Shown here: piece by piece, positions 1 to 64,000 of the stretch
How positions within the stretch are numbered: position 1 is the stretch's first letter
Layout: every line of letters starts with the position of its first letter
Assembly: GCA_004299845.1 (NCBI GenBank)
Contig: CP036201.1
Span: 3,782,001-3,846,000 of the forward strand
DNA: 64,000 nt
Source of the DNA: Verrucomicrobia bacterium S94
Lineage (GTDB): Bacteria > Verrucomicrobiota > Kiritimatiellia > Kiritimatiellales > Pontiellaceae
Reading direction: 5' to 3'
Position numbers and translations under genes: made by a program
The notes under the pieces: model-generated
The model's database searches: none
What the model saw: only the letters and a program-made list of their open reading frames with translations
Told to the model about the DNA's origin: nothing

Positions 1-1
1 C

Positions 2-88
2 TTTGTCGACATGCCCGACCATGTGCATGGACTGCTGCGCATCGAGCCCGGGGCCTCCGAGCTCGGCCGTGTCGTCGGCGGACGTCCG
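2..88 (+). pseudogene. Fragment of a Y1/RAYT-type transposase (cut by window edge)
   Basis: The frame entering from the left edge reads FVDMPDHVHGLLRIEP followed by GASELGRVVGG. The MP(D/N)HVHxLL string is the HUH (histidine-hydrophobic-histidine) motif of IS200/REP-associated tyrosine transposases. After about position 88 the frame no longer resembles that family, and the Tyr-containing C-terminal part is absent, so this is a truncated remnant. Such transposases mobilise REP palindromes, which fits the REP-like elements inside the CRISPR array 2.7 kb downstream. The part to the left is outside the window, so its original length is unknown. Confidence 0.45.
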
Positions 89-148
89 TTTTTTCATATC
101 CGGCCCGCGGTTCTGGTTTACTCCTTTGCGTTGAGCGAAAGGAGACTT

Positions 149-394
149 ATGAATGAAGGGAAGAACAACAGCCGCGTCGGCCGGCCGCTTCGTCCGGAAA
201 AAACGGCGGAAGCGGACAAAATTATGCGCCTGTGCTGTCCGGACTGCGGCGGACGGGAGAGCGTTGTGCTGCCGGCGGGGGCGGAAGGTACTGCGGTGCT
301 GCTGGAAACGCTGCGCCGAGCATGTCCGGACTGCGGCGGCGGGAAACGCCGTCTGGAACGGATACGTCATATCAGCAAAAAGGAGCGGAACTGA
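149..394 (+). CDS. Small protein with two CPDCGG (zinc-ribbon-like) motifs, upstream of cas1
   Basis: An 81-residue basic protein that I do not recognise. It has two CPDCGG knuckles, with Cys pairs at about residues 30/33 and 59/62 and 26 residues between them. This is the layout of a four-Cys zinc ribbon. The C-terminus is rich in Lys and Arg (KRRLERIRHISKKERN), which suits nucleic-acid or protein contact. The start at 149 is chosen because AAAGGAGA stands 5 bases before it; the same frame is open further upstream but only through transposase debris. Its stop is two bases before the cas1 start, and cas1's Shine-Dalgarno (AGGAG, 381-385) lies inside it, so the two are almost certainly co-transcribed and coupled. 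A role in CRISPR adaptation is inference from position only. Confidence 0.6.
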   Translation: MNEGKNNSRVGRPLRPEKTAEADKIMRLCCPDCGGRESVVLPAGAEGTAVLLETLRRACPDCGGGKRRLERIRHISKKERN

Positions 395-396
395 TT

Positions 397-1425
397 ATGC
401 CTTCACTGGTCTTTAACGGAAACCGTATCGAAGCACGGCGCGAGAGCCGCCGGATCATTCTGAGCCGGACGGGCGACGACTGCAGCACTGCGGCCAGCGT
501 GTCGGTTCCGCTTAACGATGTCGACCGCGCTACGGTGGTGGGGCACCCGCATGTTTCTGTATCGGTGCTCCAGAAACTGATGCGCGAAGGGATTCCCGTT
601 TCGTTTATATCCGAAAAGGGTCATTGGTACGGCACCCTGCATCCGGATGGCGACAAAAATGCGGCGCGGCGGTTGATGCAGTACCGGCAGCAGGAAAATC
701 CCGCGGTTCGGCTGAGCTGTGCCAAAAAGGTCGTGCGCGCCAAAATTCGGAATCAGCGTCGCGTTCTGCAGCGCCTCGCCGCAAACCGGAACGAATCGAA
801 GGCCTCCGCGCACCTCGACGCGGTCGATACCCTGCGCCAGCTGGCCCGCACAGCGGGACAGGCTCCCGATAATGAATCGCTGCGCGGCATCGAAGGCACT
901 GCCGCCGCGCGTTATTTTCAACGGCTCGGCCTTTTCTTTCCCGAAGCCGTACCCTTCAACGGCCGCTCCCGCCGGCCGCCGCGCGATGCCGCCAACGCGC
1001 TGCTCTCCTGGACCTATACCATTGTGCTGAGCGAAGTCGATGCCGCTCTGCGCCTGCAGGGGCTTGATCCCTGTTTCGGGTGGCTGCACGAAGTCTCTGC
1101 CGGAACGCCGGCCCTTGCACTGGATCTGCTCGAACCGTTGCGCGCGCCCGTCTGCGACCTGCTTGTGCTCAACCTCCTCAACCATGGAATCCTCGGTCCC
1201 GCCGACTTTCATGTAAGTGCCGAAGACGGCGGAACCTACCTGAACGAAACCGCCCGTAAAAAATTCTTCGTCCACTATGAATCCCACATGCAGCGCAAAT
1301 TCAAACCAGCTCCCGATGCGCCGCATACCGACCTGCGCCAATGCATCACCCGCCAGGTCTGGGGTGTGCTGCGCCTCCTCGAAAATCCGGAAACCGATGA
1401 AGCCGGAATCTTCCTTATGCCATGA
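397..1425 (+). CDS. cas1: CRISPR-associated integrase Cas1
   Basis: Cas1, the metal-dependent integrase that with Cas2 inserts new spacers at the leader end of the array. 342 residues, normal for the family. The N-terminal beta domain carries the family's pattern (VSVPLNDVDRATVVGH, then a VSFIS turn). The alpha-helical catalytic domain shows the expected metal ligands: Glu166 in RGIEGTAAARYF, His231 in FGWLHE, and Asp243/Glu246 in ALDLLEPLRAP. The start at 397 is preceded by AGGAG at 381-385; a longer in-frame start at 232 would run through the upstream small gene and lacks family similarity. No fused reverse transcriptase or Cas4 domain is present. Its stop overlaps an ATGATG leading toward cas2. 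Confidence 0.95.
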   Translation: MPSLVFNGNRIEARRESRRIILSRTGDDCSTAASVSVPLNDVDRATVVGHPHVSVSVLQKLMREGIPVSFISEKGHWYGTLHPDGDKNAARRLMQYRQQENPAVRLSCAKKVVRAKIRNQRRVLQRLAANRNESKASAHLDAVDTLRQLARTAGQAPDNESLRGIEGTAAARYFQRLGLFFPEAVPFNGRSRRPPRDAANALLSWTYTIVLSEVDAALRLQGLDPCFGWLHEVSAGTPALALDLLEPLRAPVCDLLVLNLLNHGILGPADFHVSAEDGGTYLNETARKKFFVHYESHMQRKFKPAPDAPHTDLRQCITRQVWGVLRLLENPETDEAGIFLMP

Positions 1426-1508
1426 TGCGCATCGATGAATTCAGCCGTTATTTCCCCGCTCAGCCGGAATACGGCTTTTACGACCCAGCCGGGAAGGAGA
1501 TCAAACAT

Positions 1509-1784
1509 ATGCTCCACCTTGTGGCCTACGACATCGCCGACGCCAAACGCCTCCGACTCGTTGCCAAAACCTGCGAGGATTTCGGGGTGCGCGTGGAATA
1601 TTCCGTTTTCGAATGCGACCTGCCGCCGGAACGTTTCGAAGGTTTCTGGAACGAACTCAACCGGATTATCAACAAAGATGAGGATTCTCTGCTCGCTTAT
1701 CGGATCTGTGGCGAATGCGTTAAAAAAACGCGTTCTTCCGGAACCGTCGTCCGTCCGGAAAAGGCCATGCTCTACATTTTATGA
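1509..1784 (+). CDS. cas2: CRISPR-associated protein Cas2
   Basis: Cas2, the ferredoxin-fold dimer that bridges two Cas1 dimers in the spacer-integration complex. 91 residues. It opens MLHLVAYDIAD, with the conserved first-strand Asp (YDI.D), continues through RVEYSVFECDL (the typical GxRVQxSVFE segment) and ends in a short beta strand. The start at 1509 is preferred over the in-frame ATG at 1422 because GGAAGGAGA lies about 8 bases upstream and because Cas2 proteins begin directly at this strand. The 29-codon extension would have no counterpart in the family. It is the last cas gene before the array; no effector, cas6 or cas4 gene is in the window. Confidence 0.93.
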   Translation: MLHLVAYDIADAKRLRLVAKTCEDFGVRVEYSVFECDLPPERFEGFWNELNRIINKDEDSLLAYRICGECVKKTRSSGTVVRPEKAMLYIL

Positions 1785-1981
1785 ACTTTTTCGGCGGCAC
1801 GTCAAAACCGCTAAAAACCCGGGGGTGCCGCCGAAAGTTGTAAGTGCATTTATTTCAATGAATTGTGTTTATTTTTGTGAGGTTTTTCATCCGGATTTCG
1901 GCCGGAAAAAGAGGGGAAAAATGGACTGCCGCCAAAACGGGCTTGCAACCTCCTGGGAATCAATGACATAAAAGGGGTGCT
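1785..1981 (+). promoter_or_regulatory. CRISPR leader with a 12-bp inverted repeat
   Basis: The 197 bases between cas2 and the first repeat are A/T-rich in the middle (1838-1890) and hold no gene. A perfect 12-bp inverted repeat sits right after cas2: 1789-1800 (TTTCGGCGGCAC) pairs with 1825-1836, with a 24-base loop. It has no run of T after it, so it is not an ordinary terminator; it may be an RNA hairpin or a docking site for adaptation. The leader assignment follows from its place between cas2 and intact repeats, with degenerate repeats only at the other end. Confidence 0.65.
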
Positions 1982-2701
1982 GTCCGAATAGGGCAGAAAG
2001 CCGAAAGGCGATTGAGACAAATAAATCGTAGTCACGACTTTTAGGAATCCATTCGGCGGTCCGAATAGGGCAGAAAGCCGAAAGGCGATTGAGACTTTCG
2101 GCATCAGGTAATCGGATTGCCGCGCCATTGTCAAGGTCCGAATAGGGCAGAAAGCCGAAAGGCGATTGAGACGAGTAATCGAGAGCGCTAAGGTCGTCAG
2201 TTTCGCTCAGGTCCGAATAGGGCAGAAAGCCGAAAGGCGATTGAGACCCCGGAGGGGCTGGTGATACCCCGTCTCGGAGTAGAACTCGTCCGAATAGGGC
2301 AGAAAGCCGAAAGGCGATTGAGACCGATTCCCGGGCGTCATCCAGTGCGCCGCCGCTTTGAAACGTCCGAATAGGGCAGAAAGCCGAAAGGCGATTGAGA
2401 CTTGTGCAGGGCCCCGCGGATTTCGTCATCCATCAAGTTTAGTCCGAATAGGGCAGAAAGCCGAAAGGCGATTGAGACTTCGGCGTGTACTCCATTGAGT
2501 TCGTAAGCCAGGGTCTTGCAGTCCGAATAGGGCAGAAAGCCGAAAGGCGATTGAGACCTTTTCCTTCATTGTTTTTCATTTTTATTCCTTTTGCCCAGGT
2601 CCGAATAGGGCAGAAAGCCGAAAGGCGATTGAGACCTTGTTGATTATCGACTGCGAGATATTTTCTCCACAATGGTCCGAATAGGGCAGAAAGCCGAAAG
2701 G
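1982..2701 (+). CRISPR. CRISPR array: nine intact 37-nt repeats plus a broken tenth
   Basis: Nine identical 37-base repeats start at 1982, 2059, 2136, 2211, 2288, 2365, 2442, 2521 and 2599. Each begins GTCCGAATAGGG and ends GCGATTGAGAC, with an internal stem GCC-GAAA-GGC. Spacers are 38 to 42 bases and all differ. The tenth repeat (from 2675) keeps only its first 27 bases before foreign sequence begins at 2702. The ATTGAGAC end and the about 40-base spacers resemble type III or some type I arrays, but no effector is present to fix the type. The leader side is the cas2 side, so decay lies at the old, trailer end. Confidence 0.97.
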
Positions 2702-2757
2702 GATTGCCAACCCCTTCGGGGGATTGGCTCGCCCTCCCGTAGGTCGGGACGTGAGAC
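2702..2757 (+). repeat. Short REP-like palindrome inserted into CRISPR repeat 10
   Basis: After the first 27 bases of repeat 10 come about 50 bases of foreign sequence, then TGAGAC (2752-2757), the repeat's own 3' end. The insert holds CCAA-CCCC-TTC-GGGG-(GA)-TTGG and then CTCGCCCTCCCGTAGGTCGGGACG. That last segment recurs almost unchanged at the ends of the two longer elements that follow, so the three belong to one family. The following 37 bases (2758-2794) are a spacer that recurs at 2973-3008. Confidence 0.7.
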
Positions 2758-2794
2758 TTCGTTTTGCGGATAGAATACGTTTGAGTGAAGGGCT

Positions 2795-3184
2795 GTCCGA
2801 ATAGAGCAGAAAGCTGACCGAGCGCAAAGCGCGAAGGGGGCCGGCTCGGCGCAGCCGTGACGGCAGTGAAGCGCAGCGTAACGGCAACGGGATTGACGGG
2901 TTCTTGGAACCCGCCCTTCGGGCAACGCGCCTACGGCGGTTGTCTCGCCCTCCCGAGGGTCGGGACGTGAGATCGTTTTGCGGATAGAATACGTTTGAGT
3001 GAAGGGCTGTCCGAATGGGGCAGAAAGCTGACCGAGCGCAAAGCGCGAAGGGGGCCGGCTCGGCGCAGCCGTGACTGCAGTGAAGCGCAGCGTAACGGCA
3101 ACGGGGTTGATGGGTTCTTGGAACCCGCCCTTCGGGCAACGCGCCTTTGGCGGTGCCTCGCCCTCTCCTTGGTCGGGACGTGAG
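2795..3184 (+). repeat. Two tandem 214-bp units: partial CRISPR repeat + REP-like element + duplicated spacer
   Basis: Each unit starts with the first 20 bases of a CRISPR repeat (GTCCGAATRGRGCAGAAAGC, at 2795 and 3009). A GC-rich element of about 150 bases follows, with CCGAGC/GCTCGG arms, GGTTCTTGGAACCCGCCCTTCGGG and a CCCGA-GGG-TCGGG hairpin. The first unit closes with GTGAGA, a repeat-end remnant, and a spacer (2973-3008) identical over about 35 bases to the spacer at 2758-2794. The second unit runs to about 3184 and then leaves the pattern. The two elements differ at a few positions, so the duplication is not recent. Confidence 0.75.
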
Positions 3185-3691
3185 CTTGTTCAAGCTGTCG
3201 GCTTTATGCTGTGAGCGGTCAGCTTTTTTATGCGGAACACCTGGCTTGTTTTTCTGTTGGCGGGGACATGGGATGGATGGAGAACTGTCATTTTCCAAGG
3301 CGGTTGATGACGCAATGCCATATGAAATATACGTGTATCCATATAGCCGGGATGCGTTAAATATTTTCTGCTATGGGTTTGCTGAAGCCGGGCGGTTGAG
3401 ATCGTGCCGGGCGGGTTATGGTGGGTTGCTGTGAGCGCAACTGCGGCAGCACAGGAGGTGCCGCCGGGGAAAAGAGGCGCTTGCTGCTCTTTTTATCCAT
3501 GGGCTTGCCGGGTTCCCCCATGGCCAATATCGTCATGGTCCGTATTATGGAACCATTCGGCTCATGTCATTACTGATGACAAAGACGGCTGGATCTTTCA
3601 GGGGCGGCGTCCTAGTATGCGACGATTGGTGTATAGGCGGAGGCGGATTGCCCGGGCTTGTTGTTGAGTAGAAAACTCAAAGGAGAATGAG
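3185..3691. other. About 500 bases without a recognisable gene
   Basis: Between the end of the CRISPR region and the symporter gene I see no convincing coding sequence. The short open frames have unlikely composition and no family features. The stretch ends with the ribosome binding site of the next gene (AAAGGAGAATGAG before 3692). A promoter for the symporter probably lies here but I cannot place it with confidence. Confidence 0.5.
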
Positions 3692-5494
3692 ATGGGAATA
3701 GTTGACATCATTGTGTTTGTGGCCTTTGTGGCGGCGGTGCTGTTTGTCGGGTTATATATGTCCAAGGGGGAAAAGACCCATGGCGATGAGGGGGCGGCGG
3801 ATTATTTTCTGGCCGGCCGCGGTCTGACCTGGTGGCTGATTGGTTTTTCGCTGATTGCGGCCAATATTTCGGCGGAACAGTTTGTCGGTATGAGCGGACA
3901 GGGGGCCGGCCTTTACGGTCTTTCGGTTTCGAGCTGGGAGTGGATTGCTGCGATCACGCTGGTGGTGGTGGCGTTTGTGCTGCTGCCGTATTTCCTTCGT
4001 TCCGGGATTACCACGATTCCTGAGTTTCTGGAGGTGCGGTATAATCACTGGGCGCGTCTGATTATGACGGTCTCTATGATTATCATCCTGATTGTGGCCA
4101 GTTTGATCGGCGTTATTTATGCGGGGGCGCTGACGTTAAAAGAGCTGATGTTTGATTTGGGTGTTGATCTGTCTATGGCAGGCAGTTGCTGGGCGCTGGG
4201 TGTGATGGCGGCAATCTATGTGGCCATCGGCGGACTGAAGGCGTGTGCCTGGGCCGATCTGATTCAGGGGTCCGCATTAATTGTGGGCGGCGGTATTATT
4301 GCGTATTTTGCATTTGATGCGCTGGCGGCAAGCGATGCGGCATCTCTGGTGGCTTCCACGGGGGCGGCGGCTGAATTTGATGCGGGGGCCGGTGCGTTTG
4401 AGCGGTTTTCCGCGTTGAATGAAACGGCGATGCATATGGGCAGCAATCCGTCGATGCCGTGGGGCATTCTATTGCTGGGGATCTGGATTCCGAACTTTTA
4501 TTACTGGGGACTCAACCAGTATATCACGCAGCGTATTCTTGGCTCCGCTTCTCTGGGAGAGGGGCAGAAGGGGCTGGTGCTTGCGGCCGGTCTGAAACTG
4601 CTGATTCCGTTTGTGATTGTTATTCCGGGCATTATTGCGTTCAACCTGTTCAGTGCGGACATGGAGGAGCGGGCAGGAGATCCTCTGGCGGTTTATGAAG
4701 CGGCCAGGACGGAGCCGTCTTCCACTCAGATATTTAAGCTGGATGCCAAGTGGGTCAATGCCAATCCGGATAAGGCGGCGGAGGTTGAGGCGTATAATCA
4801 GTCTGTCATCTCCCGTGTGGGTCAGGATGCCGTGGAAACAGTTGATTTGCATCTGTACAAATATGATTCGGCCCTGGGGCTGCTGATTACCAAGCTGATT
4901 CCGAAGAATAAGGGTATTCTTGGATTTGTCATTGCGGCGTTGCTCGGGGCGATTGTTTCATCGCTGGCTGCGGTTCTGAACGCGGCTTCGACGCTGATGA
5001 CGATGGACATCTACCATCGTTATATCAAGCCGGGGGCGACGCAGTTCCAGCTGGTGACATTCGGTCGTATTCTGATCGGAATCTTTGTGCTGATCGGATG
5101 TATTGTGGCTCCGTTGCTGAAGAGTGACAGTATCTTTAAGTACATTCAGTTGATTCAGGGCTATATTTCCGCCGGGATTCTCGGTGTATTCATCTATGGG
5201 CTGATCAATCGTTCCGGAGGGGAATGGGCGGGTGTTATCGGCATTATTGCCAACCCGATCATTTACGGTCTGCTCAGCTTTTTCTTTCCCGAGATGCACT
5301 TCCTCTACTGGATGTCGTATTCGCTGATCGGTGTGCTGCTGACACTGACGATTTACGGTTTTATTCATAAGCGTACTGAAAAGATGGTGTTTGAAACGAA
5401 TACCACGATGGATCTGACCTCTTCAAAACCGGCGTTGATCTGGGGACTGGTGGTCTGTGCGGCAACCGTCGCGCTCTATGTGATCTTCTGGTAG
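3692..5494 (+). CDS. Sodium:solute symporter (SSS family, SGLT-like)
   Basis: A 600-residue inner-membrane protein with about 13-14 hydrophobic segments, the size and pattern of the SSS/SGLT family, which couples Na+ entry to uptake of sugars or other organic solutes. Family landmarks are the N-terminal DYFLAGRGLTWWLIGFSLIAANISAEQFVGMSGQ and GGLKACAWADLIQG. IWIPNFYYWGLNQYITQRIL is the G(I/L)...YWCTNQ-like sugar-symporter motif, and AALLGAIVSSLAAVLNAASTLMTMDIY lies near the Na+ site. The extramembrane insert around residues 320-390 is as expected for sugar-type members. The start has AAAGGAGA 8 bases upstream. It stands alone, with its own terminator, so the substrate cannot be read from neighbours; a sugar is likely. 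Confidence 0.88.
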   Translation: MGIVDIIVFVAFVAAVLFVGLYMSKGEKTHGDEGAADYFLAGRGLTWWLIGFSLIAANISAEQFVGMSGQGAGLYGLSVSSWEWIAAITLVVVAFVLLPYFLRSGITTIPEFLEVRYNHWARLIMTVSMIIILIVASLIGVIYAGALTLKELMFDLGVDLSMAGSCWALGVMAAIYVAIGGLKACAWADLIQGSALIVGGGIIAYFAFDALAASDAASLVASTGAAAEFDAGAGAFERFSALNETAMHMGSNPSMPWGILLLGIWIPNFYYWGLNQYITQRILGSASLGEGQKGLVLAAGLKLLIPFVIVIPGIIAFNLFSADMEERAGDPLAVYEAARTEPSSTQIFKLDAKWVNANPDKAAEVEAYNQSVISRVGQDAVETVDLHLYKYDSALGLLITKLIPKNKGILGFVIAALLGAIVSSLAAVLNAASTLMTMDIYHRYIKPGATQFQLVTFGRILIGIFVLIGCIVAPLLKSDSIFKYIQLIQGYISAGILGVFIYGLINRSGGEWAGVIGIIANPIIYGLLSFFFPEMHFLYWMSYSLIGVLLTLTIYGFIHKRTEKMVFETNTTMDLTSSKPALIWGLVVCAATVALYVIFW

Positions 5495-5511
5495 TCTTCA
5501 AGCCGTTCAAG

Positions 5512-5540
5512 AAAAAGGCGTCCTGCGGGGCGCCTTTTTT
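5512..5540 (+). terminator. Intrinsic terminator of the symporter gene
   Basis: AAAAAGGCG, a ten-base loop, then CGCC followed by six T. It lies 18 bases after the symporter stop codon. Confidence 0.85.
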
Positions 5541-5656
5541 GTTTTCAGGCTTCCGGGCGTACGTTTGCGCGCCGGAGTGCGTCAGAAATAGATCGAGTTT
5601 GTTATTGAGACTGAGTCTAAACAGTTGTCTAAATACAGCCCTTAGAGCGACAGGGA

Positions 5657-5672
5657 TTTAGGAAGGCCTAAA
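5657..5672 (+). promoter_or_regulatory. Palindromic operator (DtxR/IdeR-like) upstream of the iron operon
   Basis: TTTAGG-AAGG-CCTAAA has perfect 6-bp arms with a 4-base centre. It resembles the TTAGG...CCTAA half-sites bound by iron/manganese repressors of the DtxR family. A second imperfect palindrome, TTGAGAC-TGA-GTCTAAA, lies about 45 bases upstream. The site is just upstream of a possible -35 box and of a ferrous-iron uptake operon, so iron control is the natural reading. The regulator itself is not in the window. Confidence 0.5.
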
Positions 5673-5689
5673 AAAGCAGTCAAATAGGG

Positions 5690-5718
5690 TTGACCAACGT
5701 GGGACAACATCTAAATTA
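5690..5718 (+). promoter_or_regulatory. Possible sigma-70 promoter of the iron operon
   Basis: TTGACC (5690-5695), a 17-base spacer and AAATTA (5713-5718) form a promoter with a good -35 and a weak -10 box, 29 bases before the first gene of the operon. The weak -10 leaves this uncertain. Confidence 0.4.
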
Positions 5719-5746
5719 ACCGGAATTTTTAAGCGGGACTAACAAA

Positions 5747-5938
5747 ATGGCAGATTGCCACGAACAGGTAAAAAAACGGATTAATGCGCTGTATAACATG
5801 CTGATTGAGCATGATGGCTACGGCGAAATGTCGATTGACTTCAGGATCCTGAAACGGGGCCAGAAGGAAGTGATCATCCGTTGCGGGAAGCAGTACCGGT
5901 ATGTGGTGGATACGTCGATGGACTGTTTGAAAGACTGA
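5747..5938 (+). CDS. Small conserved-looking protein at the head of the Feo operon
   Basis: A 63-residue protein with no signal peptide. The N-terminus is helical (EQVKKRINALYNMLIEHDGYGEM) and is followed by two short strands (SIDFRILKRGQKEVIIRCGKQYRYVVD). I know of similar short proteins beside ferrous-iron transport genes in other anaerobes, but this is recall and not a search result. The function is unknown. The ribosome binding site is poor, which lowers confidence, yet codon use and residue pattern look coding. It ends 87 bases before the porin gene and points the same way. Confidence 0.55.
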   Translation: MADCHEQVKKRINALYNMLIEHDGYGEMSIDFRILKRGQKEVIIRCGKQYRYVVDTSMDCLKD

Positions 5939-6025
5939 TGCCGCCGGGGTGTGCCCGGGGCTGTAAAAATAAAGATTCAAAAGCATAAGGTTCCAGCGAG
6001 TGGAAGATGCTTTGGGGAAAGAAGA

Positions 6026-7051
6026 ATGGCTAACGTCAAGGGGTTGGTAGCGGTTGCGGTATTGGCTGCTTTTGCGGGAGACCGTGTTGCCGAAGCGGAT
6101 TCTGCGGGAGAATTGCGTTCGGAAGATCTGAGTGTTCTGGTGGATAACGGATTGCAGCATCTGGAATGGGGGGTTCTGTTTGAGGCGGAGGCCGGTTATT
6201 CCCGGACGGGTTCGGATGAAGAGAGCGATATTACGCTGGCGACGTTTGAATTTGTGTTGGATTCCGCCGTAAACGAGTGGCTGAGCGGGCACGTCGGGTT
6301 TCTGTGGGAGGAAGATGATACGGATCCCATCGATCTGGATGAAGGTTTTATTGTTATCGGCGGCGAGGCGGCGAACGGATTTTATGGACAGGCCGGTAAG
6401 TTTTATCTGCCGTTCGGCAATTTCGAGACGGCGTTTATCTCGGATCCGCTGACGCTGGAGCTGGCGGAAATCAATAAAAGTTCGGTGATGGCGGGCTATG
6501 CGGGGGAATGGTTTGATGTCAGTGCCGGGGTTTTTAAGGGCGAGGAGGATGATGTGATTCAGTGCGGCTATGCCGCGATGAATGTCAATCTCGGCGAGCG
6601 GGCGGTTATTGGTACCTACATTCTTTCCGATATGCTGGAAACGGACGGTTTTGCGGAACTGAATGAAACGGGCGGAACGCGTTCGGCCGGTGCGGGCGGT
6701 TATGTGAATCTTTTTGCGGGGCCGGCCATGATCAATGCCGAGGTGGTTTCCGCGCTGGAAACGATGGATTTCGGGGCGGGGGAGAATATGAAGCCTTATG
6801 CTTACAATATCGAGGCATCATGGGCATTTGCTGAAAAATGGACGGCCGGAATTAAATATGAAGGCTCGGAACATTTTTATACGGCCTACGATGCGGGACT
6901 GGGTGGTCTTTTTCATAAATCCGGTGCGGGCGGGGTTGTATCCTGCAATTTTCACGATCATGCCGCGATCGGCCTGGAATATTTATACATGACGAACAAA
7001 GGCGCCCGTGATACCGATCTTGTCACGGTCCAGCTGGCGCTCGAATTTTAG
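6026..7051 (+). CDS. LbtU-like outer-membrane porin, iron-operon associated
   Basis: A 341-residue secreted protein with an N-terminal signal (MANVKGLVAVAVLAAFAGDRVAEA) and then alternating beta-strand segments rich in Gly and aromatics, ending in the Phe typical of outer-membrane barrels (LVTVQLALEF). Its body (ESDITLATFEFVLDSAVNEW, DEGFIVIGG, PFGNFETAFISDPLTLELAE) resembles the LbtU family of siderophore/iron porins first described in Legionella. The start at 6026 is chosen for GGGGAAAGAAG just upstream and for the signal peptide; the frame opens 25 codons earlier without either. Position before feoAB suggests that it lets ferrous iron or an iron complex cross the outer membrane. Confidence 0.75.
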   Translation: MANVKGLVAVAVLAAFAGDRVAEADSAGELRSEDLSVLVDNGLQHLEWGVLFEAEAGYSRTGSDEESDITLATFEFVLDSAVNEWLSGHVGFLWEEDDTDPIDLDEGFIVIGGEAANGFYGQAGKFYLPFGNFETAFISDPLTLELAEINKSSVMAGYAGEWFDVSAGVFKGEEDDVIQCGYAAMNVNLGERAVIGTYILSDMLETDGFAELNETGGTRSAGAGGYVNLFAGPAMINAEVVSALETMDFGAGENMKPYAYNIEASWAFAEKWTAGIKYEGSEHFYTAYDAGLGGLFHKSGAGGVVSCNFHDHAAIGLEYLYMTNKGARDTDLVTVQLALEF

Positions 7052-7072
7052 CCAAGAAAGATAAGGGATAAC

Positions 7073-7300
7073 ATGAAGCTCAGGGAACTTAAAGCAGAAG
7101 AGACCGGTGTGGTTACAGGATTCAGTTCATCGGATGCCGCCTATCGACAGCAGCTCCTTCGTATGGGATTTACAAAAAAAGCGTCGTTTAAGGTGGTTCG
7201 CAAAGCACCCCTGGGCGGTCCGATTGAGGTCGAGGTTCGCGGGTCGCATGTTGTGCTGCGCAGCGATGAGGCGGATGTTCTGGAGGTGGAAAGAAAATGA
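7073..7300 (+). CDS. feoA: Ferrous iron transport protein A
   Basis: A 75-residue cytoplasmic SH3-like protein that assists FeoB. It shows the family pattern: L(R)EL..EETGVVTGF near the N-terminus, YRQQLLRMGFTKKASFKVVRKAPLGGPIEVEVRGSHVVLRSDEADVLEV to the end. It starts 21 bases after the porin gene and its stop overlaps the feoB start by four bases (ATGA), so the two are translationally coupled. Confidence 0.93.
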   Translation: MKLRELKAEETGVVTGFSSSDAAYRQQLLRMGFTKKASFKVVRKAPLGGPIEVEVRGSHVVLRSDEADVLEVERK

Positions 7301-9630
7301 GCAACCTTCAGATCGCAATCGTAGGGAATCCCAACTGCGGGAAAACCACGGTATTCAATGCTCTTACGGGGGCTAAACAGAAAGTCGGTAACTGGCCGGG
7401 AGTTACGGTTGAGCGGGTCATCGGTGAGTATACGCACTGCAACGCCTGCATCGAGGTGACCGACCTGCCGGGCATTTATTCTTTTTCCGCGCTTTCGCCG
7501 GATGAAGAGGTGGCCCGGAAGCACATTCTGCTGGATCGTCCGGAAGTGGTGGTGAACGTCATCGATGCTTCGAATCTGGAGCGGAACCTTTATCTGACGA
7601 CGCAGCTGCTTGAGATGGATGTGCCGGTGGTGGTGGCGCTCAATATGATGGATATGGCGAAGCAGCGCGGCATCCGTATTGAGACTGAGCATCTGCAGAA
7701 GCATATCGGCTGTCCCGTCGTTCCTATTGTCGCCTCCCGGAAAAAGGGGATTGAAGAGCTGAAACATGCCATCTGCGAAATCAGCAAAACGCAGAACAAA
7801 CCGGGCGTCCGGGTTTCGTATGAAAAGGATATAGAGAAAGTGCTGCGCAGCATGGAAGTGAGCCTGGGTGATGTTGCACTCACCAAAAAGGTATCCCCGC
7901 GCTGGCTGGCGATTAAACTGCTGGAAAAGGATGAACTTGCGTGGGAAATTCTCGGTGCGGACAAGGCGCTGCTTCCGGATATCGAGGATGAGCTGAAAAA
8001 GGTTGAAAAACTGGTCGGTGATGATTCCGATATGATTATTGCCGACGGTCGCTACGGGTTCATTCACGGTCTTGCACGGGATGTGACGAAAGGGAGCGAT
8101 AAAGCCCGGAAAACCTTCACCGATATGGTGGATCGTGTGGCGTTGAATAAAGTGCTCGGGTTTCCGCTGTTCTTTTTCGTCATGTATCTTGTTTTTGCCA
8201 TCACGATTAATGTCGGCGGTCCGTTCATTGATTTCTTTGACGGTCTGACCGGAACGATCTTTGTGGACGGTTTCGGGGTGCTGCTGGAAAAAATGGCGCT
8301 GCCGGGCTGGCTGATTGCCATTCTGGCCGATGGGCTGGGCGGTGGTATTCAGACGGTTTCCACGTTCATTCCGCCGATTTTCCTGATTTTCCTGTGTCTG
8401 TCGTTTCTGGAGGATTCCGGCTACATGGCGCGTGCGGCGTTTGTGATGGATCACTCGCTTCGTAAAATCGGTCTTCCAGGCAAAGCATTTATCCCGATGC
8501 TGGTCGGTTTCGGCTGCAATGTTCCCGGCATTACGGCCACGCGGACGCTTGAAAACCGCAAGGACCGGATTCTGGCGATTATGATGAATCCGTTTATGTC
8601 ATGCGGTGCACGGCTTCCGGTATACACCTTGTTTGCGGCGGCGTTTTTTCCGCAGAACGGCGGGGTGCTGATTTTCGGGATCTATCTTATCGGCATTGCG
8701 CTGGCGGTGCTCACCGGTCTGTTGTTCAAGAAAACCATTCTGCGCGGCGAAGTTTCCAGTTTTGTGATGGAGCTGCCGCCGTATCATATGCCGACGTTCA
8801 GCGGCGTTATGCTGCATACCTGGCACCGGCTGAAATCCTTCCTGATCAAAGCCGGTAAAATTATTCTGCTGCTCGTGGCGGTACTCGGCTTTCTTAATTC
8901 CATGGGAACCGACGGCTCCTTCGGGAACAGCGATTCCAAAGACTCCCTGCTCAGTGCCATGAGCCGTTCTGTCACGCCGGTCTTTCGGCCGATGGGTATC
9001 CAGGATGACAACTGGCCGGCCACTGTAGGACTCTTTACAGGAATTTTCGCCAAGGAAGCGGTGGTTGGAACGCTCGACGCGATCTATGCCCAGATTGATG
9101 CCAAAGCTGAAGCTGAGTTTGCCGCTGAAGTACCGGAGGCCGTATTTGATTTCCGGGGCGGTATCATGGCCGCATTTTCCGCAATTCCCGAAGGGTATGA
9201 AGGGTTCTGGGATGGGTTGAAGGACCCGCTGGGACTGAGCGGTGCGGTGGATGAAGTGGATGAAGCCGATGCCGGATCCTATTCAACCATGGTGGGTCAT
9301 TTTGGTGAGCATGGAAAACATGCCGCCTTTGCCTACCTGCTGTTTATTCTGATTTACGCACCCTGCGTTGCCGCTCTGGCAGCCATTTACCGTGAGATCG
9401 GACTGCGCTGGATGCTGTTCGCGGTGACCTATCTCACGCTTCTGGCCTGGGTCATGGCAACCATCTATTTCCAGGTGGCGACCTTTTCGGTGAATCCGGC
9501 GGTGTCGGCGGTCTGGCTCGGGGTCTGTACGGCGATTTGCGTTGTTTTCTTTGTCGGGATGCGTTTGGCCGGCAAAACCAACGATAAAAATGAACGCGCA
9601 GCCGCTGTGCCGGCTGAGTCCAATGGATAA
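7297..9630 (+). CDS. feoB: Ferrous iron transporter B (GTPase-permease)
   Basis: A 777-residue protein that imports Fe2+ across the inner membrane. The N-terminal G domain has G1 GNPNCGKT (residues 10-17), a G3 DLPGIYSFS and G4 NMMD. A GDI-like helical part follows, then the membrane domain with two Gate motifs including MLVGFGCNVPGITATRTLENRKDRILAIMMNPFMSCGARLPVY. The FAKEAVVGTLDAIY segment is also typical. Its length is normal for the family. It overlaps feoA by four bases and is followed 48 bases later by feoC. Confidence 0.97.
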   Translation: MSNLQIAIVGNPNCGKTTVFNALTGAKQKVGNWPGVTVERVIGEYTHCNACIEVTDLPGIYSFSALSPDEEVARKHILLDRPEVVVNVIDASNLERNLYLTTQLLEMDVPVVVALNMMDMAKQRGIRIETEHLQKHIGCPVVPIVASRKKGIEELKHAICEISKTQNKPGVRVSYEKDIEKVLRSMEVSLGDVALTKKVSPRWLAIKLLEKDELAWEILGADKALLPDIEDELKKVEKLVGDDSDMIIADGRYGFIHGLARDVTKGSDKARKTFTDMVDRVALNKVLGFPLFFFVMYLVFAITINVGGPFIDFFDGLTGTIFVDGFGVLLEKMALPGWLIAILADGLGGGIQTVSTFIPPIFLIFLCLSFLEDSGYMARAAFVMDHSLRKIGLPGKAFIPMLVGFGCNVPGITATRTLENRKDRILAIMMNPFMSCGARLPVYTLFAAAFFPQNGGVLIFGIYLIGIALAVLTGLLFKKTILRGEVSSFVMELPPYHMPTFSGVMLHTWHRLKSFLIKAGKIILLLVAVLGFLNSMGTDGSFGNSDSKDSLLSAMSRSVTPVFRPMGIQDDNWPATVGLFTGIFAKEAVVGTLDAIYAQIDAKAEAEFAAEVPEAVFDFRGGIMAAFSAIPEGYEGFWDGLKDPLGLSGAVDEVDEADAGSYSTMVGHFGEHGKHAAFAYLLFILIYAPCVAALAAIYREIGLRWMLFAVTYLTLLAWVMATIYFQVATFSVNPAVSAVWLGVCTAICVVFFVGMRLAGKTNDKNERAAAVPAESNG

Positions 9631-9633
9631 GGG

Positions 9634-9670
9634 TTTCCGGCGGGGGCGCGCTGTGCGCCCTTCCGGAAGG
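9634..9670 (+). repeat. Nested inverted repeat between feoB and feoC
   Basis: TTCCGG ... GGGCGC-GCTGT-GCGCCC ... TTCCGGAA forms a strong hairpin with a second outer pair. There is no T run after it, so it is more likely to slow decay of the upstream mRNA or weaken read-through than to terminate fully. Confidence 0.5.
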
Positions 9671-9678
9671 GATGAAAT

Positions 9679-9921
9679 ATGCTGAGCGGAATCATAAAAC
9701 TTCTGAACGAGCGCCCCGGGGCGCTTTCCGTTCAGGAAATCAGTCTGGCACTGGAAATCGAGTCCAGTGCACTGCGTCCCATGCTCGAACTGCTGGATGC
9801 AAAAGGCAGAATCGAGAAAGTCGAAATTCCGTGCGGAAAATCCTGCATCGGCGGCTGTACCGAATCCGATAACATGACGTTTTACAGGAAATGTGAAACT
9901 GGAAACCTGAACAAGGGGTGA
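9679..9921 (+). CDS. feoC: FeoC-like winged-helix protein
   Basis: An 80-residue protein. The N-terminal two-thirds is a winged helix (LLNERPGALSVQEISLALEIESSALRPMLELLDAKGRIEKVE). Then comes a Cys motif, CGKSCIGGC, which in FeoC proteins can hold an iron-sulfur cluster or act as an oxygen or redox switch. It is placed right after feoB, as usual. FeoC is thought to stabilise FeoB or to regulate the operon. The start at 9679 has GGAAGGG about 9 bases upstream. Confidence 0.8.
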   Translation: MLSGIIKLLNERPGALSVQEISLALEIESSALRPMLELLDAKGRIEKVEIPCGKSCIGGCTESDNMTFYRKCETGNLNKG

Positions 9922-9937
9922 TCTTTTTTAACCTTTT

Positions 9938-9993
9938 TTCAGATTTCAGATTTCAGATTTCAGATTTCAGATTTCGGATTTCAAATTTCAGAT
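9938..9993. repeat. Tandem heptamer (TTCAGAT) x8
   Basis: Eight 7-base units, six exact and two with one change (TTCGGAT, TTCAAAT). They lie between the convergent ends of feoC and the DUF2721 gene. A simple-sequence tract of this kind may vary in length by slippage; being outside coding sequence it has no evident effect. Confidence 0.9.
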
Positions 9994-9998
9994 TTCTC

Positions 9999-10388
9999 TC
10001 ACTGCATATCGCTCAGATGCAGCTCCAGGGCCCGGACCGAAATCTGGATTTCATGGAGTGAAGCTCCCAGCGAGGCAATGAGCATCAGCAGGGCCGTACC
10101 GAATACAATTTCCGCCGTACCGATCCATCCTACATAAATCAGGAACATGCAGAGTACGCACAGCAGCAGACTGCCGACGCCGAGCACCTGCATGGCGCGG
10201 ATCAGGTAGAGCCGTTTCCGGAGGTTGGAAATCTGGCCGCGCAGCAGTTCGTCCGGATTTTTCATGTAGTGGTCATGAAGGGTCCGTACCAGATTGGCGT
10301 AGGAAAGAAAGCGGTTGGTGTAGGCCAACAGAATCAGCGAGATGGCCGAAAAAAGCAGGGCGGGGGTGGTCAGTGTCAAATGGTTCAT
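9999..10388 (-). CDS. DUF2721-family small membrane protein
   Basis: A 129-residue protein with three hydrophobic segments: residues about 8-25, 65-88 and 92-112. A basic amphipathic stretch (RTLHDHYMKNPDELLRGQISNLRKRLYLIRAMQ) lies between the first two. This arrangement and the YxNRFLSYANLVRxL start match the DUF2721 family, whose function is unknown. Its start overlaps the stop of the U32 gene by four bases, so it is the last gene of the thiamine-led transcription unit. Confidence 0.7.
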   Translation of the reverse strand: MNHLTLTTPALLFSAISLILLAYTNRFLSYANLVRTLHDHYMKNPDELLRGQISNLRKRLYLIRAMQVLGVGSLLLCVLCMFLIYVGWIGTAEIVFGTALLMLIASLGASLHEIQISVRALELHLSDMQ

Positions 10389-12688
10389 AGTGTTTTCCTG
10401 TAGTTTCCGTCATAGCTTCCGGGCATTGGAAATCCCTTCATCGTTCTTCGGATAATTTCAGCTGCGTCCTCAGCATCATTCACTCCGTAGGAGAGATCAA
10501 TCCGAAAATTCCGCGCACCGGCGGCGCGCAGTTCGTCAAGATGTTCAGTCAGAGAAAACGGGGCTTCGAAGATCAGAACAAACTGGTCTCCGTTTGTCTC
10601 GATTTTCATCGATCGGCCTTTGCGATCGGAAAGATGAGGCGCAGTTTTCGGACGCGTGGCTGAAATCATCAGCGGTGTATGCTGATAAACCGGTACGATT
10701 GCCCGGTCACCGAGCACCGCCAGCAGTGCTTTCAGGTTTTCCGCGGTATCTTCGGGGGATAAAACAAGCTTTGAAAGTCCGAGTTCCTGCCACTGTTCCG
10801 CCGCTTCGGAGTTCAGCGTGTACAGCGGCCAGTCGGCAGTGAGGTCGGGATTGTCTGCAAATGCCTGCAGTGTGCCGAGGTTGGCGGCTTCGATGGGGAA
10901 AGTGTGTGCCGGGCGCTGTATATCGTGATTCCGTTGAATGACCGGAATGGCGATTCCTGAAGGTTGGGGTTCGGTTCCTGCCGGTGCTGAGAGAATGGCG
11001 TTTTCCAGCACAACTTCCAGTCGGCTCAATTCCTGTTCGGTAAGTTTCTCTAATAATGAAAGATCCCGGACTTTGACTGACCAGCATTCTTCTTTTTCCG
11101 GTTCTGCAGGCGGCCGCACCAGTTTTTCCAATCGCTGGAAATGTTCGGCCCGTTTCTGCTGTTTCAGATTTTTGCTCAGCTGATCCAGGAGCTGCCGGCG
11201 TCCTTCATTCAGCACGGAGGCCGGAGCAAAAAGACCGAGGTCTTTAACGTTCAATGATTGGAGGACCCATTCGGTATCGCCCGTTTTTTCGAAGCTCCTG
11301 CGAATTCCCTCCTTGGTCTTTTCAGGCTTCCGCGCTTCGCTCAGCGGTTCTGCAATCATCCGCTGTGCTGAAATTTTTCCGGCTTTTGCGGACAGCCGGA
11401 TGCCGCTTGGGCTCAGCTCGACAGCCGCATCGAATGGTTTGCGCTGTTTGTACATTCCGGGTCGCGGTGCTTCGAATCCGTAACGCTGGCGGACGGCCTG
11501 CGACGCCGAGCAGTAGAGGGGCATACCGGGTTTGGCAAACGGGTGATCCGGCGGCAGCTGAATGTCGATTTCGGACCGGGCCGGCACGCTGAACAGAAGC
11601 TGTTTTTTTCGGTCATTGGAAAAGCGGATTTCGTGCACAAAAAAGTTGAAGGGTTTTCTGCTGTTGCCCAGTTCGATTTTAAGGCCGTCATGTTTCATCA
11701 GAGCCCGGTTGGTGGTGAAACGAATCCACTGTTTTCCGTGCTCTTTAAATACGGATGCAATGGTTCCGATTGCTGATCCGCGGTGACCGTTTGTGGTTGG
11801 ATCAATCGGGTCTGTATCCGGATTTTTAAGATAGAGGTCGGTAGCCGGACGGCCGAAAATGGTCTGAATATCTGAAAGCAGCTTCTGCTGTTCGGCGGGG
11901 TTTAATCCCTGATCCATCCGTTTGCGGTAAAAGTCGGTAACGGCTGCAACATAGATGGCCTTCTTCATCCGCCCTTCAATTTTAAGGGAGGCGACGCCGG
12001 TTTTCTGCAGTTCATCAAAATGTTCGCCGACCGCAAAATCCTTCATCGAAAAGGGCAGGACGGCTTTGCCCTCATGGTCAAATTGCATGCGGCAGCAGTA
12101 GGCGCATTTTCCGCGATTCCCGCTTCGGCTGTTGAGGTGCGAGGAAAAGAGGCAGAGTCCGCTGTAGGAATAGCAGAGTGCACCGTGAATAAACACCTCG
12201 GTTTCGATTCCGCAGTTCCGGGTGATGGTTCGAATTTCCCGGAGGCTCAGCTCACGCGCCAGCACGACGCGCGAAAAACCGAGTTCCTTCAGGAGCCTGG
12301 CTCCCGCAGGATTATGCACCGCCAGCTGCGTGCTGGCATGAAGCTGCAGTGCAGGGAAAAAACGGCGGACCATTCGTGCTACACCCATATCCTGAACAAT
12401 CACACCGTCGGCATTCAGGTCGTGAATCAGGGCGAGTGCTTCGAGCGCATCGGGCAGTTCGTGCTGTTGCACAAGGGTGTTGAAGGTGATGTATACCTTG
12501 CGGTCGTGGGCGTGGGCATAGCCGATCAGCTCATCCAGCTGTTCCGCGGTCAGGTTGGCGGCTTCGGCTCGGGCGGAAAAGCGCGGGAGACCGGCAAAAA
12601 CGGCATCGGCGCCATAGTGCAGGGCGGCCCATGCCGCATCGGCACTGCCGGCGGGGGCCAGTAATTCTACGTGATGATCGGTTCCCAT
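10385..12688 (-). CDS. U32-family protein (RlhA/YdcP-like, with DUF3656 region)
   Basis: 767 residues. The N-terminal U32 domain opens ELLAPAGSADAAWAALHYGADAVF and holds the hallmark Cys-rich part IHGALCYSYSGLCLFSSHLNSRSGNRGKCAYCCRMQF, whose cysteines bind an Fe-S cluster or metal in this family. The KDFAVGEHFDELQKTGVASLKIEGRMK segment is also typical. The long C-terminal half matches the extended form found in RlhA, the enzyme for hydroxylation of 23S rRNA C2501 using prephenate-derived chemistry. Despite the peptidase name, rRNA modification is the better-supported role. The start at 12688 is chosen because family members begin just before ELLAPAG; the frame runs 86 codons further upstream through the thiH gene end. 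Confidence 0.82.
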   Translation of the reverse strand: MGTDHHVELLAPAGSADAAWAALHYGADAVFAGLPRFSARAEAANLTAEQLDELIGYAHAHDRKVYITFNTLVQQHELPDALEALALIHDLNADGVIVQDMGVARMVRRFFPALQLHASTQLAVHNPAGARLLKELGFSRVVLARELSLREIRTITRNCGIETEVFIHGALCYSYSGLCLFSSHLNSRSGNRGKCAYCCRMQFDHEGKAVLPFSMKDFAVGEHFDELQKTGVASLKIEGRMKKAIYVAAVTDFYRKRMDQGLNPAEQQKLLSDIQTIFGRPATDLYLKNPDTDPIDPTTNGHRGSAIGTIASVFKEHGKQWIRFTTNRALMKHDGLKIELGNSRKPFNFFVHEIRFSNDRKKQLLFSVPARSEIDIQLPPDHPFAKPGMPLYCSASQAVRQRYGFEAPRPGMYKQRKPFDAAVELSPSGIRLSAKAGKISAQRMIAEPLSEARKPEKTKEGIRRSFEKTGDTEWVLQSLNVKDLGLFAPASVLNEGRRQLLDQLSKNLKQQKRAEHFQRLEKLVRPPAEPEKEECWSVKVRDLSLLEKLTEQELSRLEVVLENAILSAPAGTEPQPSGIAIPVIQRNHDIQRPAHTFPIEAANLGTLQAFADNPDLTADWPLYTLNSEAAEQWQELGLSKLVLSPEDTAENLKALLAVLGDRAIVPVYQHTPLMISATRPKTAPHLSDRKGRSMKIETNGDQFVLIFEAPFSLTEHLDELRAAGARNFRIDLSYGVNDAEDAAEIIRRTMKGFPMPGSYDGNYRKTL

Positions 12689-12761
12689 AAGGGAAGGGTT
12701 TATGGGCAACGAATACGGGAAAATCAACTCATGGTATTCAGAATTCGCTGCCCGGGATTTA

Positions 12762-13889
12762 TCAGGATTTTTCGTAATGGGCGGGTTCGCGATAGGTGGC
12801 ATCCCAGTTTTTAAAGACTGGTTCGAGGCCTTTTGCACGCAGCATATCGCAGAATTCGGGAATCTTGCGTTCGTCGGAGATTTCGAACTGTTCGGTCGAT
12901 TCCTCGGCGTCAGCGCTGTAGCCGCCAACGGTGGTTTTGCTGGCAATACTCATTTTTGAAATGCCGACTCCGGCCAGGCCATCGCGCATGCGGCGCGGTT
13001 CGCGGGTGGAAAGTACCAGCGGAATTTCCGGGAGGACGATCCGCATGGCGAAAATATATTGCGCCAGCATTTTTTCATCGACCGGGAAGTCGGCCTGGAA
13101 ACCGCCCATTTGCGGCCGAATGCGCGGAAAAGAGATGGAGACTCCGGCCTGCCAGTAGTTTTTCAGCAGATATTTGGCATGACGGTATACACACAGCATA
13201 TCGAATACCGGATCGGCCAGTCCCAGCAGTGCGCCAATGCCTACAGAACGCATGCCGCCGCGCAATGCGCGATCCGGAGCATCGAGCCGGTTGCCGAAAT
13301 CACGCTTGTCGCCCCAGCGGTGCATATGCTCGTACACAACGGGATTGTAGGTTTCCTGATAGAGCGTCACGCCGGTGCACCCGGCGTCGGCCAGAGTGCG
13401 GTATTCCGGTTCAGACATCGGAAAAACTTCAATGGTGACATTGGCCATATATTCCGCGGCTATTGAAATACTCTTTTCCAGGTAGGGGACATCCGCTTCC
13501 GGCATGCGTTCGCCGGTGAGCAGTACCAGCTCTTCGAAGTGCATTTTTTTAATGGCTTCCAGTTCCCGGTGCAGCTGGGTTTCGTCGAGTACGGCCCGCT
13601 GTGCGCGGCGATCGGCCGCGAGACCGCAGTAGAGGCAGCCGCCATTGCAGAAGTTGGAGAGATAAAGCGGAGTATAGAGCGAAATCGTCCGGCCGAAATG
13701 ACGGCGGGTGATTGCCTGTGCCCGCCGGGCCATCGGTTCGAGGTAGTCGGCCGCCTGAGGCGACAGCAGCGCCGCCAGTGTTTTTTCATTGGGGGAATCG
13801 GCATTGATCGCTCGCTCAATGTCCGCGGTCGAGAACGCGAGGCCGAGCCACGGCTCGGGATTCAGCCAGTCAGGTAAGTTTTTATTCAT
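12762..13889 (-). CDS. thiH: 2-iminoacetate synthase ThiH
   Basis: A radical SAM enzyme that splits tyrosine into p-cresol and dehydroglycine (2-iminoacetate) for the thiazole ring of thiamine. 375 residues, normal. The [4Fe-4S] motif CNGGCLYC is at residues 81-88 (Cys81, Cys85, Cys88). Other family marks are the TPLYLSNFCNG start of the barrel, TGERMPEA, and the C-terminal BATS-like part (SKMSIASKTTVGGYSADAEESTEQFEISDERK). It lies between thiG and the U32 gene in the riboswitch-controlled unit. Use of ThiH rather than the oxygen-dependent ThiO is typical of anaerobes and facultative species. Confidence 0.95.
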   Translation of the reverse strand: MNKNLPDWLNPEPWLGLAFSTADIERAINADSPNEKTLAALLSPQAADYLEPMARRAQAITRRHFGRTISLYTPLYLSNFCNGGCLYCGLAADRRAQRAVLDETQLHRELEAIKKMHFEELVLLTGERMPEADVPYLEKSISIAAEYMANVTIEVFPMSEPEYRTLADAGCTGVTLYQETYNPVVYEHMHRWGDKRDFGNRLDAPDRALRGGMRSVGIGALLGLADPVFDMLCVYRHAKYLLKNYWQAGVSISFPRIRPQMGGFQADFPVDEKMLAQYIFAMRIVLPEIPLVLSTREPRRMRDGLAGVGISKMSIASKTTVGGYSADAEESTEQFEISDERKIPEFCDMLRAKGLEPVFKNWDATYREPAHYEKS

Positions 13890-13908
13890 TTTTTAACCAC
13901 GGAATAAA

Positions 13909-13953
13909 CTGAATACACTGAAGCAGGGTTTCCTGCATTTTCCGTGTATTCAG
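13909..13953. repeat. Intergenic inverted repeat between thiG and thiH
   Basis: CTGAATACAC (13909-13918) pairs exactly with GTGTATTCAG (13944-13953), with an inner GCAGG/CCTGC stem. The sequence is of the AATACACxGAA type that recurs, in varied form, in several other gene gaps of the window (43207, 46906, 51192). Confidence 0.65.
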
Positions 13954-13963
13954 GGTTTGATTA

Positions 13964-14749
13964 CTAATCACTTGTCGAAAGAAAACGGGTTAGAGGAGAG
14001 CTGGCCACCGCGACTTCGGAAGTCGGCATGAGGCCGGCATTGTAGGCCATTCGGCCGGCTTCGACGCCGGTTTTGAAGGCGGCACCCATAGCTGCCGGAT
14101 TTTCGGCGGCGGCGATGGCGGAATTGACGAGGACAGCATCGCAGCCCATTTCCAGCGCACAGGCGGCTTCGGATGGGGAGCGGAGACCGGCGTCGACGAC
14201 GACCGGAACGTTGGCATCGCGGATAATGATTCTGATCATTTCGGCGGTGGAGAGGCCTTTACCGGTTCCGATAGCGGCGCCGAGCGGCATGACGGCCGCG
14301 CAGCCGATATCTTCGAGGCGTTTGGCCAGGACCGGATCGGCCGGAATATACGGGAGAACCAGAAACTCCTGTTTCACCAGTTCAATGGCCGCTTCGTAGG
14401 TTTCGATCGGGTCGGGCAGCAGGTGATGCGGATTGGGATGGATTTCAAGTTTAACAAACGGGCTTTTACTTAATTCGCGACCGAGCAGGGCGGCGCGGAT
14501 GGCTTCTTTGGCATTCATGGCACCGGAAGTGTTGGGCATGAGGCGTACATTCTTCAGTTCAGAAAGGGGGCCGTAGAGGTCGTCTTCCGCCTGTTCCCGG
14601 TTAAACCGGCGCAGCGCAACCGTAACGAGTTCGGTGCCTGAAGCTTTTACAGCATCAATCATGGCCCGCGTGCTTGAAAATTTACCGGTTCCAAGAAACA
14701 GGCGTGAGCCGAGTTTCTGATCACCAATGTTTAAAATATCGTTTTTCAT
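13964..14749 (-). CDS. thiG: Thiazole synthase ThiG
   Basis: 261 residues, TIM-barrel enzyme that builds the thiazole phosphate ring of thiamine from deoxyxylulose 5-phosphate, dehydroglycine and ThiS thiocarboxylate. Family marks: [11 protein letters not shown] near the start, the TVALRR strand, LPNTSG-like [21 protein letters not shown] and [39 protein letters not shown]. Lys in the VKLEI strand is the expected Schiff-base residue. The start has AAGGATAAAA upstream. A 74-base gap with degenerate TACACTGAA repeats separates it from thiS. Confidence 0.96.
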
Positions 14750-14822
14750 TTTTATCCTTCATTACGAAATACACTGAACACACCAAAGAAAGCTCTGCCG
14801 GAAATCAGAACCGGGAACCGGT

Positions 14823-15023
14823 TCACCCGCCTCCAACGAAAACGAGCATTTCGATTTCGTCGTTTTCCTTCAGTGTGGTGGCGTTCCAGTCTTCGGAAGG
14901 AATCACCGTTCCGTTCAGCATCAAAGCGGTGTGTTCCTTTTTGGCACCGAGTTCTTCGAGCAGGGCATCAATGGAGCCGTCGCCCTGGTGATCGTGTTCT
15001 TCTCCGTTGACGGTAAGTTTCAT
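14823..15023 (-). CDS. thiS: Sulfur carrier protein ThiS
   Basis: A 66-residue beta-grasp protein whose C-terminal glycine is adenylated and turned into a thiocarboxylate that delivers sulfur to ThiG. It reads MKLTVNGEEHDHQ..., includes TALMLNGTVIPSEDWNATTLKENDEIEMLVFVGGG, and ends in GGG (family end is GG). The start at 15023 is chosen because GGAAAGGA lies about 9 bases upstream; an ATG eight codons earlier (15047) would include that ribosome binding site. It is the first gene after the TPP riboswitch. The adenylating enzyme (ThiF) is not in the window. Confidence 0.9.
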   Translation of the reverse strand: MKLTVNGEEHDHQGDGSIDALLEELGAKKEHTALMLNGTVIPSEDWNATTLKENDEIEMLVFVGGG

Positions 15024-15061
15024 TTCATCCATTCCTTTCCGGGTCATGGTCCCCGACTGCC

Positions 15062-15093
15062 AAAAAAAAAGCGTTCCCGGAACCCGGAAACGC
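15062..15093 (-). terminator. Riboswitch-controlled intrinsic terminator
   Basis: On the minus strand GCGTTTCCGG-GTT-CCGGGAACGC is followed by nine T. It sits between the TPP aptamer and thiS, so it is the expression platform: TPP-bound aptamer should favour this hairpin and stop transcription before the thi genes. Confidence 0.85.
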
Positions 15094-15108
15094 CGAAAAA
15101 TCGAACAC

Positions 15109-15287
15109 GCTTCCTTTCGCCGGCATAATCCGGATCAGGTTCAACGGGTATAATCTCAGCACAACGGACAGGGCTGGTTCCCTATCCGAAGTTCGAAATC
15201 CGAAACTGATTCAAACGGGATAACCGGATTTGAATGTTGAGTTTCGGTATTCGCACTTCTCCGCTAATGCGGAGCGGCACCCCGGGT
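15109..15287 (-). promoter_or_regulatory. TPP (thiamine pyrophosphate) riboswitch with a long inserted arm
   Basis: Read on the minus strand, the conserved parts of the THI element are present in order. CCGGGGTGCC (complement of 15276-15285) comes first. CTGAGA (15154-15159) is followed by TTATACCCGTTGAACCTGATCCGG and ATTATGCCGGCGAAAGGAAG. Between GGTGCC and CTGAGA there are about 116 bases instead of the usual 20 or so. These can fold into hairpins, one with CTCCGC/GCGGAG arms and a long one with CCGAAACT/AGTTTCGG arms. The aptamer precedes a terminator and thiSGH, so it represses thiamine synthesis when TPP is plentiful. Confidence 0.95.
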
Positions 15288-15423
15288 GACTGGTTGCAAA
15301 GGGTGCCAAGGCAGGGGGTTAAAGTAAAGCGGGAAGGGTGGAAAAGGGGGATGCTAAAAAACTGAACTTTTCTTGTTGCGGGGTTCGCCCAGTCTGATAG
15401 ATTACGCGCTCGTTTTTACCGCA

Positions 15424-15499
15424 GACCCCTTCGTCTAGTGGCCTAGGACTCCAGGTTTTCATCCTGGCAACACGGGTTCGAGTCCCGTAGGGGTCGCCA
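15424..15499 (+). tRNA. tRNA-Glu (anticodon TTC)
   Basis: A 76-base cloverleaf: acceptor GACCCCT pairs with AGGGGTC, the anticodon stem is CCAGG/CCTGG with loop TTTTCAT (anticodon TTC), the T arm is CGGGTTCGAGTCCCG, and the CCA end is encoded. It is the first of two identical copies. Confidence 0.97.
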
Positions 15500-15521
15500 T
15501 TTTTTTTCGGTAAAAAACGCA

Positions 15522-15597
15522 GACCCCTTCGTCTAGTGGCCTAGGACTCCAGGTTTTCATCCTGGCAACACGGGTTCGAGTCCCGTAGGGGTCGCCA
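15522..15597 (+). tRNA. tRNA-Glu (anticodon TTC), second identical copy
   Basis: Same sequence as the copy 98 bases upstream, with CCA encoded; the short gaps before both copies (ending CGCA) are also alike, so the pair arose by tandem duplication. Both are probably cut from one transcript. Confidence 0.97.
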
Positions 15598-15645
15598 TCT
15601 TTTTTTCTTCTCATTACTCCTTAGTGATGCTCCTTGCATTGCTTC

Positions 15646-15684
15646 GAAAGCCCTGTGTTCCGAGCACAGGGCTTTCATTTTTTT
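15646..15684 (+). terminator. Intrinsic terminator after the tRNA pair
   Basis: GAAAGCCCTGTG, a seven-base loop, CACAGGGCTTTC, then a run of T (12-bp perfect stem). Confidence 0.9.
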
Positions 15685-15781
15685 TCAGAGCGGCGTGCGG
15701 TTTTCCATTGCTTTTCCAGGGGTTGGAAATATCTTAGGTGGAGCCGATTTCCAAATTGATTTTTTGAGGACTGAATACACT

Positions 15782-16537
15782 ATGCAAATTTTTGATACGA
15801 TGCTGCTTTCGCTGCCGATTGCCGATGTCAGTTCCGCATTCTGGGACAGTACACTGCCGGGTAAAGCGATTACGATCCTGCTCTTTCTGGGCTCTGCGAT
15901 GGCCTGGACGATTATGTATACCAAGGGCGTGCAGTTGCGGATGGCCAGCCGGACTACGATCGTTTTTCTGGAGGCCTTCCGTGAAGGCAGGAATAATCCG
16001 ACCGCTCTGTATGCGCGGGAGGAGGAGTATCCTGCCACGCCGCTCAATGAAATTTATCTGGCCGGATGTATTGCTCTTGGCGATGAACTGGCTGCACGGG
16101 GGATTGACCCGGACGATGCGCTGATGGATGAAACCGCATCGGAGCTGCATCGGCGTCTGACCTTGAATCAGCTGGAAACGATCCGGGCCGTAGTGGATCG
16201 TCATGTGGCCGATGAAGCGCTGAAACTTGAGGAACAGATGGGGCTGCTGGCCACGGCCGTCAGTGCCGCGCCGTTTCTCGGGCTGCTCGGTACCGTCTGG
16301 GGGGTGATGGATGCCTTCAGCGGAATGGCGATTTCCGGTTCGGCGGCGCTTTCCGCAGTTGCTCCGGGTATTTCCGGCGCCCTGCTGACGACCATTGTCG
16401 GCCTTATTGTGGCGCTGCCTTCGATGGTGGGCTATAATATGCTGTCTTCGCATATCCGCCGGATTTCCGTGCAGATGGACAACTTTGCTCAGGAATTCAC
16501 CTCCGCCATTCAGAATACGTACGTGATTGAAGGGTGA
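15782..16537 (+). CDS. tolQ: TolQ/ExbB/MotA-family proton-channel subunit
   Basis: 251 residues, inner-membrane protein with three transmembrane helices, at about residues 28-45, 165-190 and 200-225. Together with TolR it uses the proton gradient to drive the Tol-Pal system, which draws in the outer membrane during division. The conserved core LGLLGTVWGVMDAFSGMA...ISGALLTTIVGLIVALPSMVGYN is the MotA/TolQ/ExbB domain. The start at 15782 has GAGGA 11 bases upstream; the longer frame to 15695 is not supported. It opens the tolQRAB-pal cluster. Confidence 0.92.
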   Translation: MQIFDTMLLSLPIADVSSAFWDSTLPGKAITILLFLGSAMAWTIMYTKGVQLRMASRTTIVFLEAFREGRNNPTALYAREEEYPATPLNEIYLAGCIALGDELAARGIDPDDALMDETASELHRRLTLNQLETIRAVVDRHVADEALKLEEQMGLLATAVSAAPFLGLLGTVWGVMDAFSGMAISGSAALSAVAPGISGALLTTIVGLIVALPSMVGYNMLSSHIRRISVQMDNFAQEFTSAIQNTYVIEG

Positions 16538-16605
16538 GGTATCAGGCGTAAGGCACAGGCATTCGAAAGGTGCTCAACTCTTAACCCGGAACTTAAAACA
16601 ACGCC

Positions 16606-17013
16606 ATGGCTCGAAGAACCAGTCTTGTGAATCTGAACCAGATCAGCGACATCAATATGACGCCGCTGATGGACCTGACGTTTATTCTGCTGATTACGTT
16701 TATTATTACGTTTCCGTTGATTGAACAGGGCATTACCATCAATCTGCCGAAGGGCAAAGCGGCGGATATGATGGAGACGCAGACGCGCTCCATCAGCCTG
16801 AATCTGCAGAAACAGCTCTATCTCGATGACGTACCGGTTTCTGAAGATGAGCTGCGTACACAGATGACCCGGATTGGGATCGATGATCCGAATACGACGA
16901 TTTACGTCCGGGCCGACCGGCAACTGCCCTACGGTGATGTGGTGGCCGTCATGAAAATTCTGCACGATGCGAATATCACAAAAATGGCGCTGGTGACGGA
17001 GGCAGAACAGTAG
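16606..17013 (+). CDS. tolR: TolR/ExbD-family protein
   Basis: 135 residues with a single N-terminal membrane helix (MTPLMDLTFILLITFIITFPL) and a periplasmic domain. The Asp in NMTPLMDLTFILL is the conserved proton-carrying residue of TolR/ExbD. The periplasmic part ends IYVRADRQLPYGDVVAVMKILHDANITKMALVTE, the usual YG.VV..M..... pattern. It follows tolQ by 68 bases and precedes the TolA/TonB gene by three. Confidence 0.93.
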   Translation: MARRTSLVNLNQISDINMTPLMDLTFILLITFIITFPLIEQGITINLPKGKAADMMETQTRSISLNLQKQLYLDDVPVSEDELRTQMTRIGIDDPNTTIYVRADRQLPYGDVVAVMKILHDANITKMALVTEAEQ

Positions 17014-17016
17014 GTA

Positions 17017-17799
17017 ATGAATCGGTTCCAGCGTAAAGTTGCACTGCGCGTTCTCGGCATCCACGTCGGTGTCATCCTGGGTTTGCTGCTGATCAGTTCG
17101 TTAAAGGGATGTTTCCGTCCGAAGGATAAACCGGAAATTGTGACATTTATCGAATTCGGCCAGGCCGCTCCACCGGTGGTCGTGGAGCAGGTGCAGGATA
17201 TGCCGGAACCTCCGCCGGAACCGGAGCCCGCCCCGGCGCCGGAACCAGAACCCGTTCCGACACCGCTTCCGGAGCCGGTGAAAAAAACAATTCCGGCACC
17301 GAAACCGAAAAAGGAGGTGCCGAAGCCGAAACCGAAGGAGCCGGAAAAGCCGAAATGGAAGCCGACTCCGGTGGACCAGATTAAAAAAGGCCGAAAAATT
17401 GAGCCCAAAGCGCCGCCGAAACCGGCGTTGAGCCAGAAGGATCTGGATCGGCTCAATAATGTGCTGTCTAAAGAGGCGTTGCCTTCATCTTCGGCAAAGC
17501 CGGTGGAGAATCCGGGGAATCCGAATGAAATTGCCGCTTATGATGCGGTGATTTACTCAGCATTTTATAACCGCTGGGACCGTTCGGGGCTTTCGCCCAC
17601 ATCCCGTCCTGCACAGGTGACGCTGTCGATTAACGCGGCCGGTCGAATTCTCACTTCACGGTTGAGTCAATCCAGCGGAGATTCTAAATTTGATGCAGCA
17701 GTGATGCTGGCGGTCCGGAGTGTTACCATGCTTCCACGGGTTCCGCCAAGAGGGTATGATCTGAATAATATTATCATTAATTTTTCTATTACAAACTGA
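17017..17799 (+). CDS. TolA/TonB-like periplasm-spanning protein
   Basis: 260 residues. An N-terminal signal-anchor helix (residues about 10-30) is followed by a long Pro-Glu and Pro-Lys region (EPPPEPEPAPAPEPEPVP, then KPKKEVPKPKPKEPEKPK) that can span the periplasm. A C-terminal TonB/TolA domain completes it (YNRWDRSGLSPTSRPAQVTLSINAAGRILTSRLSQSSGDSKFDAAVMLAVRSV). By sequence it is TonB-like; by position between tolR and tolB it fills the TolA role. The Pro-rich linker rather than a long coiled coil is a difference from the enterobacterial TolA. Confidence 0.85.
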   Translation: MNRFQRKVALRVLGIHVGVILGLLLISSLKGCFRPKDKPEIVTFIEFGQAAPPVVVEQVQDMPEPPPEPEPAPAPEPEPVPTPLPEPVKKTIPAPKPKKEVPKPKPKEPEKPKWKPTPVDQIKKGRKIEPKAPPKPALSQKDLDRLNNVLSKEALPSSSAKPVENPGNPNEIAAYDAVIYSAFYNRWDRSGLSPTSRPAQVTLSINAAGRILTSRLSQSSGDSKFDAAVMLAVRSVTMLPRVPPRGYDLNNIIINFSITN

Positions 17800-17823
17800 G
17801 TAATGATGTGTGAGGTTTCCTAA

Positions 17824-19011
17824 ATGAACAGACAGTGGTTTCTTACAGGATCAATAATTGCGGCCGGCAGTTCGGTGTTGGGGCAGCGGGTGATCGATAT
17901 CACCGGTACCGGGCAGGGTAAAATCCCCATCAGTCTGGCGGCCTATCGTACGGGAAGCGATGCGGCTTCGCGTGGATTTCTTGCGGTGCTTAAAGCCGAT
18001 CTGAACCGGTCGGGTTACTTCCGGGTTACGTCGAGCGGTGCCGCCGTGAGCGTGGTGGGGCAGGTGCGTGCGGGCAGTCAGATGAAGGCCGATGTGCAGG
18101 TGTATAAAGTGGCGGGCCGTCAGCGGATGCTGGGGAAGTCGTATAATGCTCCGGCGAACTCGTACCGTACGCTGGCCCATAAAGCGGCCGATGAAATCCT
18201 TTATGCGGTGACAGGGAAAAAGGGGATGGCATCGGCCAAGATTGCTCTGGTCGGCACCCATACCGGCCGGAAAGAGCTCTATATTGCGGATATCGATGGA
18301 AAAGGCCTGCGGCAGGTTACAAAAGACCGCAGTATTGTCGTGGCTCCGCGCTGGTCGCCGGATGGATCGGCTGTTATTTACACCTCGTATAAACGAGGCT
18401 ATCCGAATGTGTTCATGACGGGGCGTTCCCGGCCGATTTCAAAGCATCCGGGCCTGAATGCAATGGGTACGCTTTCTCCGGATGGCAGAACGCTGGCGGT
18501 GATTCTTTCCAAGGACGGGAATCCGGATCTTTATCTTAAAAGCATGCTCACAGGATTGACAAAACGGATTACCAGAACACGTCGCGGGAATGAAGCGAGC
18601 CCGTGCTGGTCGCCGGATGGGAATCATCTGGTGTATGTTTCCGACAGCAGTGGACGGCCGCATATTTATATTGTCTCCAGAAATGGAGGGACGCCGAAGC
18701 GGATATCGTCTTCGGGCACCGAAAACATTTCCCCGGACTGGGGGGAAAACGGATTGATTACGTGGTGCAGCCGGATCGGGGGGAAATACCGTATTGTCGT
18801 GGGTAATCCGGTGAAGCGTACGAGCCGGGTGCTGGAAACGGATTGGGCGGACTATGAGGATCCGCGATGGGCTCCGGACGGTCGGCATATTGTCTGTTCG
18901 CGTACTTCAGGCTACCGTTCCGGTATCTACCTCCTTGACACTCTGAAAGATTCTCCTGTAGCTTTGATATCAGGGTCGGGCGACTGGTATTCCCCCGCAG
19001 TGTCTCCATAA
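17824..19011 (+). CDS. tolB: TolB periplasmic beta-propeller protein
   Basis: 395 residues. The N-terminal TolB domain (IDITGTGQGKIPISLAAYRTGSD...) is followed by WD40-like/PD40 blades with the repeated (S)PDG motif: RWSPDGSAVIYTS, TLSPDGRTLAVILSKDGNPDLY, CWSPDGNHLVYVSDSSGRPHIYI, DPRWAPDGRHIVCSRTSG. TolB binds Pal in the periplasm. The signal peptide is short (about 22 residues, to SVLGQ). Position before pal is the normal order. Confidence 0.92.
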   Translation: MNRQWFLTGSIIAAGSSVLGQRVIDITGTGQGKIPISLAAYRTGSDAASRGFLAVLKADLNRSGYFRVTSSGAAVSVVGQVRAGSQMKADVQVYKVAGRQRMLGKSYNAPANSYRTLAHKAADEILYAVTGKKGMASAKIALVGTHTGRKELYIADIDGKGLRQVTKDRSIVVAPRWSPDGSAVIYTSYKRGYPNVFMTGRSRPISKHPGLNAMGTLSPDGRTLAVILSKDGNPDLYLKSMLTGLTKRITRTRRGNEASPCWSPDGNHLVYVSDSSGRPHIYIVSRNGGTPKRISSSGTENISPDWGENGLITWCSRIGGKYRIVVGNPVKRTSRVLETDWADYEDPRWAPDGRHIVCSRTSGYRSGIYLLDTLKDSPVALISGSGDWYSPAVSP

Positions 19012-19035
19012 TCTAGAAGCGGAGTTGATGGTATA

Positions 19036-19551
19036 ATGAAGAGTAAGTTTTTTAATCTGTTTGTATTTCTGGCGGTGGCCTGCACGCTGGCTTTTACCGG
19101 AGGATGCCGTTCCAACAATAACGAAGCGGAGCTCTATGGGTCTGATAATCTGTACGGCGATGCGCTGATGGGTGAATATGCCCTGAGTGATGTGGATGGC
19201 CTTCCGGCGGACGGGGATCGTTCGGTGGTTGATCCGGTTTATTTCGCCTACGACAGTTCGCAGGTTAATCCTGAAGAAGCCGGGAAGGTCGAGAAAGTGG
19301 CTGAACTGCTCAATAAAAACAAATGGCAGGGTGTCATTGTTGAAGGGCATACGGATGAGCGTGGAAGCCGGGAATACAACCTGGCGCTGGGCGAACGCCG
19401 GGCGCTGGCGGTTCGCGACTATCTGATCAGCCTCGGTGTTGATCCTTCTAAAATTCAGACGAAGAGTTACGGTGAAGAAATGCCCGATAACATGGGGCAC
19501 GATGAAAGTGCATGGCGCGCCAATCGCCGCGCCGTATTTGCGATGTATTAA
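19036..19551 (+). CDS. pal: Peptidoglycan-associated lipoprotein Pal
   Basis: 171 residues. The N-terminal lipoprotein signal has lipobox FTGGC (Cys at about residue 24). The C-terminal OmpA-like domain binds peptidoglycan: VYFAYDSSQVNPEEAGKVEKVAELLNKN, VEGHTDERGSREYNLALGERRALAVRDYLISLGVDPSKIQTKSYGEE. The HTDxRG...N..L...RA motif is intact. It closes the Tol-Pal cluster and is followed by a terminator. Confidence 0.95.
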   Translation: MKSKFFNLFVFLAVACTLAFTGGCRSNNNEAELYGSDNLYGDALMGEYALSDVDGLPADGDRSVVDPVYFAYDSSQVNPEEAGKVEKVAELLNKNKWQGVIVEGHTDERGSREYNLALGERRALAVRDYLISLGVDPSKIQTKSYGEEMPDNMGHDESAWRANRRAVFAMY

Positions 19552-19567
19552 CCCGGTATCCAGAAGC

Positions 19568-19597
19568 GGCGCCTCGATGGTTCGGGGCGCCTTTTTT
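19568..19597 (+). terminator. Intrinsic terminator after pal
   Basis: GGCGCC, a 12-base loop with a further CGA/TCG pairing, GGCGCC, then six T. Confidence 0.85.
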
Positions 19598-19601
19598 ATG
19601 T

Positions 19602-20870
19602 ATGCAGCTCTTCGTTCCAGTATTCGCGGCTCAGCTTGATCCTGTTTCCAGCATTCTCAGCGTGGTTGCGGCTGTTGCTGTATCTTTTATTACGATCACA
19701 CTGGTTGCCAGTTATTATCGTTTTCAGAGTATTGTTGCACAGGCCGAAGAACATGATCCGGAAGAGATCGGAACATCCGCCGAAGAGGTGCTCCGGGTTC
19801 AGCTTGCCCGGTATCTGGCAGGATGTGCCCGGCGTGGAACATCTTTTACTCTTGCACTGATCCGTGTGGCGGAATCAGGCATCACTGTCCGCATGGACTC
19901 CCCGATTATGTATTCGCTGAAAGATGCAGTACGGCGCGATGATGTGGCCTGTCTGTATGATCCGCAGACCGCTGTGCTGCTTCTGGAGTCGGAGCCTGAA
20001 GATGCCGAATCTATTCTGAATCGTATTATCAGCTATGTCGATGCGCACTGCACAGCGGTTTCGTCCGAGATTCTGCGTGTGGGGATGGCTTCCTATCCGG
20101 GGCATGGACTGAGTGGTAAAGAGCTGGTCGGTGTTGCCGTGAATGCTCTGGCTGAAGCAACTCTTGAAAATCCGGTTGTGCTTCCGGAAATTATCGATGA
20201 AGAGGCTGATGAGGAGGACGCGTCCGAAGTTGCGGTTCAGGCCAATGCTGAAGAGGTCTCCGGGGTTGATGATGAGCTGGCGGAATCACATTCCAAAGGC
20301 TGGAAAGAGCGACGCCGGAACGCCATACTGGACGAGTTGACCGGAGTCCTGAAGCCTTCGGCCATATCGGCTTATATGCAGCGCAGTATGAGCGAGTTTC
20401 GGCGGAAAAAGAAAAACGTGGCTCTTTTCTGTATCGGGCTCAACAATATGGACCACATTGCCCGTTTTCATGGAGAAAAGGCTGCGGACGACCTAATGGC
20501 CGGGGTCAGTAAGATCCTGCAGGAGCATCTGCGCGCGGACGACCTGATCGGCCGGCATGAGCGTTATGCCTATCTGGTTCTGGCGGCGTGTTCGCTGGAA
20601 GAGGCTGAGATTATCGGCAGCCGCATTACGAGACTGGTCCAGCAGTCCGAGTATGTTTCCGGACATAAAAAACTCAAGACCTCCATTACGCTCGGAGTGG
20701 CTACCTATCCTGAACACGGCCGCAACCTTCATCATCTCTATACGGCCGGACAGAAGGTCCTTGATTACAACCGGGCGAACGATATCCGCGCATATGCGGT
20801 TTACGATCCGGAAATTCATGATAAAGTTGCCGCCAGACCTATGAGGAATATTAAATCGGCTCAGGCCTGA
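19602..20870 (+). CDS. Membrane-anchored protein with two degenerate GGDEF-like domains
   Basis: 422 residues with one N-terminal membrane segment (SILSVVAAVAVSFITITLVA). The C-terminal domain has the GGDEF fold pattern: DELTGVLKPSAISAYM, VALFCIGLNNMDHIARFHGEKAADDLMAGVSKIL, RADDLIGRHERYAYLVLA, ITLGVATYPEHG. The signature GGDEF is replaced by GRHERY, so diguanylate cyclase activity is not expected. The middle part (FTLALIRVAESG, LKDAVRRDDVACLYDPQTAVLLLE, RVGMASYPGHGLSGKELVGVAVNALAEA) looks like a second, still more degenerate copy. It may act as a nucleotide sensor or scaffold. The start is uncertain since the terminator T run leaves no clear ribosome binding site. Confidence 0.65.
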   Translation: MQLFVPVFAAQLDPVSSILSVVAAVAVSFITITLVASYYRFQSIVAQAEEHDPEEIGTSAEEVLRVQLARYLAGCARRGTSFTLALIRVAESGITVRMDSPIMYSLKDAVRRDDVACLYDPQTAVLLLESEPEDAESILNRIISYVDAHCTAVSSEILRVGMASYPGHGLSGKELVGVAVNALAEATLENPVVLPEIIDEEADEEDASEVAVQANAEEVSGVDDELAESHSKGWKERRRNAILDELTGVLKPSAISAYMQRSMSEFRRKKKNVALFCIGLNNMDHIARFHGEKAADDLMAGVSKILQEHLRADDLIGRHERYAYLVLAACSLEEAEIIGSRITRLVQQSEYVSGHKKLKTSITLGVATYPEHGRNLHHLYTAGQKVLDYNRANDIRAYAVYDPEIHDKVAARPMRNIKSAQA

Positions 20871-20966
20871 CAGGGTGCTGAAGGTCGGACGTTCAACCGC
20901 CGGATTGGGCATTCGATTCCAGACAGAAAGCGTTGCGACCAATTTTCCGGCGAAGGAGGATGATTT

Positions 20967-21686
20967 ATGAAACTAGGCGTTAATATTGACCATGTTGCCA
21001 CCCTGCGCCAGGCGCGCGGAACCGTTTATCCCGATCCGCTGGATGCGGCCATTCATTGTGCCCGCGCCGGTGCGCACGGCATTACGGCCCATCTTCGCGA
21101 AGACCGCCGCCATATTCAGGACGATGATATCTATCGTCTGAAAGAGCTTCAGCCGCTGCCGCTCAATATGGAGATGGCCAATGTTGAATCGATTGTTGAG
21201 ATTGCTCTCAGTGTCAAACCGGCGGAAGTCTGCCTGGTTCCCGAAAAACGCCAGGAACTCACTACCGAGGGCGGCCTGGATGTGATTGGCCAATTTGAGC
21301 GCATGAAAGAAACGGTGACCTGCCTTACTGAAGCCGGAATTGAAGTCAGTATGTTTATTGATCCCGACATCGAAACCATTGTCGCGTGCAAGGATCTTGG
21401 TGCGCCGACGATTGAGCTGCACACGGGCGCCTATTGCGATGCCGAGCCGAATGAGCGGGCGGTGTTGATTGAACAGTTGATCAAAGCGGCCGACCACGCG
21501 CACGAGCTTGGATTGAAAGTCAATGCCGGCCACGGTATCACTATGGAAACGCTGGGCGGCATCCTCTGTATTCCGCATCTCGATACGCTCAACATCGGCC
21601 ACAGTATTATCTGCCGTTCGGTATTTCTCGGGCTGGAAGGTGCTGTCCGTGAAATGCTCACCGGCATACAGGATTATGAAGGCTGA
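20967..21686 (+). CDS. pdxJ: Pyridoxine 5'-phosphate synthase
   Basis: 239 residues, TIM-barrel enzyme that joins 1-deoxyxylulose 5-phosphate with 3-amino-1-hydroxyacetone phosphate to form pyridoxine phosphate. Clear family marks: MKLGVNIDHVATLRQARGT, GITAHLREDRRHIQD, LNMEMA, CLVPEKRQELTTEGGLDV, SMFIDPD, IELHTGAYCDA, LKVNAGHGI, LNIGHSIICRSVFLGL. The start has GAAGGAGGA upstream. It is followed 57 bases later by nnrD on the same strand. Confidence 0.97.
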   Translation: MKLGVNIDHVATLRQARGTVYPDPLDAAIHCARAGAHGITAHLREDRRHIQDDDIYRLKELQPLPLNMEMANVESIVEIALSVKPAEVCLVPEKRQELTTEGGLDVIGQFERMKETVTCLTEAGIEVSMFIDPDIETIVACKDLGAPTIELHTGAYCDAEPNERAVLIEQLIKAADHAHELGLKVNAGHGITMETLGGILCIPHLDTLNIGHSIICRSVFLGLEGAVREMLTGIQDYEG

Positions 21687-21743
21687 ACAGTAAAAAAACG
21701 TGGGCCGGAAAACAAACGGTTCATGATCACGCGGATCTCAACA

Positions 21744-23231
21744 ATGAAAATTGTCTCCTCAGAAGAAATGCGCGAGCTCGACCGGCGTACTATTGAAGCC
21801 GGGATTCCCGGCGAAGAACTGATGTATGCTGCCGGCGAAGGGCTCGCCGCTGCGATCAGAACGCTGGCCGGAAATCATCAGCTGGTTGATTCCCCTGTTC
21901 TTTTTGTTGCCGGTTCGGGCAATAACGGAGGCGATGCCTTTGTTGCAGCACTGCTGCTCTATGAGGATGGCTGGCCGGTGGAATGCTGGCTCGCGGCTTC
22001 TGAAAACAAGGTCAGGGGCGATGCTTTGATCTGGTTGAAAAAAATGAAAAAAGCCGGTGTTCCTTTTCAGACACTGGAAACATCCGATCATTGGAAAGCA
22101 GCTGCCGAAAGTGGAACTGATGCCGAAATTCTGGTGGACGGTCTGCTGGGCACCGGCATATCCGGTGCGCCGCGCGGTGTGATTGCGGATGCTGTTTCAT
22201 TTATCGATTCCCAGGCGGATCGTTCGCTGGTGGTGGCCATCGATATGCCTTCAGCGATGGCGGTACGCGCTGACCTGACCGTCACCATGGGACTTCCCAA
22301 AGTCGAAAGTATTGAGCCGGAACATCTCGACTGTGTCGGGAATATCGAGGTTGTTGATATAGGTATCCCGCCGGAGTTTATTGAAGAGACCGCCGGAGAT
22401 GGAGCCCGGGCCTTGATTCATCCCTCCGATTTAGCGGAACTGTTCCCACGGCGGCCGCGCGATACGCATAAAGGTTCTTATGGTCATGTACTTTGCATCG
22501 GCGGCAGTAAAGGATTCAGCGGGGCGATAACGATGGCCGCAAAAACGGCGGTGCATTCGGGAACCGGACTGGTGTCTGTGTTTGTGCCTGAAGCCATTCA
22601 TGCGCTGGTGGCGCCGGCGGTGCCGGAGGCGATGGTGCATTCGGGCATGCCGGAAAACGACTGGACCGCCATTCTTGCAGGATGCGGAATGGGGCGTTCC
22701 GCCACGACAAAGGAGCAGGTTTTACAGCTGCTTGAAACATCATCTGTTCCGGTGATTCTGGATGCGGATGCGATCACCGTCATGGCCGGTCAGACCGAAG
22801 CGCTGGCTTCGGCGGCATGTCCGCTTATTCTGACCCCGCATCCCGGAGAATTTGCCCGGCTGTTCGGCTTGAAAGTGGAAGACGTGCAGGATGATCGTTT
22901 CGGTATGGCGCGTATGGCAGCCGATCGGCTAGGAGCGACGGTTGTGCTCAAGGGAGCAGGAACGCTGGTGGCGTCTCCGGGAGTTCCGGCTGCTGTGAAT
23001 ATGACCGGTAATCCGGGAATGGCTTCAGGCGGTTCCGGTGATGTGCTGGCCGGGCTTATTGCCGGGCTGGCAGCGCAGAGCATTAATCCGTTCGAAGCGG
23101 CATGTGCCGGTGTGTGGCTTCATGGCAGAGCGGGGGATCTGGCCGCCGCTGAAAAGTCGCAGGCATCCATTGCCGCAACGGATATCATTGAAAAGCTGCC
23201 CGAAGCGTTTCGTGAAATTTCCTGTCGGTGA
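21744..23231 (+). CDS. nnrD: Bifunctional NAD(P)H-hydrate repair enzyme
   Basis: 495 residues. The N-terminal epimerase (YjeF-N; MKIVSSEEMRELDRRTIE, VLFVAGSGNNGGDAFVAALLL, LVDGLLGTGISG) is fused to the C-terminal ADP-dependent dehydratase (KGSYGHVLCIGGSKGFSGAITMAAKTAVHSGTGLVSVFVP, DADAITVMAG, LTPHPGEFARLFG, NPGMASGGSGDVLAGLIAGLAAQ). Together they restore hydrated NAD(P)H. Oddly, the epimerase's D(I/M)PSG-DADTG loop is shortened: VVAIDMPSAM runs directly into AVRADLTVTMGLPK, with about 14 residues missing. The start at 21744 matches the family; an ATG seven codons upstream is possible. Confidence 0.92.
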   Translation: MKIVSSEEMRELDRRTIEAGIPGEELMYAAGEGLAAAIRTLAGNHQLVDSPVLFVAGSGNNGGDAFVAALLLYEDGWPVECWLAASENKVRGDALIWLKKMKKAGVPFQTLETSDHWKAAAESGTDAEILVDGLLGTGISGAPRGVIADAVSFIDSQADRSLVVAIDMPSAMAVRADLTVTMGLPKVESIEPEHLDCVGNIEVVDIGIPPEFIEETAGDGARALIHPSDLAELFPRRPRDTHKGSYGHVLCIGGSKGFSGAITMAAKTAVHSGTGLVSVFVPEAIHALVAPAVPEAMVHSGMPENDWTAILAGCGMGRSATTKEQVLQLLETSSVPVILDADAITVMAGQTEALASAACPLILTPHPGEFARLFGLKVEDVQDDRFGMARMAADRLGATVVLKGAGTLVASPGVPAAVNMTGNPGMASGGSGDVLAGLIAGLAAQSINPFEAACAGVWLHGRAGDLAAAEKSQASIAATDIIEKLPEAFREISCR

Positions 23232-23264
23232 TTCCGAGGCTGTACATGCTGCGCTGAACTGCGG

Positions 23265-24563
23265 TTAATTGCACATGTTGGTCGGCTGATGCGTGGCCTG
23301 CAGTACGGTCTGCCAGAACCATCCTTTGGGATCAATGAATTTACGTTCACCGATCATGGAAATCGGGAGGTGCACGAGACGGCCGTGATGCATCCCGACA
23401 ATCATGTTGGTGCAGCCGGCCATGGCGGCATGAACCGCGTTGTTTCCGAGCTGCAGACAATACATCGAGTCGTTGGCGTTGGCCCGGCGGCTGCGGATGT
23501 TGTAGCTTGGATCAAAATATTTGACGTTTACTTCCTGTCCCCGGCTGGCGAAATAACTATTGATTTCATCCTTCAATAGCAGACCGATGTCTTTCAGTCG
23601 TTTATTACCTGATTTATCCGTCCCGTTGTCGGTTTCATTGAAAAGATACTGCCCGGCACCTTCGGCTACCACTACGACGGCGTGTTCCTTGCGTTTCAGC
23701 CGTTTTTCCAGAACTTCAAGAAAGCCGCCGGGGCCATGGAGGTCGAACTGCACTTCCGGAACGAGGCAGAAATTCACCGCGCTGTTGGCCAGCGCGGCCG
23801 AGGCGGCGATCCAGCCCGATTCGCGGCCCATCAGTTTAACGAGGCCGACGCCGTTTTTATAGGCCCGGGCTTCGTTGTGGGCATTGGTGATGATATCCCA
23901 CGTGGCCTCCACTGCGGTTTCGAAACCGAACGAGCGCTGAATCAGGCTGATGTCGTTATCGATGGTTTTGGGTATGCCGACGACGGCGATCGGAATATTG
24001 CGTTCTCTGAGTCTGTTAACAATATCGCGTGAGCCCCGCAGGGTGCCGTCGCCGCCGATCGTGAAGAGAATGTTCACTCCGTAGTGGACGAGCGTATTGA
24101 TAATTTCATCGTCATCCTGCCTGCCGCGGGATGATTTGAGAATGGTTCCGCCTTTCTCGTGGATCTCATCGGTGTTATCGGTCGTGAGCTCAATCGGGTA
24201 GTGGTAATACTTGGCCACGAGGCCTTCATAACCATATTTAAAACCGAGCACCCGTTTTACGCCGTAGCTTTCTTCACAGCAGAAGGTCAATGCGCGGATG
24301 ACATCGTTCAGTCCCGGGCAGAGGCCGCCGCAGGTTACAATGCCGACCGTGACTTCCGCCGGATTGAAAAACAGTTTTTCACGCGGACCTGCAAGTTCGA
24401 AGTATTCGATATCCGAAATGTGCTCAAGTCTGCCGAGCTCTTTGGTCCGATCATTGCAGGCAATCGCTTCTCCGCTGTAAAAGCGAATGATACTGTCTTT
24501 GAGCGGCGAATCGAAGGTGGCTTCGCCGAGGGTTTCCGCTTTGTGAATCTTCAGGTCGGCCAT
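23265..24563 (-). CDS. ATP-dependent 6-phosphofructokinase
   Basis: 432 residues, of the long (group II/X) phosphofructokinase type seen in spirochaetes, plants and many PVC bacteria. Motifs: VGIVTCGGLCPGLNDVIRAL for the N-terminal nucleotide site, GGDGTLRGS (Gly-Thr after GGD indicates ATP rather than pyrophosphate as donor), VGIPKTIDNDI with the catalytic Asp, and LMGRESGWIAA for substrate binding. It commits fructose 6-phosphate to glycolysis. It is convergent with nnrD (33 bases between stops) and lies downstream of pheS, about 15 bases apart on the same strand. Confidence 0.92.
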   Translation of the reverse strand: MADLKIHKAETLGEATFDSPLKDSIIRFYSGEAIACNDRTKELGRLEHISDIEYFELAGPREKLFFNPAEVTVGIVTCGGLCPGLNDVIRALTFCCEESYGVKRVLGFKYGYEGLVAKYYHYPIELTTDNTDEIHEKGGTILKSSRGRQDDDEIINTLVHYGVNILFTIGGDGTLRGSRDIVNRLRERNIPIAVVGIPKTIDNDISLIQRSFGFETAVEATWDIITNAHNEARAYKNGVGLVKLMGRESGWIAASAALANSAVNFCLVPEVQFDLHGPGGFLEVLEKRLKRKEHAVVVVAEGAGQYLFNETDNGTDKSGNKRLKDIGLLLKDEINSYFASRGQEVNVKYFDPSYNIRSRRANANDSMYCLQLGNNAVHAAMAGCTNMIVGMHHGRLVHLPISMIGERKFIDPKGWFWQTVLQATHQPTNMCN

Positions 24564-24578
24564 AAGGGGTGAACTCCG

Positions 24579-25592
24579 CTAAAACTGAGAGAGAAATCGT
24601 ACGTCGTTTTCGTACAGGTTACGGATATCGCTTATGCCGTAGAGAATCATGGTGATCCGCTCAATGCCCATGCCGAATGCGAACCCGGTGACTTTAGAAG
24701 CATCGTAGCCGACATTCCGGAAAACATTGGGATCCACCATACCGGCACCGAGAATTTCAATCCATCCGCTGTTTTTACAGACGCGGCAACCTTTGCCGTT
24801 GCAGACGTGACAAGTGAAGTCAACTTCCACGCTGGGTTCGGTGAACGGGAAAAAGTGCGGGCGGAAGCGAACTTTCACTCCGGGTCCCATCAGTTCGCGT
24901 GCGAAATAGGACAGTGTACCCTTAAGGTCAGCCAGCGAAACATTTTCATCCACAAAAAGACCTTCCACCTGATGGAAGTTCGCCGAGTGGGTGGCGTCCG
25001 GTGTGTCGCGGCGATAGCAGCGGCCGGGAGAAATGATGCGAACCGGCGGTTTGTTCGCCATCATATACCGCACCTGTACCGGAGACGTGTGGCAACGCAT
25101 CAGGTCGCCGTTGTTCAGGTAGAAGGTATCCTGTTCGTCGCGTGACGAATGGTCGGCTGGTGTATTAAGGGCGTCAAAATTGTTAAAAACCGTTTCAATG
25201 TCCGGACCGTCGGCCACAGTGAATCCCAGGGTCTGAAAGATCCGTGTGATGCGGTCGGTAATCTGGGTGATCGGATGCCGGGTTCCCAAGCCCTGCCACT
25301 GACCCGGCTGCGTCAGATCAAACCCGGCTCCAGCGGTATCTCCGCCGGCTGTAAATTCGGCCTGTTTGGTTTTGATCAGTTCCGTCAGTTCCTTTTTGAG
25401 TTCATTGACGGTTTTCCCGAAAACCGGTTTTTCTTCTGCGGGCACATTCTTGAGTTCCTGCATCACTTTCGGCAAAAGGCCTTTTCGGGCCAGATATTCA
25501 ATACGAACCGCCTCCAGTGCTTCGGCATCAGCGGCGGCCTGCGCTGCGGCGAGCGCACGGGTTTTTATCTCGTTGAGTTCCTGTAAATTCAT
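24579..25592 (-). CDS. pheS: Phenylalanyl-tRNA synthetase alpha subunit
   Basis: 337 residues. N-terminal coiled coil (LNEIKTRALAAAQAAADAEALEAVRIEYLARKGLLPKVMQELKNV) and a class II catalytic core: HPITQITDRITRIFQTLGF, motif 2 around SPVQVRYM...ISPGRCYRRDTPDATHSANFHQVEG, and motif 3 GFAFGMGIERITMILYGI. The start at 25592 has GGGGAA upstream; 17 further codons to 25643 are not supported. The beta-subunit gene pheT, normally next to pheS, is not adjacent here: the gene that follows is pfk. Confidence 0.95.
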   Translation of the reverse strand: MNLQELNEIKTRALAAAQAAADAEALEAVRIEYLARKGLLPKVMQELKNVPAEEKPVFGKTVNELKKELTELIKTKQAEFTAGGDTAGAGFDLTQPGQWQGLGTRHPITQITDRITRIFQTLGFTVADGPDIETVFNNFDALNTPADHSSRDEQDTFYLNNGDLMRCHTSPVQVRYMMANKPPVRIISPGRCYRRDTPDATHSANFHQVEGLFVDENVSLADLKGTLSYFARELMGPGVKVRFRPHFFPFTEPSVEVDFTCHVCNGKGCRVCKNSGWIEILGAGMVDPNVFRNVGYDASKVTGFAFGMGIERITMILYGISDIRNLYENDVRFLSQF

Positions 25593-25749
25593 AGCTGTTC
25601 CCCTGTTTTTCCAGCCATTGGAAAAACGGGGTCTATCATCCAAGCTCTGAAAAAATAGGCAATGGCTTTTTTACAGTTTCTTTGAACGTTTCCGGCGCTT
25701 CTGCCGGCCTTGCATGCTGCGGATTTGTTTTACGCTTAAGCTGCGGGCA

Positions 25750-27972
25750 TTATTCGCCGAGATAAATGAGGAGTTTATCGTGGGCGAGGATTACAAGGTC
25801 GCCGATGCCGTCGCCGTTGAGGTCGCCGGATTCTACATCGTGGGGTTCGGTCCCTCGTGTTTTGCCCACGTCGGCAAAATCAGAGGTCAGGAAGACTTCA
25901 AAAACCAGTTCCGTTTTTAATTCATCGCCTTGCTGAGAGATGAGTTCGACAGAGCGGTTGGAGGGATCGACCAGCGCGACCATGGGCCGGGCGGGGGAGC
26001 CGAGTTTCACCAGTTTGGCGTAGGCGAGCAGGGCGTTCTCGGAGGGCGAGACATATTCGGCAGCCACCTCAAGATCAAGCTGGGTGCCGTTACCCATGAC
26101 TTCATTCAGGCCGGTACGGTCGAGCATGATGATGAGATCCCGTTTCGGGTGCCGCAGCTGCACGAGATCAAAGATGGTCTGGTCGGCATCCGGAATGTGG
26201 ATTTTTCCCCAGTCATCGCCGGTTTCGGCAAAACGAACAAGGTCGCCGGAGTTGCGATCGTAGAAAAAGGTTCCGGTGGAACCGTCGAGCAGAGTGTAGG
26301 AGGTGGAGGCAATCATTTCGCCGCGCGGATTTTCAGGGTTGAACTGACGGATCACCTCGTAGCGGTCATTCACCCATTTAAAGCGGCGGGCAATGGCGCC
26401 CTGTGAAACCGTAATGACGGTGCCGTCACCGGGGTTTTCCAGCTGAATATTCGACAGGGCAATGCGCTGCGTGAGGGCGCGGAATGATTCGCTGGTTATC
26501 GGCTCGATGTATTCGCCGTCGTAAAGCTGCATGCGGGGGGTGTCGTAGGCCATGAAGAAGATAATACCGGTTCGGCCGCCGGGGAGGCTGAAGGCCAGCA
26601 TATCTTCGGGATCGTTTTTCATGCCGTCGAGGTAGAAGACTTCGTGCTCTTCGCCGTCGGACTGTTTGACCAGCAGCAGTTCTTTATCGGAATTTTTACA
26701 GGTGAACCAGATTTCGCCATTGGACTCAACGGCAGAAGCGGCCAGTACATCACCGGGCAGTTTTTGAATGGCCGGAAATTTCTTCAGGTCGTCGGCCTTG
26801 TGCAGTGCCGCGATTCTTTCTTTCTGGCTGAGCACAAGAATATCGCCGGTGGAGGTTCTGGACATGCGGACAACATCGGACAGCGTATCGATTTTTTCCG
26901 GAGTCGGATTGAGTCCGGTTTCGGTGCCGAAATAGAGATGAAGACGGCTCAGTTCCGGAGCAGCAACGAGGAGGTCGTCCATACCGTCATGATTGAAATC
27001 GCCGGCCACCCATGCAGGGTTGTCTTTTTTGCTGGTTCCTTCGAGGCCGATACGGCTGGGGGAAACCTCCTGTGCCTCCATCAGCTGGGGCTGCTCTTTT
27101 TCGATAAAATCATAGAGCCGGAAAGCCAGACGGTTACGCAGGACCATGCCGACTTTGGCGTCGATATTTTCGGACTGCAGAATATCCATGTACTGGCGAG
27201 GCGGAAGATCGACAGGCTGCTCGGTTCCGAATACGCCGTTTCCTTTTCCGTAACGTACTTTGAACGGATTCCGGGTGGTGTTGAAATGAAAGGCCAGATC
27301 CGGGATGCCGTCTTTATTCACATCGGCAATGTCGCCGAAGAAACTTTTGTCGCCGGCAAACGTCAGCGTTTTTTTGTCCATAAAGGGTTTGGTTTTCGCA
27401 TTCCAGAGCAGCTCGGCCTCGTTGCGGTGGCTGGCCAGAATATCGATCAGTCCATCCTGATTGAGATCGCCGAGCTGAATGGTGGTAACTGTGGAGGGGC
27501 TTTTAATGAAAATATGTTCCGGGGACTGGAAGCTGCCGTCGCTGTTCTGGTAGCGCACGTGCAGGCCGATGGTCGTTCCGAAGGTTACGATATCTTTCAG
27601 CCCGTCGTTGTTGAGGTCGCCGATGCGCAGGGCTTTGATGCCCTGGTCAACAATCATACCGCGGTCTTCAAAACGTTCATCCAGTTCCGGCAGGTCGTCG
27701 AGCGTTTCGCCGGTATCCGGTTTCCGGATCAGAATTTCGAGGCGGGATACGTGGTTGTTGGCAAAAATAATGTCGTCAAGGCCGTCGTTATTGATGTCGG
27801 TGACGAGCAATCGGGAGGTGCCCATTTTAAACTTATAAATTTCCAGAGGCTGGAACCCGAAGTCCCGTTCGGTATTTTCCCCCTGTACGGGGAACGCGGA
27901 ACAGGAGAGTCCGGCAACTAAAACCGAGGTGATGAATTTTACAGTTTTAAATGTCTGATGGGTTGAATTCAT
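25750..27972 (-). CDS. Secreted FG-GAP/VCBS-repeat protein
   Basis: 740 residues with a signal peptide (TSVLVAGLSCSAFPVQG) and many FG-GAP type calcium-binding repeats: VTDINNDGLDDIIFANN, GDLNNDGLKDIVTFG, GDLNQDGLIDILASH, ADVNKDGIPDLAFHF, GDFNHDGMDDLLVAAP, and at the very end SGDLNGDGIGDLVILAHDKLLIYLG. The DxNxDGxxD loops bind Ca2+, and the fold is an integrin-like beta propeller. It is exported, but partner and function are unknown. The gene follows the secreted protein at 28025 with a 52-base gap and probably belongs to the same transcription unit. Confidence 0.8.
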   Translation of the reverse strand: MNSTHQTFKTVKFITSVLVAGLSCSAFPVQGENTERDFGFQPLEIYKFKMGTSRLLVTDINNDGLDDIIFANNHVSRLEILIRKPDTGETLDDLPELDERFEDRGMIVDQGIKALRIGDLNNDGLKDIVTFGTTIGLHVRYQNSDGSFQSPEHIFIKSPSTVTTIQLGDLNQDGLIDILASHRNEAELLWNAKTKPFMDKKTLTFAGDKSFFGDIADVNKDGIPDLAFHFNTTRNPFKVRYGKGNGVFGTEQPVDLPPRQYMDILQSENIDAKVGMVLRNRLAFRLYDFIEKEQPQLMEAQEVSPSRIGLEGTSKKDNPAWVAGDFNHDGMDDLLVAAPELSRLHLYFGTETGLNPTPEKIDTLSDVVRMSRTSTGDILVLSQKERIAALHKADDLKKFPAIQKLPGDVLAASAVESNGEIWFTCKNSDKELLLVKQSDGEEHEVFYLDGMKNDPEDMLAFSLPGGRTGIIFFMAYDTPRMQLYDGEYIEPITSESFRALTQRIALSNIQLENPGDGTVITVSQGAIARRFKWVNDRYEVIRQFNPENPRGEMIASTSYTLLDGSTGTFFYDRNSGDLVRFAETGDDWGKIHIPDADQTIFDLVQLRHPKRDLIIMLDRTGLNEVMGNGTQLDLEVAAEYVSPSENALLAYAKLVKLGSPARPMVALVDPSNRSVELISQQGDELKTELVFEVFLTSDFADVGKTRGTEPHDVESGDLNGDGIGDLVILAHDKLLIYLGE

Positions 27973-28024
27973 ACGGCACGGGCCTTTTTTAGATGAGCTG
28001 TGTTCTGACGTTTTTCAGGTCGTT

Positions 28025-29665
28025 TCAGTATTTCAGAATAATTTTCTGATGAAGTCCGCTGTTCAGGGCTTCGATGTACTGATAGGAAATATTGAAAAAC
28101 TGTGCGATGTGTTCTGCGGTCGGCAGTTTGCTGAAATCCGGCGGGGGAAGGACTGAACCGCTTCTGGCCCAGTTCTGTTCGATGATGGCCGGGAGGTCTC
28201 CGCTTCCAAGTTCAGCAACAATGATGGGCATATATTTTTTCCAGTCGATGGCACTGAATCCGAAGGCTTCCGGCGAGACCTGTTTACGCAGTTCCTGAAC
28301 GAGTTCAGACTGCTCGAAAGCGGTATTGGCTGCCCGTTCGCTGGTGATGGCACGGATGGTCTGACGCAGTCCGGCGGGATCGCCGTAAAGGAGGTAATCG
28401 CCTGTGACGGCAATGCCCATCTGTTCGTCCGGCGGGCTCTGTTTCAGTGTATAGATAGTGTGATCGAGGAAGTCGGAGATATCAAGCGCGGCGGCAACAT
28501 AGGGCTGCATGGTCGGAGCCGTCAGCGCGGATTCGAGCCCCTGTTTGAAAGCAATGCCGTCTTCGAGTTCGAGTGCAACCACCGAGGAGGTGGTGTCGCC
28601 TTCAACCGTTGTAAAAGAGAGGTACTTTGTGCCCAGATTGGTCAGCAGATCCTGTTCTATGCTGATTCCGGTCTGTTGCTGAAGCATGGCCAGCATCATA
28701 TCGAACTGGGGTTTGGTGCCCGGATTGATTTCCTGCAGAATGGCGGGGATCTCTTTCCAGAGTCCCGGCAGATCAAGGCGGCCGACTTCCAGCGAGGTGA
28801 GGTTTTCCGGAATGAACGTGACGGTAGGTAGTTCAGACGGTTCGGTATCGAGCACGTTGAACAGGCCCCGGTTCAGGTTATTAACGTACAACCAGCTGTC
28901 GATCAGCATCTGGTCATCCTGAAGGGCGATACGGCTCTTAAAGGCGCTGATATCCATGAGGCCGAGTGCTTCAAAAAGCCGCCGGTTATCTTCGGTGTCG
29001 GCACTGTTTGCCAGCAGATTGTTAACCGGTAGTTTCAGGTCCAGCACCGGTATACCTTCGGGCTCCGTGATTTCTTCGTTTCTGAGCCGTACAATACATT
29101 GTTCGAGCCACTCCCGATCATAACCAAGGATGAATGTGCTACCGACGTGCGCCTGCCAGGAGGAAATCTCGTTTACCGTTCCGGGGTTGTCTACATGCTG
29201 GATGATTTCCACACCCTGAAAGCTGTCGCGGACAACATCAAAAGGGTTTTCCGTAACGGTCCGCAGGTTATCATCCAGCTCAAGACTGCGCTCAAAATCA
29301 TCATCACTCATCGCGGCAACGATAAAGATATGGTCTGTTTTTGAGTCGAAGGCCAGCACGACTTCGCCGGTGAGCATTTCCATCTGTTCGACAAAAACCC
29401 GGGTTTCTTCATCGGAATCGCCGTCGAAGAAGAAGGCATGCCAGGCTTCGAGTTCCGGATTGCCCATAAAGTCCTGAAACTGCTGGTCCTGCCAAAGTCG
29501 GCCGATGGAAGACTTCTGCAGGGCTTTCCAGAATTCAACGGTATTGGAAATGCGGAAATAGGTCTGACCGTTTGGTGGAAGCAGTTCGGTCCGCTGCAGA
29601 GCAAGGGTTGCGAACGGAATGGAAAGGATGAGGGCAAGCGTGGTGGTTTTACGGAAGAACGACAT
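28025..29665 (-). CDS. Secreted protein of unknown function (546 aa)
   Basis: I do not recognise a family with certainty. A signal peptide (MSFFRKTTTLALILSIPFATLA) is followed by a mixed alpha/beta body with no Cys cluster and no transmembrane helix after the signal. It includes acidic segments (FFFDGDSDEETRVFVEQME) and pattern such as YFRISNTVEFWKALQKSSIGRLW, reminiscent of DUF3352-like secreted proteins. The start at 29665 has AAAAGGAA upstream and gives the signal peptide; it overlaps the end of the protease gene by 17 bases. The coupling to a trypsin-like protease suggests an envelope or secretion role, which is inference. Confidence 0.6.
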   Translation of the reverse strand: MSFFRKTTTLALILSIPFATLALQRTELLPPNGQTYFRISNTVEFWKALQKSSIGRLWQDQQFQDFMGNPELEAWHAFFFDGDSDEETRVFVEQMEMLTGEVVLAFDSKTDHIFIVAAMSDDDFERSLELDDNLRTVTENPFDVVRDSFQGVEIIQHVDNPGTVNEISSWQAHVGSTFILGYDREWLEQCIVRLRNEEITEPEGIPVLDLKLPVNNLLANSADTEDNRRLFEALGLMDISAFKSRIALQDDQMLIDSWLYVNNLNRGLFNVLDTEPSELPTVTFIPENLTSLEVGRLDLPGLWKEIPAILQEINPGTKPQFDMMLAMLQQQTGISIEQDLLTNLGTKYLSFTTVEGDTTSSVVALELEDGIAFKQGLESALTAPTMQPYVAAALDISDFLDHTIYTLKQSPPDEQMGIAVTGDYLLYGDPAGLRQTIRAITSERAANTAFEQSELVQELRKQVSPEAFGFSAIDWKKYMPIIVAELGSGDLPAIIEQNWARSGSVLPPPDFSKLPTAEHIAQFFNISYQYIEALNSGLHQKIILKY

Positions 29666-30596
29666 CGGATTTTTCCTTTTGGGCTGAGGTGAACTTTCCG
29701 GGACGACGCGGTGCGTCGGGATAAACAAAACCGGATTCAGGGTTGGTGGCGTCGTAGGCGAAGGCGTCAATGTGATCAAGGATATATTTTGCATGGCGTG
29801 CCGGAATGGCGAAATTGAGCCCTTCCATGGTGGGAACGCCCATGTTGATGATCCCGATCACCTGACCGCGTGCATTGAAAAGCGGGCCGCCGGAATTCCC
29901 GGGGTTGACGGCGGCATCGACCTGAAGATAGAGGATTCCACCGAAATTGCGATGAGTCTGGCTGAGTACCCCTTCGGTCACGGTGCGTTCCAGCCCAAGG
30001 GGATTTCCGATGGCAAAGACGGCTTCGCCGATGCTCATTTTTTCGTCGGGGGCAAAAACGACCGGGGTGATTTCGGTATCGAAATTGTTCACTTTCAGCA
30101 CCGCGAGATCATGAAACGGGGCGGTGGCGATGATATCGACATCTTTGTGTACGACCCGGCGCAGCACCTGGTTTTCCTGCAGAAACTGGGTGACGGATAT
30201 TTTCTTTTCGCCGGCAATGACGTGGAAGTTGGTGATGAGGTATCCTTCTTTATTAGTAAAGAATCCGGAGCCGAGTCCGGCGGCGGTTTTCACTAGAACC
30301 ACTGCCGGCGCGTAAAGTTCAGCGGCTTCAGCCGTTGTAATGCGTGCGGGAATCTGGACGTTGTAAAGGGCATTGGAGTCGGTCGGAACCGTACCTTCCA
30401 CCGGTTCGTCTTCGTAGGTGGCGAGAATTTCGTCTTTGGGAATCCGCAGTACATCAAATCCGAGATCCAGTACGGTGGCTCCGTCTGTATTTTTCAGTAG
30501 CGGGGCCTGAATTTTAGCCCCGCCCTTGAGGATGACATCGCCCGCACGGGCGGTGGCCGTCAGGGCGGCAACGATTAAAAACAGGTGTATTCTCAT
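29649..30596 (-). CDS. Secreted trypsin-like (S1C/HtrA-type) serine protease without PDZ
   Basis: 315 residues with a signal peptide (to about residue 18). The chymotrypsin-fold domain has the full triad: His125 in ITNFHVI, Asp163 in FHDLAVL, Ser235 in NPGNSGGPL. GSGFFTNKEGYLITNFHV and VFAIGNPLGLERTVTEGVLS are typical of DegP/HtrA proteases. A N-terminal part of about 80 residues precedes the protease domain (GDVILKGGAKIQAPLLKN, SH3-like). No PDZ domain follows, only a short tail. It is the first gene of the unit with the two secreted proteins downstream. Confidence 0.85.
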   Translation of the reverse strand: MRIHLFLIVAALTATARAGDVILKGGAKIQAPLLKNTDGATVLDLGFDVLRIPKDEILATYEDEPVEGTVPTDSNALYNVQIPARITTAEAAELYAPAVVLVKTAAGLGSGFFTNKEGYLITNFHVIAGEKKISVTQFLQENQVLRRVVHKDVDIIATAPFHDLAVLKVNNFDTEITPVVFAPDEKMSIGEAVFAIGNPLGLERTVTEGVLSQTHRNFGGILYLQVDAAVNPGNSGGPLFNARGQVIGIINMGVPTMEGLNFAIPARHAKYILDHIDAFAYDATNPESGFVYPDAPRRPGKFTSAQKEKSDVVLP

Positions 30597-30696
30597 AAAA
30601 ATTCCTTTATGCGCAGGTATTATCTATAAACGATAGCACACGGCTTTATATGGACATTGTACAGGGCGGAACGCATTTCGCAATAAGCATTACGTT

Positions 30697-31947
30697 TCAC
30701 GAATAGAGTTCCTTTACTTCTTCGCAGATTATTTTTACGCCCTCGGCCACAACGGCATCGTCCTGAGCATAGGAGACCCGGATGCACTCGTGTTTGTGCG
30801 GCCACTCTTCATGTTCCAGTCCCGGGAAAAAGCAGTTGCCCGGAACTACCAGTGTATGGCGTGCTTTGAGGCGTTCATAAAGCCGGGTTGACGTGCAGGG
30901 AAGTTCCGGAAACCAAAGCCATAGAAAGAGGGCACCTTCCGGTTTATGGATTCTGCACGGGATATCGCCCAGATGATGCTCAAACTGCTCCAGTGTCTGA
31001 AAGGCTTTGCGGCGATAGAACGGCTGGATTACTTCTTTGCTGAGGTTCACGATTTCGCCGCTGCGTACCATTTCCAGGGCCAGTCTGGCTCCTGCTCCGC
31101 CGGGGGCCAGGTTCAGCACTCCATTGATATCGCCGATGGCCGCGGCAATTTCTTCCGGTGCAATGACAATGCCGGTCCGTAGATTCGGCAGTCCGAGTTT
31201 GGACAGGCTCATGGTCAGAATGGTGTTGGGACTCCAGAAGGGTTTGGCGTCTTCAAATATGATGTTCGGAAAAGGGAGCCCGTATGCGTTGTCGATAATC
31301 AGGGGAATGCCGCAATGGCCGGCAATGGTGTCCAGGTGCTGGATTTCGGCATCGGTCAGTACGTTACCGGTTGGATTGGTCGGACGGGAAACACAGAGGG
31401 CGCCGATATCATCGCCGACCTCAAGTTCCTCAAAATTGACGTGATATTTAAACAGGCGGTCGCCGATCAATTCCATGCTGGGGCGTTGTGCCGCGAAAAA
31501 ACGGTCGGTCAGTCCGGCGTCGGCATAACCGATGTATTCAGGGGTAAGAGGAAACAGGACTTTCTTTTTCGATCCGTCCGGCATATCGCCGGCAAACAGA
31601 TTGAACAGATAAAACAGGCCGCTTTGTGCCCCGTTGGTCAGAGCGATATTCCGTGCGGTGATCTCCCAGCCGAACTGTTCCCGGAGCAACGCGGCAAGTG
31701 CATCGATGAAAGCTTCGTTACCACGCGATCCGTCATAATTACCGATCAGTGTTTCAAAACCGTGCGGTTCCGCCATGATGGCTTCCATTCGCGCACGGAA
31801 ACATTTCTGAACGTCCGGAATGTGAGCCGGGTTTCCGCCGCCGAGCATCAGCATATCTCCGCCCGCCATGGCGGCCCCGAGATCATCCATCAGCTGTGTG
31901 ATCCCGGCCTTACGGGTAAACTTTTCGCCAAACTTAGAAAAATCCAT
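30697..31947 (-). CDS. avtA: Valine-pyruvate aminotransferase AvtA-like
   Basis: 416 residues, fold type I PLP enzyme. It matches AvtA by MDFSKFGEKFTRKAGITQLMDDLG at the start, MLMLGGGNPAHIP, ALTNGAQSGLFYLFNLFAG, PEYIGYAD, VSRPTNPTGNVLTD, IIDNAYGLPFP and TMSLSKLGLPNLRTGIVI, whose Lys should bind PLP. AvtA exchanges the amino group between valine and pyruvate (alanine). The ribosome binding site is weak. It stands alone, 100 bases upstream of the protease gene. Confidence 0.88.
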   Translation of the reverse strand: MDFSKFGEKFTRKAGITQLMDDLGAAMAGGDMLMLGGGNPAHIPDVQKCFRARMEAIMAEPHGFETLIGNYDGSRGNEAFIDALAALLREQFGWEITARNIALTNGAQSGLFYLFNLFAGDMPDGSKKKVLFPLTPEYIGYADAGLTDRFFAAQRPSMELIGDRLFKYHVNFEELEVGDDIGALCVSRPTNPTGNVLTDAEIQHLDTIAGHCGIPLIIDNAYGLPFPNIIFEDAKPFWSPNTILTMSLSKLGLPNLRTGIVIAPEEIAAAIGDINGVLNLAPGGAGARLALEMVRSGEIVNLSKEVIQPFYRRKAFQTLEQFEHHLGDIPCRIHKPEGALFLWLWFPELPCTSTRLYERLKARHTLVVPGNCFFPGLEHEEWPHKHECIRVSYAQDDAVVAEGVKIICEEVKELYS

Positions 31948-32030
31948 GTAAACAGATTAACTGCGGTTCCGGTTGAATACACGAAAAATTAAAAAACAAA
32001 AGGGCGGTTTTTCATCTTTTCCGAAGCCGG

Positions 32031-32162
32031 TTACTTCAGTAAGGCAACGCTTCTGAGGTCGGTATTGCGGAGAAAGGTCAGCTGGTCTTTTATTTTCCAA
32101 ACGCTGTATTCGTAATGCTGATTGATCTCCAGCACCTGAATGTCCTGTGCCCCGAGCTCCAT
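32031..32162 (-). pseudogene. Short gene remnant, C-terminal piece
   Basis: In the 376-base gap between avtA and the PEP-CTERM gene the minus strand holds a 43-codon frame reading MELGAQDIQVLEINQHYEYS...LTFLRNTDLRSVALLK. The open frame extends a little further upstream (KARHIKFKH) without a start. Composition looks coding, but I cannot assign a family and it has no ribosome binding site, so it is probably the end of a lost gene. Nothing else is seen in the gap. Confidence 0.3.
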
Positions 32163-32272
32163 GTGCTTAAATTTTATATGCCGGGCCTTTTTTCGCTCTG
32201 TGCTTTATTCAAAAGCTTTTCACTGAACGATGAAAAATAGATGGTGCGAAGTAAACGGAAGGTGCCTGAATG

Positions 32273-32299
32273 AAAAAAGCGCCCGGATGAGCGCTTTTC
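32273..32299 (-). terminator. Intrinsic terminator of the PEP-CTERM gene
   Basis: On the minus strand AAAAGCGC-TCATCC-GGGCGC is followed by six T, 25 bases after the stop codon. Confidence 0.85.
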
Positions 32300-32323
32300 A
32301 CAGATTGCCGTTCGGCAGAGAAG

Positions 32324-32914
32324 TTACATCATCAGACGACGACGGACGAAGAGAATGCCACCGCCGAAGAAGGCGATAAGGGCAATTGCGGACGGCTCAG
32401 GAATGGCCGTCGATATTTCTCCGGCAAGAAGCGAGCCTGAGTTCCCTTGCAGCCACATATTATAGGTGCCGCTTGAAAATAATTGCGTTTCGGCGGATCC
32501 GGCTCCAAGGGTGACTGTTGTTCCGGAAGGAATGGTAAGCACGTCGCCGACACTGATGCCGCCCGTATCGTACGTCCACAGGGCGCTCCAGTTGCTTATT
32601 TCATATCTGGCTTCCTGATAGCGCCAGAGGTCCCAGGTATCCACGCCGTTTTTCCGGATCAGGGTCGGACTTGAAGCGGTGAGGTTATCGGACGAATCCG
32701 TTTGCGGATATAAAACACCGAAGTGATACCTAATAAGTCCGATGGAATTATCGTTTTCGATCGTGAAATTAACATCATGATTAAAGGTGATGGTTGCTCC
32801 GGCCCCGGTAGCGGGGTCGCCGGTTACAGTCACATTTGCAGGGATTAAAACGGCGAATGATGCCGAACAGATCATTACTGCGGCCATTGTTGTTATTAGT
32901 TGATTAGGTTTCAT
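32324..32914 (-). CDS. PEP-CTERM sorting domain protein
   Basis: 196 residues. A signal peptide (MAAVMICSASFAVL) leads into a beta-rich extracellular domain with Thr/Asn-rich strands. It ends in the sorting signal: IPEPS, a hydrophobic helix, then FVRRRLMM. Such proteins are cut and sorted by an exosortase (not in the window) and usually end up on the surface or in the extracellular matrix. The function of the body is unknown. A single gene with its own terminator. Confidence 0.85.
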   Translation of the reverse strand: MKPNQLITTMAAVMICSASFAVLIPANVTVTGDPATGAGATITFNHDVNFTIENDNSIGLIRYHFGVLYPQTDSSDNLTASSPTLIRKNGVDTWDLWRYQEARYEISNWSALWTYDTGGISVGDVLTIPSGTTVTLGAGSAETQLFSSGTYNMWLQGNSGSLLAGEISTAIPEPSAIALIAFFGGGILFVRRRLMM

Positions 32915-33349
32915 TGTGCTCCATCTTTGTTTTGCTCAGAATGGACTACGGCGTCGTGTCATAATTCATCTTTGCAGTTTTGTTTTGCATGTGTGGCTTC
33001 TAGCAATCGAAGAAGCCGTTTCACAAGGCCTGTTTGATGAAGCGGCGGTTTGGGTGGATGAAGTGCCGGTTTTCCGCACTTCAATCTATATATTAGAGAA
33101 CGGAAGAATATGCGACGTTTCGAAAATCGGTCGGCCGTCTTATCCCTCAAATGCGCTACGCAGTTATGGGGTTGATTTATACCAAACGTTAAAACTATCC
33201 GGTATAAATTTGATCCCGCGCAGAGGCGCTGAGGACGCAGAGAAATTCAGTCATAAACGGCTCCGCGCTCTTGTAGGTTTCTCCCGACATCATTTGAGCT
33301 TTTTCCCCTTTCGAGAATGGGAACCATTACTCGTCGGAGAAAGGGGAGG

Positions 33350-33382
33350 AAAAAAGCTCCTCAGTTAAGTAAGCTGAGGAGC
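33350..33382 (-). terminator. Intrinsic terminator, minus strand, downstream of a decayed gene
   Basis: GCTCCTCAG-(9-base loop)-CTGAGGAGC followed on the minus strand by six T. The only candidate gene it could serve is the broken frame at 33490-33632, 108 bases upstream on the same strand. Confidence 0.7.
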
Positions 33383-33489
33383 ACCAGGGAACCGCCGGGC
33401 TTTTGACGAAAAGCTCTGCGCGGAATAACGCTGTCGTTAAGACCGGAATGTTTTGGTAAATGGTATTATATTGGCCGCTGTTTATGGGC

Positions 33490-33632
33490 TCAGATTTTTT
33501 CAGCACCTTTCAGCTGAAACATTTCCAATTCGAAACCGTCCGGCACTTCCGTAAACCCGGTATTGTGTCCGTCGGCTTTTCCCCCAGGATGGTCACTTCA
33601 TCGAATGTCAGGGACAGTTGTTTCGGATTCAT
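33490..33632 (-). pseudogene. Decayed gene end with a frameshift
   Basis: On the minus strand a frame reads MNPKQLSLTFDEVTILGEKPTDTIPG; after a one-base shift the next frame reads GFTEVPDGFELEMFQLKGAEKI and then stops. Both halves look like one coding sequence broken by a frameshift. The PDGFELEMFQL end resembles the last strand of VOC/glyoxalase-fold proteins, but this is a weak likeness. The coding pattern continues upstream of the ATG as KTEVGAIFLL without a start, into the arsR promoter. A good terminator lies downstream, as for a once real gene. Confidence 0.4.
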
Positions 33633-33676
33633 TAACAGGAATATGGCTCCGACTTCTGTTTTTATTTATCGAACGG

Positions 33677-33711
33677 TTGACAACTTTTTACATTTGGCTA
33701 TATTGCCAAAT
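33677..33711 (+). promoter_or_regulatory. arsR promoter with operator over the -10 box
   Basis: TTGACA (33677-33682), a 16-base spacer and TATATT (33699-33704) make a near-consensus sigma-70 promoter. The -10 box is the centre of a perfect palindrome, ATTTGGC-TATATT-GCCAAAT (33692-33711). A dimeric ArsR repressor bound there would block the promoter, and the first gene downstream is an ArsR-family gene, so autoregulation is likely. Confidence 0.8.
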
Positions 33712-33729
33712 AATAATTCGGAGCATGGT

Positions 33730-34050
33730 ATGACCGGGAAGGAAAAAAATCTGTATGAAGCGAAGGCAAAGGTGCTGAAGGCGCTGGCGCATCCGACGCG
33801 GCTGTGGATGGCGGAGCAGCTGTCGGTCGGGGAAAGGTGTGTCTGCGAATTTGTGGATCAGATCGATGCCGATTTTTCGACAATCTCGAAGCATCTTTCG
33901 GTACTGAAACAGGCGGGAATTGTGCAGGACGAGAAGCGCGGCAAGCAGGTGTTTTATAAAATGAAGGTTCCATGCGTGATGAATTTCATGAGTTGTGTGG
34001 AAGCGGTCATTGAGAACAATGCAAAGGATCAGGCGACATTATTGAAATAA
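33730..34050 (+). CDS. ArsR-family transcriptional repressor
   Basis: 106 residues, winged helix. The family core is clear: AKAKVLKALAHPTRLWMAEQLSVGERCVCEFVDQIDADFSTISKHLSVLKQAGIVQDEKRGKQVFYKMKV. The ERCVCEF segment carries the C(V)C pair of the classic alpha-3 metal(loid) site, and one more Cys is at CVMNFMSC. So thiol-dependent sensing of As/Sb or another metal, or of thiol redox state, is plausible. The start at 33730 has CGGAG upstream. It heads a unit with an ArsP-like permease and three thiol-redox genes. Confidence 0.9.
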   Translation: MTGKEKNLYEAKAKVLKALAHPTRLWMAEQLSVGERCVCEFVDQIDADFSTISKHLSVLKQAGIVQDEKRGKQVFYKMKVPCVMNFMSCVEAVIENNAKDQATLLK

Positions 34051-34104
34051 TTTTTGAACGATTATTGGTTAAAAGGTCAAATGACCATGTAATGAGGTGG
34101 TGCA

Positions 34105-35406
34105 ATGAATTGGAAGACTGAGTGGAAAAAGCTGGCGTGGATTGTCGGGATATTTTTGGGGTTCTTCTATCTTCCGGTCGGGAATACGCGATTTGACCAT
34201 GCTGTAATGGAGTCGCTCCATTTGGCGAAATGGTATGCTCAGGAGCATGTTCTGCTCTGTTTGGTTCCGGCTTTTTTTATTGCGGGGGCGATTGCGGTAT
34301 TCGTCAGCCAGGGCGCGGTGATGAAATACTTGGGAGCAAGAGCCAAAAAGGTGGTAGCCTATGGGGTGGCTTCGGTTTCAGGAACCATTCTGGCGGTTTG
34401 TTCCTGCACGGTGCTTCCGCTTTTTTCGGGAATTTATAAAATGGGAGCCGGATTAGGGCCGGCTACGGCGTTTCTTTATTCCGGACCGGCGATCAATGTA
34501 CTGGCGATTGCCCTCACGGCCCGTATCCTCGGTGCGGAAATGGGGATTGCCCGTGCGGTCGGTGCTATTCTGTTCAGTGTGGTGATCGGATTGCTGATGC
34601 ACCTTATTTTCCGCAAGGAGGAACAGGAAAAAGCTGCGGCCCAGATGGCCCTGCCCGAAGAAGAGGTGGCCCGTCCGTTATGGCAGAACGGCCTCTATTT
34701 TTTCTCGATGGTTGGGATTCTGGTTTTTGCCAACTGGGGCAAGCCGGATCTGGATACCGGTCTCTGGGCGGCGATTTATTCTTTAAAATGGATCATTACT
34801 TCCATTTTTGCTGCGGCCTTCGGAGTATTCCTCGTACTTTGGTTCAGTATTAAATGGTGGAAGGTCGTGTTGACTGCCGTTCCGGTCGGTACTTTGGCCC
34901 TCACATTTCCGGAACAACCCATCCTTGCGTTCAGCGCCGGGGCGGTGGGGCTTTCGTGGTTCACCAGCACCGATAAAGGTGAAGCAGGGGAATGGTTCAG
35001 TTCGTCCTGGGGATTTGCCAAACAGATTCTTCCTCTACTGCTTTTCGGCGTCCTGATTGCCGGTCTGCTGCTCGGCCGGGTGGGCCAGGAGGGTTTGATT
35101 CCTTCCGAATGGGTCGCCTCCGCCGTGGGCGGAAATTCGCTGCGGGCTAACTTTTTTGCATCATTTGCCGGGGCTTTCATGTACTTCGCCACGCTTACTG
35201 AAGTGCCTATCCTGCAGGGGCTGATCAACAACGGCATGGGCAAAGGTCCCGCATTGGCCTTGCTGCTGGCCGGCCCTGCACTCAGCCTGCCGAACATGTT
35301 GGTGATTCGCAGCGTGCTTGGCACCAGGAAGACGGTCGTGTTCGTTTCGCTGGTTATTGTTATGGCGACAGTCAGTGGAATGATTTTTGGAACGTTTTTC
35401 AATTAA
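34105..35406 (+). CDS. ArsP/DUF318-type permease
   Basis: 433 residues with about ten to eleven hydrophobic segments. The ILAVCSCTVLPLFSGIYKMGAGLGPATAFLYSGPAINVLAI block is the signature of the DUF318/permease family that includes the organoarsenical exporter ArsP; a matching second half has ATLTEVPILQGLINNGMGKGPALALLLAGPALSLPNML. The Cys-Ser-Cys pair suits binding of a thiophilic substrate. It lies 54 bases after arsR. The substrate (arsenic compound or other metal species) is not certain. Confidence 0.82.
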   Translation: MNWKTEWKKLAWIVGIFLGFFYLPVGNTRFDHAVMESLHLAKWYAQEHVLLCLVPAFFIAGAIAVFVSQGAVMKYLGARAKKVVAYGVASVSGTILAVCSCTVLPLFSGIYKMGAGLGPATAFLYSGPAINVLAIALTARILGAEMGIARAVGAILFSVVIGLLMHLIFRKEEQEKAAAQMALPEEEVARPLWQNGLYFFSMVGILVFANWGKPDLDTGLWAAIYSLKWIITSIFAAAFGVFLVLWFSIKWWKVVLTAVPVGTLALTFPEQPILAFSAGAVGLSWFTSTDKGEAGEWFSSSWGFAKQILPLLLFGVLIAGLLLGRVGQEGLIPSEWVASAVGGNSLRANFFASFAGAFMYFATLTEVPILQGLINNGMGKGPALALLLAGPALSLPNMLVIRSVLGTRKTVVFVSLVIVMATVSGMIFGTFFN

Positions 35407-35538
35407 ACGGACGGTGTCGGGGAATTGAGACCGGATAGATGCCATGTGGCGGTGCGGCCGATGGGCCGTGGAGGGCTTAGTTGATGAATAATACGTCGTA
35501 TAACGGCGTTTAAAGAAGGAATGAACGGAGGACATAAA

Positions 35539-35769
35539 ATGAAAGTACAGATACTGGGCACCGGATGTCCGAAATGCAAAAAAACGGCGGAGGCGGCTCA
35601 ATCGGCCATTGATGAACTGGGTATTGATGCTGAAATCGAAAAAGTGACCGACCTGAATGAAATTATGAAGTTCGGAGTCATGCTGACTCCCGCGCTGGCG
35701 GTGGATGGCGACGTTAAGGTCGTGGGTAAAGTTCCCACGGTGGATGATGTAAAGAAAATGCTGAAATAA
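35539..35769 (+). CDS. Small thioredoxin-fold protein (redox-active disulfide protein 2 type)
   Basis: 76 residues. MKVQILGTGCPKCKKTAEAAQSAIDELGIDAEIEKVTD is the thioredoxin-fold start with active site CPKC (Cys10, Cys13), and VMLTPALAVDGDVKVVGKVPTVDDV includes the cis-Pro of the fold. This type is common beside DUF318 permeases. The start at 35539 follows GGAGG. It probably passes electrons between the other thiol proteins of the cluster. Confidence 0.88.
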   Translation: MKVQILGTGCPKCKKTAEAAQSAIDELGIDAEIEKVTDLNEIMKFGVMLTPALAVDGDVKVVGKVPTVDDVKKMLK

Positions 35770-35835
35770 AGGGAACGCTGGCAACGGAAAACAGGAACGA
35801 ATCCATCTATATGGTTATGGGGGAATACGGAGCTT

Positions 35836-36321
35836 ATGAAAAGAATTATACCGATTGTATTGCTGGTGGTTGCAGTGATTGCCGTAGTAGGCATAAAAAA
35901 CAAAAAGAATCATGCCGCTCCGGAAATCGCCGGTTGCGAAGGGGGTGTCTGCACACTGCCGATTCCGCAGGAAAAGGTGGTGCAGGAAGCGGCGGAGGCC
36001 GATGCGCCCGTCGACAGTCCGTTGCCGAAACTGCTCGATCTGGGAGCCGGCAAGTGCATTCCGTGTAAAATGATGGCGCCGATTCTTGATGAGATGAAGG
36101 AAACCTTCGCCGGACAGCTTGATGTGGAATTCATTGATGTCTGGGAAAACCAGGAAGCCGGACAGCAGTATGGAATCCGTATGATTCCGACACAGATTTT
36201 TTTCGATGCGGATGGCCAGGAACTGTTTCGTCATGAAGGATTTTATGCCCGCGAAGATATGCTGAAAAAATGGCAGGAGCTGGGCTTTGAGTTTGAAGAC
36301 CGCGCTGAATCTGCAGAGTAG
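35836..36321 (+). CDS. Membrane-anchored thioredoxin-family protein
   Basis: 161 residues. An N-terminal membrane segment (IIPIVLLVVAVIAVVGI) anchors a periplasmic thioredoxin domain: LLDLGAGKCIPCKMMAPILDEMKETFAGQLDVEFIDVWENQEAGQQYGIRMIPTQIFFDADGQELFRHEGF. The active site is CIPC instead of CGPC, and the cis-Pro lies in MIPTQ. A further CEGGVC pair sits just after the anchor. The next gene encodes the CcdA-type electron carrier that could reduce it. Confidence 0.88.
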   Translation: MKRIIPIVLLVVAVIAVVGIKNKKNHAAPEIAGCEGGVCTLPIPQEKVVQEAAEADAPVDSPLPKLLDLGAGKCIPCKMMAPILDEMKETFAGQLDVEFIDVWENQEAGQQYGIRMIPTQIFFDADGQELFRHEGFYAREDMLKKWQELGFEFEDRAESAE

Positions 36322-36336
36322 CGGAGGAGAAAGTGT

Positions 36337-37035
36337 ATGGAACAGCTGTTCATTGCTTTGACGCATGCGATCGAAAGCACCCCGCTGATTGCTCTCAGTG
36401 CGGCGCTGGTCTGGGGCGTGCTGAGCATAATTCTCAGTCCGTGTCATCTGGCCAGCATTCCGTTGATTATCGGATTTATTGATGAACAGGGCCGCACTTC
36501 GCCCCGTCGGGCTTTTCTGACGGCTCTGCTGTTTGCCACCGGCATTCTGCTGACCATTGCGCTGATCGGTTTGATTACGGCGGCGCTGGGCCGCATGATG
36601 GGCGACGTCGGGCGCTACGGAAACTGGTTTGTAGCGTTGATCTTTTTTGTGGTCGGCCTGCATCTGCTGGGCGTGATTCCCATGCCGGGCAGCGGCCCGG
36701 GACAGGTGGGGATGAAACGAAAAGGACTGCTTGCCGCATTCATTCTCGGGCTTATTTTCGGCATTGCGCTCGGTCCCTGCACCTTTGCCTATATGGCACC
36801 GATGCTTGGAGTGACCTTTAAACTCGGTGCGGAACAGCCGCTCTATGCCGGAAGTCTGCTGCTGATGTACGGAATCGGACACTGCAGTGTCATTGTCGCC
36901 GCCGGCACCTCAACCGGTCTGGTGCAGAAATACATGAACTGGAACGAAAGCTCCAAAGGTGCCGACCTGCTTAAGAAAGTCTGCGGAGTGCTGGTGCTGA
37001 TCGGGGGGCTTTACCTGATCTACACCGCGCCCTGA
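36337..37035 (+). CDS. CcdA/DsbD-type transmembrane electron carrier
   Basis: 232 residues with about six transmembrane helices. It has the two conserved Cys-Pro sites of the family: LSPCHLASIPLIIGFI in the first helix and ALGPCTFAYMAPMLGV in the fourth. It transfers reducing power from cytoplasmic thioredoxin to periplasmic thiol proteins. It starts 15 bases after the thioredoxin gene and ends the arsR-led unit. No cytochrome c assembly genes are near, so service to the thiol proteins of this cluster is the better guess. Confidence 0.87.
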   Translation: MEQLFIALTHAIESTPLIALSAALVWGVLSIILSPCHLASIPLIIGFIDEQGRTSPRRAFLTALLFATGILLTIALIGLITAALGRMMGDVGRYGNWFVALIFFVVGLHLLGVIPMPGSGPGQVGMKRKGLLAAFILGLIFGIALGPCTFAYMAPMLGVTFKLGAEQPLYAGSLLLMYGIGHCSVIVAAGTSTGLVQKYMNWNESSKGADLLKKVCGVLVLIGGLYLIYTAP

Positions 37036-37424
37036 GCAGGCGTTTATGATTTGCGGTATATTATTTTTAAACAATTGATCGGCTGGAAGAGTGGCAAATG
37101 AAATCGGCCTTGGCTGTTTAGGTTTGATGTAACGACGCTGTGCGAAGAGGTTTTGTTTTTCATCGCTTTTTTCTTTGGCCATGGTCCGGGAAAAGAAACC
37201 CGTCTCACAATTTCGTGTCGCATTTAATAAACAGATAATGCAGAGATGAGACATTTCAGGCCTTGAAGTGATGGTTTTGGATTTCAGCCGCTGCGTTTAT
37301 AGGCTTGCATTCACGGTGTCTTTCCGGCCGACCCGCTTCTCCTATTAAATATACTCTCCCCTTCTCGATCAGGGAACTGAGAGGGGGGAATTGATTTCCG
37401 GTGTGTGGCTGTTGCAGTTGTTGA
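37036..37424. other. About 390 bases, no gene seen
   Basis: A minus-strand frame reads MAKEKSDEKQNLFAQRRY... from about 37183 but runs back into the CcdA gene and has no family features. I see no promoter, RNA gene or repeat that I would defend. Confidence 0.4.
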
Positions 37425-37898
37425 CCACGGGCGCACGTTCGGCTGGAGCGAGCGGATCTTTTTTCAAACAGGTTGATTTTCGGGATCGGCGCTGCTGTTG
37501 GGGGAGGCGTCGGGTTTGTTTTAATGGCGGCGGTGCTGCTGACGGCACGCTTCATTGTTCCTTTGATTGGATATGAATCCGAATTTGAGCAGATGATTCA
37601 GATCTACCTTTATATAAGCGCTTTTTCGATTATTCCGGAGCTGATTTTTTACGCGATCCGGGAACTGCTGCTGGCGCGGTCCCATACGGTGATTCTCAAC
37701 CTGTTGATTTTTCTGTTCAATTTTTTCAACATTGCGGTCAACATTCTGCTGATGTTCGGCCTGAAGCTGGGAATCGCCGGAGCGGCGATCGCCACGCTGC
37801 TTTCGCGGGCTCTGATGGCGCTGGCGGTTTTCCAATACAGCCGGAAAAAGACCCGTTGGCATTGGAAGGTTTGCGGTGATACGATGCTTATGATCTGA
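37425..37898 (+). pseudogene. Fragment of a MATE-family efflux transporter
   Basis: An open frame without a proper start, reading from about RADLFSNRLIFGIGAAVGGGVGFVLMAAVLLTARFIVPLIG through QIYLYISAFSIIPELIFYAIRELLLARSHTVILN to NIAVNILLMFGLKLGIAGAAIATLLSRALMALAVFQYSRKK. This is the middle of the N-terminal half of MATE (multidrug and toxin extrusion) proteins, about 130 of some 450 residues. Both ends are missing, so it is a relic. Nothing recognisable follows until the regulatory region near 38096. Confidence 0.6.
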
Positions 37899-38095
37899 AC
37901 GGTAATCGCACCTGAACCATGCCAAGCTGGGCACGCGGGAGTGCCGCGAATCCTGTCGCGGCTGTATGATGCCATAGCGGAAAATGAAGTGCCGCTCAGA
38001 CACGGCCGCAGATTCCGCTTAAGCCAGTTGTCTTGAAATCGGGGCAACCGCAGGGGCTGCTGGGGAAACAAAAATGCGTCAGATTTCGGTTTATA

Positions 38096-38111
38096 AATAC
38101 ATATGTGTATT
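38096..38111 (+). promoter_or_regulatory. Palindrome, possible enhancer site of the guanidine operon
   Basis: AATACA-TATG-TGTATT is a perfect 16-bp palindrome 133 bp upstream of the -24 element of a sigma-54 promoter. Activators of sigma-54 bind dimer sites at about this distance. AT-rich palindromes of similar words precede the second sigma-54 promoter (49920-49962). Confidence 0.5.
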
Positions 38112-38235
38112 TGTGTGTATTGAGTCTACTGCGGTTTAATTTGCGACAATATTTTCATAGAATAATCATAAATTGTTTATATATAGGAAGAAATGTAGTT
38201 TAAAAGTTGTGGTTTATACTCAGGCCTGAGGGGGA

Positions 38236-38250
38236 TGGCACATCTGTTGC
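38236..38250 (+). promoter_or_regulatory. Sigma-54 promoter of the guanidine/urea operon
   Basis: TGGCAC-ATCTG-TTGC matches the -24/-12 consensus (TGGCAC-N5-TTGC) exactly, with GG and GC at the required spacing. It lies 83 bases upstream of the first start codon. Such promoters need an ATP-driven activator and are typical of nitrogen assimilation. Confidence 0.85.
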
Positions 38251-38333
38251 GTATAGCAACGGTATCACTAATAAACTATCTAGTAATACTGTAGAGGATG
38301 AGAAAAACCAAACCCAATGGAGATTAAACCGAG

Positions 38334-39308
38334 ATGAAACTGACCTTCCTTATGAGACCCATTGCTGTGATCATGGCGCTGATTGCCACTGCTGCTGTGG
38401 CGGAACCGCTTAAAATTGCCTATAGCGATTGGCCGGGCTGGGTGGCCTGGGATATCGCCAAGGAAAAAGGATTTTTTGAAAAGCACGGCGTGGAAGTGGA
38501 ACTGCTTTGGTTTGAATATGTGGCCTCGATGGATGCCTTCGCGGCGGGTAAAGCCGATGCGGTCTGTGTGGCCAACGGCGACTCGGTGGTGCTCAATGCC
38601 ACGGGGGCCCGCAACGTGATGATTCTGGTGAACGACTATTCCAACGGGAACGACAAAATCGTCGCCCGGGAAGGGATCGCCGATGTGAAAGCGTTGAAAG
38701 GAAAGAAGATCGGTGTCGAAATCGGTTTTCTCAGCCATGCGCTGCTGATCAAGGCGTTGCAGGATAACGGCATGTCGGAAAAGGATGTGGAACTCATCAA
38801 TATGCCGACGCATCAGGCGGCACAGGTGCTGGCGTCCGGCGATGTGGATGCGATCGTGGCGTGGCAGCCGCATTCCGGCATGGCGTTGAAAGCCTCCGAG
38901 GGATCCACGGCGGTGTATACGACAGCCGATGCGCCCGGCATTATCTATGATACGCTTTGTGTGGCACCCGGCAGCATTCTGAAACGCAAAGCCGACTGGC
39001 AGAAGGTGGTGGCGGCCTGGTATGACGTGATCGACTATATGGCCGATCCGGCCAATGAAGAGGAAATGCTTCAGATTCTCTCCGCCCGCGTCGGTCTTAC
39101 GCCGGCTGAATATAAACCCTTTCTCTCCGGCACCTACATGATGAGCAAAGACGAAGTGCTCAAGGCGCTTGAGCCCGGAGACGGATTTGAGTCACTTTAT
39201 GGTTCCTGTGAAGTGGTGAATCAGTTTTTCGTTGCCAACAAGGTTTATGAAGAACCGGTGGCGGTTAAGCGCACCATCGATCCGTCGTTCACTAAATCCG
39301 TGAAATAA
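38334..39308 (+). CDS. ABC transporter substrate-binding protein (NrtA/TauA/SsuA type), guanidine operon
   Basis: 324 residues with a signal peptide (IAVIMALIATAAVAEP). The mature protein follows the NMT1/SsuA pattern: LKIAYSDWPGWVAWDIAKEKGFFEKHGVEVELLWFEY, AFAAGKADAVCVANGDSVVLN, DIKALKGKKIGVE-like VKALKGKKIGVEIGFLSHALLIKAL, GDVDAIVAWQPHSG. It should capture the substrate for the permease and ATPase downstream. In the known guanidine clusters proteins of this type are annotated as urea or guanidine binders; the cargo here is inferred from the deiminase and carboxylase genes. It is the first gene after the sigma-54 promoter. Confidence 0.88.
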   Translation: MKLTFLMRPIAVIMALIATAAVAEPLKIAYSDWPGWVAWDIAKEKGFFEKHGVEVELLWFEYVASMDAFAAGKADAVCVANGDSVVLNATGARNVMILVNDYSNGNDKIVAREGIADVKALKGKKIGVEIGFLSHALLIKALQDNGMSEKDVELINMPTHQAAQVLASGDVDAIVAWQPHSGMALKASEGSTAVYTTADAPGIIYDTLCVAPGSILKRKADWQKVVAAWYDVIDYMADPANEEEMLQILSARVGLTPAEYKPFLSGTYMMSKDEVLKALEPGDGFESLYGSCEVVNQFFVANKVYEEPVAVKRTIDPSFTKSVK

Positions 39309-39330
39309 TCTCTCCTCAAACCTCCTGGCG

Positions 39331-39414
39331 GGCCGGCTTCGGCCGGTCTGCCGAACCCTTTGCCCGCAGCATGCGGGCGATATACAACTTTCCAATCCCC
39401 GGAAAAATCCGGGG
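39331..39414 (+). repeat. Three tandem stem-loops between binding-protein and permease genes
   Basis: GGCCG-GCTT-CGGCC (39331-39344), GCCCGCA-GCA-TGCGGGC (39362-39378) and CCCCGGA-AAAA-TCCGGGG (39397-39414). None is followed by a T run. Hairpins in this place often protect the upstream mRNA, so that the binding protein is made in excess over the membrane parts. Confidence 0.65.
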
Positions 39415-39425
39415 ACAGGGGTGTC

Positions 39426-40439
39426 ATGTCTAAACAGGAAAAATGGTTCAGGTTCGGAAAGAGCCTTTCGCCGAAGCGCGTCAGGGGACTGACCGTTGCG
39501 TCGTTTATTCTTCCGCTCGTGCTCTGGTCGGCGATCAGTTATATTCCGGGTCTCTGGCATCCGGAAGTACAGATTGAGAAGGTTGGGGACAGTCTGTATT
39601 TTGATGCGGGCGACCGGGTCGACGTGGAGACTTTTGAGCTGGAAAACAAAAATCTTCAGGCATCGGACGGTGTTCCAATGGTGGGGAAACGGGTAAACCC
39701 GGTCTATTTCCCGGCGCCGCATGAGGTGGTTCGCGCGCTCTATTCCGCATTCGTCACCGAGCCGCGTCGCGATGGTGAACCATGGTTTCATGAAAGTGTG
39801 GCGCACAGTGTGCGGGTGGTCTTCTGGGGTTTTCTGCTTTCATCGCTGTTCGGGGTTCCGCTTGGTATTCTCTGCGGCGTCTTCAGCTATTTTTCCAAAC
39901 TGATTGAACCGTTTGTGGAGTTTTTCCGCTACTTCCCGGCCCCGGTGTTCGGTGCGCTGGCGGTGGCGATTCTGGGCATCAACGATGCGCCGAAAGTGGC
40001 GATCATTTTTATCGGTACGTTTTTCCAGCAGGTGCTGGTGATCGCCAACACGACGCGGACGGTGGATTTCAGTCTGGTTGAGGCCGCGCAAACGCTGGGA
40101 GCCAAACCGGGACGACTGCTTTTCAAGGTCGTGATTCCCGCGGTACTGCCGAAACTGTATATGGATATGCGGATTCTGCTGGGCTGGGCATGGACCTACC
40201 TGATTGTGGCGGAGGTTGTCGGCACCAGTACAGGCATCAGCTGGTTTATTAATCAGCAGGCCAAATACCGTATGTTCGACAATGTCTATGCCGCGATCCT
40301 GGTGCTCGGTTTTATCGGGCTGGGCACCGACATGCTGCTCGGTGCGCTCGGGAAACAGCTGTTTGCCTGGGAGGACGGGCGGCGTTCAGGATTCGGCAAA
40401 ATGCTGCGAAAAATAAAACCTGCACCGGCGGAGGCCTGA
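39426..40439 (+). CDS. ABC transporter permease, guanidine operon
   Basis: 337 residues. The core is a BPD-type permease domain with the EAA loop VEAAQTLGAKPGRLLFKVVIPAVLPKLY. Membrane helices lie at about residues 25-45 and then from residue 120 on. Between the first helix and the core is an unusual periplasmic or loop insert of about 70 residues (WHPEVQIEKVGDSLYFDAGDRVDVETFELENKN...). The start at 39426 fits the permease; the frame open to 39360 crosses the stem-loops. Its stop is two bases before the ATPase start. Confidence 0.9.
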   Translation: MSKQEKWFRFGKSLSPKRVRGLTVASFILPLVLWSAISYIPGLWHPEVQIEKVGDSLYFDAGDRVDVETFELENKNLQASDGVPMVGKRVNPVYFPAPHEVVRALYSAFVTEPRRDGEPWFHESVAHSVRVVFWGFLLSSLFGVPLGILCGVFSYFSKLIEPFVEFFRYFPAPVFGALAVAILGINDAPKVAIIFIGTFFQQVLVIANTTRTVDFSLVEAAQTLGAKPGRLLFKVVIPAVLPKLYMDMRILLGWAWTYLIVAEVVGTSTGISWFINQQAKYRMFDNVYAAILVLGFIGLGTDMLLGALGKQLFAWEDGRRSGFGKMLRKIKPAPAEA

Positions 40440-40440
40440 G

Positions 40441-41343
40441 ATGACCGATTTGCCCAGTACACTGAACCTGCCGTCCTATAAAGAGCAGTCGCATAAAGTG
40501 AAGGAGCGTCTGGACCATATCAAAAGCCAGCCGGTTGTTATCGAAGTCGATAAGCTGGTGAAGGATTTTCCAACGGAAGAGGGCATGCGCCGCATTCTCG
40601 ACCAGGTGTCTTTTAAAGTGCACAAGCGCGAATTCCTTTCCATCATCGGCCCGTCGGGCTGTGGTAAGTCGACGGTGATCCGCATGATGGCCTGTCTGGA
40701 AGAGATCACCGACGGTCTGATTCTAGTGGACGGTTATCCAGTATCCGAGCCCGGGGCTGATCGCGGTATGGTGTTCCAGAAGTACACGCTCTTTCCCTGG
40801 CTGACCGTAAAGAAGAATGTCATGTTCGGTTTGGAGGTCGGCGGTGCCAGTAAGTTTGATGCCGAGCGCGATGCCCTCCAGTGGCTGGATATTGTCGGGC
40901 TCGAACCCTATGCCGATCTTTATCCGGCACAGCTTTCCGGCGGGATGCAGCAGCGCGTGGCCATTGCCCGCGCATTAGCCAATAAGCCGAAAGTGCTGCT
41001 GATGGATGAGCCGTTCGGGGCGCTTGATGCGCAGACGCGCGCCAAAATGCAGGCCTATCTCCTGCAGATCTGGAAGAAGATCGATATCACGATTATTTTT
41101 ATTACGCACGATCTGGATGAGGCGGTTTATCTCTCCGACCGCGTGCTGGTGCTCGAAGCCAATCCGGGCCGGGTGCAGGAAATGGTGGAAGTCCCGGTCA
41201 GCAGGCCGCGTTCGCCGAGTCAGTTTTTATCGCCGGAGTTTCTGACCACTAAAATCCATCTCGAGGAACTGATTCATCCAACCGCAGAGGAGGCTCAGGA
41301 TGATTTTGAGGTGGTTAAAATGGTGGCCAAAGAAGCTGGATGA
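40441..41343 (+). CDS. ABC transporter ATPase, guanidine operon
   Basis: 300 residues. Walker [10 protein letters not shown] at residues 70-78, Q-loop [10 protein letters not shown], signature [15 protein letters not shown], Walker [13 protein letters not shown] and His switch ITHDLDEA. It belongs to the nitrate/sulfonate/taurine (SsuB/NrtD) subfamily, which matches the binding protein and permease. A longer-than-usual N-terminus (about 35 residues before the domain) is noted. Its last codons overlap an ATG of the next gene. Confidence 0.94.
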
Positions 41344-41357
41344 TCAGAGGAAAGGGA

Positions 41358-41801
41358 ATGAAGAAAGAAAAACAGAATTACAAACGGTTCAGTGTCACTA
41401 TGCCGGCCGAGCTCTATGAAGAGCTCGAAGAGATGGCGGAAGATCGGGGGATGGATAACCGCTCCATGATGATCTCGGATCTGGTGAAACGTGAAGTGCT
41501 TAAACACCGTCAGCTGGACCGTTCCCGCGTGATGGCAGGAACGCTGACGATCTCCTACGACGCGGCGGTCGATGACTGTGCCAACCGGCTGATCGCGCTG
41601 CGCCGCAACTATCTGGATGAAGTGATCTCCACGTTTCAGGTGATGCTGGAGGATGGAAAAAATCTGGAGATCTGGCTGGTGCAGGGGCAGGTGGAGGTAC
41701 TCCATACCCTGCTTTCCCGCGCGCTGAAATGCAGCAAAAGCATGATGGGGCAGATTACCTTTGCCGACGCCATCCTGCCGCCGCTCAGAACCAATCGATA
41801 A
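41358..41801 (+). CDS. NikR-like ribbon-helix-helix regulator lacking the nickel site
   Basis: 147 residues. The N-terminal ribbon-helix-helix (KRFSVTMPAELYEELEEMAEDRGMDNRSMMISDLVKREVLKH) and the ACT-like C-terminal domain (GTLTISYDAAVDDCANRLIALRRNYLDEVISTFQVMLEDGKNLEIWLVQG...MMGQITFADA) have the NikR architecture. In NikR three His and one Cys bind nickel. By hand alignment the equivalent places are Arg83, Gln94, Met96 and Asn102, so nickel control is unlikely. Lying between the importer and the deiminase genes, it may sense guanidine or a nitrogen signal. The start at 41358 follows AGAGGAAAGGG; an ATG at 41340 overlaps the ATPase stop. Confidence 0.78.
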   Translation: MKKEKQNYKRFSVTMPAELYEELEEMAEDRGMDNRSMMISDLVKREVLKHRQLDRSRVMAGTLTISYDAAVDDCANRLIALRRNYLDEVISTFQVMLEDGKNLEIWLVQGQVEVLHTLLSRALKCSKSMMGQITFADAILPPLRTNR

Positions 41802-41817
41802 ACAAAGGACGCAGAAG

Positions 41818-42543
41818 ATGAAATCTATACCCGAAGAAAAAATACTGTATGAAACCGTGGTTTCCGGAGGCTGGAACTTTTCGCACATTGTGCGCCGCGG
41901 CTGTACATTGCGGATTACCGATCTTGAAGGCGGCGGCAATGCCTCGGTGCTGTTTTACAATGCGGACAACTATACCGAGCGCTATAACATGGGTGACACC
42001 CTGAAAATCCAGCACATCTCATCGCTCTTCAAACATGCCTGTATCTATTCCGATATGGGCCGCGTGCTTATGAGTATTCCCGATACATCGAACGACTGGC
42101 ACGATGTCATCTGCGGGGTGACCTACCGCGAAGACATGCTCCAGCGTTTCGGCACAAAAAGCTATCAGGAAGCCCGCAACGATTTTTATCGGAACGGTTA
42201 TGACTCGCTTACGGTTGAGCTGGCCAAATACGGCATGACCAAGCGCGACTTCACTAATGTGGTGAATTTCTTTTCAAAAACCGACATCGATGCCGACGGC
42301 AATATGACCTTTGTTCCTGATGCATCACCGGCCGGTTCCTTCGTGGATCTGCGTGCCGAGATGGATACGCTGGTCATTCTGGATGCCGGTATGCATCCGC
42401 TGAATCCGTCGAGCGAATATGTGGCGAAGCCGATCGGTATCACACTGTATGCATCCGAACCCGCCGCGGCCGATGATCCCTGCCGGATGCTCTGCCCGGA
42501 GAATCAGCGCGGGTTTGAAAATTCGGAAAATTATTATTTGTAG
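41818..42543 (+). CDS. cgdA: Carboxyguanidine deiminase subunit CgdA-type (DUF1989, UAAP1)
   Basis: 241 residues, DUF1989 family, formerly called urea amidolyase-associated protein 1. With CgdB it removes an amino group from carboxyguanidine to give allophanate. Family pattern: ETVVSGGWNFSHIVRRGCTLRITDLEGGGNASVLFYNADNYTERYNMGDTLKIQH, then CSDMGRVL-like YSDMGRVLMSIPDTSNDWHDVICG and VNFFSKTDIDADGNMTF. The CgdA/CgdB pair is what separates guanidine from plain urea pathways. The start has AAAGGA upstream; the longer frame from 41761 lies within the regulator gene. Confidence 0.88.
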   Translation: MKSIPEEKILYETVVSGGWNFSHIVRRGCTLRITDLEGGGNASVLFYNADNYTERYNMGDTLKIQHISSLFKHACIYSDMGRVLMSIPDTSNDWHDVICGVTYREDMLQRFGTKSYQEARNDFYRNGYDSLTVELAKYGMTKRDFTNVVNFFSKTDIDADGNMTFVPDASPAGSFVDLRAEMDTLVILDAGMHPLNPSSEYVAKPIGITLYASEPAAADDPCRMLCPENQRGFENSENYYL

Positions 42544-42552
42544 GAGTCGATC

Positions 42553-43197
42553 ATGAGTGAATTGAAAGAAAGTACATTGGTTGAAGAACATGCCCGGCTG
42601 AGCGAAACGGTTTCAGCAGGAACCTATTGGATGAAGGTGGTGAAAAAAGGAGAGATTCTCCGGATTACCGATCTTGAAGGGAATCAGGCGGCTGATACCC
42701 TGTTCTTCAACGCGAACAATACCGAAGAACGTTACCATGCGAACAATACGCTGCGAATGCAGAACAACGTCTACATCAAGCTCGGCACAGAAATCCGTTC
42801 TAACGAAAACAACGTAATGATGAAAGTGGTGGCTGACACCTGCGGGCGGCACGATACGCTAGGCAGTGCCTGTTCCTGCGAAAGCAACACGTCGCGCTAT
42901 GCCCATGAAAAACGTTATATGCACAGCTGCCGCGATACATTCCTGCAGGGGATTCTCGACTGGGGCAACGGCATGGATAAGCGCGATCAGGTCTGCAATA
43001 TCAACTTTTTCATGAATGTTCCGGTCGATCCGGAAGGCGGGTCCGATTTTGCCGATGGGATATCCGAGGCCGGAAAATATGTAGAGCTGGAGGCCGTGAT
43101 GGACACGCTTGTTTTTGTCTCCAACTGCCCGCAGCTGAATAATCCCTGCAACGGCTACAACCCGACACCGGTGAAGATGACGATCTGGGAACAATAA
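42553..43197 (+). CDS. cgdB: Carboxyguanidine deiminase subunit CgdB-type (DUF1989, UAAP2)
   Basis: 214 residues, DUF1989, formerly urea amidolyase-associated protein 2. It is a paralogue of the gene before it, with the same frame KKGEILRITDLEGNQAADTLFFNANNTEERYHANNTLRMQN. Cys and His clusters suited to metal binding follow (TCGRHDTLGSACSCESNTSRY, MHSCRDTF), then NINFFMNVPVDPEG and NCPQLNNPCNGYNPTPVKM. It starts nine bases after cgdA's stop. Subunit of the deiminase that turns carboxyguanidine into allophanate. Confidence 0.9.
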   Translation: MSELKESTLVEEHARLSETVSAGTYWMKVVKKGEILRITDLEGNQAADTLFFNANNTEERYHANNTLRMQNNVYIKLGTEIRSNENNVMMKVVADTCGRHDTLGSACSCESNTSRYAHEKRYMHSCRDTFLQGILDWGNGMDKRDQVCNINFFMNVPVDPEGGSDFADGISEAGKYVELEAVMDTLVFVSNCPQLNNPCNGYNPTPVKMTIWEQ

Positions 43198-43206
43198 TGA
43201 ATGCGA

Positions 43207-43259
43207 ACCACGAACTACACGAAATCCCGAGAGCTGCTGAGTTTCGTGTAGTTCGTGGT
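43207..43259. repeat. Perfect 18-bp inverted repeat before the carboxylase gene
   Basis: ACCACGAACTACACGAAA (43207-43224) pairs exactly with 43242-43259 across a 17-base loop. It belongs with other gap sequences of the window built on the CACGAA(x)ACACGAAA theme. No T run, so it is not a plain terminator; it lies within the operon. Confidence 0.85.
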
Positions 43260-43293
43260 CATCATCGGTTTACACACGACAGAGGATAATTGA

Positions 43294-46200
43294 ATGTTTA
43301 AAAAAGTACTGGTGGCCAACCGCGGCGAAATTGCCTGCCGTATTATCCGCACGCTGAAGGAAATGGGGATAACCGCCGTGGCGGTCTATTCCGATGCCGA
43401 CGCCGATGCGGAACATGTGGCGATGGCCGACGAGGCGTATAACATCGGTCCGGCGCCGGCGAAGGAGAGTTATCTCAACACGGATAAAATCCTGGCGGTC
43501 ATGAACGACCACGGGGTGGAAGCCGTGCATCCGGGGTATGGCTTCCTCAGTGAAAATGTTGAATTCCGCAAAGCCTGCCTGGAGCTGGGCGTTGAATTTA
43601 TCGGCCCCGAGGAACGCCACATTCTTGAGTTCGGCCTCAAACATATGGCACGCGATCTGGCGGAATCCGCCGGAGTGCCGCTGGTGCCGGGAACGCCGCT
43701 GCTCAACAGCCTGGAAGAGGCGCTCGAAGCGGCGGAGCATATCGGCTATCCGGTTATGCTGAAAAGCACGGCCGGAGGGGGCGGAATCGGCATGCGCATC
43801 TGCAACGAATCCGACGAGCTGGAAGCGCACTACGATACGATCAAACGCCTCGGTAAAAACTACTTTAAAGACGAAGGGGTTTTTCTGGAAAAATATATTC
43901 GCACCTCCCGGCACATTGAAGTTCAGGTGTTCGGCAACGGTAAAGGCGAGGTCGTTGTTCTGGGAGAACGCGACTGTTCGGTTCAGCGGCGGAATCAGAA
44001 AGTGATCGAGGAGACGCCGGCCCCGAATATATCGGAAGAGACGCGTGCGGCACTGCATGCCGCAGCGAAAGCGCTGACGGAAAAGGTGGCCTATCGTTCC
44101 GCAGGTACCGTCGAGTTTATTTATGACACCGAAACAGAGCAGTTTTATTTTCTTGAAGTGAACACCCGTCTGCAGGTGGAGCACGGAATTACGGAGGAGG
44201 TGTTCGGCGTTGATCTGGTGCGCTGGATGGTTGAGCTGGCGGCGGGTGAAGATCCTACCCCCGGAAAATTTGATCTGAAGCCGTCTGGCTGCGCGATGGA
44301 GTTCCGGGTCTATGCCGAGGATCCCGGCAAGGAGTATCAGCCGTCGAGCGGCATCATTACCAAAGCCGAATTCCCGGAAGGCATTCGGGTGGATAAATGG
44401 GTGGAAACGGGTGCCGAGGTGTCGGCCTATTATGATCCGCTGCTGGCCAAGGTGATTGTGACGGGAAGCACCCGGGATGAAACAGTTGCCCGTTCCGTGG
44501 ACGTTTTGTCGAACACCGCGATCTGCGGTTTTGAAACCAACATTCAGCTGATGAGGCAGGTGCTTGAAGATGAAACCTTCCGGCGCGGTGAGGTTTTCAC
44601 CGGCCTGCTGAATACGTTTGATTATCGGGCAGATACGATTGAAGTGGTCGTGCCGGGAACGCAGACGACCGTGCAGGATGTGCCCGGCCGTATCGGTTAT
44701 TGGGGCATCGGGGTTCCGCCGTCGGGACCGATGGATATGCTCAGTTTCCGCATCGCCAACCGGCTGGTGGGCAATGCGGAGAATGCCGCGGCGCTCGAAA
44801 TGACGATGTCGGGGGGAGTTATAGGTTTAACTGTGATGCCGTTGTGGCGGTGGCCGGCGGTGACCTGACCGTGATGCTGAACGGAGCGACGGTTCCGTTG
44901 CACGAAGCGTTCGAAGTCAGGGCCGGTGATACCGTCAGCGTGAGCGCTTTCTATAAAGGGCAGCGCGCCTATCTGGCCGTACGCGGCGGACTGGATGTTC
45001 CGGACTACATGGGCAGTAAATCCACCTTCATTCTCGGACGTTTCGGCGGTCATGCAGGGCGGGCATTGGCCGCCGGTGATGTACTGCATATCGGCGATTC
45101 GGTTGACGATGAGTGGACTATGAGGAAGCTGCCGGAAGCCGCTGTGCCGGAAATTTCAAGCCATTGGAAAATCGGCGTAATGTATGGACCGCACGGCGCG
45201 CCGGACTTCTTTACGGAAAAGGATATCGACACCTTCCTGGCGCATAAATGGGAAGTACACTTCAATTCGTCGCGCACCGGCGTCCGCCTGATCGGCCCGA
45301 AGCCGGAATGGGCGCGGACCGACGGCGGCGAAGCGGGGCTGCATCCCTCGAACATTCATGACAATGCCTATGCCATCGGCGCGATCGACTTTACCGGCGA
45401 TATGCCCGTGATTCTTGGGCCCGACGGTCCGAGTCTGGGCGGCTTTGTCTGTCCGGTCACGGTGGTGGGTGCGGAGCTCTGGAAAGTCGGACAGCTGAAG
45501 CCGGGGATACAGTTCAGTTTATTCCCATAACGCTTGAGGAGGCCGGCCGGCTTGAAAAAGAGAATGCTGCGCTCATCGAATCGGGGACGCCGATGACGGT
45601 GCCGAACTATGCAACCATCGAGGATACGCCGGCGGTTATCGGCACATGGAATGAGGAAGATGAATTTGAAAAAGTGGTCTGTCGGCAGGCGGGGGATCAG
45701 TATCTGCTGCTGGAGTTCGGGCCGCTGCAGCTCGACCTGCGGCTGCGCTTCAAAGTGCATGCCTGGAACCTCAAGTTTGAAGCGCTGAACCTGCCGGGCA
45801 TCATTGATATGACGCCGGGGATTCGCTCCTTCCAGTTGCATTTTGATCCGGCCGTGCTGCCGCGCAGGGAACTGCTCGCGCTGATTGATTCGCTGATCAA
45901 AGAGCTTAGTGAAAATCCGCCGGAGGAAGTGGAATCGCGGATCGTTCATCTGCCGCTGAGCTGGGATGATCCGCAGACGCGCGTAGCGATTGAAAAATAT
46001 ATGTCGTCGGTTCGGAAGGATGCGCCGTGGTGTCCGAGCAATATTGAATTTATCCGGCGCATCAACGGTCTCGATTCCATTCAGGATGTACAGGATATTC
46101 TGTTTGAAGCCAGTTATCTGGTGATGGGGCTGGGCGACGTTTATCTCGGTGCGCCGGTGGCCACTCCGCTGGATCCGCGGCACCGGCTGGTGACCACAAA

Positions 46201-46885
46201 ATATAATCCGGCGCGGACATGGACGCCTGAAAACGCGGTGGGCATCGGCGGGGCCTATATGTGTGTCTACGGTATGGAGGGGCCGGGCGGTTATCAGTTT
46301 GTCGGACGGACGGTGCAGATGTGGAATCGCTATCATCAGACCCGGGAATTTAAACCCGGTAAACCGTGGCTGCTGCAGCCCTTTGATCAGATTCGGTTTT
46401 ATCCGGTTGGTGGCGATGAGCTGATGCAGATGCGCCGCGATTTTCTGAAGGGCCGTTTTTCGCTGAAGATTGAAAAGACGACATTCAATATTCGTGAGTA
46501 CAATCATTTTCTGGAGGCGAATGCCGGGAGCATCGATGCGTTTAAGTCAAGGCAGCAGGCGGCGTTTGCGAAAGAGTATCAGCACTGGGTGGACAACGAT
46601 CTGCTGACGTTTGAAGAAGCGGTGCAGGAAGCGTCGTCGGAAGAGACGGAAATCATGGCGGGCGCCGAAGCCGTGACGGCTTCCGTGGCCGGCAGTGTCT
46701 GGCAGTGCAAGGTCAAGGTCGGCGACACGGTTGAAGCCGGTGATGAGGTGGTGGTGCTGGAAAGTATGAAGACGGAGATTCCGGTGATTGTTCCGGCAGC
46801 CGGCGAAGTGGTGCAGTTTTTCTGCTCTGCCGGCGATACGGTCAAGCAGGGCCAGCCGGTTTGCTCAATTAAATCTAATGAATAA
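43294..46885 (+). pseudogene. Guanidine (urea-type) carboxylase, frame broken at two G runs
   Basis: Three consecutive frames add up to one enzyme of about 1,197 residues, the normal length of urea/guanidine carboxylases. The biotin carboxylase domain opens MFKKVLVANRGEIACRI with VHPGYGFLSENVEF, the Gly-rich ATP loop KSTAGGGGIGMRI and ERDCSVQRRNQKVIEE. Then come the allophanate-hydrolase-2-like and -1-like (KipA/KipI) domains and a biotin-carrier end with VLESMKTEI, whose Lys takes biotin. The frame is lost at G6 44811-44816 and G4 45503-45506; one more G at each restores [14 protein letters not shown] and [11 protein letters not shown]. With cgdAB beside it the substrate is probably guanidine. 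Either two sequencing errors or a recently lost gene. Confidence 0.85.
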
Positions 46886-46905
46886 GGAAAGCCATGAAAT
46901 ACACT

Positions 46906-46953
46906 AAATACACGAAAGGTACTGAGAATCATTTTTGTGTGGTTCGTGTATTT
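46906..46953. repeat. Inverted repeat between carboxylase and allophanate hydrolase genes
   Basis: AAATACACGAA (46906-46916) pairs exactly with TTCGTGTATTT (46943-46953). Same sequence theme as the repeats at 43207 and 13909. Confidence 0.7.
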
Positions 46954-46967
46954 TGTGGTTCGAAAAA

Positions 46968-48734
46968 ATGAAAAGTTTACAGATCAGTGCGCTGCATCAG
47001 GCGTATGCAAAGGGTGAAGAGACGGTGGCATCCGTCATGGAAAAATGTCTGCAGCAGGCGGATGAGCTTGCGCCGGAGGTGTGGATCCGGAAGCTGACGG
47101 CGGAAGAGGTTTCTATTTATGTGGGGGCTCTGAAGGGGGAATCGCCGGAGACGAAGCCGTTGTACGGTATTCCGTTTGTGATTAAGGATAATATTGATCT
47201 GGCCGGTATTCCGACGACGGCGGCGTGCCCGGAATATAGTTATGTCCCGGATCAGTCGGCACATGTAGTAGCCAGGCTGATTGAGGCCGGGGCGATTCCA
47301 TTGGGCAAAACCAATATGGATCAGTTTGCAACCGGGCTGGTGGGCACGCGGTCACCCTATGGCGCCTGCCCAAACAGCTTTGATCCGGCTTATGTTTCCG
47401 GGGGGTCGAGCAGCGGTTCAGCGGTTGCTGTGGCGGAAGGTTGTGCCTCGTTTTCGCTGGGCACGGATACGGCCGGTTCCGGCCGGGTTCCGGCGGCATT
47501 CAATAATCTGATCGGATTGAAACCGTCACGCGGTGCACTGAGCTGTTCGGGGGTGGTGCCGGCGTGTAAGAGTCTTGACTGTGTTTCGGTTTTTGCGCTG
47601 GATGCGTCTGATGCCCAGACAGTGTTTGAGGTGGTGAATGATTTTGATCCGGGGGACTGTTATTCCCGTGAACTGGAGCAGGTTCCGGTAATTTCCAGCG
47701 GTTGGAAATTCGGGGTGCCGAAAAGAGAGCAGTTGAAGTTTTTCGGAAGCCGTGAATATGAATCCGCATTTTCTGAAAGTCTGGATATGCTGGAGAAGGC
47801 GGGCGGCACACGGGTTGAGGTGGATTTTCAGCCGTTCCTTGATGCGGCAGATCTGCTGTATTCCGGGGCCTGGGTGAATGAGCGTTATGCGGCGGTCGGT
47901 CCGTTCATTGAAGAGCATCCGGAGGCCGTGCTGGAGACGACACGGAATATTATTCTGTCAGGGCTGGATATTGCTGCACCGGATGTGTTCAGGGGATTTT
48001 ATACTTTGCAGGAGTTCAAACGCATTGCGGATGCGGTGATGAGATCGGTTGATCTGATTGTCACGCCAACAGCGGGCACGCCTTATACGATTGACGAAGT
48101 GAATGCGGATCCGGTTCAGCTGAATACCAATCTGGGGTATTACACCAATTATATGAATCTGCTGGACTATGCCGCTATTGCAGTGCCGACGGTACTGACG
48201 CCGTCGGTACCGTTCGGCGTGACGCTGCTCTCCTTTGCGGGGCATGACCTGAAACTGCTGCAGCTGGCGGACCGCCTGCATCAGGTGTCCGGCCTGAACG
48301 TCGGTAAAACGGATCGGCGGCCCACGCCGCTGGAACTGCCGGCAAAGAAAAAACGGACGATCGATCTTGCGGTCTGCGGCGCGCATCTTAACGGATATCC
48401 GCTGCACCATCAGCTTGAAGAACTCGGCGCCTCGTTTGTGGAATCAACCGAGACCGCGAAGTCTTACCGGATGTATGCTTTTGAAACAGACGGTATCGCC
48501 AAGCCCGGCCTGATCCGCGATGCGGAGAAGGGCAGGCGCATCTATGTGGAGATCTACCGGATGACCTATCAGAATTTCGGTAAATTTGTAGCCGCCATTC
48601 CGGCTCCGCTGGGCATCGGTAAAATCAAACTCCGGGGCGGGGCGGAGGTCTGCGGTTTTATCGCCGAACCCGAAGTGGCCGCCATCGGCAAAGAGATCAC
48701 CGAACTTGGGGACTGGCGGAAGTTTGCCGGTTAG
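46968..48734 (+). CDS. atzF: Allophanate hydrolase
   Basis: 588 residues. The N-terminal amidase-signature domain has the Ser-cisSer-Lys triad: Lys73 in GIPFVIKDNIDLAG, the cis-Ser near residue 147 in VSGGSSSGSAVAVA, and Ser171 in TDTAGSGRVPAAFNN. The C-terminal AtzF domain (KKRTIDLAVCGAHLNGYPLHHQLEELGASFVESTETAKSYRMYAF...FGKFVAAIPAPLGIGKIKL) is complete. It splits allophanate to ammonia and CO2, the last step of guanidine breakdown. The start at 46968 (MKSLQ) is preferred to 46935, with no good ribosome binding site for either. Its stop overlaps that of the convergent MBL remnant. Confidence 0.93.
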   Translation: MKSLQISALHQAYAKGEETVASVMEKCLQQADELAPEVWIRKLTAEEVSIYVGALKGESPETKPLYGIPFVIKDNIDLAGIPTTAACPEYSYVPDQSAHVVARLIEAGAIPLGKTNMDQFATGLVGTRSPYGACPNSFDPAYVSGGSSSGSAVAVAEGCASFSLGTDTAGSGRVPAAFNNLIGLKPSRGALSCSGVVPACKSLDCVSVFALDASDAQTVFEVVNDFDPGDCYSRELEQVPVISSGWKFGVPKREQLKFFGSREYESAFSESLDMLEKAGGTRVEVDFQPFLDAADLLYSGAWVNERYAAVGPFIEEHPEAVLETTRNIILSGLDIAAPDVFRGFYTLQEFKRIADAVMRSVDLIVTPTAGTPYTIDEVNADPVQLNTNLGYYTNYMNLLDYAAIAVPTVLTPSVPFGVTLLSFAGHDLKLLQLADRLHQVSGLNVGKTDRRPTPLELPAKKKRTIDLAVCGAHLNGYPLHHQLEELGASFVESTETAKSYRMYAFETDGIAKPGLIRDAEKGRRIYVEIYRMTYQNFGKFVAAIPAPLGIGKIKLRGGAEVCGFIAEPEVAAIGKEITELGDWRKFAG

Positions 48735-49345
48735 CTGCCCTGTCCCAGATCGCCTCGTAGTGACTGATGATTTCAAGCATACGCGTCCGGTCAAAACTGG
48801 AATCGTGCCCTCCGTATATGGTGACGATCGGCAGCGATTTCAGGAGATCAAACATTTTCCGGTAATCCGGGGTACTCGTTTCCGGGCCTTCATAAAGCAG
48901 TGGTCCGTCGTAGATTGCATCCCCGGCAAAGAGTACGCCCGTACTGGTTTTAAACAGGCCGATGCTGCCGGATCGTAGCCGGCATCCAGCAGTAATTGTA
49001 AAATATCGTCGGGCATCTCGTTCCGAAATTAAGTGAGTTGGTCTGTGGGCTTTGCCGTCTCTTCAGCCTCGGCGGGGTGAAGCCGTCGGGTGTCAAACTC
49101 GTACACTGCGCCGATATGGTCAATGTGGGACAGATAATTTCCTTGGCGGGATCGCGGTGCAGCGTATCCGGAAAGGGTTTTAAGGGGATCACGCCCATAT
49201 CCGTGTCAAAGAGCATGTCTCTTTCGGAGCCTTCAACCCGAAATATGTTTGCCCGGACCGGGAGGTGGACATGCGGCTCGAAAATCATCGTTGTATCCGC
49301 GCTGAGCTTTTTTGTTTTAAACCGGTTATCTGCAATATTCATCAT
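48731..49345 (-). pseudogene. Decayed MBL-fold metallo-hydrolase
   Basis: Pieces in different minus-strand frames give one metallo-beta-lactamase fold protein. The start is MMNIADNRFKTKKLSADTTMIFEP...FDTDMGVIPLKPFPDTLHR. After a shift comes LSHIDHIGAVYEFDTRRLHPAEAEE, with part of the HxHxDH metal motif. Further on, GSIGLFKTSTGVLFAGDAIYDGPLLYEGPETSTPDYRKMFDLLKSLPIVTIYGGHDSSF and a normal end follow. Besides the frameshifts, an internal segment with the second metal His is missing near 48975-49000, so decay is genuine. It ends one base into the atzF stop codon. Confidence 0.75.
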
Positions 49346-49919
49346 CGTATGTGTTCTCTGTGGATTTGGTTTTCCGGATTGATCAGTGGATTTTATCAGG
49401 AAGGATCTATGGCAGAAGATGTGCCATCGAAAGACGGTGGCAGGAATGCTTTATAAGTGCCGAATAAGCGACCGGAGAACAATGTCGCCGTATGACTCCA
49501 AATGTGTGCGGTACTAATTTCGAAGGGAATATAAGTGTGTTATGTGCGCGAGCGTCCTTTCCCGGGGCGGCATCAGCAGCCCTTGATGAAAGCTGTCCCA
49601 ATGCTGCTTGAAAGTACTCGGAAAATTATTTTTCCGGACTGGATATTCCGGCGCCGTAAGCGGCTTGCACAGGGACGGTGATGATCCGGCTCGGTCACAG
49701 GCGGAAATATACGGGTTGCGCGGATCTTTTCCAATGTCTGTAAGCGCTTTGTACAGGATGTTTCTTTGTGTCCTGACCCTCTGCGATGAATGGATTGTGG
49801 ATTTCGCAGAATGACTTCGCGGGTCGCCCGGCCATGTGCAGATGGGCCATGAATTTTTGTGATTTCGGGAGGAGGATAAAGTGGGGTGAAAATAACAAAA
49901 ATGTACTTATTAAGGTGTG
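49346..49919. other. About 570 bases without a recognisable gene
   Basis: Several short open frames exist, none with a ribosome binding site, family pattern or likely composition. I see no RNA gene. The stretch leads into the regulatory region of the potD operon. Confidence 0.4.
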
Positions 49920-49962
49920 ACACATACATATATGAATGTGTGGATATAGTATGTATACATAC
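49920..49962 (+). promoter_or_regulatory. Two palindromes, possible enhancer sites of the polyamine operon
   Basis: ACACAT-A-CATATATG-A-ATGTGT (49920-49941) is a 22-base near-perfect palindrome; GTATG-TATA-CATAC (49949-49962) is perfect. They lie about 125 and 98 bp upstream of the sigma-54 -24 element. The words (ACATA, TGTAT) resemble the site before the guanidine operon, which suggests one activator for both. Confidence 0.5.
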
Positions 49963-50053
49963 ACTCATGAATGTTTAATAAAAATCGTAAACCAATGTAT
50001 ACAAAGAGATAATATCAATAGTAGATAGATCATAAATATCGAAAAGCAACCGG

Positions 50054-50068
50054 TGGCACGGGGATTGC
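50054..50068 (+). promoter_or_regulatory. Sigma-54 promoter of the polyamine operon
   Basis: TGGCAC-GGGGA-TTGC matches the -24/-12 consensus exactly and, like the first one, is followed by GTATAG. It lies 79 bases before the potD start. Confidence 0.85.
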
Positions 50069-50147
50069 GTATAGGCTGGCAAGGATGCACGGATAATATT
50101 CAGATGGGGCGCGGCCCCGGAACCTTGAACCCACAATGGAGATTGAA

Positions 50148-51179
50148 ATGAACGTGAAATTCGGAGCCCTCGCTCTTGGAGCCCTGCTGGCCGGTTCGGC
50201 TGCTGCCAGGGAAGAGCTGAACATCTATATCTGGTCGGAATACACCGAGCCGGAGCTGACCAAGGCGTTTGAAGAAAAGTATGACTGCAAGGTCATTGAA
50301 ACGAACTATGAAAACTGTGAAGAGATGGTCGCCAAGCTACAGGCCGGCGGCCTTTCCCAGTATGACATGGTTTTCCCGTCTGACTATATCCTCCCATCGA
50401 TGATTCAGCTCGGTCTGCTCGAAGAACTGGATCATTCCAGGATTCCGAACATTAAAAATCTGACCGATACGTTTACCTCACCGAGTTTCGATCCGGGCAA
50501 TAAATATTCGGTGGCCTATCAGTGGGGTACTGTCGGCCTGATCTACAACATCGAAAAATTCGGTAAAATTGATTCCTGGAAAGCTATTCTTGAAGCGGAT
50601 GATTCCACTCGCTTTTCACTCTTTGATTCCGAGCGCGAGATGACCGGCATTGCACTGGCCTATCTCGGTTATTCCATGAACACCACCAACAAGAAAGAAC
50701 TGATGGAAGCAGCTCAGCTGCTGATCAAAGCGAAGAAGAAAAAAGGTTATTCCGGCTTCGATGCCAACGTCGGCGGCTTTTCCAAGGTTCAGGCCGGAAC
50801 GCTCGACATGTCGTTCTGCTACAGCGGTGATGCCTTTGCCAACTTCAAAGATAACGATCATCTCTCTTATGTGATTCCGAAAGAGGGAACCGTGGTTTGG
50901 TGCGACAGCATGTGCATCACCAGGAAGGCACCGAACAAAGATCTGGCCTATAAATACATCAACTTCATTCTGGATGCGAAGAATGGCGCGCAGCTTTCCA
51001 ATTACATCGCATTTGCCACACCGAACAAAGCATCACTGCCTCTGATTGACAAAGAGCTGATCGAAAATCCGTCCATCTATCCGGATGCGGCCACGGAGAA
51101 GAAGCTGGAGTTTATTCTCGATGCCGGCGCGAATACCGCCATGTACGGTGAGCTCTGGAAAATGATCAAAACCCGCTAA
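50148..51179 (+). CDS. potD: Spermidine/putrescine-binding protein PotD/PotF-like
   Basis: 343 residues with a signal peptide (GALALGALLAGSAAAR). It shows the PotD/PotF pattern: ELNIYIWSEYTEPELTKAFEEKYDCKVIETNYENCEEMVAKLQAGGLSQYDMVFPSDY, YQWGTVGLIYNIEKFG, SLFDSEREMTGIALAYLGYSMNTTN and ICIT-like CDSMCITRKAPNKDLAYKYINFILD. It captures polyamines for PotABC. The start at 50148 is chosen because GGAG lies 12 bases upstream; the ATG at 50136 would contain that site. Between it and potABC lies the amidase gene, an unusual order. Confidence 0.92.
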   Translation: MNVKFGALALGALLAGSAAAREELNIYIWSEYTEPELTKAFEEKYDCKVIETNYENCEEMVAKLQAGGLSQYDMVFPSDYILPSMIQLGLLEELDHSRIPNIKNLTDTFTSPSFDPGNKYSVAYQWGTVGLIYNIEKFGKIDSWKAILEADDSTRFSLFDSEREMTGIALAYLGYSMNTTNKKELMEAAQLLIKAKKKKGYSGFDANVGGFSKVQAGTLDMSFCYSGDAFANFKDNDHLSYVIPKEGTVVWCDSMCITRKAPNKDLAYKYINFILDAKNGAQLSNYIAFATPNKASLPLIDKELIENPSIYPDAATEKKLEFILDAGANTAMYGELWKMIKTR

Positions 51180-51191
51180 CGAACCAATAAC

Positions 51192-51266
51192 GATCCACAG
51201 ATTACGCAGATTCCCACGGATTAGTACACCTGAAGAAATCCATCTAATCCGTGAAATCTGTGGATC
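51192..51266. repeat. Long imperfect inverted repeat after potD
   Basis: GATCCACAGATT (51192-51203) pairs exactly with 51255-51266, and ACGGATTAG (51216-51224) with 51244-51252 inside it. It fills most of the gap between potD and the amidase gene. It may limit read-through from the highly needed binding protein. Confidence 0.8.
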
Positions 51267-51289
51267 AGAAACTCCATCGAGCAAGATCT

Positions 51290-52176
51290 ATGAGCAAAGT
51301 AAAAACAGCCGTAACCCAGATGACCTGCAGCGAGGATTCCGCGGCCAATGTCGACAAGGCGGAAAAACTCGTCCGCGAAGCCGCAGCACAGGGCGCACAG
51401 ATTATTCTCCTTCAGGAGCTCTTTGAAGGACCCTATTTCTGCAAACTGCAGAAGGATGAATATTTTTCCTGTGCTCATGAAGCCACGCTTGACGATCCGC
51501 TCCTGAAGCGTTTTTCAAATCTGGCGAAGGAACTCCGCGTGGTGCTTCCGGTCAGCTTTTTCGAACGCGCCGGCAAAGCCGCGTATAACTCGATGGCGAT
51601 GATGGATGCTGACGGCACGATGATGGGCATCTACCGGAAAATACATATTCCGCAGGGGCCGGGCTACGAGGAGAAATACTATTTTGCCCCGGGTGATCTC
51701 GGCTTCAAGGTCTGGGATACGGCCTACGCCAAAATCGGTGTCGGCATCTGCTGGGACCAGTGGTATCCGGAAACCGCGCGCTGTCTGGCGCTGTTGGGTG
51801 CCGACCTGCTGCTCTATCCGACCGCGATCGGTTCCGAGCCGCGAGCGCCGGGCTATGATTCGTCCGATCACTGGGCCGTACACAGATCGGCCACGCGGCC
51901 GCCAATCTCATTCCGGTCTGCGCCTCAAACCGGATTGGAACCGAGCGGGATGAAGATGTGGAGATGACCTTTTACGGCCGCTCGTTTATTGCCGATGAAA
52001 CAGGCGAGCTGATCGTTGATGCCGACCGCGATACCGAGGGGATCTGGATGGCGGCATTTGATTTTGAGGCATTGCGCAATTTCCGCTCAGGCTGGGGCTT
52101 TTTCCGCGACCGCCGGCCGCAGCATTACGGCACGCTTTTAACCCACGACGGCGTGAACCGCGTTGCTGGAATCTGA
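51290..52176 (+). pseudogene. aguB: N-carbamoylputrescine amidase, frame broken at a G run
   Basis: Two overlapping frames make one nitrilase-family enzyme of about 295 residues. The Glu-Lys-Cys triad is seen: LLQELFEGPYFC, YRKIHIPQG and GVGICWDQWYPE; the last with the ELFEGPYF(C/F) segment is typical of AguB. AguB turns N-carbamoylputrescine into putrescine, ammonia and CO2. The first frame ends wrongly after DSSDHWAVH; one more G in the run at 51873-51875 gives DSSDHWGRTQIGHAAANLIPVCASNRIGTE, as the family requires. It is either a sequencing error or an inactive gene. Its partner aguA is at 56807. Confidence 0.85.
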
Positions 52177-52198
52177 GTTTTACAGAGAGGATGATGCT

Positions 52199-53218
52199 AT
52201 GGACTTAAAGGTATTTGCAGTTTGTAAGAGCTACGGTGAGGTGGAGGCGTTGAAATATGTCGACCTCAAAGTTGAAACGGGGGAGTTCTTTACCTTGCTG
52301 GGCCCGTCCGGCTGCGGTAAAACCACACTGCTGCGTGTGATTGCCGGTCTCGAAATGGCCGACAGCGGAATGGTGATGCTCGGCGGCGAAGCCATCACCT
52401 GGAAGCCGGCCAACGAGCGTCCGGTGAATACCGTGTTCCAGAGCTACGCCCTCTTTCCGCATCTCACGGTCACGGAGAATATCTGCTTCGGTCTGATGTC
52501 GCGCAAGATGCCGAAGGCCGACGCGCTGGCCAAAGCCGGAGAAATGCTCGATCTTGTGCAGCTCGAAGGTTTCGGTGACCGTAAACCGGATCAGATGTCC
52601 GGCGGGCAGCGCCAGCGCGTGGCGCTGGCCCGCGCTCTGGCCAACGAGCCGGAGCTGCTTCTGCTCGATGAACCGATGTCCGCACTTGATGCCAAGCTCC
52701 GGGTTCAGGTGCAGATTGAGTTGCGCCAGATTCAGCAGCGCCTCGAAAAAACCTTTATCATGGTCACGCACGATCAGCACGAAGCCCTTACGGTTTCCGA
52801 CCGCATGGCCGTCATGAATGTTGGAGAAGTGGCACAGATCGGCGATGTCCGCGAAGTCTACGACCGACCGAAAACCCGGTTTGTGGCAGACTTCCTTCAG
52901 GCCCAGAATTTTATCGAAGCCGAAAAAGTTTCGGACGGGTTGATCAGAACATCCTACGGCGACTGGCCGGTGGCTGATGATATTCCGTGGGAGAAAGGGA
53001 TGGTTACAGTGCGTCCCGAAAATATGAGCGTTACCGAAGACGCCTCGGCCTGCACTTTCAAAGGCCGTGTGCAGACTTCGCTCTACCGTGGCTGTTATCA
53101 GGAACTTTTCCTGGATAACGGCCTGCAGGTTGAAACCGAATCCGTCCGCCCGTTTGCCCGGGGCGAAGAAGTGATGGTTAACGTTCCGGCAGAATCGGTG
53201 GTGATGCTCAATGACTGA
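52199..53218 (+). CDS. potA: Spermidine/putrescine ABC transporter ATPase PotA
   Basis: 339 residues. Walker A LLGPSGCGKTTLLR, Q-loop VFQSYALFPHLTV, signature MSGGQRQRVALARAL, Walker B LLLLDEPMSALD, switch VTHDQHEAL. A C-terminal TOBE domain (MVTVRPENMSV...LYRGCYQELFLDNG) follows, as in PotA/PotG. The start at 52199 has GAGAGGATG upstream; the frame to 52163 overlaps the amidase. Its end overlaps potB by eight bases. Confidence 0.94.
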   Translation: MDLKVFAVCKSYGEVEALKYVDLKVETGEFFTLLGPSGCGKTTLLRVIAGLEMADSGMVMLGGEAITWKPANERPVNTVFQSYALFPHLTVTENICFGLMSRKMPKADALAKAGEMLDLVQLEGFGDRKPDQMSGGQRQRVALARALANEPELLLLDEPMSALDAKLRVQVQIELRQIQQRLEKTFIMVTHDQHEALTVSDRMAVMNVGEVAQIGDVREVYDRPKTRFVADFLQAQNFIEAEKVSDGLIRTSYGDWPVADDIPWEKGMVTVRPENMSVTEDASACTFKGRVQTSLYRGCYQELFLDNGLQVETESVRPFARGEEVMVNVPAESVVMLND

Positions 53219-54155
53219 AGAAAAAAACAATTCTGAAGAGCAGAAGCCTGACGGAAGCTATACCGTTTTCCACGGCGGGCTCCTGAAAAAGAAAGCGCTG
53301 ACCCGCCGCGGCATCGGTTTTGTTTCACCCGGCTTTATCTGGTCGCTGATCTTTCTGGTGATTCCCTGCCTGTCGCTGTTCATCGTCAGTTTTGCATCGC
53401 GCGGCGACTACGGCCAGATCGAGTGGAATTTCACCATCGATAACATGCGGCGCCTTGCCGGTTTCGGTTTTTTCGGCTGGTCGGCCGACAACCTGCTGAT
53501 TGTCTGGCGCAGTATTCTTGTGGCGTTGGTGACGACCTTCCTCTGCGTGGTGCTCTCTTATCCGCTGGCCTTTTTCCTGGCGAGCCGCCCGGATAAAACG
53601 CGCACCATCTGGCTGGCGCTGCTGCTGATTCCGTTCTGGACGAATCTGGTGATCCGCACCTATGCCTGGTTCCTGGCGCTGGCGCCGAATATGCCGCTTT
53701 CGCTGCTGCTGCAGAATATCGGTGCGATCGATCCCGGTGAGCCGCTCTATCCGAGCACGTTTGCGGTCTATCTCGGCATGGTTTCCATGTTTCTGCCGTT
53801 TGTTGCGCTGCCGCTCTACACGGCCGTTGAAAAAATGGACTGGGCGCTCGTCGAGGCTGCGCACGATCTCTATGCCAGCCGCTGGCGCGTGTTCCGCCAT
53901 GCCATTCTGCCGCAGACCATGCCCGGTCTTTCAGTGGGCATCACGCTCACGCTCGTTCCGGCGATGGGCATGTTTGTGGTGCCGGACATGCTGGGCGGTT
54001 CGCGCTACATGCTGATCGGCAACCTGATTCAGCAGCAGTTCGGCACCTCGCGCGACTGGCCGTTCGGCGCCGCGCTCAGCCTGGTGCTGATGCTGCTCAC
54101 CCTGTCCGCCCTGATGGCTTCGCGCCGTAAAGAACTCAAGAAAGCGGAGGCTTAA
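53211..54155 (+). CDS. potB: Spermidine/putrescine ABC transporter permease PotB
   Basis: 314 residues with six main membrane helices after a hydrophilic N-terminus of about 35 residues. Typical parts: FVSPGFIWSLIFLVIPCLSLFIVSF, LLIPFWTNLVIRTYAWFLAL and the EAA loop VEAAHDLYASRWRVFRHAILPQTMPGLSVGITLTLVPAMGMFVVPDMLGGSRYMLIGNLIQQQF. It pairs with PotC to form the channel. Two bases separate its stop from potC. Confidence 0.94.
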   Translation: MTEEKNNSEEQKPDGSYTVFHGGLLKKKALTRRGIGFVSPGFIWSLIFLVIPCLSLFIVSFASRGDYGQIEWNFTIDNMRRLAGFGFFGWSADNLLIVWRSILVALVTTFLCVVLSYPLAFFLASRPDKTRTIWLALLLIPFWTNLVIRTYAWFLALAPNMPLSLLLQNIGAIDPGEPLYPSTFAVYLGMVSMFLPFVALPLYTAVEKMDWALVEAAHDLYASRWRVFRHAILPQTMPGLSVGITLTLVPAMGMFVVPDMLGGSRYMLIGNLIQQQFGTSRDWPFGAALSLVLMLLTLSALMASRRKELKKAEA

Positions 54156-54157
54156 CC

Positions 54158-54964
54158 ATGAACCGCTGCTCAACCGGACATGTCATCAACTCCGGACTGA
54201 TTTTTATCTTTCTCTACATTCCGCTGCTCTGCGTGGCCATGTTCTCGTTCAACGCCAATAAGTTCGGCCTGACGTGGGACGGATTCACGCTCGACTGGTA
54301 CATCCAGATGTTCCGGAACGAGGTCATTCTTAAGGCCGCCTGGAACACCCTGCTGCTCGCCGTCGTCTCGACGATCATCTCGACTGTGCTCGGCACGATG
54401 CTCGCAATCGGCATGTACCGCTTCCCATGGAAGAAGAAAACCATGCGCAAGCTCGATACGCTGCTGCACCTGCCGGTGGTTACTCCGGACATCATCTTTG
54501 CGGTGGCGCTCGTGATTGCCTTCAGCGTGATCCGCCACTTTACCGGCCTGTTCGAACTCGGCATGCCGTCGATGATCGTCGGGCACGTGACCTTCCAGGT
54601 TTCGTTCGTAGCCCTCGTGGTGCGCGGGCGGCTTGAACTGATCGGGCATGATGTGGAAGAGGCGGCCTATGACCTGTATGCCGATCACAAGCGCGTGCTG
54701 TTCAAAGTGCTGCTGCCGCTGCTCAAGCCGGGTATTCTGGCCGGGGCGATGCTGGCCTTCACGCTGTCGCTTGACGATTTTGTGATCAGCTTCTTCACGG
54801 CCGGTCCGAAGTCGACCACACTGCCGCTGTTTATCTATTCGGCACTCAAGCGCGGTATCACGCCGGAGATCCATGCGCTCTCTACTGTCATCATGGTGCT
54901 GACCATTGTGCTGGTGCTCGTCATGCAGAAGTTTACGGCCAAAAACGGCGGGGAGATTCATTAA
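54158..54964 (+). CDS. potC: Spermidine/putrescine ABC transporter permease PotC
   Basis: 268 residues with six membrane helices. Family marks are IFLYIPLLCVAMFSFNANKFGLTWDGFTLDWYIQMFRN, PVVTPDIIFAVALVIAF and the EAA loop VEEAAYDLYADHKRVLFKVLLPLLKPGILAGAMLAFTLSLDDFVISFFTAGPKSTTLPLFIYSALKRGITPEIHALSTVIM. Last gene of the importer. Confidence 0.94.
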   Translation: MNRCSTGHVINSGLIFIFLYIPLLCVAMFSFNANKFGLTWDGFTLDWYIQMFRNEVILKAAWNTLLLAVVSTIISTVLGTMLAIGMYRFPWKKKTMRKLDTLLHLPVVTPDIIFAVALVIAFSVIRHFTGLFELGMPSMIVGHVTFQVSFVALVVRGRLELIGHDVEEAAYDLYADHKRVLFKVLLPLLKPGILAGAMLAFTLSLDDFVISFFTAGPKSTTLPLFIYSALKRGITPEIHALSTVIMVLTIVLVLVMQKFTAKNGGEIH

Positions 54965-54998
54965 ATGATCTGGAACGCTCAAAGACCGGATTGTGTCT

Positions 54999-55070
54999 GC
55001 ACCTCGCCTCCGCAGGGCCGGGCCCGACCGCCGGACGCGCCCGGGACGGCTCGGCGAGCCGCCTCTGCCG
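54999..55070. repeat. GC-rich REP-like palindrome between potC and the aminotransferase
   Basis: The 145-base gap holds CCTCGCCTCCGCAGGGCCGGGCCCGACC and then GGGACGGCTCGGCGAGCCGCC, with a GGCTC-GGC-GAGCC hairpin. The words (CTCGCCCTCC..GGG.CGGGAC) recall the REP-like elements in the CRISPR array, so it is probably the same family. The ribosome binding site AAGGAGAAA follows at about 55097. Confidence 0.5.
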
Positions 55071-55109
55071 ATGCACAGAATCTGAAGATAACATTTAAGG
55101 AGAAATAAC

Positions 55110-56456
55110 ATGCCAAGGAATATTGAAAACGCGAAAACAGAAGTACAATGGATCAACAATATTGTCTCTGGGAAAACCGAACTGACGCAGCAGGTTAAAG
55201 AGGAGATTTCGAGCAAGACGGTTGAGAACTTCCGCGATCACATTAACAAAGGATTTCTCGAATACCGCAAGTCCGCCACCATTGCCGGCGACTTTGCCAT
55301 GACCGAATGGTCGGGACAGGGTTCGATCATCACTGATATCCTCGGCCGGGAATTTATCGATATGCTCGGCGGCTACGGGCTCTACAGTCTGGGCATCCGC
55401 CACCCGAAAGTGGTGGAAGCGGTCAGTGCCCAGCTGCACCGCTCCCCGCAGTATTCGCAGGAACTGCTTGATCCGCTGCGTGCCCAGCTCGGTCGTGTAC
55501 TCGGCGAACTCACCCCCGGCGATATCCAATACGGCTTCTTTGCCAACTCCGGTACCGAAGGCGTGGAGGGCGCGCTGAAACTCGCCAAGCTTCACACCGG
55601 TAAAGCCGGCTTCATTTCCACCATCGGCAGCTTTCATGGCAAAACCGCCGGTTCGCTTTCCGTGATGGGCAAATCGGTATACCGTAAGCCGCTGCTGCCA
55701 CTGCTCGCCAACGTGAAATATGCGCCGTACGGCGATGCGGATGCGATGGAGGAAGAACTGAAAAAAGCCCAGATTGTCGGCGATGATATTGCGGGGATCA
55801 TTGTTGAGCCGGTGCAAGGCGAAGCCGGCGCGATTGTGCCGCCGGACGACTACTGGCCGCGTCTACGTGAAATGTGCGACCGCTACGGCGTGCTGCTCAT
55901 TGCCGATGAAGTGCAGACCGGTTTCGGCCGCGTCGGCGAAATCTTCGGGGTCGATTGCTGGGAGGTGGTACCCGACATCATGGCGTTCGGCAAAGCGCTC
56001 GGCGGCGGGGTGGTTCCGTGCAGCGGCTTTATGTCGACCGCCAAGGTCTGGGAATGCATGGAGCCCAATCCGTTTATGCACACCACCACCACCGGCGGCA
56101 ACCCGATCGCCTGTGCTTCGGCCCTCGCCGCCATCGGCGTGATGCTTGAAGAAGACACCCCGAAACAGTCCGCCGAAAAAGGCGTCTACATGACCGGCAA
56201 ACTCAATGAGCTGAAAGATAAGTATCCCGACGTGATCAATGAGATCCGCGGCAAAGGCCTGCTGATCGGCGTGGAGTTTGCCGACGGCGACGTAGGCTAC
56301 AAAGTAGTGGCCGGTATGTTCAAACGCGGCGTCCTGTGCGGCGGCACGCTCAACAATGCCCAGACCATCCGTATTGAGCCGGCGCTGACCGTGCCGTACG
56401 AGCTGCTCGACCAAACCGTTGAGATTATGGAAGAGGCCATCAAGGATCAGATCTAA
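55110..56456 (+). CDS. patA: Putrescine aminotransferase-type class III aminotransferase
   Basis: 448 residues, PLP class III. NENKTVQWINxx-like N-terminus (VQWINNIVSGKTELTQQVKEEISSKTVENFRDHINKGFLEYRKS), GFFANSGTEGVEGALKLAK, GSFHGKTAGSLSVMGKSVYRKPLLPLL, LLIADEVQTGFGRVG and MAFGKALGGGVVP with the PLP Lys are the pattern of PatA/YgjG. It moves the amino group of putrescine to 2-oxoglutarate and yields 4-aminobutanal. AAGGAGAAA precedes the start. An SMR transporter gene follows one base after its stop. Confidence 0.88.
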   Translation: MPRNIENAKTEVQWINNIVSGKTELTQQVKEEISSKTVENFRDHINKGFLEYRKSATIAGDFAMTEWSGQGSIITDILGREFIDMLGGYGLYSLGIRHPKVVEAVSAQLHRSPQYSQELLDPLRAQLGRVLGELTPGDIQYGFFANSGTEGVEGALKLAKLHTGKAGFISTIGSFHGKTAGSLSVMGKSVYRKPLLPLLANVKYAPYGDADAMEEELKKAQIVGDDIAGIIVEPVQGEAGAIVPPDDYWPRLREMCDRYGVLLIADEVQTGFGRVGEIFGVDCWEVVPDIMAFGKALGGGVVPCSGFMSTAKVWECMEPNPFMHTTTTGGNPIACASALAAIGVMLEEDTPKQSAEKGVYMTGKLNELKDKYPDVINEIRGKGLLIGVEFADGDVGYKVVAGMFKRGVLCGGTLNNAQTIRIEPALTVPYELLDQTVEIMEEAIKDQI

Positions 56457-56457
56457 G

Positions 56458-56793
56458 ATGAAATTCGGATGGATCATTCTGATGATTTCCATGCTGGCGG
56501 ATGTGGCCGCCAGCCTGCTGGCCAAGCAGGTCGACGGCTTTCGCCGACCGTTTCTGCTGGCGGCGGTGATCGGCGTATACATGGTTGCAATGGGGCTTTT
56601 CATGTATTGCATGAAGGTCCTGCCGATCGGGCCGGCATTTGCCATCTGGTCGGGTATTGGGATGGTGCTCATTGCCGTGCTCTCGATCTTCTTTTATCGC
56701 CAGATTCCCGACGGACCGGCCATTGTCGGAATGAGCCTGATTGTACTCGGAACCGTGGTGCTCAGCACCATGTCGAAGATGCAGGTGCACTGA
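56458..56793 (+). CDS. Small multidrug resistance (SMR) transporter with Asp in place of the key Glu
   Basis: 111 residues with four membrane helices, EmrE-like: WIILMISMLADVAASLLAKQVDGF, YMVAMGLFMYCMKVLPIGPAFAIWSGIGMVLIAVLS and SLIVLGTVVLSTMSK. The membrane acid of the first helix, Glu14 in EmrE and Glu13 in guanidine exporters (Gdx), is Asp15 here (LADVAAS). SMR proteins export cations; subtypes move guanidinium or spermidine (MdtJI). Between putrescine aminotransferase and agmatine deiminase, a polyamine or guanidinium cargo is likely. It starts right after the aminotransferase stop. Confidence 0.83.
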   Translation: MKFGWIILMISMLADVAASLLAKQVDGFRRPFLLAAVIGVYMVAMGLFMYCMKVLPIGPAFAIWSGIGMVLIAVLSIFFYRQIPDGPAIVGMSLIVLGTVVLSTMSKMQVH

Positions 56794-56806
56794 TTTGAGG
56801 AAAAAT

Positions 56807-57844
56807 ATGTTTACGATTGAAGAAACCAGAACTCCGAAAGCCGACGGCTTTCACATGCCTGCCGAGTGGCAGAAACATGAAGCCTGCTGGATGGCCTGGC
56901 CCTATGACGGCACCGCCTGGCGCGGGCACCACCGCGAGGCCAAGCACGCCGTGGCCACTCTGGCCAATGCGATCAGCGAATTCGAACCGGTCAAAATGCT
57001 GGTTCCGCCGGAGGTGCGTTCCGAAGCCGAGCGCTTTCTCGGCAAATACGTCGAGATTATCCCGTGCAAGCTCGACGATGCCTGGACGCGCGATACCTGC
57101 CCTTCATTCCTTATTGATCAGGAAGGCGGGCTGGCCGGCGTGAACTGGCGCTTTAACGGCTGGGGTGAAATGGAGTATGCCAATTGGGAGTCCGATAAAA
57201 AACTCGCCCGCCGTGTCTGCCGCAAAATTGATGTGCCGTGCTATAACGCGCCGATCATGAACGAAGGCGGGGCGATTCATGTGGACGGCGAAGGCACGGT
57301 GCTCTGCACCCGCGCAACAATCCTGAATGATAACCGTAATCCGGAAATGAGCGAGGAGAAGGTGGAGCAGATCCTCTGCGATTACCTCGGTGCGGAAAAG
57401 GTCATCTGGCTCGATCAGGGCTATGAACAGGATGAAACCGACGGTCATATTGATGTGGTAGCGGCTTTTGTTGCGCCCGGCAAGGTGATGCACCTCTCAA
57501 CTGGAAATAAGACCGACCCCAACTACGGCCGGTTTGAGCAGAACATGGCCTACCTCGAAAATCAGACCGATGCAAAAGGCCGGAAAATTGAAGTCATCCG
57601 CATGCCGCAGCCGTCGCTTTGGCTGGAGGAAGACCGACGGATTTCATGCAGTTATGTCAATTACTACCTCGCCAACGGCGCGGTATTTGTCCCGCTTTTC
57701 GATGATCCGGTGGATGAACTCGCTATTGAAATATTCAAAGAGCTCTACCCGGACCGCGAAATTGTCGATATGCCCGAGTGCGCCGCAATTTTTTACGGCG
57801 GCGGAGGCATCCACTGTATCACACAACAACAACCCGCCATTTAG
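56807..57844 (+). CDS. aguA: Agmatine deiminase
   Basis: 345 residues, pentein fold. It converts agmatine to N-carbamoylputrescine and ammonia. Family marks: FHMPAEWQKHEACWMAWPYDGTAWRG, DDAWTRDTCPSFLID, NWRFNGWG, NEGGAIHVDGEGTVLCT, ETDGHIDVVAAFVAPGKVM with catalytic His, SYVNYYLANGAVFVPLFDDP and GGGGIHCITQQQP with the catalytic Cys. The start at 56807 follows TGAGGAAAA. Works with the aguB-type gene 4.6 kb upstream. Confidence 0.96.
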   Translation: MFTIEETRTPKADGFHMPAEWQKHEACWMAWPYDGTAWRGHHREAKHAVATLANAISEFEPVKMLVPPEVRSEAERFLGKYVEIIPCKLDDAWTRDTCPSFLIDQEGGLAGVNWRFNGWGEMEYANWESDKKLARRVCRKIDVPCYNAPIMNEGGAIHVDGEGTVLCTRATILNDNRNPEMSEEKVEQILCDYLGAEKVIWLDQGYEQDETDGHIDVVAAFVAPGKVMHLSTGNKTDPNYGRFEQNMAYLENQTDAKGRKIEVIRMPQPSLWLEEDRRISCSYVNYYLANGAVFVPLFDDPVDELAIEIFKELYPDREIVDMPECAAIFYGGGGIHCITQQQPAI

Positions 57845-57924
57845 GAAATGGCTAAACACGAAGATACGAAAGACATGAATAACGAACACGCCTGAGCAGC
57901 TTCGTGCAGAAACAGAGAATAAAA

Positions 57925-59190
57925 ATGAAGGAAATGGAATATAGTTTATCAGGTGTCTGGACCCATGCATGCGATCACACTGTCGTGCGCGGCGAAGGGG
58001 TTCGGCTTTTTACCGATACCGGCAAATCGCTGCTCGATTTTACCAGCGGTATCGGCGTCAACAGCACCGGCCACTGCCACCCGAAAGTGTCGGCCGCCGT
58101 TGCGGAGCAGGCGCAGAATCTGCTCTTCAGCCAGATCAACTGTGTACGGCACAACAAGCTCTACGAGCTGGCCGACGAACTCAAGTCGGTGGTACCGCCG
58201 CACCTGAATAAATTTTTCTATGCCCAGTCCGGCGCCGAGGCCATCGAGGCGGCTGTCAAACTTGCAAAACATGCCGCCGGCAAGCCGAACATCATTGTGA
58301 TGCAGGGCAGTTTCCACGGCCGCACCCATATGGCCATGGCCATGACGACCAGCAAGACCGTCTACCGCCTGAAGTATCCCAACCTGCCATCCGGCGTTTA
58401 TGTGGCGCCGTATCCCTATGCCTATGCTTCGGGCCGCACGGAGGAAGAGGAAACCGCCTATGCTCTTCAGGCCCTGGAACTGGTGCTTAATACCCAGAGC
58501 GCACCGGCGGAAACCGCCGCCATTTTCGTGGAACCCGTACTGGGCGAGGGCGGCTACCTGCCCGCACCGCCCAACTATCTCAAAGGTCTGCGCGACATCT
58601 GCGATAAACACGGTATCCTGCTGGTCTGCGATGAAATCCAGACCGGCTTCGGCCGCACCGGGAAAATGTTTGCGCACGAGTACGACGATGTTAAGCCGGA
58701 CATCATGACCATGGCCAAAGGGATGGCTTCCGGCGCGCCTATTTCCGGCATCGCCTACCGCGAAGAGCTGGATGCCAAGTGGGGCAAAGGCACGCACGGC
58801 GGCACCTACGGCGGCAGTCCGCTCGGCTGCGCTGCGGCAATCTCCACCATCCGGGTCATCAAGGAAGAGGGCCTGGTGGAAAATGCCGTGGTGCGCGGCG
58901 AACAGCTGATGGCCGGGCTGAAGAAGCTTCAGCGCAACTATCCGTGTATCGGCGATGTGCGCGGCCGCGGCCTGATGATCGGTATGGAGCTGATGGCCGG
59001 CGATAAACCCGACACAGTCCTGCCGGGCAAACTGCTCAAGGAAGTGTATGCGCGCGACATGATGCTGCTTACCTGCGGGATCCGCCGCAATGTGGTGCGC
59101 TGGATTCCGCCGCTGGTGGTGACCGAAGCGGAAATCGATGAAGGCCTGAAGATCTTTGAAGAAGCGCTGGAGGCGGCGGTATGCATCTGA
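57925..59190 (+). CDS. gabT: 4-aminobutyrate aminotransferase-type class III aminotransferase
   Basis: 421 residues, PLP class III. VRGEGVRLFTDTGKSLLDFTSGIGVNSTGHCHPKV, FFYAQSGAEAIEAAVKLAKHAAGKPNIIVMQGSFHGRTHMAMAMTTSK, EPVLGEGGYLPAPPNYLKGLRDICDKHGILLVCDEIQTGFGRTGKMFA and MAKGMASGAPISG with the PLP Lys. GABA to succinate semialdehyde is the likely reaction in this pathway, though related enzymes act on ornithine or acetylornithine. The ATG at 57904 is an alternative start. Its end overlaps the dehydrogenase gene by ten bases. Confidence 0.83.
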   Translation: MKEMEYSLSGVWTHACDHTVVRGEGVRLFTDTGKSLLDFTSGIGVNSTGHCHPKVSAAVAEQAQNLLFSQINCVRHNKLYELADELKSVVPPHLNKFFYAQSGAEAIEAAVKLAKHAAGKPNIIVMQGSFHGRTHMAMAMTTSKTVYRLKYPNLPSGVYVAPYPYAYASGRTEEEETAYALQALELVLNTQSAPAETAAIFVEPVLGEGGYLPAPPNYLKGLRDICDKHGILLVCDEIQTGFGRTGKMFAHEYDDVKPDIMTMAKGMASGAPISGIAYREELDAKWGKGTHGGTYGGSPLGCAAAISTIRVIKEEGLVENAVVRGEQLMAGLKKLQRNYPCIGDVRGRGLMIGMELMAGDKPDTVLPGKLLKEVYARDMMLLTCGIRRNVVRWIPPLVVTEAEIDEGLKIFEEALEAAVCI

Positions 59191-60311
59191 TTCCCATGCC
59201 CGAAGTGTTCTGCGGCTCCGATGCGCTGGAGGCGCTGAGCAGCACACTGGCGCAGGTGAATGCGCAGCGCGTTTTCATTGTGACCGGTCCGCATGTTTCT
59301 CAAACGGACGGTTTTGCCGCAATGAAGGCGGTTGCGGAAATGGGCCGCGATGTCGCGGTGTTTAATGAAACGCAAGGCGATCCCTCGGTGGAGCAGGTCA
59401 CCGAAATGATTGCACAGGCGAAAGCATTCGGCGCGGATGCCGTGATCGGGATGGGCGGCGGCAGTCCGATCGATGCTGCGAAAGTGGTGGCGGCTGCGCT
59501 TTTCAATGATCGGAAAGTCGAGGAGATGGTTGGAACGGATTTGGTTCCGAACCGCTGTGCGCCGCTGTTCATTATTCCCACAACGGCCGGTACGGGATCG
59601 GAGGCGACGAATATTTCAATCCTGACCGACACCGAAGAGCAGATGAAGAAAGCGGTGATCTCGAATAATATCCTGCCGCATGCCGCTTTTCTAGTGCCGG
59701 AGCTGACGGTTTCCATGCCGCCGCGTATTACGTCGATGACCGGGATCGACGCATTCTGCCACGCCACGGAAGCCTATCTTTCCAAACGCCGGAATCCGTA
59801 CAGCGACGGCATGGCGCTCCGGGCGCTGGGTCTGATTGCCCGGTGGCTGGAAAAAGCCTGCAGTGAGCCGGAAAACCTCGAGGCGCGCGAGGGCATGCTG
59901 ATGGCGAGTTTTTTTGCGGGGCTGGCTTTCACCAACGCAAGTGTTACGGCGATTCACGCCTTTGCCTATCCGCTGGGCGGACGGTACCACACGCCGCATG
60001 GCATGGCCAATGCGCTGATGCTCGCGCCGGTTCTACGGCATAACCTGGACGGCAATGAAGAGCGTTTTGCGGACTTGTCGGAAGCCTTCTGCGGGATTCG
60101 CGATGCCGAAACGTTTGTGCCGCAGGTTCAGGCCCTTAAAAAAAATATCGGCCTGCCGATGTCGCTTGAAGATGCAGGCGTTCCGGAAGCCGATCTGGAA
60201 CCGATGGCCGAAGCGGTATTGGGGGTCACTCGGTTGCTGGAAGTGAATCCAAATCCCATCGGCATAAGCGATGCGTTGCGGATTTATCAGGAAGCATTCA
60301 AAGGAGAATAA
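59181..60311 (+). CDS. Iron-containing alcohol dehydrogenase
   Basis: 376 residues, group III (Fe) alcohol dehydrogenase. The NAD site is VIGMGGGSPIDAAKVVAAAL; PTTAGTGSEATN follows; metal ligands lie in DAFCHATEAYLSKRRNPYSDGMAL and IHAFAYPLGGRYHTPHGMANALML. Overlap with the GABA aminotransferase suggests a semialdehyde substrate, for example succinate semialdehyde reduced to 4-hydroxybutyrate, or 4-aminobutanal. This is inference from position. It starts at ATGCATCTG inside the end of the upstream gene. Confidence 0.88.
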   Translation: MHLIPMPEVFCGSDALEALSSTLAQVNAQRVFIVTGPHVSQTDGFAAMKAVAEMGRDVAVFNETQGDPSVEQVTEMIAQAKAFGADAVIGMGGGSPIDAAKVVAAALFNDRKVEEMVGTDLVPNRCAPLFIIPTTAGTGSEATNISILTDTEEQMKKAVISNNILPHAAFLVPELTVSMPPRITSMTGIDAFCHATEAYLSKRRNPYSDGMALRALGLIARWLEKACSEPENLEAREGMLMASFFAGLAFTNASVTAIHAFAYPLGGRYHTPHGMANALMLAPVLRHNLDGNEERFADLSEAFCGIRDAETFVPQVQALKKNIGLPMSLEDAGVPEADLEPMAEAVLGVTRLLEVNPNPIGISDALRIYQEAFKGE

Positions 60312-60313
60312 CC

Positions 60314-61789
60314 ATGAGTGATGTGAAGAAAATGTTCATTAACGGGCAATGGGTGGAAGCTCTTTCCGGCGAAACGCGCGAGTCGATCAATCCGGCCAAC
60401 GGCGAAGTGCTGGCGGCGGTAGCGGAAGGTTCGGCGGCGGATGTGGATAAAGCCGTCGAAGCCGCGAAGGAAGCTTTTTATAACGGACCGTGGGGATCGA
60501 CCCCGGCGCAGGAGCGTGCGGCCCTGCTGTTTAAACTCGCCGACCTGGTGGATGCGAATGCCGGGGAGCTGGCGGAACTGGAGATGCGCGACAATGGTAA
60601 GCCGCTGCGCGAAACGAAGTATGACGTAGCGGATACGGCGGCCTGTTTCCGCTATTATGCCGGACTCTGTACGAAGCCGATGGGCCAGACCTATGAAGTG
60701 GCGGATCCTATGCAGGCGATGACGGTGCGTGAGCCGATCGGTGTGGTCGGCCTGATTGTGCCGTGGAACTATCCGCTGTTGATGGCCACGTGGAAAATTG
60801 CGCCGGCTTTGGCGGCAGGTAACTGCATTATTTTCAAGCCGGCAGAGCTGACGCCGCTTTCGGCGGTGCGTCTGTTTGAGCTGATTGAAGCCGCCGGATT
60901 CCCGAAAGGATCGGCCAACCTGGTGATGGGCGCCGGGGCCTCGGTCGGTGCGCGGATGGCCGAGCATCCGGAAATTGAAAAGATTGCTTTCACCGGCGGC
61001 ACGGAGACGGGCCGTAAAATCATGATGGCCGCCACAGGCAACCTGAAGAAGATTTCGCTCGAACTCGGCGGTAAATCACCGTGCGTGGTGTTTGAAGATG
61101 CCGATATGGATGCCGCGGTGGACTGGGCGCTGTTTGCAATCTTTGCCAATCAGGGCCAGGTCTGTTCCGCGGGATCGCGCCTGCTGCTGCAGGAGAGCAT
61201 CCACGATGAGTTCGTGGAAAAGCTCGTTGCACGGGCGAAGCAGATCAAGGTGGCTCCGGGCGATGCCGAGGGCGTCGAAATGGCGGCCATGATTTCGGAA
61301 GCGCACATGGAAAAGGTGCTGAAGTATATCGAAATCGGCAAGGAAGAGGGGGCCACGCTGCTGTGCGGCGGCGAGCGTTTGACCGACGGCGAGCTGGGCA
61401 AAGGCTTCTTTGTTGCACCGACGATCTTTACCGATACAACGCCGGACATGCGGATTGTGCAGGAGGAGATCTTCGGTCCCGTGCTCGCGGTGCAGAAATT
61501 TACCGATGATGAAGACGCGGTGCGTCTGGCCAACGATTCCATTTACGGCCTGGCTGGCGGGGTTTTTTCAGAAAACGGAACGCGGGCGATGAAATTCATC
61601 AAGAAGCTGCGCGCGGGCATTACCTGGATCAACTGCTACCACCCGACGTACAGTGAAGCGCCGTGGGGCGGTTATAAACAGAGCGGCATCGGCCGCGATT
61701 TAGGGACTTACGGGTTTGATGAATATACGGAAGTGAAGCAGATTAACATTAACCTGGAACCGGGACCCGTCGGCTGGTTTGAGGGATAG
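60314..61789 (+). CDS. NAD(P)-dependent aldehyde dehydrogenase (aminobutanal/semialdehyde type)
   Basis: 491 residues. GVVGLIVPWNYPLLMATWKIAPALAAGNCIIFKPAELTPLSA binds NAD(P), SLELGGKSPCVVFEDADMDAAVDW carries the general-base Glu, and FANQGQVCSAGSRLLLQESI the catalytic Cys. EEIFGPVLAVQKFTDDEDAVRLANDSIYGLAGGVFS and WINCYHPTYSEAPWGGYKQSGIGRDLGTYGFDEYTEVKQI are close to the betaine/4-aminobutanal group. It probably oxidises 4-aminobutanal to GABA, or succinate semialdehyde to succinate. Two bases separate it from the preceding gene. Confidence 0.9.
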   Translation: MSDVKKMFINGQWVEALSGETRESINPANGEVLAAVAEGSAADVDKAVEAAKEAFYNGPWGSTPAQERAALLFKLADLVDANAGELAELEMRDNGKPLRETKYDVADTAACFRYYAGLCTKPMGQTYEVADPMQAMTVREPIGVVGLIVPWNYPLLMATWKIAPALAAGNCIIFKPAELTPLSAVRLFELIEAAGFPKGSANLVMGAGASVGARMAEHPEIEKIAFTGGTETGRKIMMAATGNLKKISLELGGKSPCVVFEDADMDAAVDWALFAIFANQGQVCSAGSRLLLQESIHDEFVEKLVARAKQIKVAPGDAEGVEMAAMISEAHMEKVLKYIEIGKEEGATLLCGGERLTDGELGKGFFVAPTIFTDTTPDMRIVQEEIFGPVLAVQKFTDDEDAVRLANDSIYGLAGGVFSENGTRAMKFIKKLRAGITWINCYHPTYSEAPWGGYKQSGIGRDLGTYGFDEYTEVKQININLEPGPVGWFEG

Positions 61790-61812
61790 TTTTATTTTAA
61801 AGGGAGATTGGA

Positions 61813-63980
<2,168 letters not shown>

Positions 63981-64000
63981 TCGAGCTCAGCTACGGCGCC

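Follow-up and report, generated by a model that had tools for sequence, protein, structure and literature searches.

Guanidine operon

The window, by which we mean the whole 64,000-nucleotide stretch of DNA that was analysed, contains a forward-strand operon in the order ABC importer (38334-41343), NikR-like regulator, UAAP1, UAAP2, guanidine carboxylase and allophanate hydrolase, with a sigma-54-type promoter and a predicted operator ahead of it (Table 1). Domain annotation of the neighbours agrees with the initial annotation, which had placed the regulator between importer and deiminase genes. The UAAP1/UAAP2 pair together with the allophanate hydrolase, all above the NCBIfam cut-offs, give the operon the features of a guanidine carboxylase operon. 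The carboxylase has Asp at the position of Asn1330 in the K. lactis urea amidolyase and also at 1584, and Asp at these two positions is the criterion for telling guanidine from urea carboxylases (PMC11410670). Every regulator-bearing locus with that stretch covered has the guanidine-type Asp at 1330, and this residue disfavours a urea carboxylase.

Table 1. Features of the guanidine operon and its control region (window coordinates)
Feature	Position	Strand	Remarks
Sigma-54-type -24/-12 promoter, TGGCACATCTGTTGC	38236..38250	+	Perfect match; not significant alone in window
Predicted regulator operator, GTATCACTAATAAACTATCTAGTAATAC (GTATtAC-N14-GTAATAC)	38262..38289	+	At about +1 of the sigma-54 promoter
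ABC importer substrate-binding protein (SsuA / putative urea-guanidine type)	38334..39308	+	
ABC importer permease	39426..40439	+	
ABC importer ATPase	40441..41343	+	
NikR-like ribbon-helix-helix/ACT-like regulator	41358..41801	+	Nickel ligands replaced by R83, Q94, M96, N102; C-terminal ILPPL tail
UAAP1 (DUF1989), carboxyguanidine deiminase subunit	41818..42543	+	TIGR03425, 300 bits, above cut-off
UAAP2 (DUF1989), carboxyguanidine deiminase subunit	42553..43197	+	TIGR03424, 313 bits, above cut-off
Guanidine carboxylase (biotin carboxylase, carboxyltransferase, biotin carrier)	43294..46885	+	Two frame breaks in assembly
Allophanate hydrolase	46968..48734	+	TIGR02713, 740 bits, above cut-off

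Breaks at 44800-44830 and 45490-45530 divide the carboxylase gene among three frames; each looks like the loss of a single base, and the two lie in similar GGG(C) surroundings. In G035, a close relative whose regulator is 97% identical, the carboxylase is one open frame of 1201 codons. An assembly error is a plausible explanation for the breaks and a recent pseudogene a possible one. Weak chance matches to microRNA models lie on both strands of the gap between UAAP2 and the carboxylase (43205-43260), so the gap probably forms a hairpin; its length varies among relatives, and certain other bacteria have guanidine-II aptamers in the corresponding gap. Upstream, at 33460-37035, lies a row of genes for an ArsR-type regulator, a permease, thioredoxin-like proteins and a membrane protein similar to CcdA, apparently a cluster of its own that is related to arsenic or thiols.

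Regulator protein

The regulator matches Pfam RHH_1 (E 2e-6) and NikR_C (E 2.1e-10), both above cut-off (for NikR_C the gathering cut-off), and among solved structures P. horikoshii NikR is closest to it (E 2.4e-17), as expected from the ribbon-helix-helix plus ACT-like layout of NikR proposed earlier. An in-frame ATG is also present at 41340, but the alignment of the relatives begins at the ATG at 41358. The NCBIfam NikR models match the protein below every curated cut-off, with 67.3 bits against the 105 required by the best model. Aligned to P. horikoshii NikR, the ligand columns His, His, His and Cys are occupied by Arg83, Gln94, Met96 and Asn102, the same residues that had been placed there by hand. 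No His or Cys residue is invariant among the Pontiellaceae regulators, so a substitute metal site is not visible and a replacement site is unlikely. We therefore rejected a substitute site for this family.

An AlphaFold model built from five sequences had low confidence (pLDDT 54) and was left out of the analysis of pocket detail. Its elements run beta-alpha-alpha, then beta-alpha-beta-beta-alpha-beta, and NikR chains are its best PDB matches by Foldseek, in line with the NikR fold anticipated by the initial annotation, though at that low confidence. The fold search also lists, weakly, an Lrp-type protein complexed with phenylalanine.

Regulator clade and its association with guanidine genes

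In a tree of NikR_C proteins calculated with the ligand columns and the tail excluded, a branch with support 100/96 separates the 32 ligand-altered proteins from 57 intact-ligand NikRs (including the E. coli and P. horikoshii references) and 6 others. The ligand Cys is absent from all clade members and most have an LPP[LIV]-type tail. Among 24 representatives, the clade-specific residues are Gln109, Leu115 and Pro141 (24/24 each), Glu98 (22/24) and Pro142 (21/24). The old ligand pocket is variable, with mainly R/H/A/Q, H/Q/L/R, L/H/F/Q/M and T/S/Y/V/N at its four positions. Thus no guanidinium pocket common to the whole clade is evident where nickel was once bound, and the only conspicuous residues are Glu98, Gln109 and those of the PP tail.

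Loss of the ligands is graded, from family f35, which keeps the three His and lacks the Cys alone (HHHY), to the Pontiellaceae, where all four are gone; for this reason the loss of metal binding is secure for derived members such as the window protein only. It is conceivable that the regulator is still a metalloregulator that binds a divalent metal through remaining or different ligands and ties the operon to metal supply, as the f35 members and the His94-equivalent kept in most of the clade would allow. We consider this very unlikely, since in Pontiellaceae all four ligands are lost and no His or Cys is invariant, and since the carboxylase pathway is not a nickel pathway. All four ligands are likewise missing (D/N, R, A/L/T, S in their place) from a separate NikR_C group of one genus (g55; L167-L172), which lies away from guanidine genes and is unrelated to the clade.

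Members of the clade sit in guanidine carboxylase operons of Kiritimatiellota/Verrucomicrobiota, Sphingomonadaceae, Caulobacteraceae and Acinetobacter. Within a phylum sample of 241 genomes, UAAP1 was found in 30, 23 of which have a clade member, and all 23 genomes with an intact clade member also have the guanidine operon. Loci were extracted for 19 of these 23 (L041-L053, L055-L060), and in 19/19 the regulator adjoins the guanidine genes or lies within 3-6 kb of them; gene order as in the window operon was seen in L001-L004 and L180 (G035). Plasmids of Sphingobium, Acinetobacter, Novosphingobium and Asticcacaulis also carry the regulator at guanidine genes, the proteobacterial sample being small and drawn from plasmids. 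The same gene had been expected next to cgdA/cgdB-type genes in other genomes, and its clade-wide presence at or near guanidine genes rules out a chance neighbour in one genome. Intact-ligand NikR_C proteins lie away from guanidine operons, and two examples that were checked adjoin CbiM and CbiQ.

Some side observations were made at these loci. Two Acinetobacter records labelled as phage (CAKLQH020000001.1 and CAKLQF020000001.1, 330-380 kb) hold an Acinetobacter-type regulator annotated nikR, and are possibly a plasmid-like element or host DNA. Matches to the Rfam family 5_ureB_sRNA near the guanidine operon in L046, L048 and L052 suggest nearby urease genes.

The association also has exceptions. 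Seven genomes of the phylum have a guanidine operon but lack both the regulator and any known riboswitch. In one f35 genome that has no UAAP1 the clade member is truncated, which is consistent with decay following operon loss. Both findings could be taken to mean that the regulator represses without a ligand or survives as an autoregulatory relic, with guanidine control coming from elsewhere. That reading seems quite improbable to us, as the open frame and the adjacency are kept across phyla despite large sequence divergence and the operator is conserved. In L103-L108 (families f31 and f37), which have no regulator or known riboswitch, the operon contains a second UAAP2-type gene.

Promoter and operator

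The aligned leaders of the Pontiellaceae operons have a common block with GTATCACT-N12-AGTAATAC, and the window operator is the sole perfect match to the Pontiellaceae form GTATNACT-N12-AGTNATAC in the 4.1 Mb genome. For the wider set of loci we used the generalised operator GTATTAC-N14-GTAATAC, allowing up to 2 of 14 mismatches and comparing spacers of 6 to 25. At spacer 14 there are 34 sites in 31 regulator-bearing loci, as opposed to 4 or fewer for any other spacer, and the regulator-less loci have 1 site in 16. The window has one site, compared with 0.03 in shuffles. A convincing operator was absent from 5 of the 31 regulator-bearing loci (L042, L048, L049, L052 and L053).

The E. coli NikR operator is GTATGA-N16-TCATAC (PMC7055735), and the window operator, read as GTATnA-N16-TnATAC, has this inverted-repeat format as judged by sequence only. 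N14-type sites also occur at some intact-ligand NikR loci of the phylum. Together with the E. coli spacing, this makes the operator format look inherited while the signal changed.

As the sigma-54 motif is not significant by itself in the window, its significance lies only in its position relative to the operator. In most regulator-bearing loci the distance from the end of the box to the operator is 1-15 bp; it is 11 bp in the window and the same in the Pontiellaceae relatives. Boxes of this kind have a background rate of 4.7% per 180-bp stretch. The source genome has two sigma-54 genes. A sigma-54-like box is also found 10-50 bp before the aptamer in all scanned riboswitch operons but that of Niallia, so operator and aptamer occupy about the same position.

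Acinetobacter NCu2D-2 has three operator sites, located before an aptamer/deiminase/carboxylase unit, a regulator/atzF unit and an importer/2OG-oxygenase/SMR-exporter unit; related guanidine carboxylase clusters can hold a 2OG-oxygenase and an SMR exporter (PMC12508155). The first Acinetobacter operator lies upstream, not downstream, of the sigma-54 box and may therefore act differently there. In Sphingomonadaceae a second operator is found upstream of the importer genes (L036 6845-6872; L038, L101, L102). In Sphingobium and N. capsulatum the second operator stands between the importer genes and a divergent TonB-dependent receptor gene, and this receptor is a possible outer-membrane route for guanidine compounds.

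Regulator and riboswitch

No guanidine aptamer of any class in Rfam 15 was found in the window at the gathering threshold, and a permissive search of the operon region up to E 5 gave no guanidine riboswitch, so that a hidden one was rejected at that limit. The guanidine-I family (RF00442) was likewise not found in any of the 241 phylum genomes, which makes the proteobacterial comparison the cleaner one, though small. Nine regulator-less plasmid operons were scanned (Azospirillum, Paraburkholderia, Niallia, two from Pantoea, Rhizobium, Peteryoungia, Burkholderia and Caballeronia); all nine have a guanidine-I aptamer and several have guanidine-II too. None of the scanned regulator-bearing operons outside Acinetobacter has a guanidine-I aptamer, and the Acinetobacter operon has regulator and riboswitch together. 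Regulator and riboswitch are therefore almost complementary in distribution, with Fisher test values that ignore relatedness of p = 0.0004 for loci, p = 0.018 by family and p = 0.007 for Pseudomonadota only.

This distribution also bears on the identity of the ligand. The same repressor and operator could respond to another ligand, a pathway intermediate or some other small molecule, for example carboxyguanidine, allophanate, urea or an amino acid that signals nitrogen status. Amino acids are frequent ligands of ACT-like domains, the remodelled pocket is unconserved, and the Lrp-type match, although weak, points the same way. We regard another ligand as unlikely but worth keeping in mind, given that the riboswitch to which the regulator is nearly complementary binds guanidine, that the operon carboxylase is of the guanidine type, and that the Acinetobacter operator also stands before the SMR-exporter and 2OG-oxygenase unit. 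From the ligands first suggested, guanidine, urea or an amino acid, urea has become less likely because the carboxylase residue at K. lactis position 1330 is the guanidine-type Asp.

Proposed mechanism and significance

Our preferred explanation, which we think is probably correct, is that an operon-specific repressor derived from nickel-responsive NikR is released by guanidine or a close derivative and replaces the riboswitch. It builds on features established at the level of sequence comparison, namely the NikR architecture, the nickel-site loss, the tie between clade and operon, the promoter, and the 28-bp palindrome with NikR-type spacing at the promoters. The regulator would bind this palindrome as a NikR-like tetramer. 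The window operator would span about +1 to +28 of the sigma-54 promoter, and a bound repressor would thus stop transcription at initiation or early in elongation. After entry via the importer, guanidine or a close derivative (e.g., methylguanidine) would bind the ACT-like domain, and the DNA would be released. Transcription would then require nitrogen limitation, through sigma-54 and an NtrC-type activator, plus guanidine. Repression, tetramer, activator and ligand are all steps that we infer.

The regulon of the NikR-like regulator and its loss of nickel sensing are well supported, and the genomic context makes the clade a strong candidate for a protein guanidine sensor, with guanidine as the ligand inferred from that context. 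A protein sensor in place of the usual riboswitch had been suggested by the initial annotation; nickel-site loss, cross-phylum association, near-complementarity and the operator at promoters all speak for that part, and the ACT-like domain may be where guanidine binds. Whether this is a guanidine-responsive transcription factor, possibly the first, with a rebuilt NikR pocket that senses guanidinium, the NikR operator format kept, and a role as riboswitch substitute in several phyla, is to us an evenly balanced question. To our knowledge, guanidine sensing has so far been known for RNA switches only. Our search of the open-access literature, with subscription journals mostly outside its scope, gave no prior description of a NikR-like or CopG regulator with guanidine, or of NikR with urea carboxylase.

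The family is a concrete and testable guanidine-sensor candidate with a predicted operator, and it has cultured hosts in Acinetobacter, Novosphingobium, Sphingobium and Asticcacaulis. If the explanation is true, the family would show how in nature a metalloregulator can be turned to an organic ligand and how a protein can replace a riboswitch at the same promoter position. The results also indicate that some family proteins annotated as "nikR: nickel responsive transcriptional regulator" (e.g., in Acinetobacter) are misnamed.

Comparison with known systems

The regulator has the ribbon-helix-helix plus ACT-like NikR_C layout in common with NikR, the nickel-responsive repressor of E. coli, H. 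pylori and P. horikoshii, and its predicted operator resembles the E. coli NikR operator in being a palindrome with 6-bp halves (GTATnA) and N16 between them (PMC7055735). Unlike NikR, it has all four ligands replaced and stands in a guanidine operon instead of with nickel genes, it falls below every NCBIfam NikR cut-off, and its clade has its own LPP tail, Glu98 and Gln109. The guanidine-I riboswitch (RF00442) controls the kind of operon that the regulator is predicted to control, and in proteobacterial operons it lies just downstream of a sigma-54-like promoter; it is an RNA aptamer in the leader, whereas the window has a predicted DNA-binding protein and operator at about the same place. 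The closest described operons are those with cgdA/cgdB, gca and atzF (Vreelandella boliviensis, PMC12508155), which have the importer type, deiminase pair, carboxylase and allophanate hydrolase found in the window. The guanidine carboxylase operons described there are riboswitch-controlled with no protein regulator named, whereas the window operon has the NikR-like regulator.
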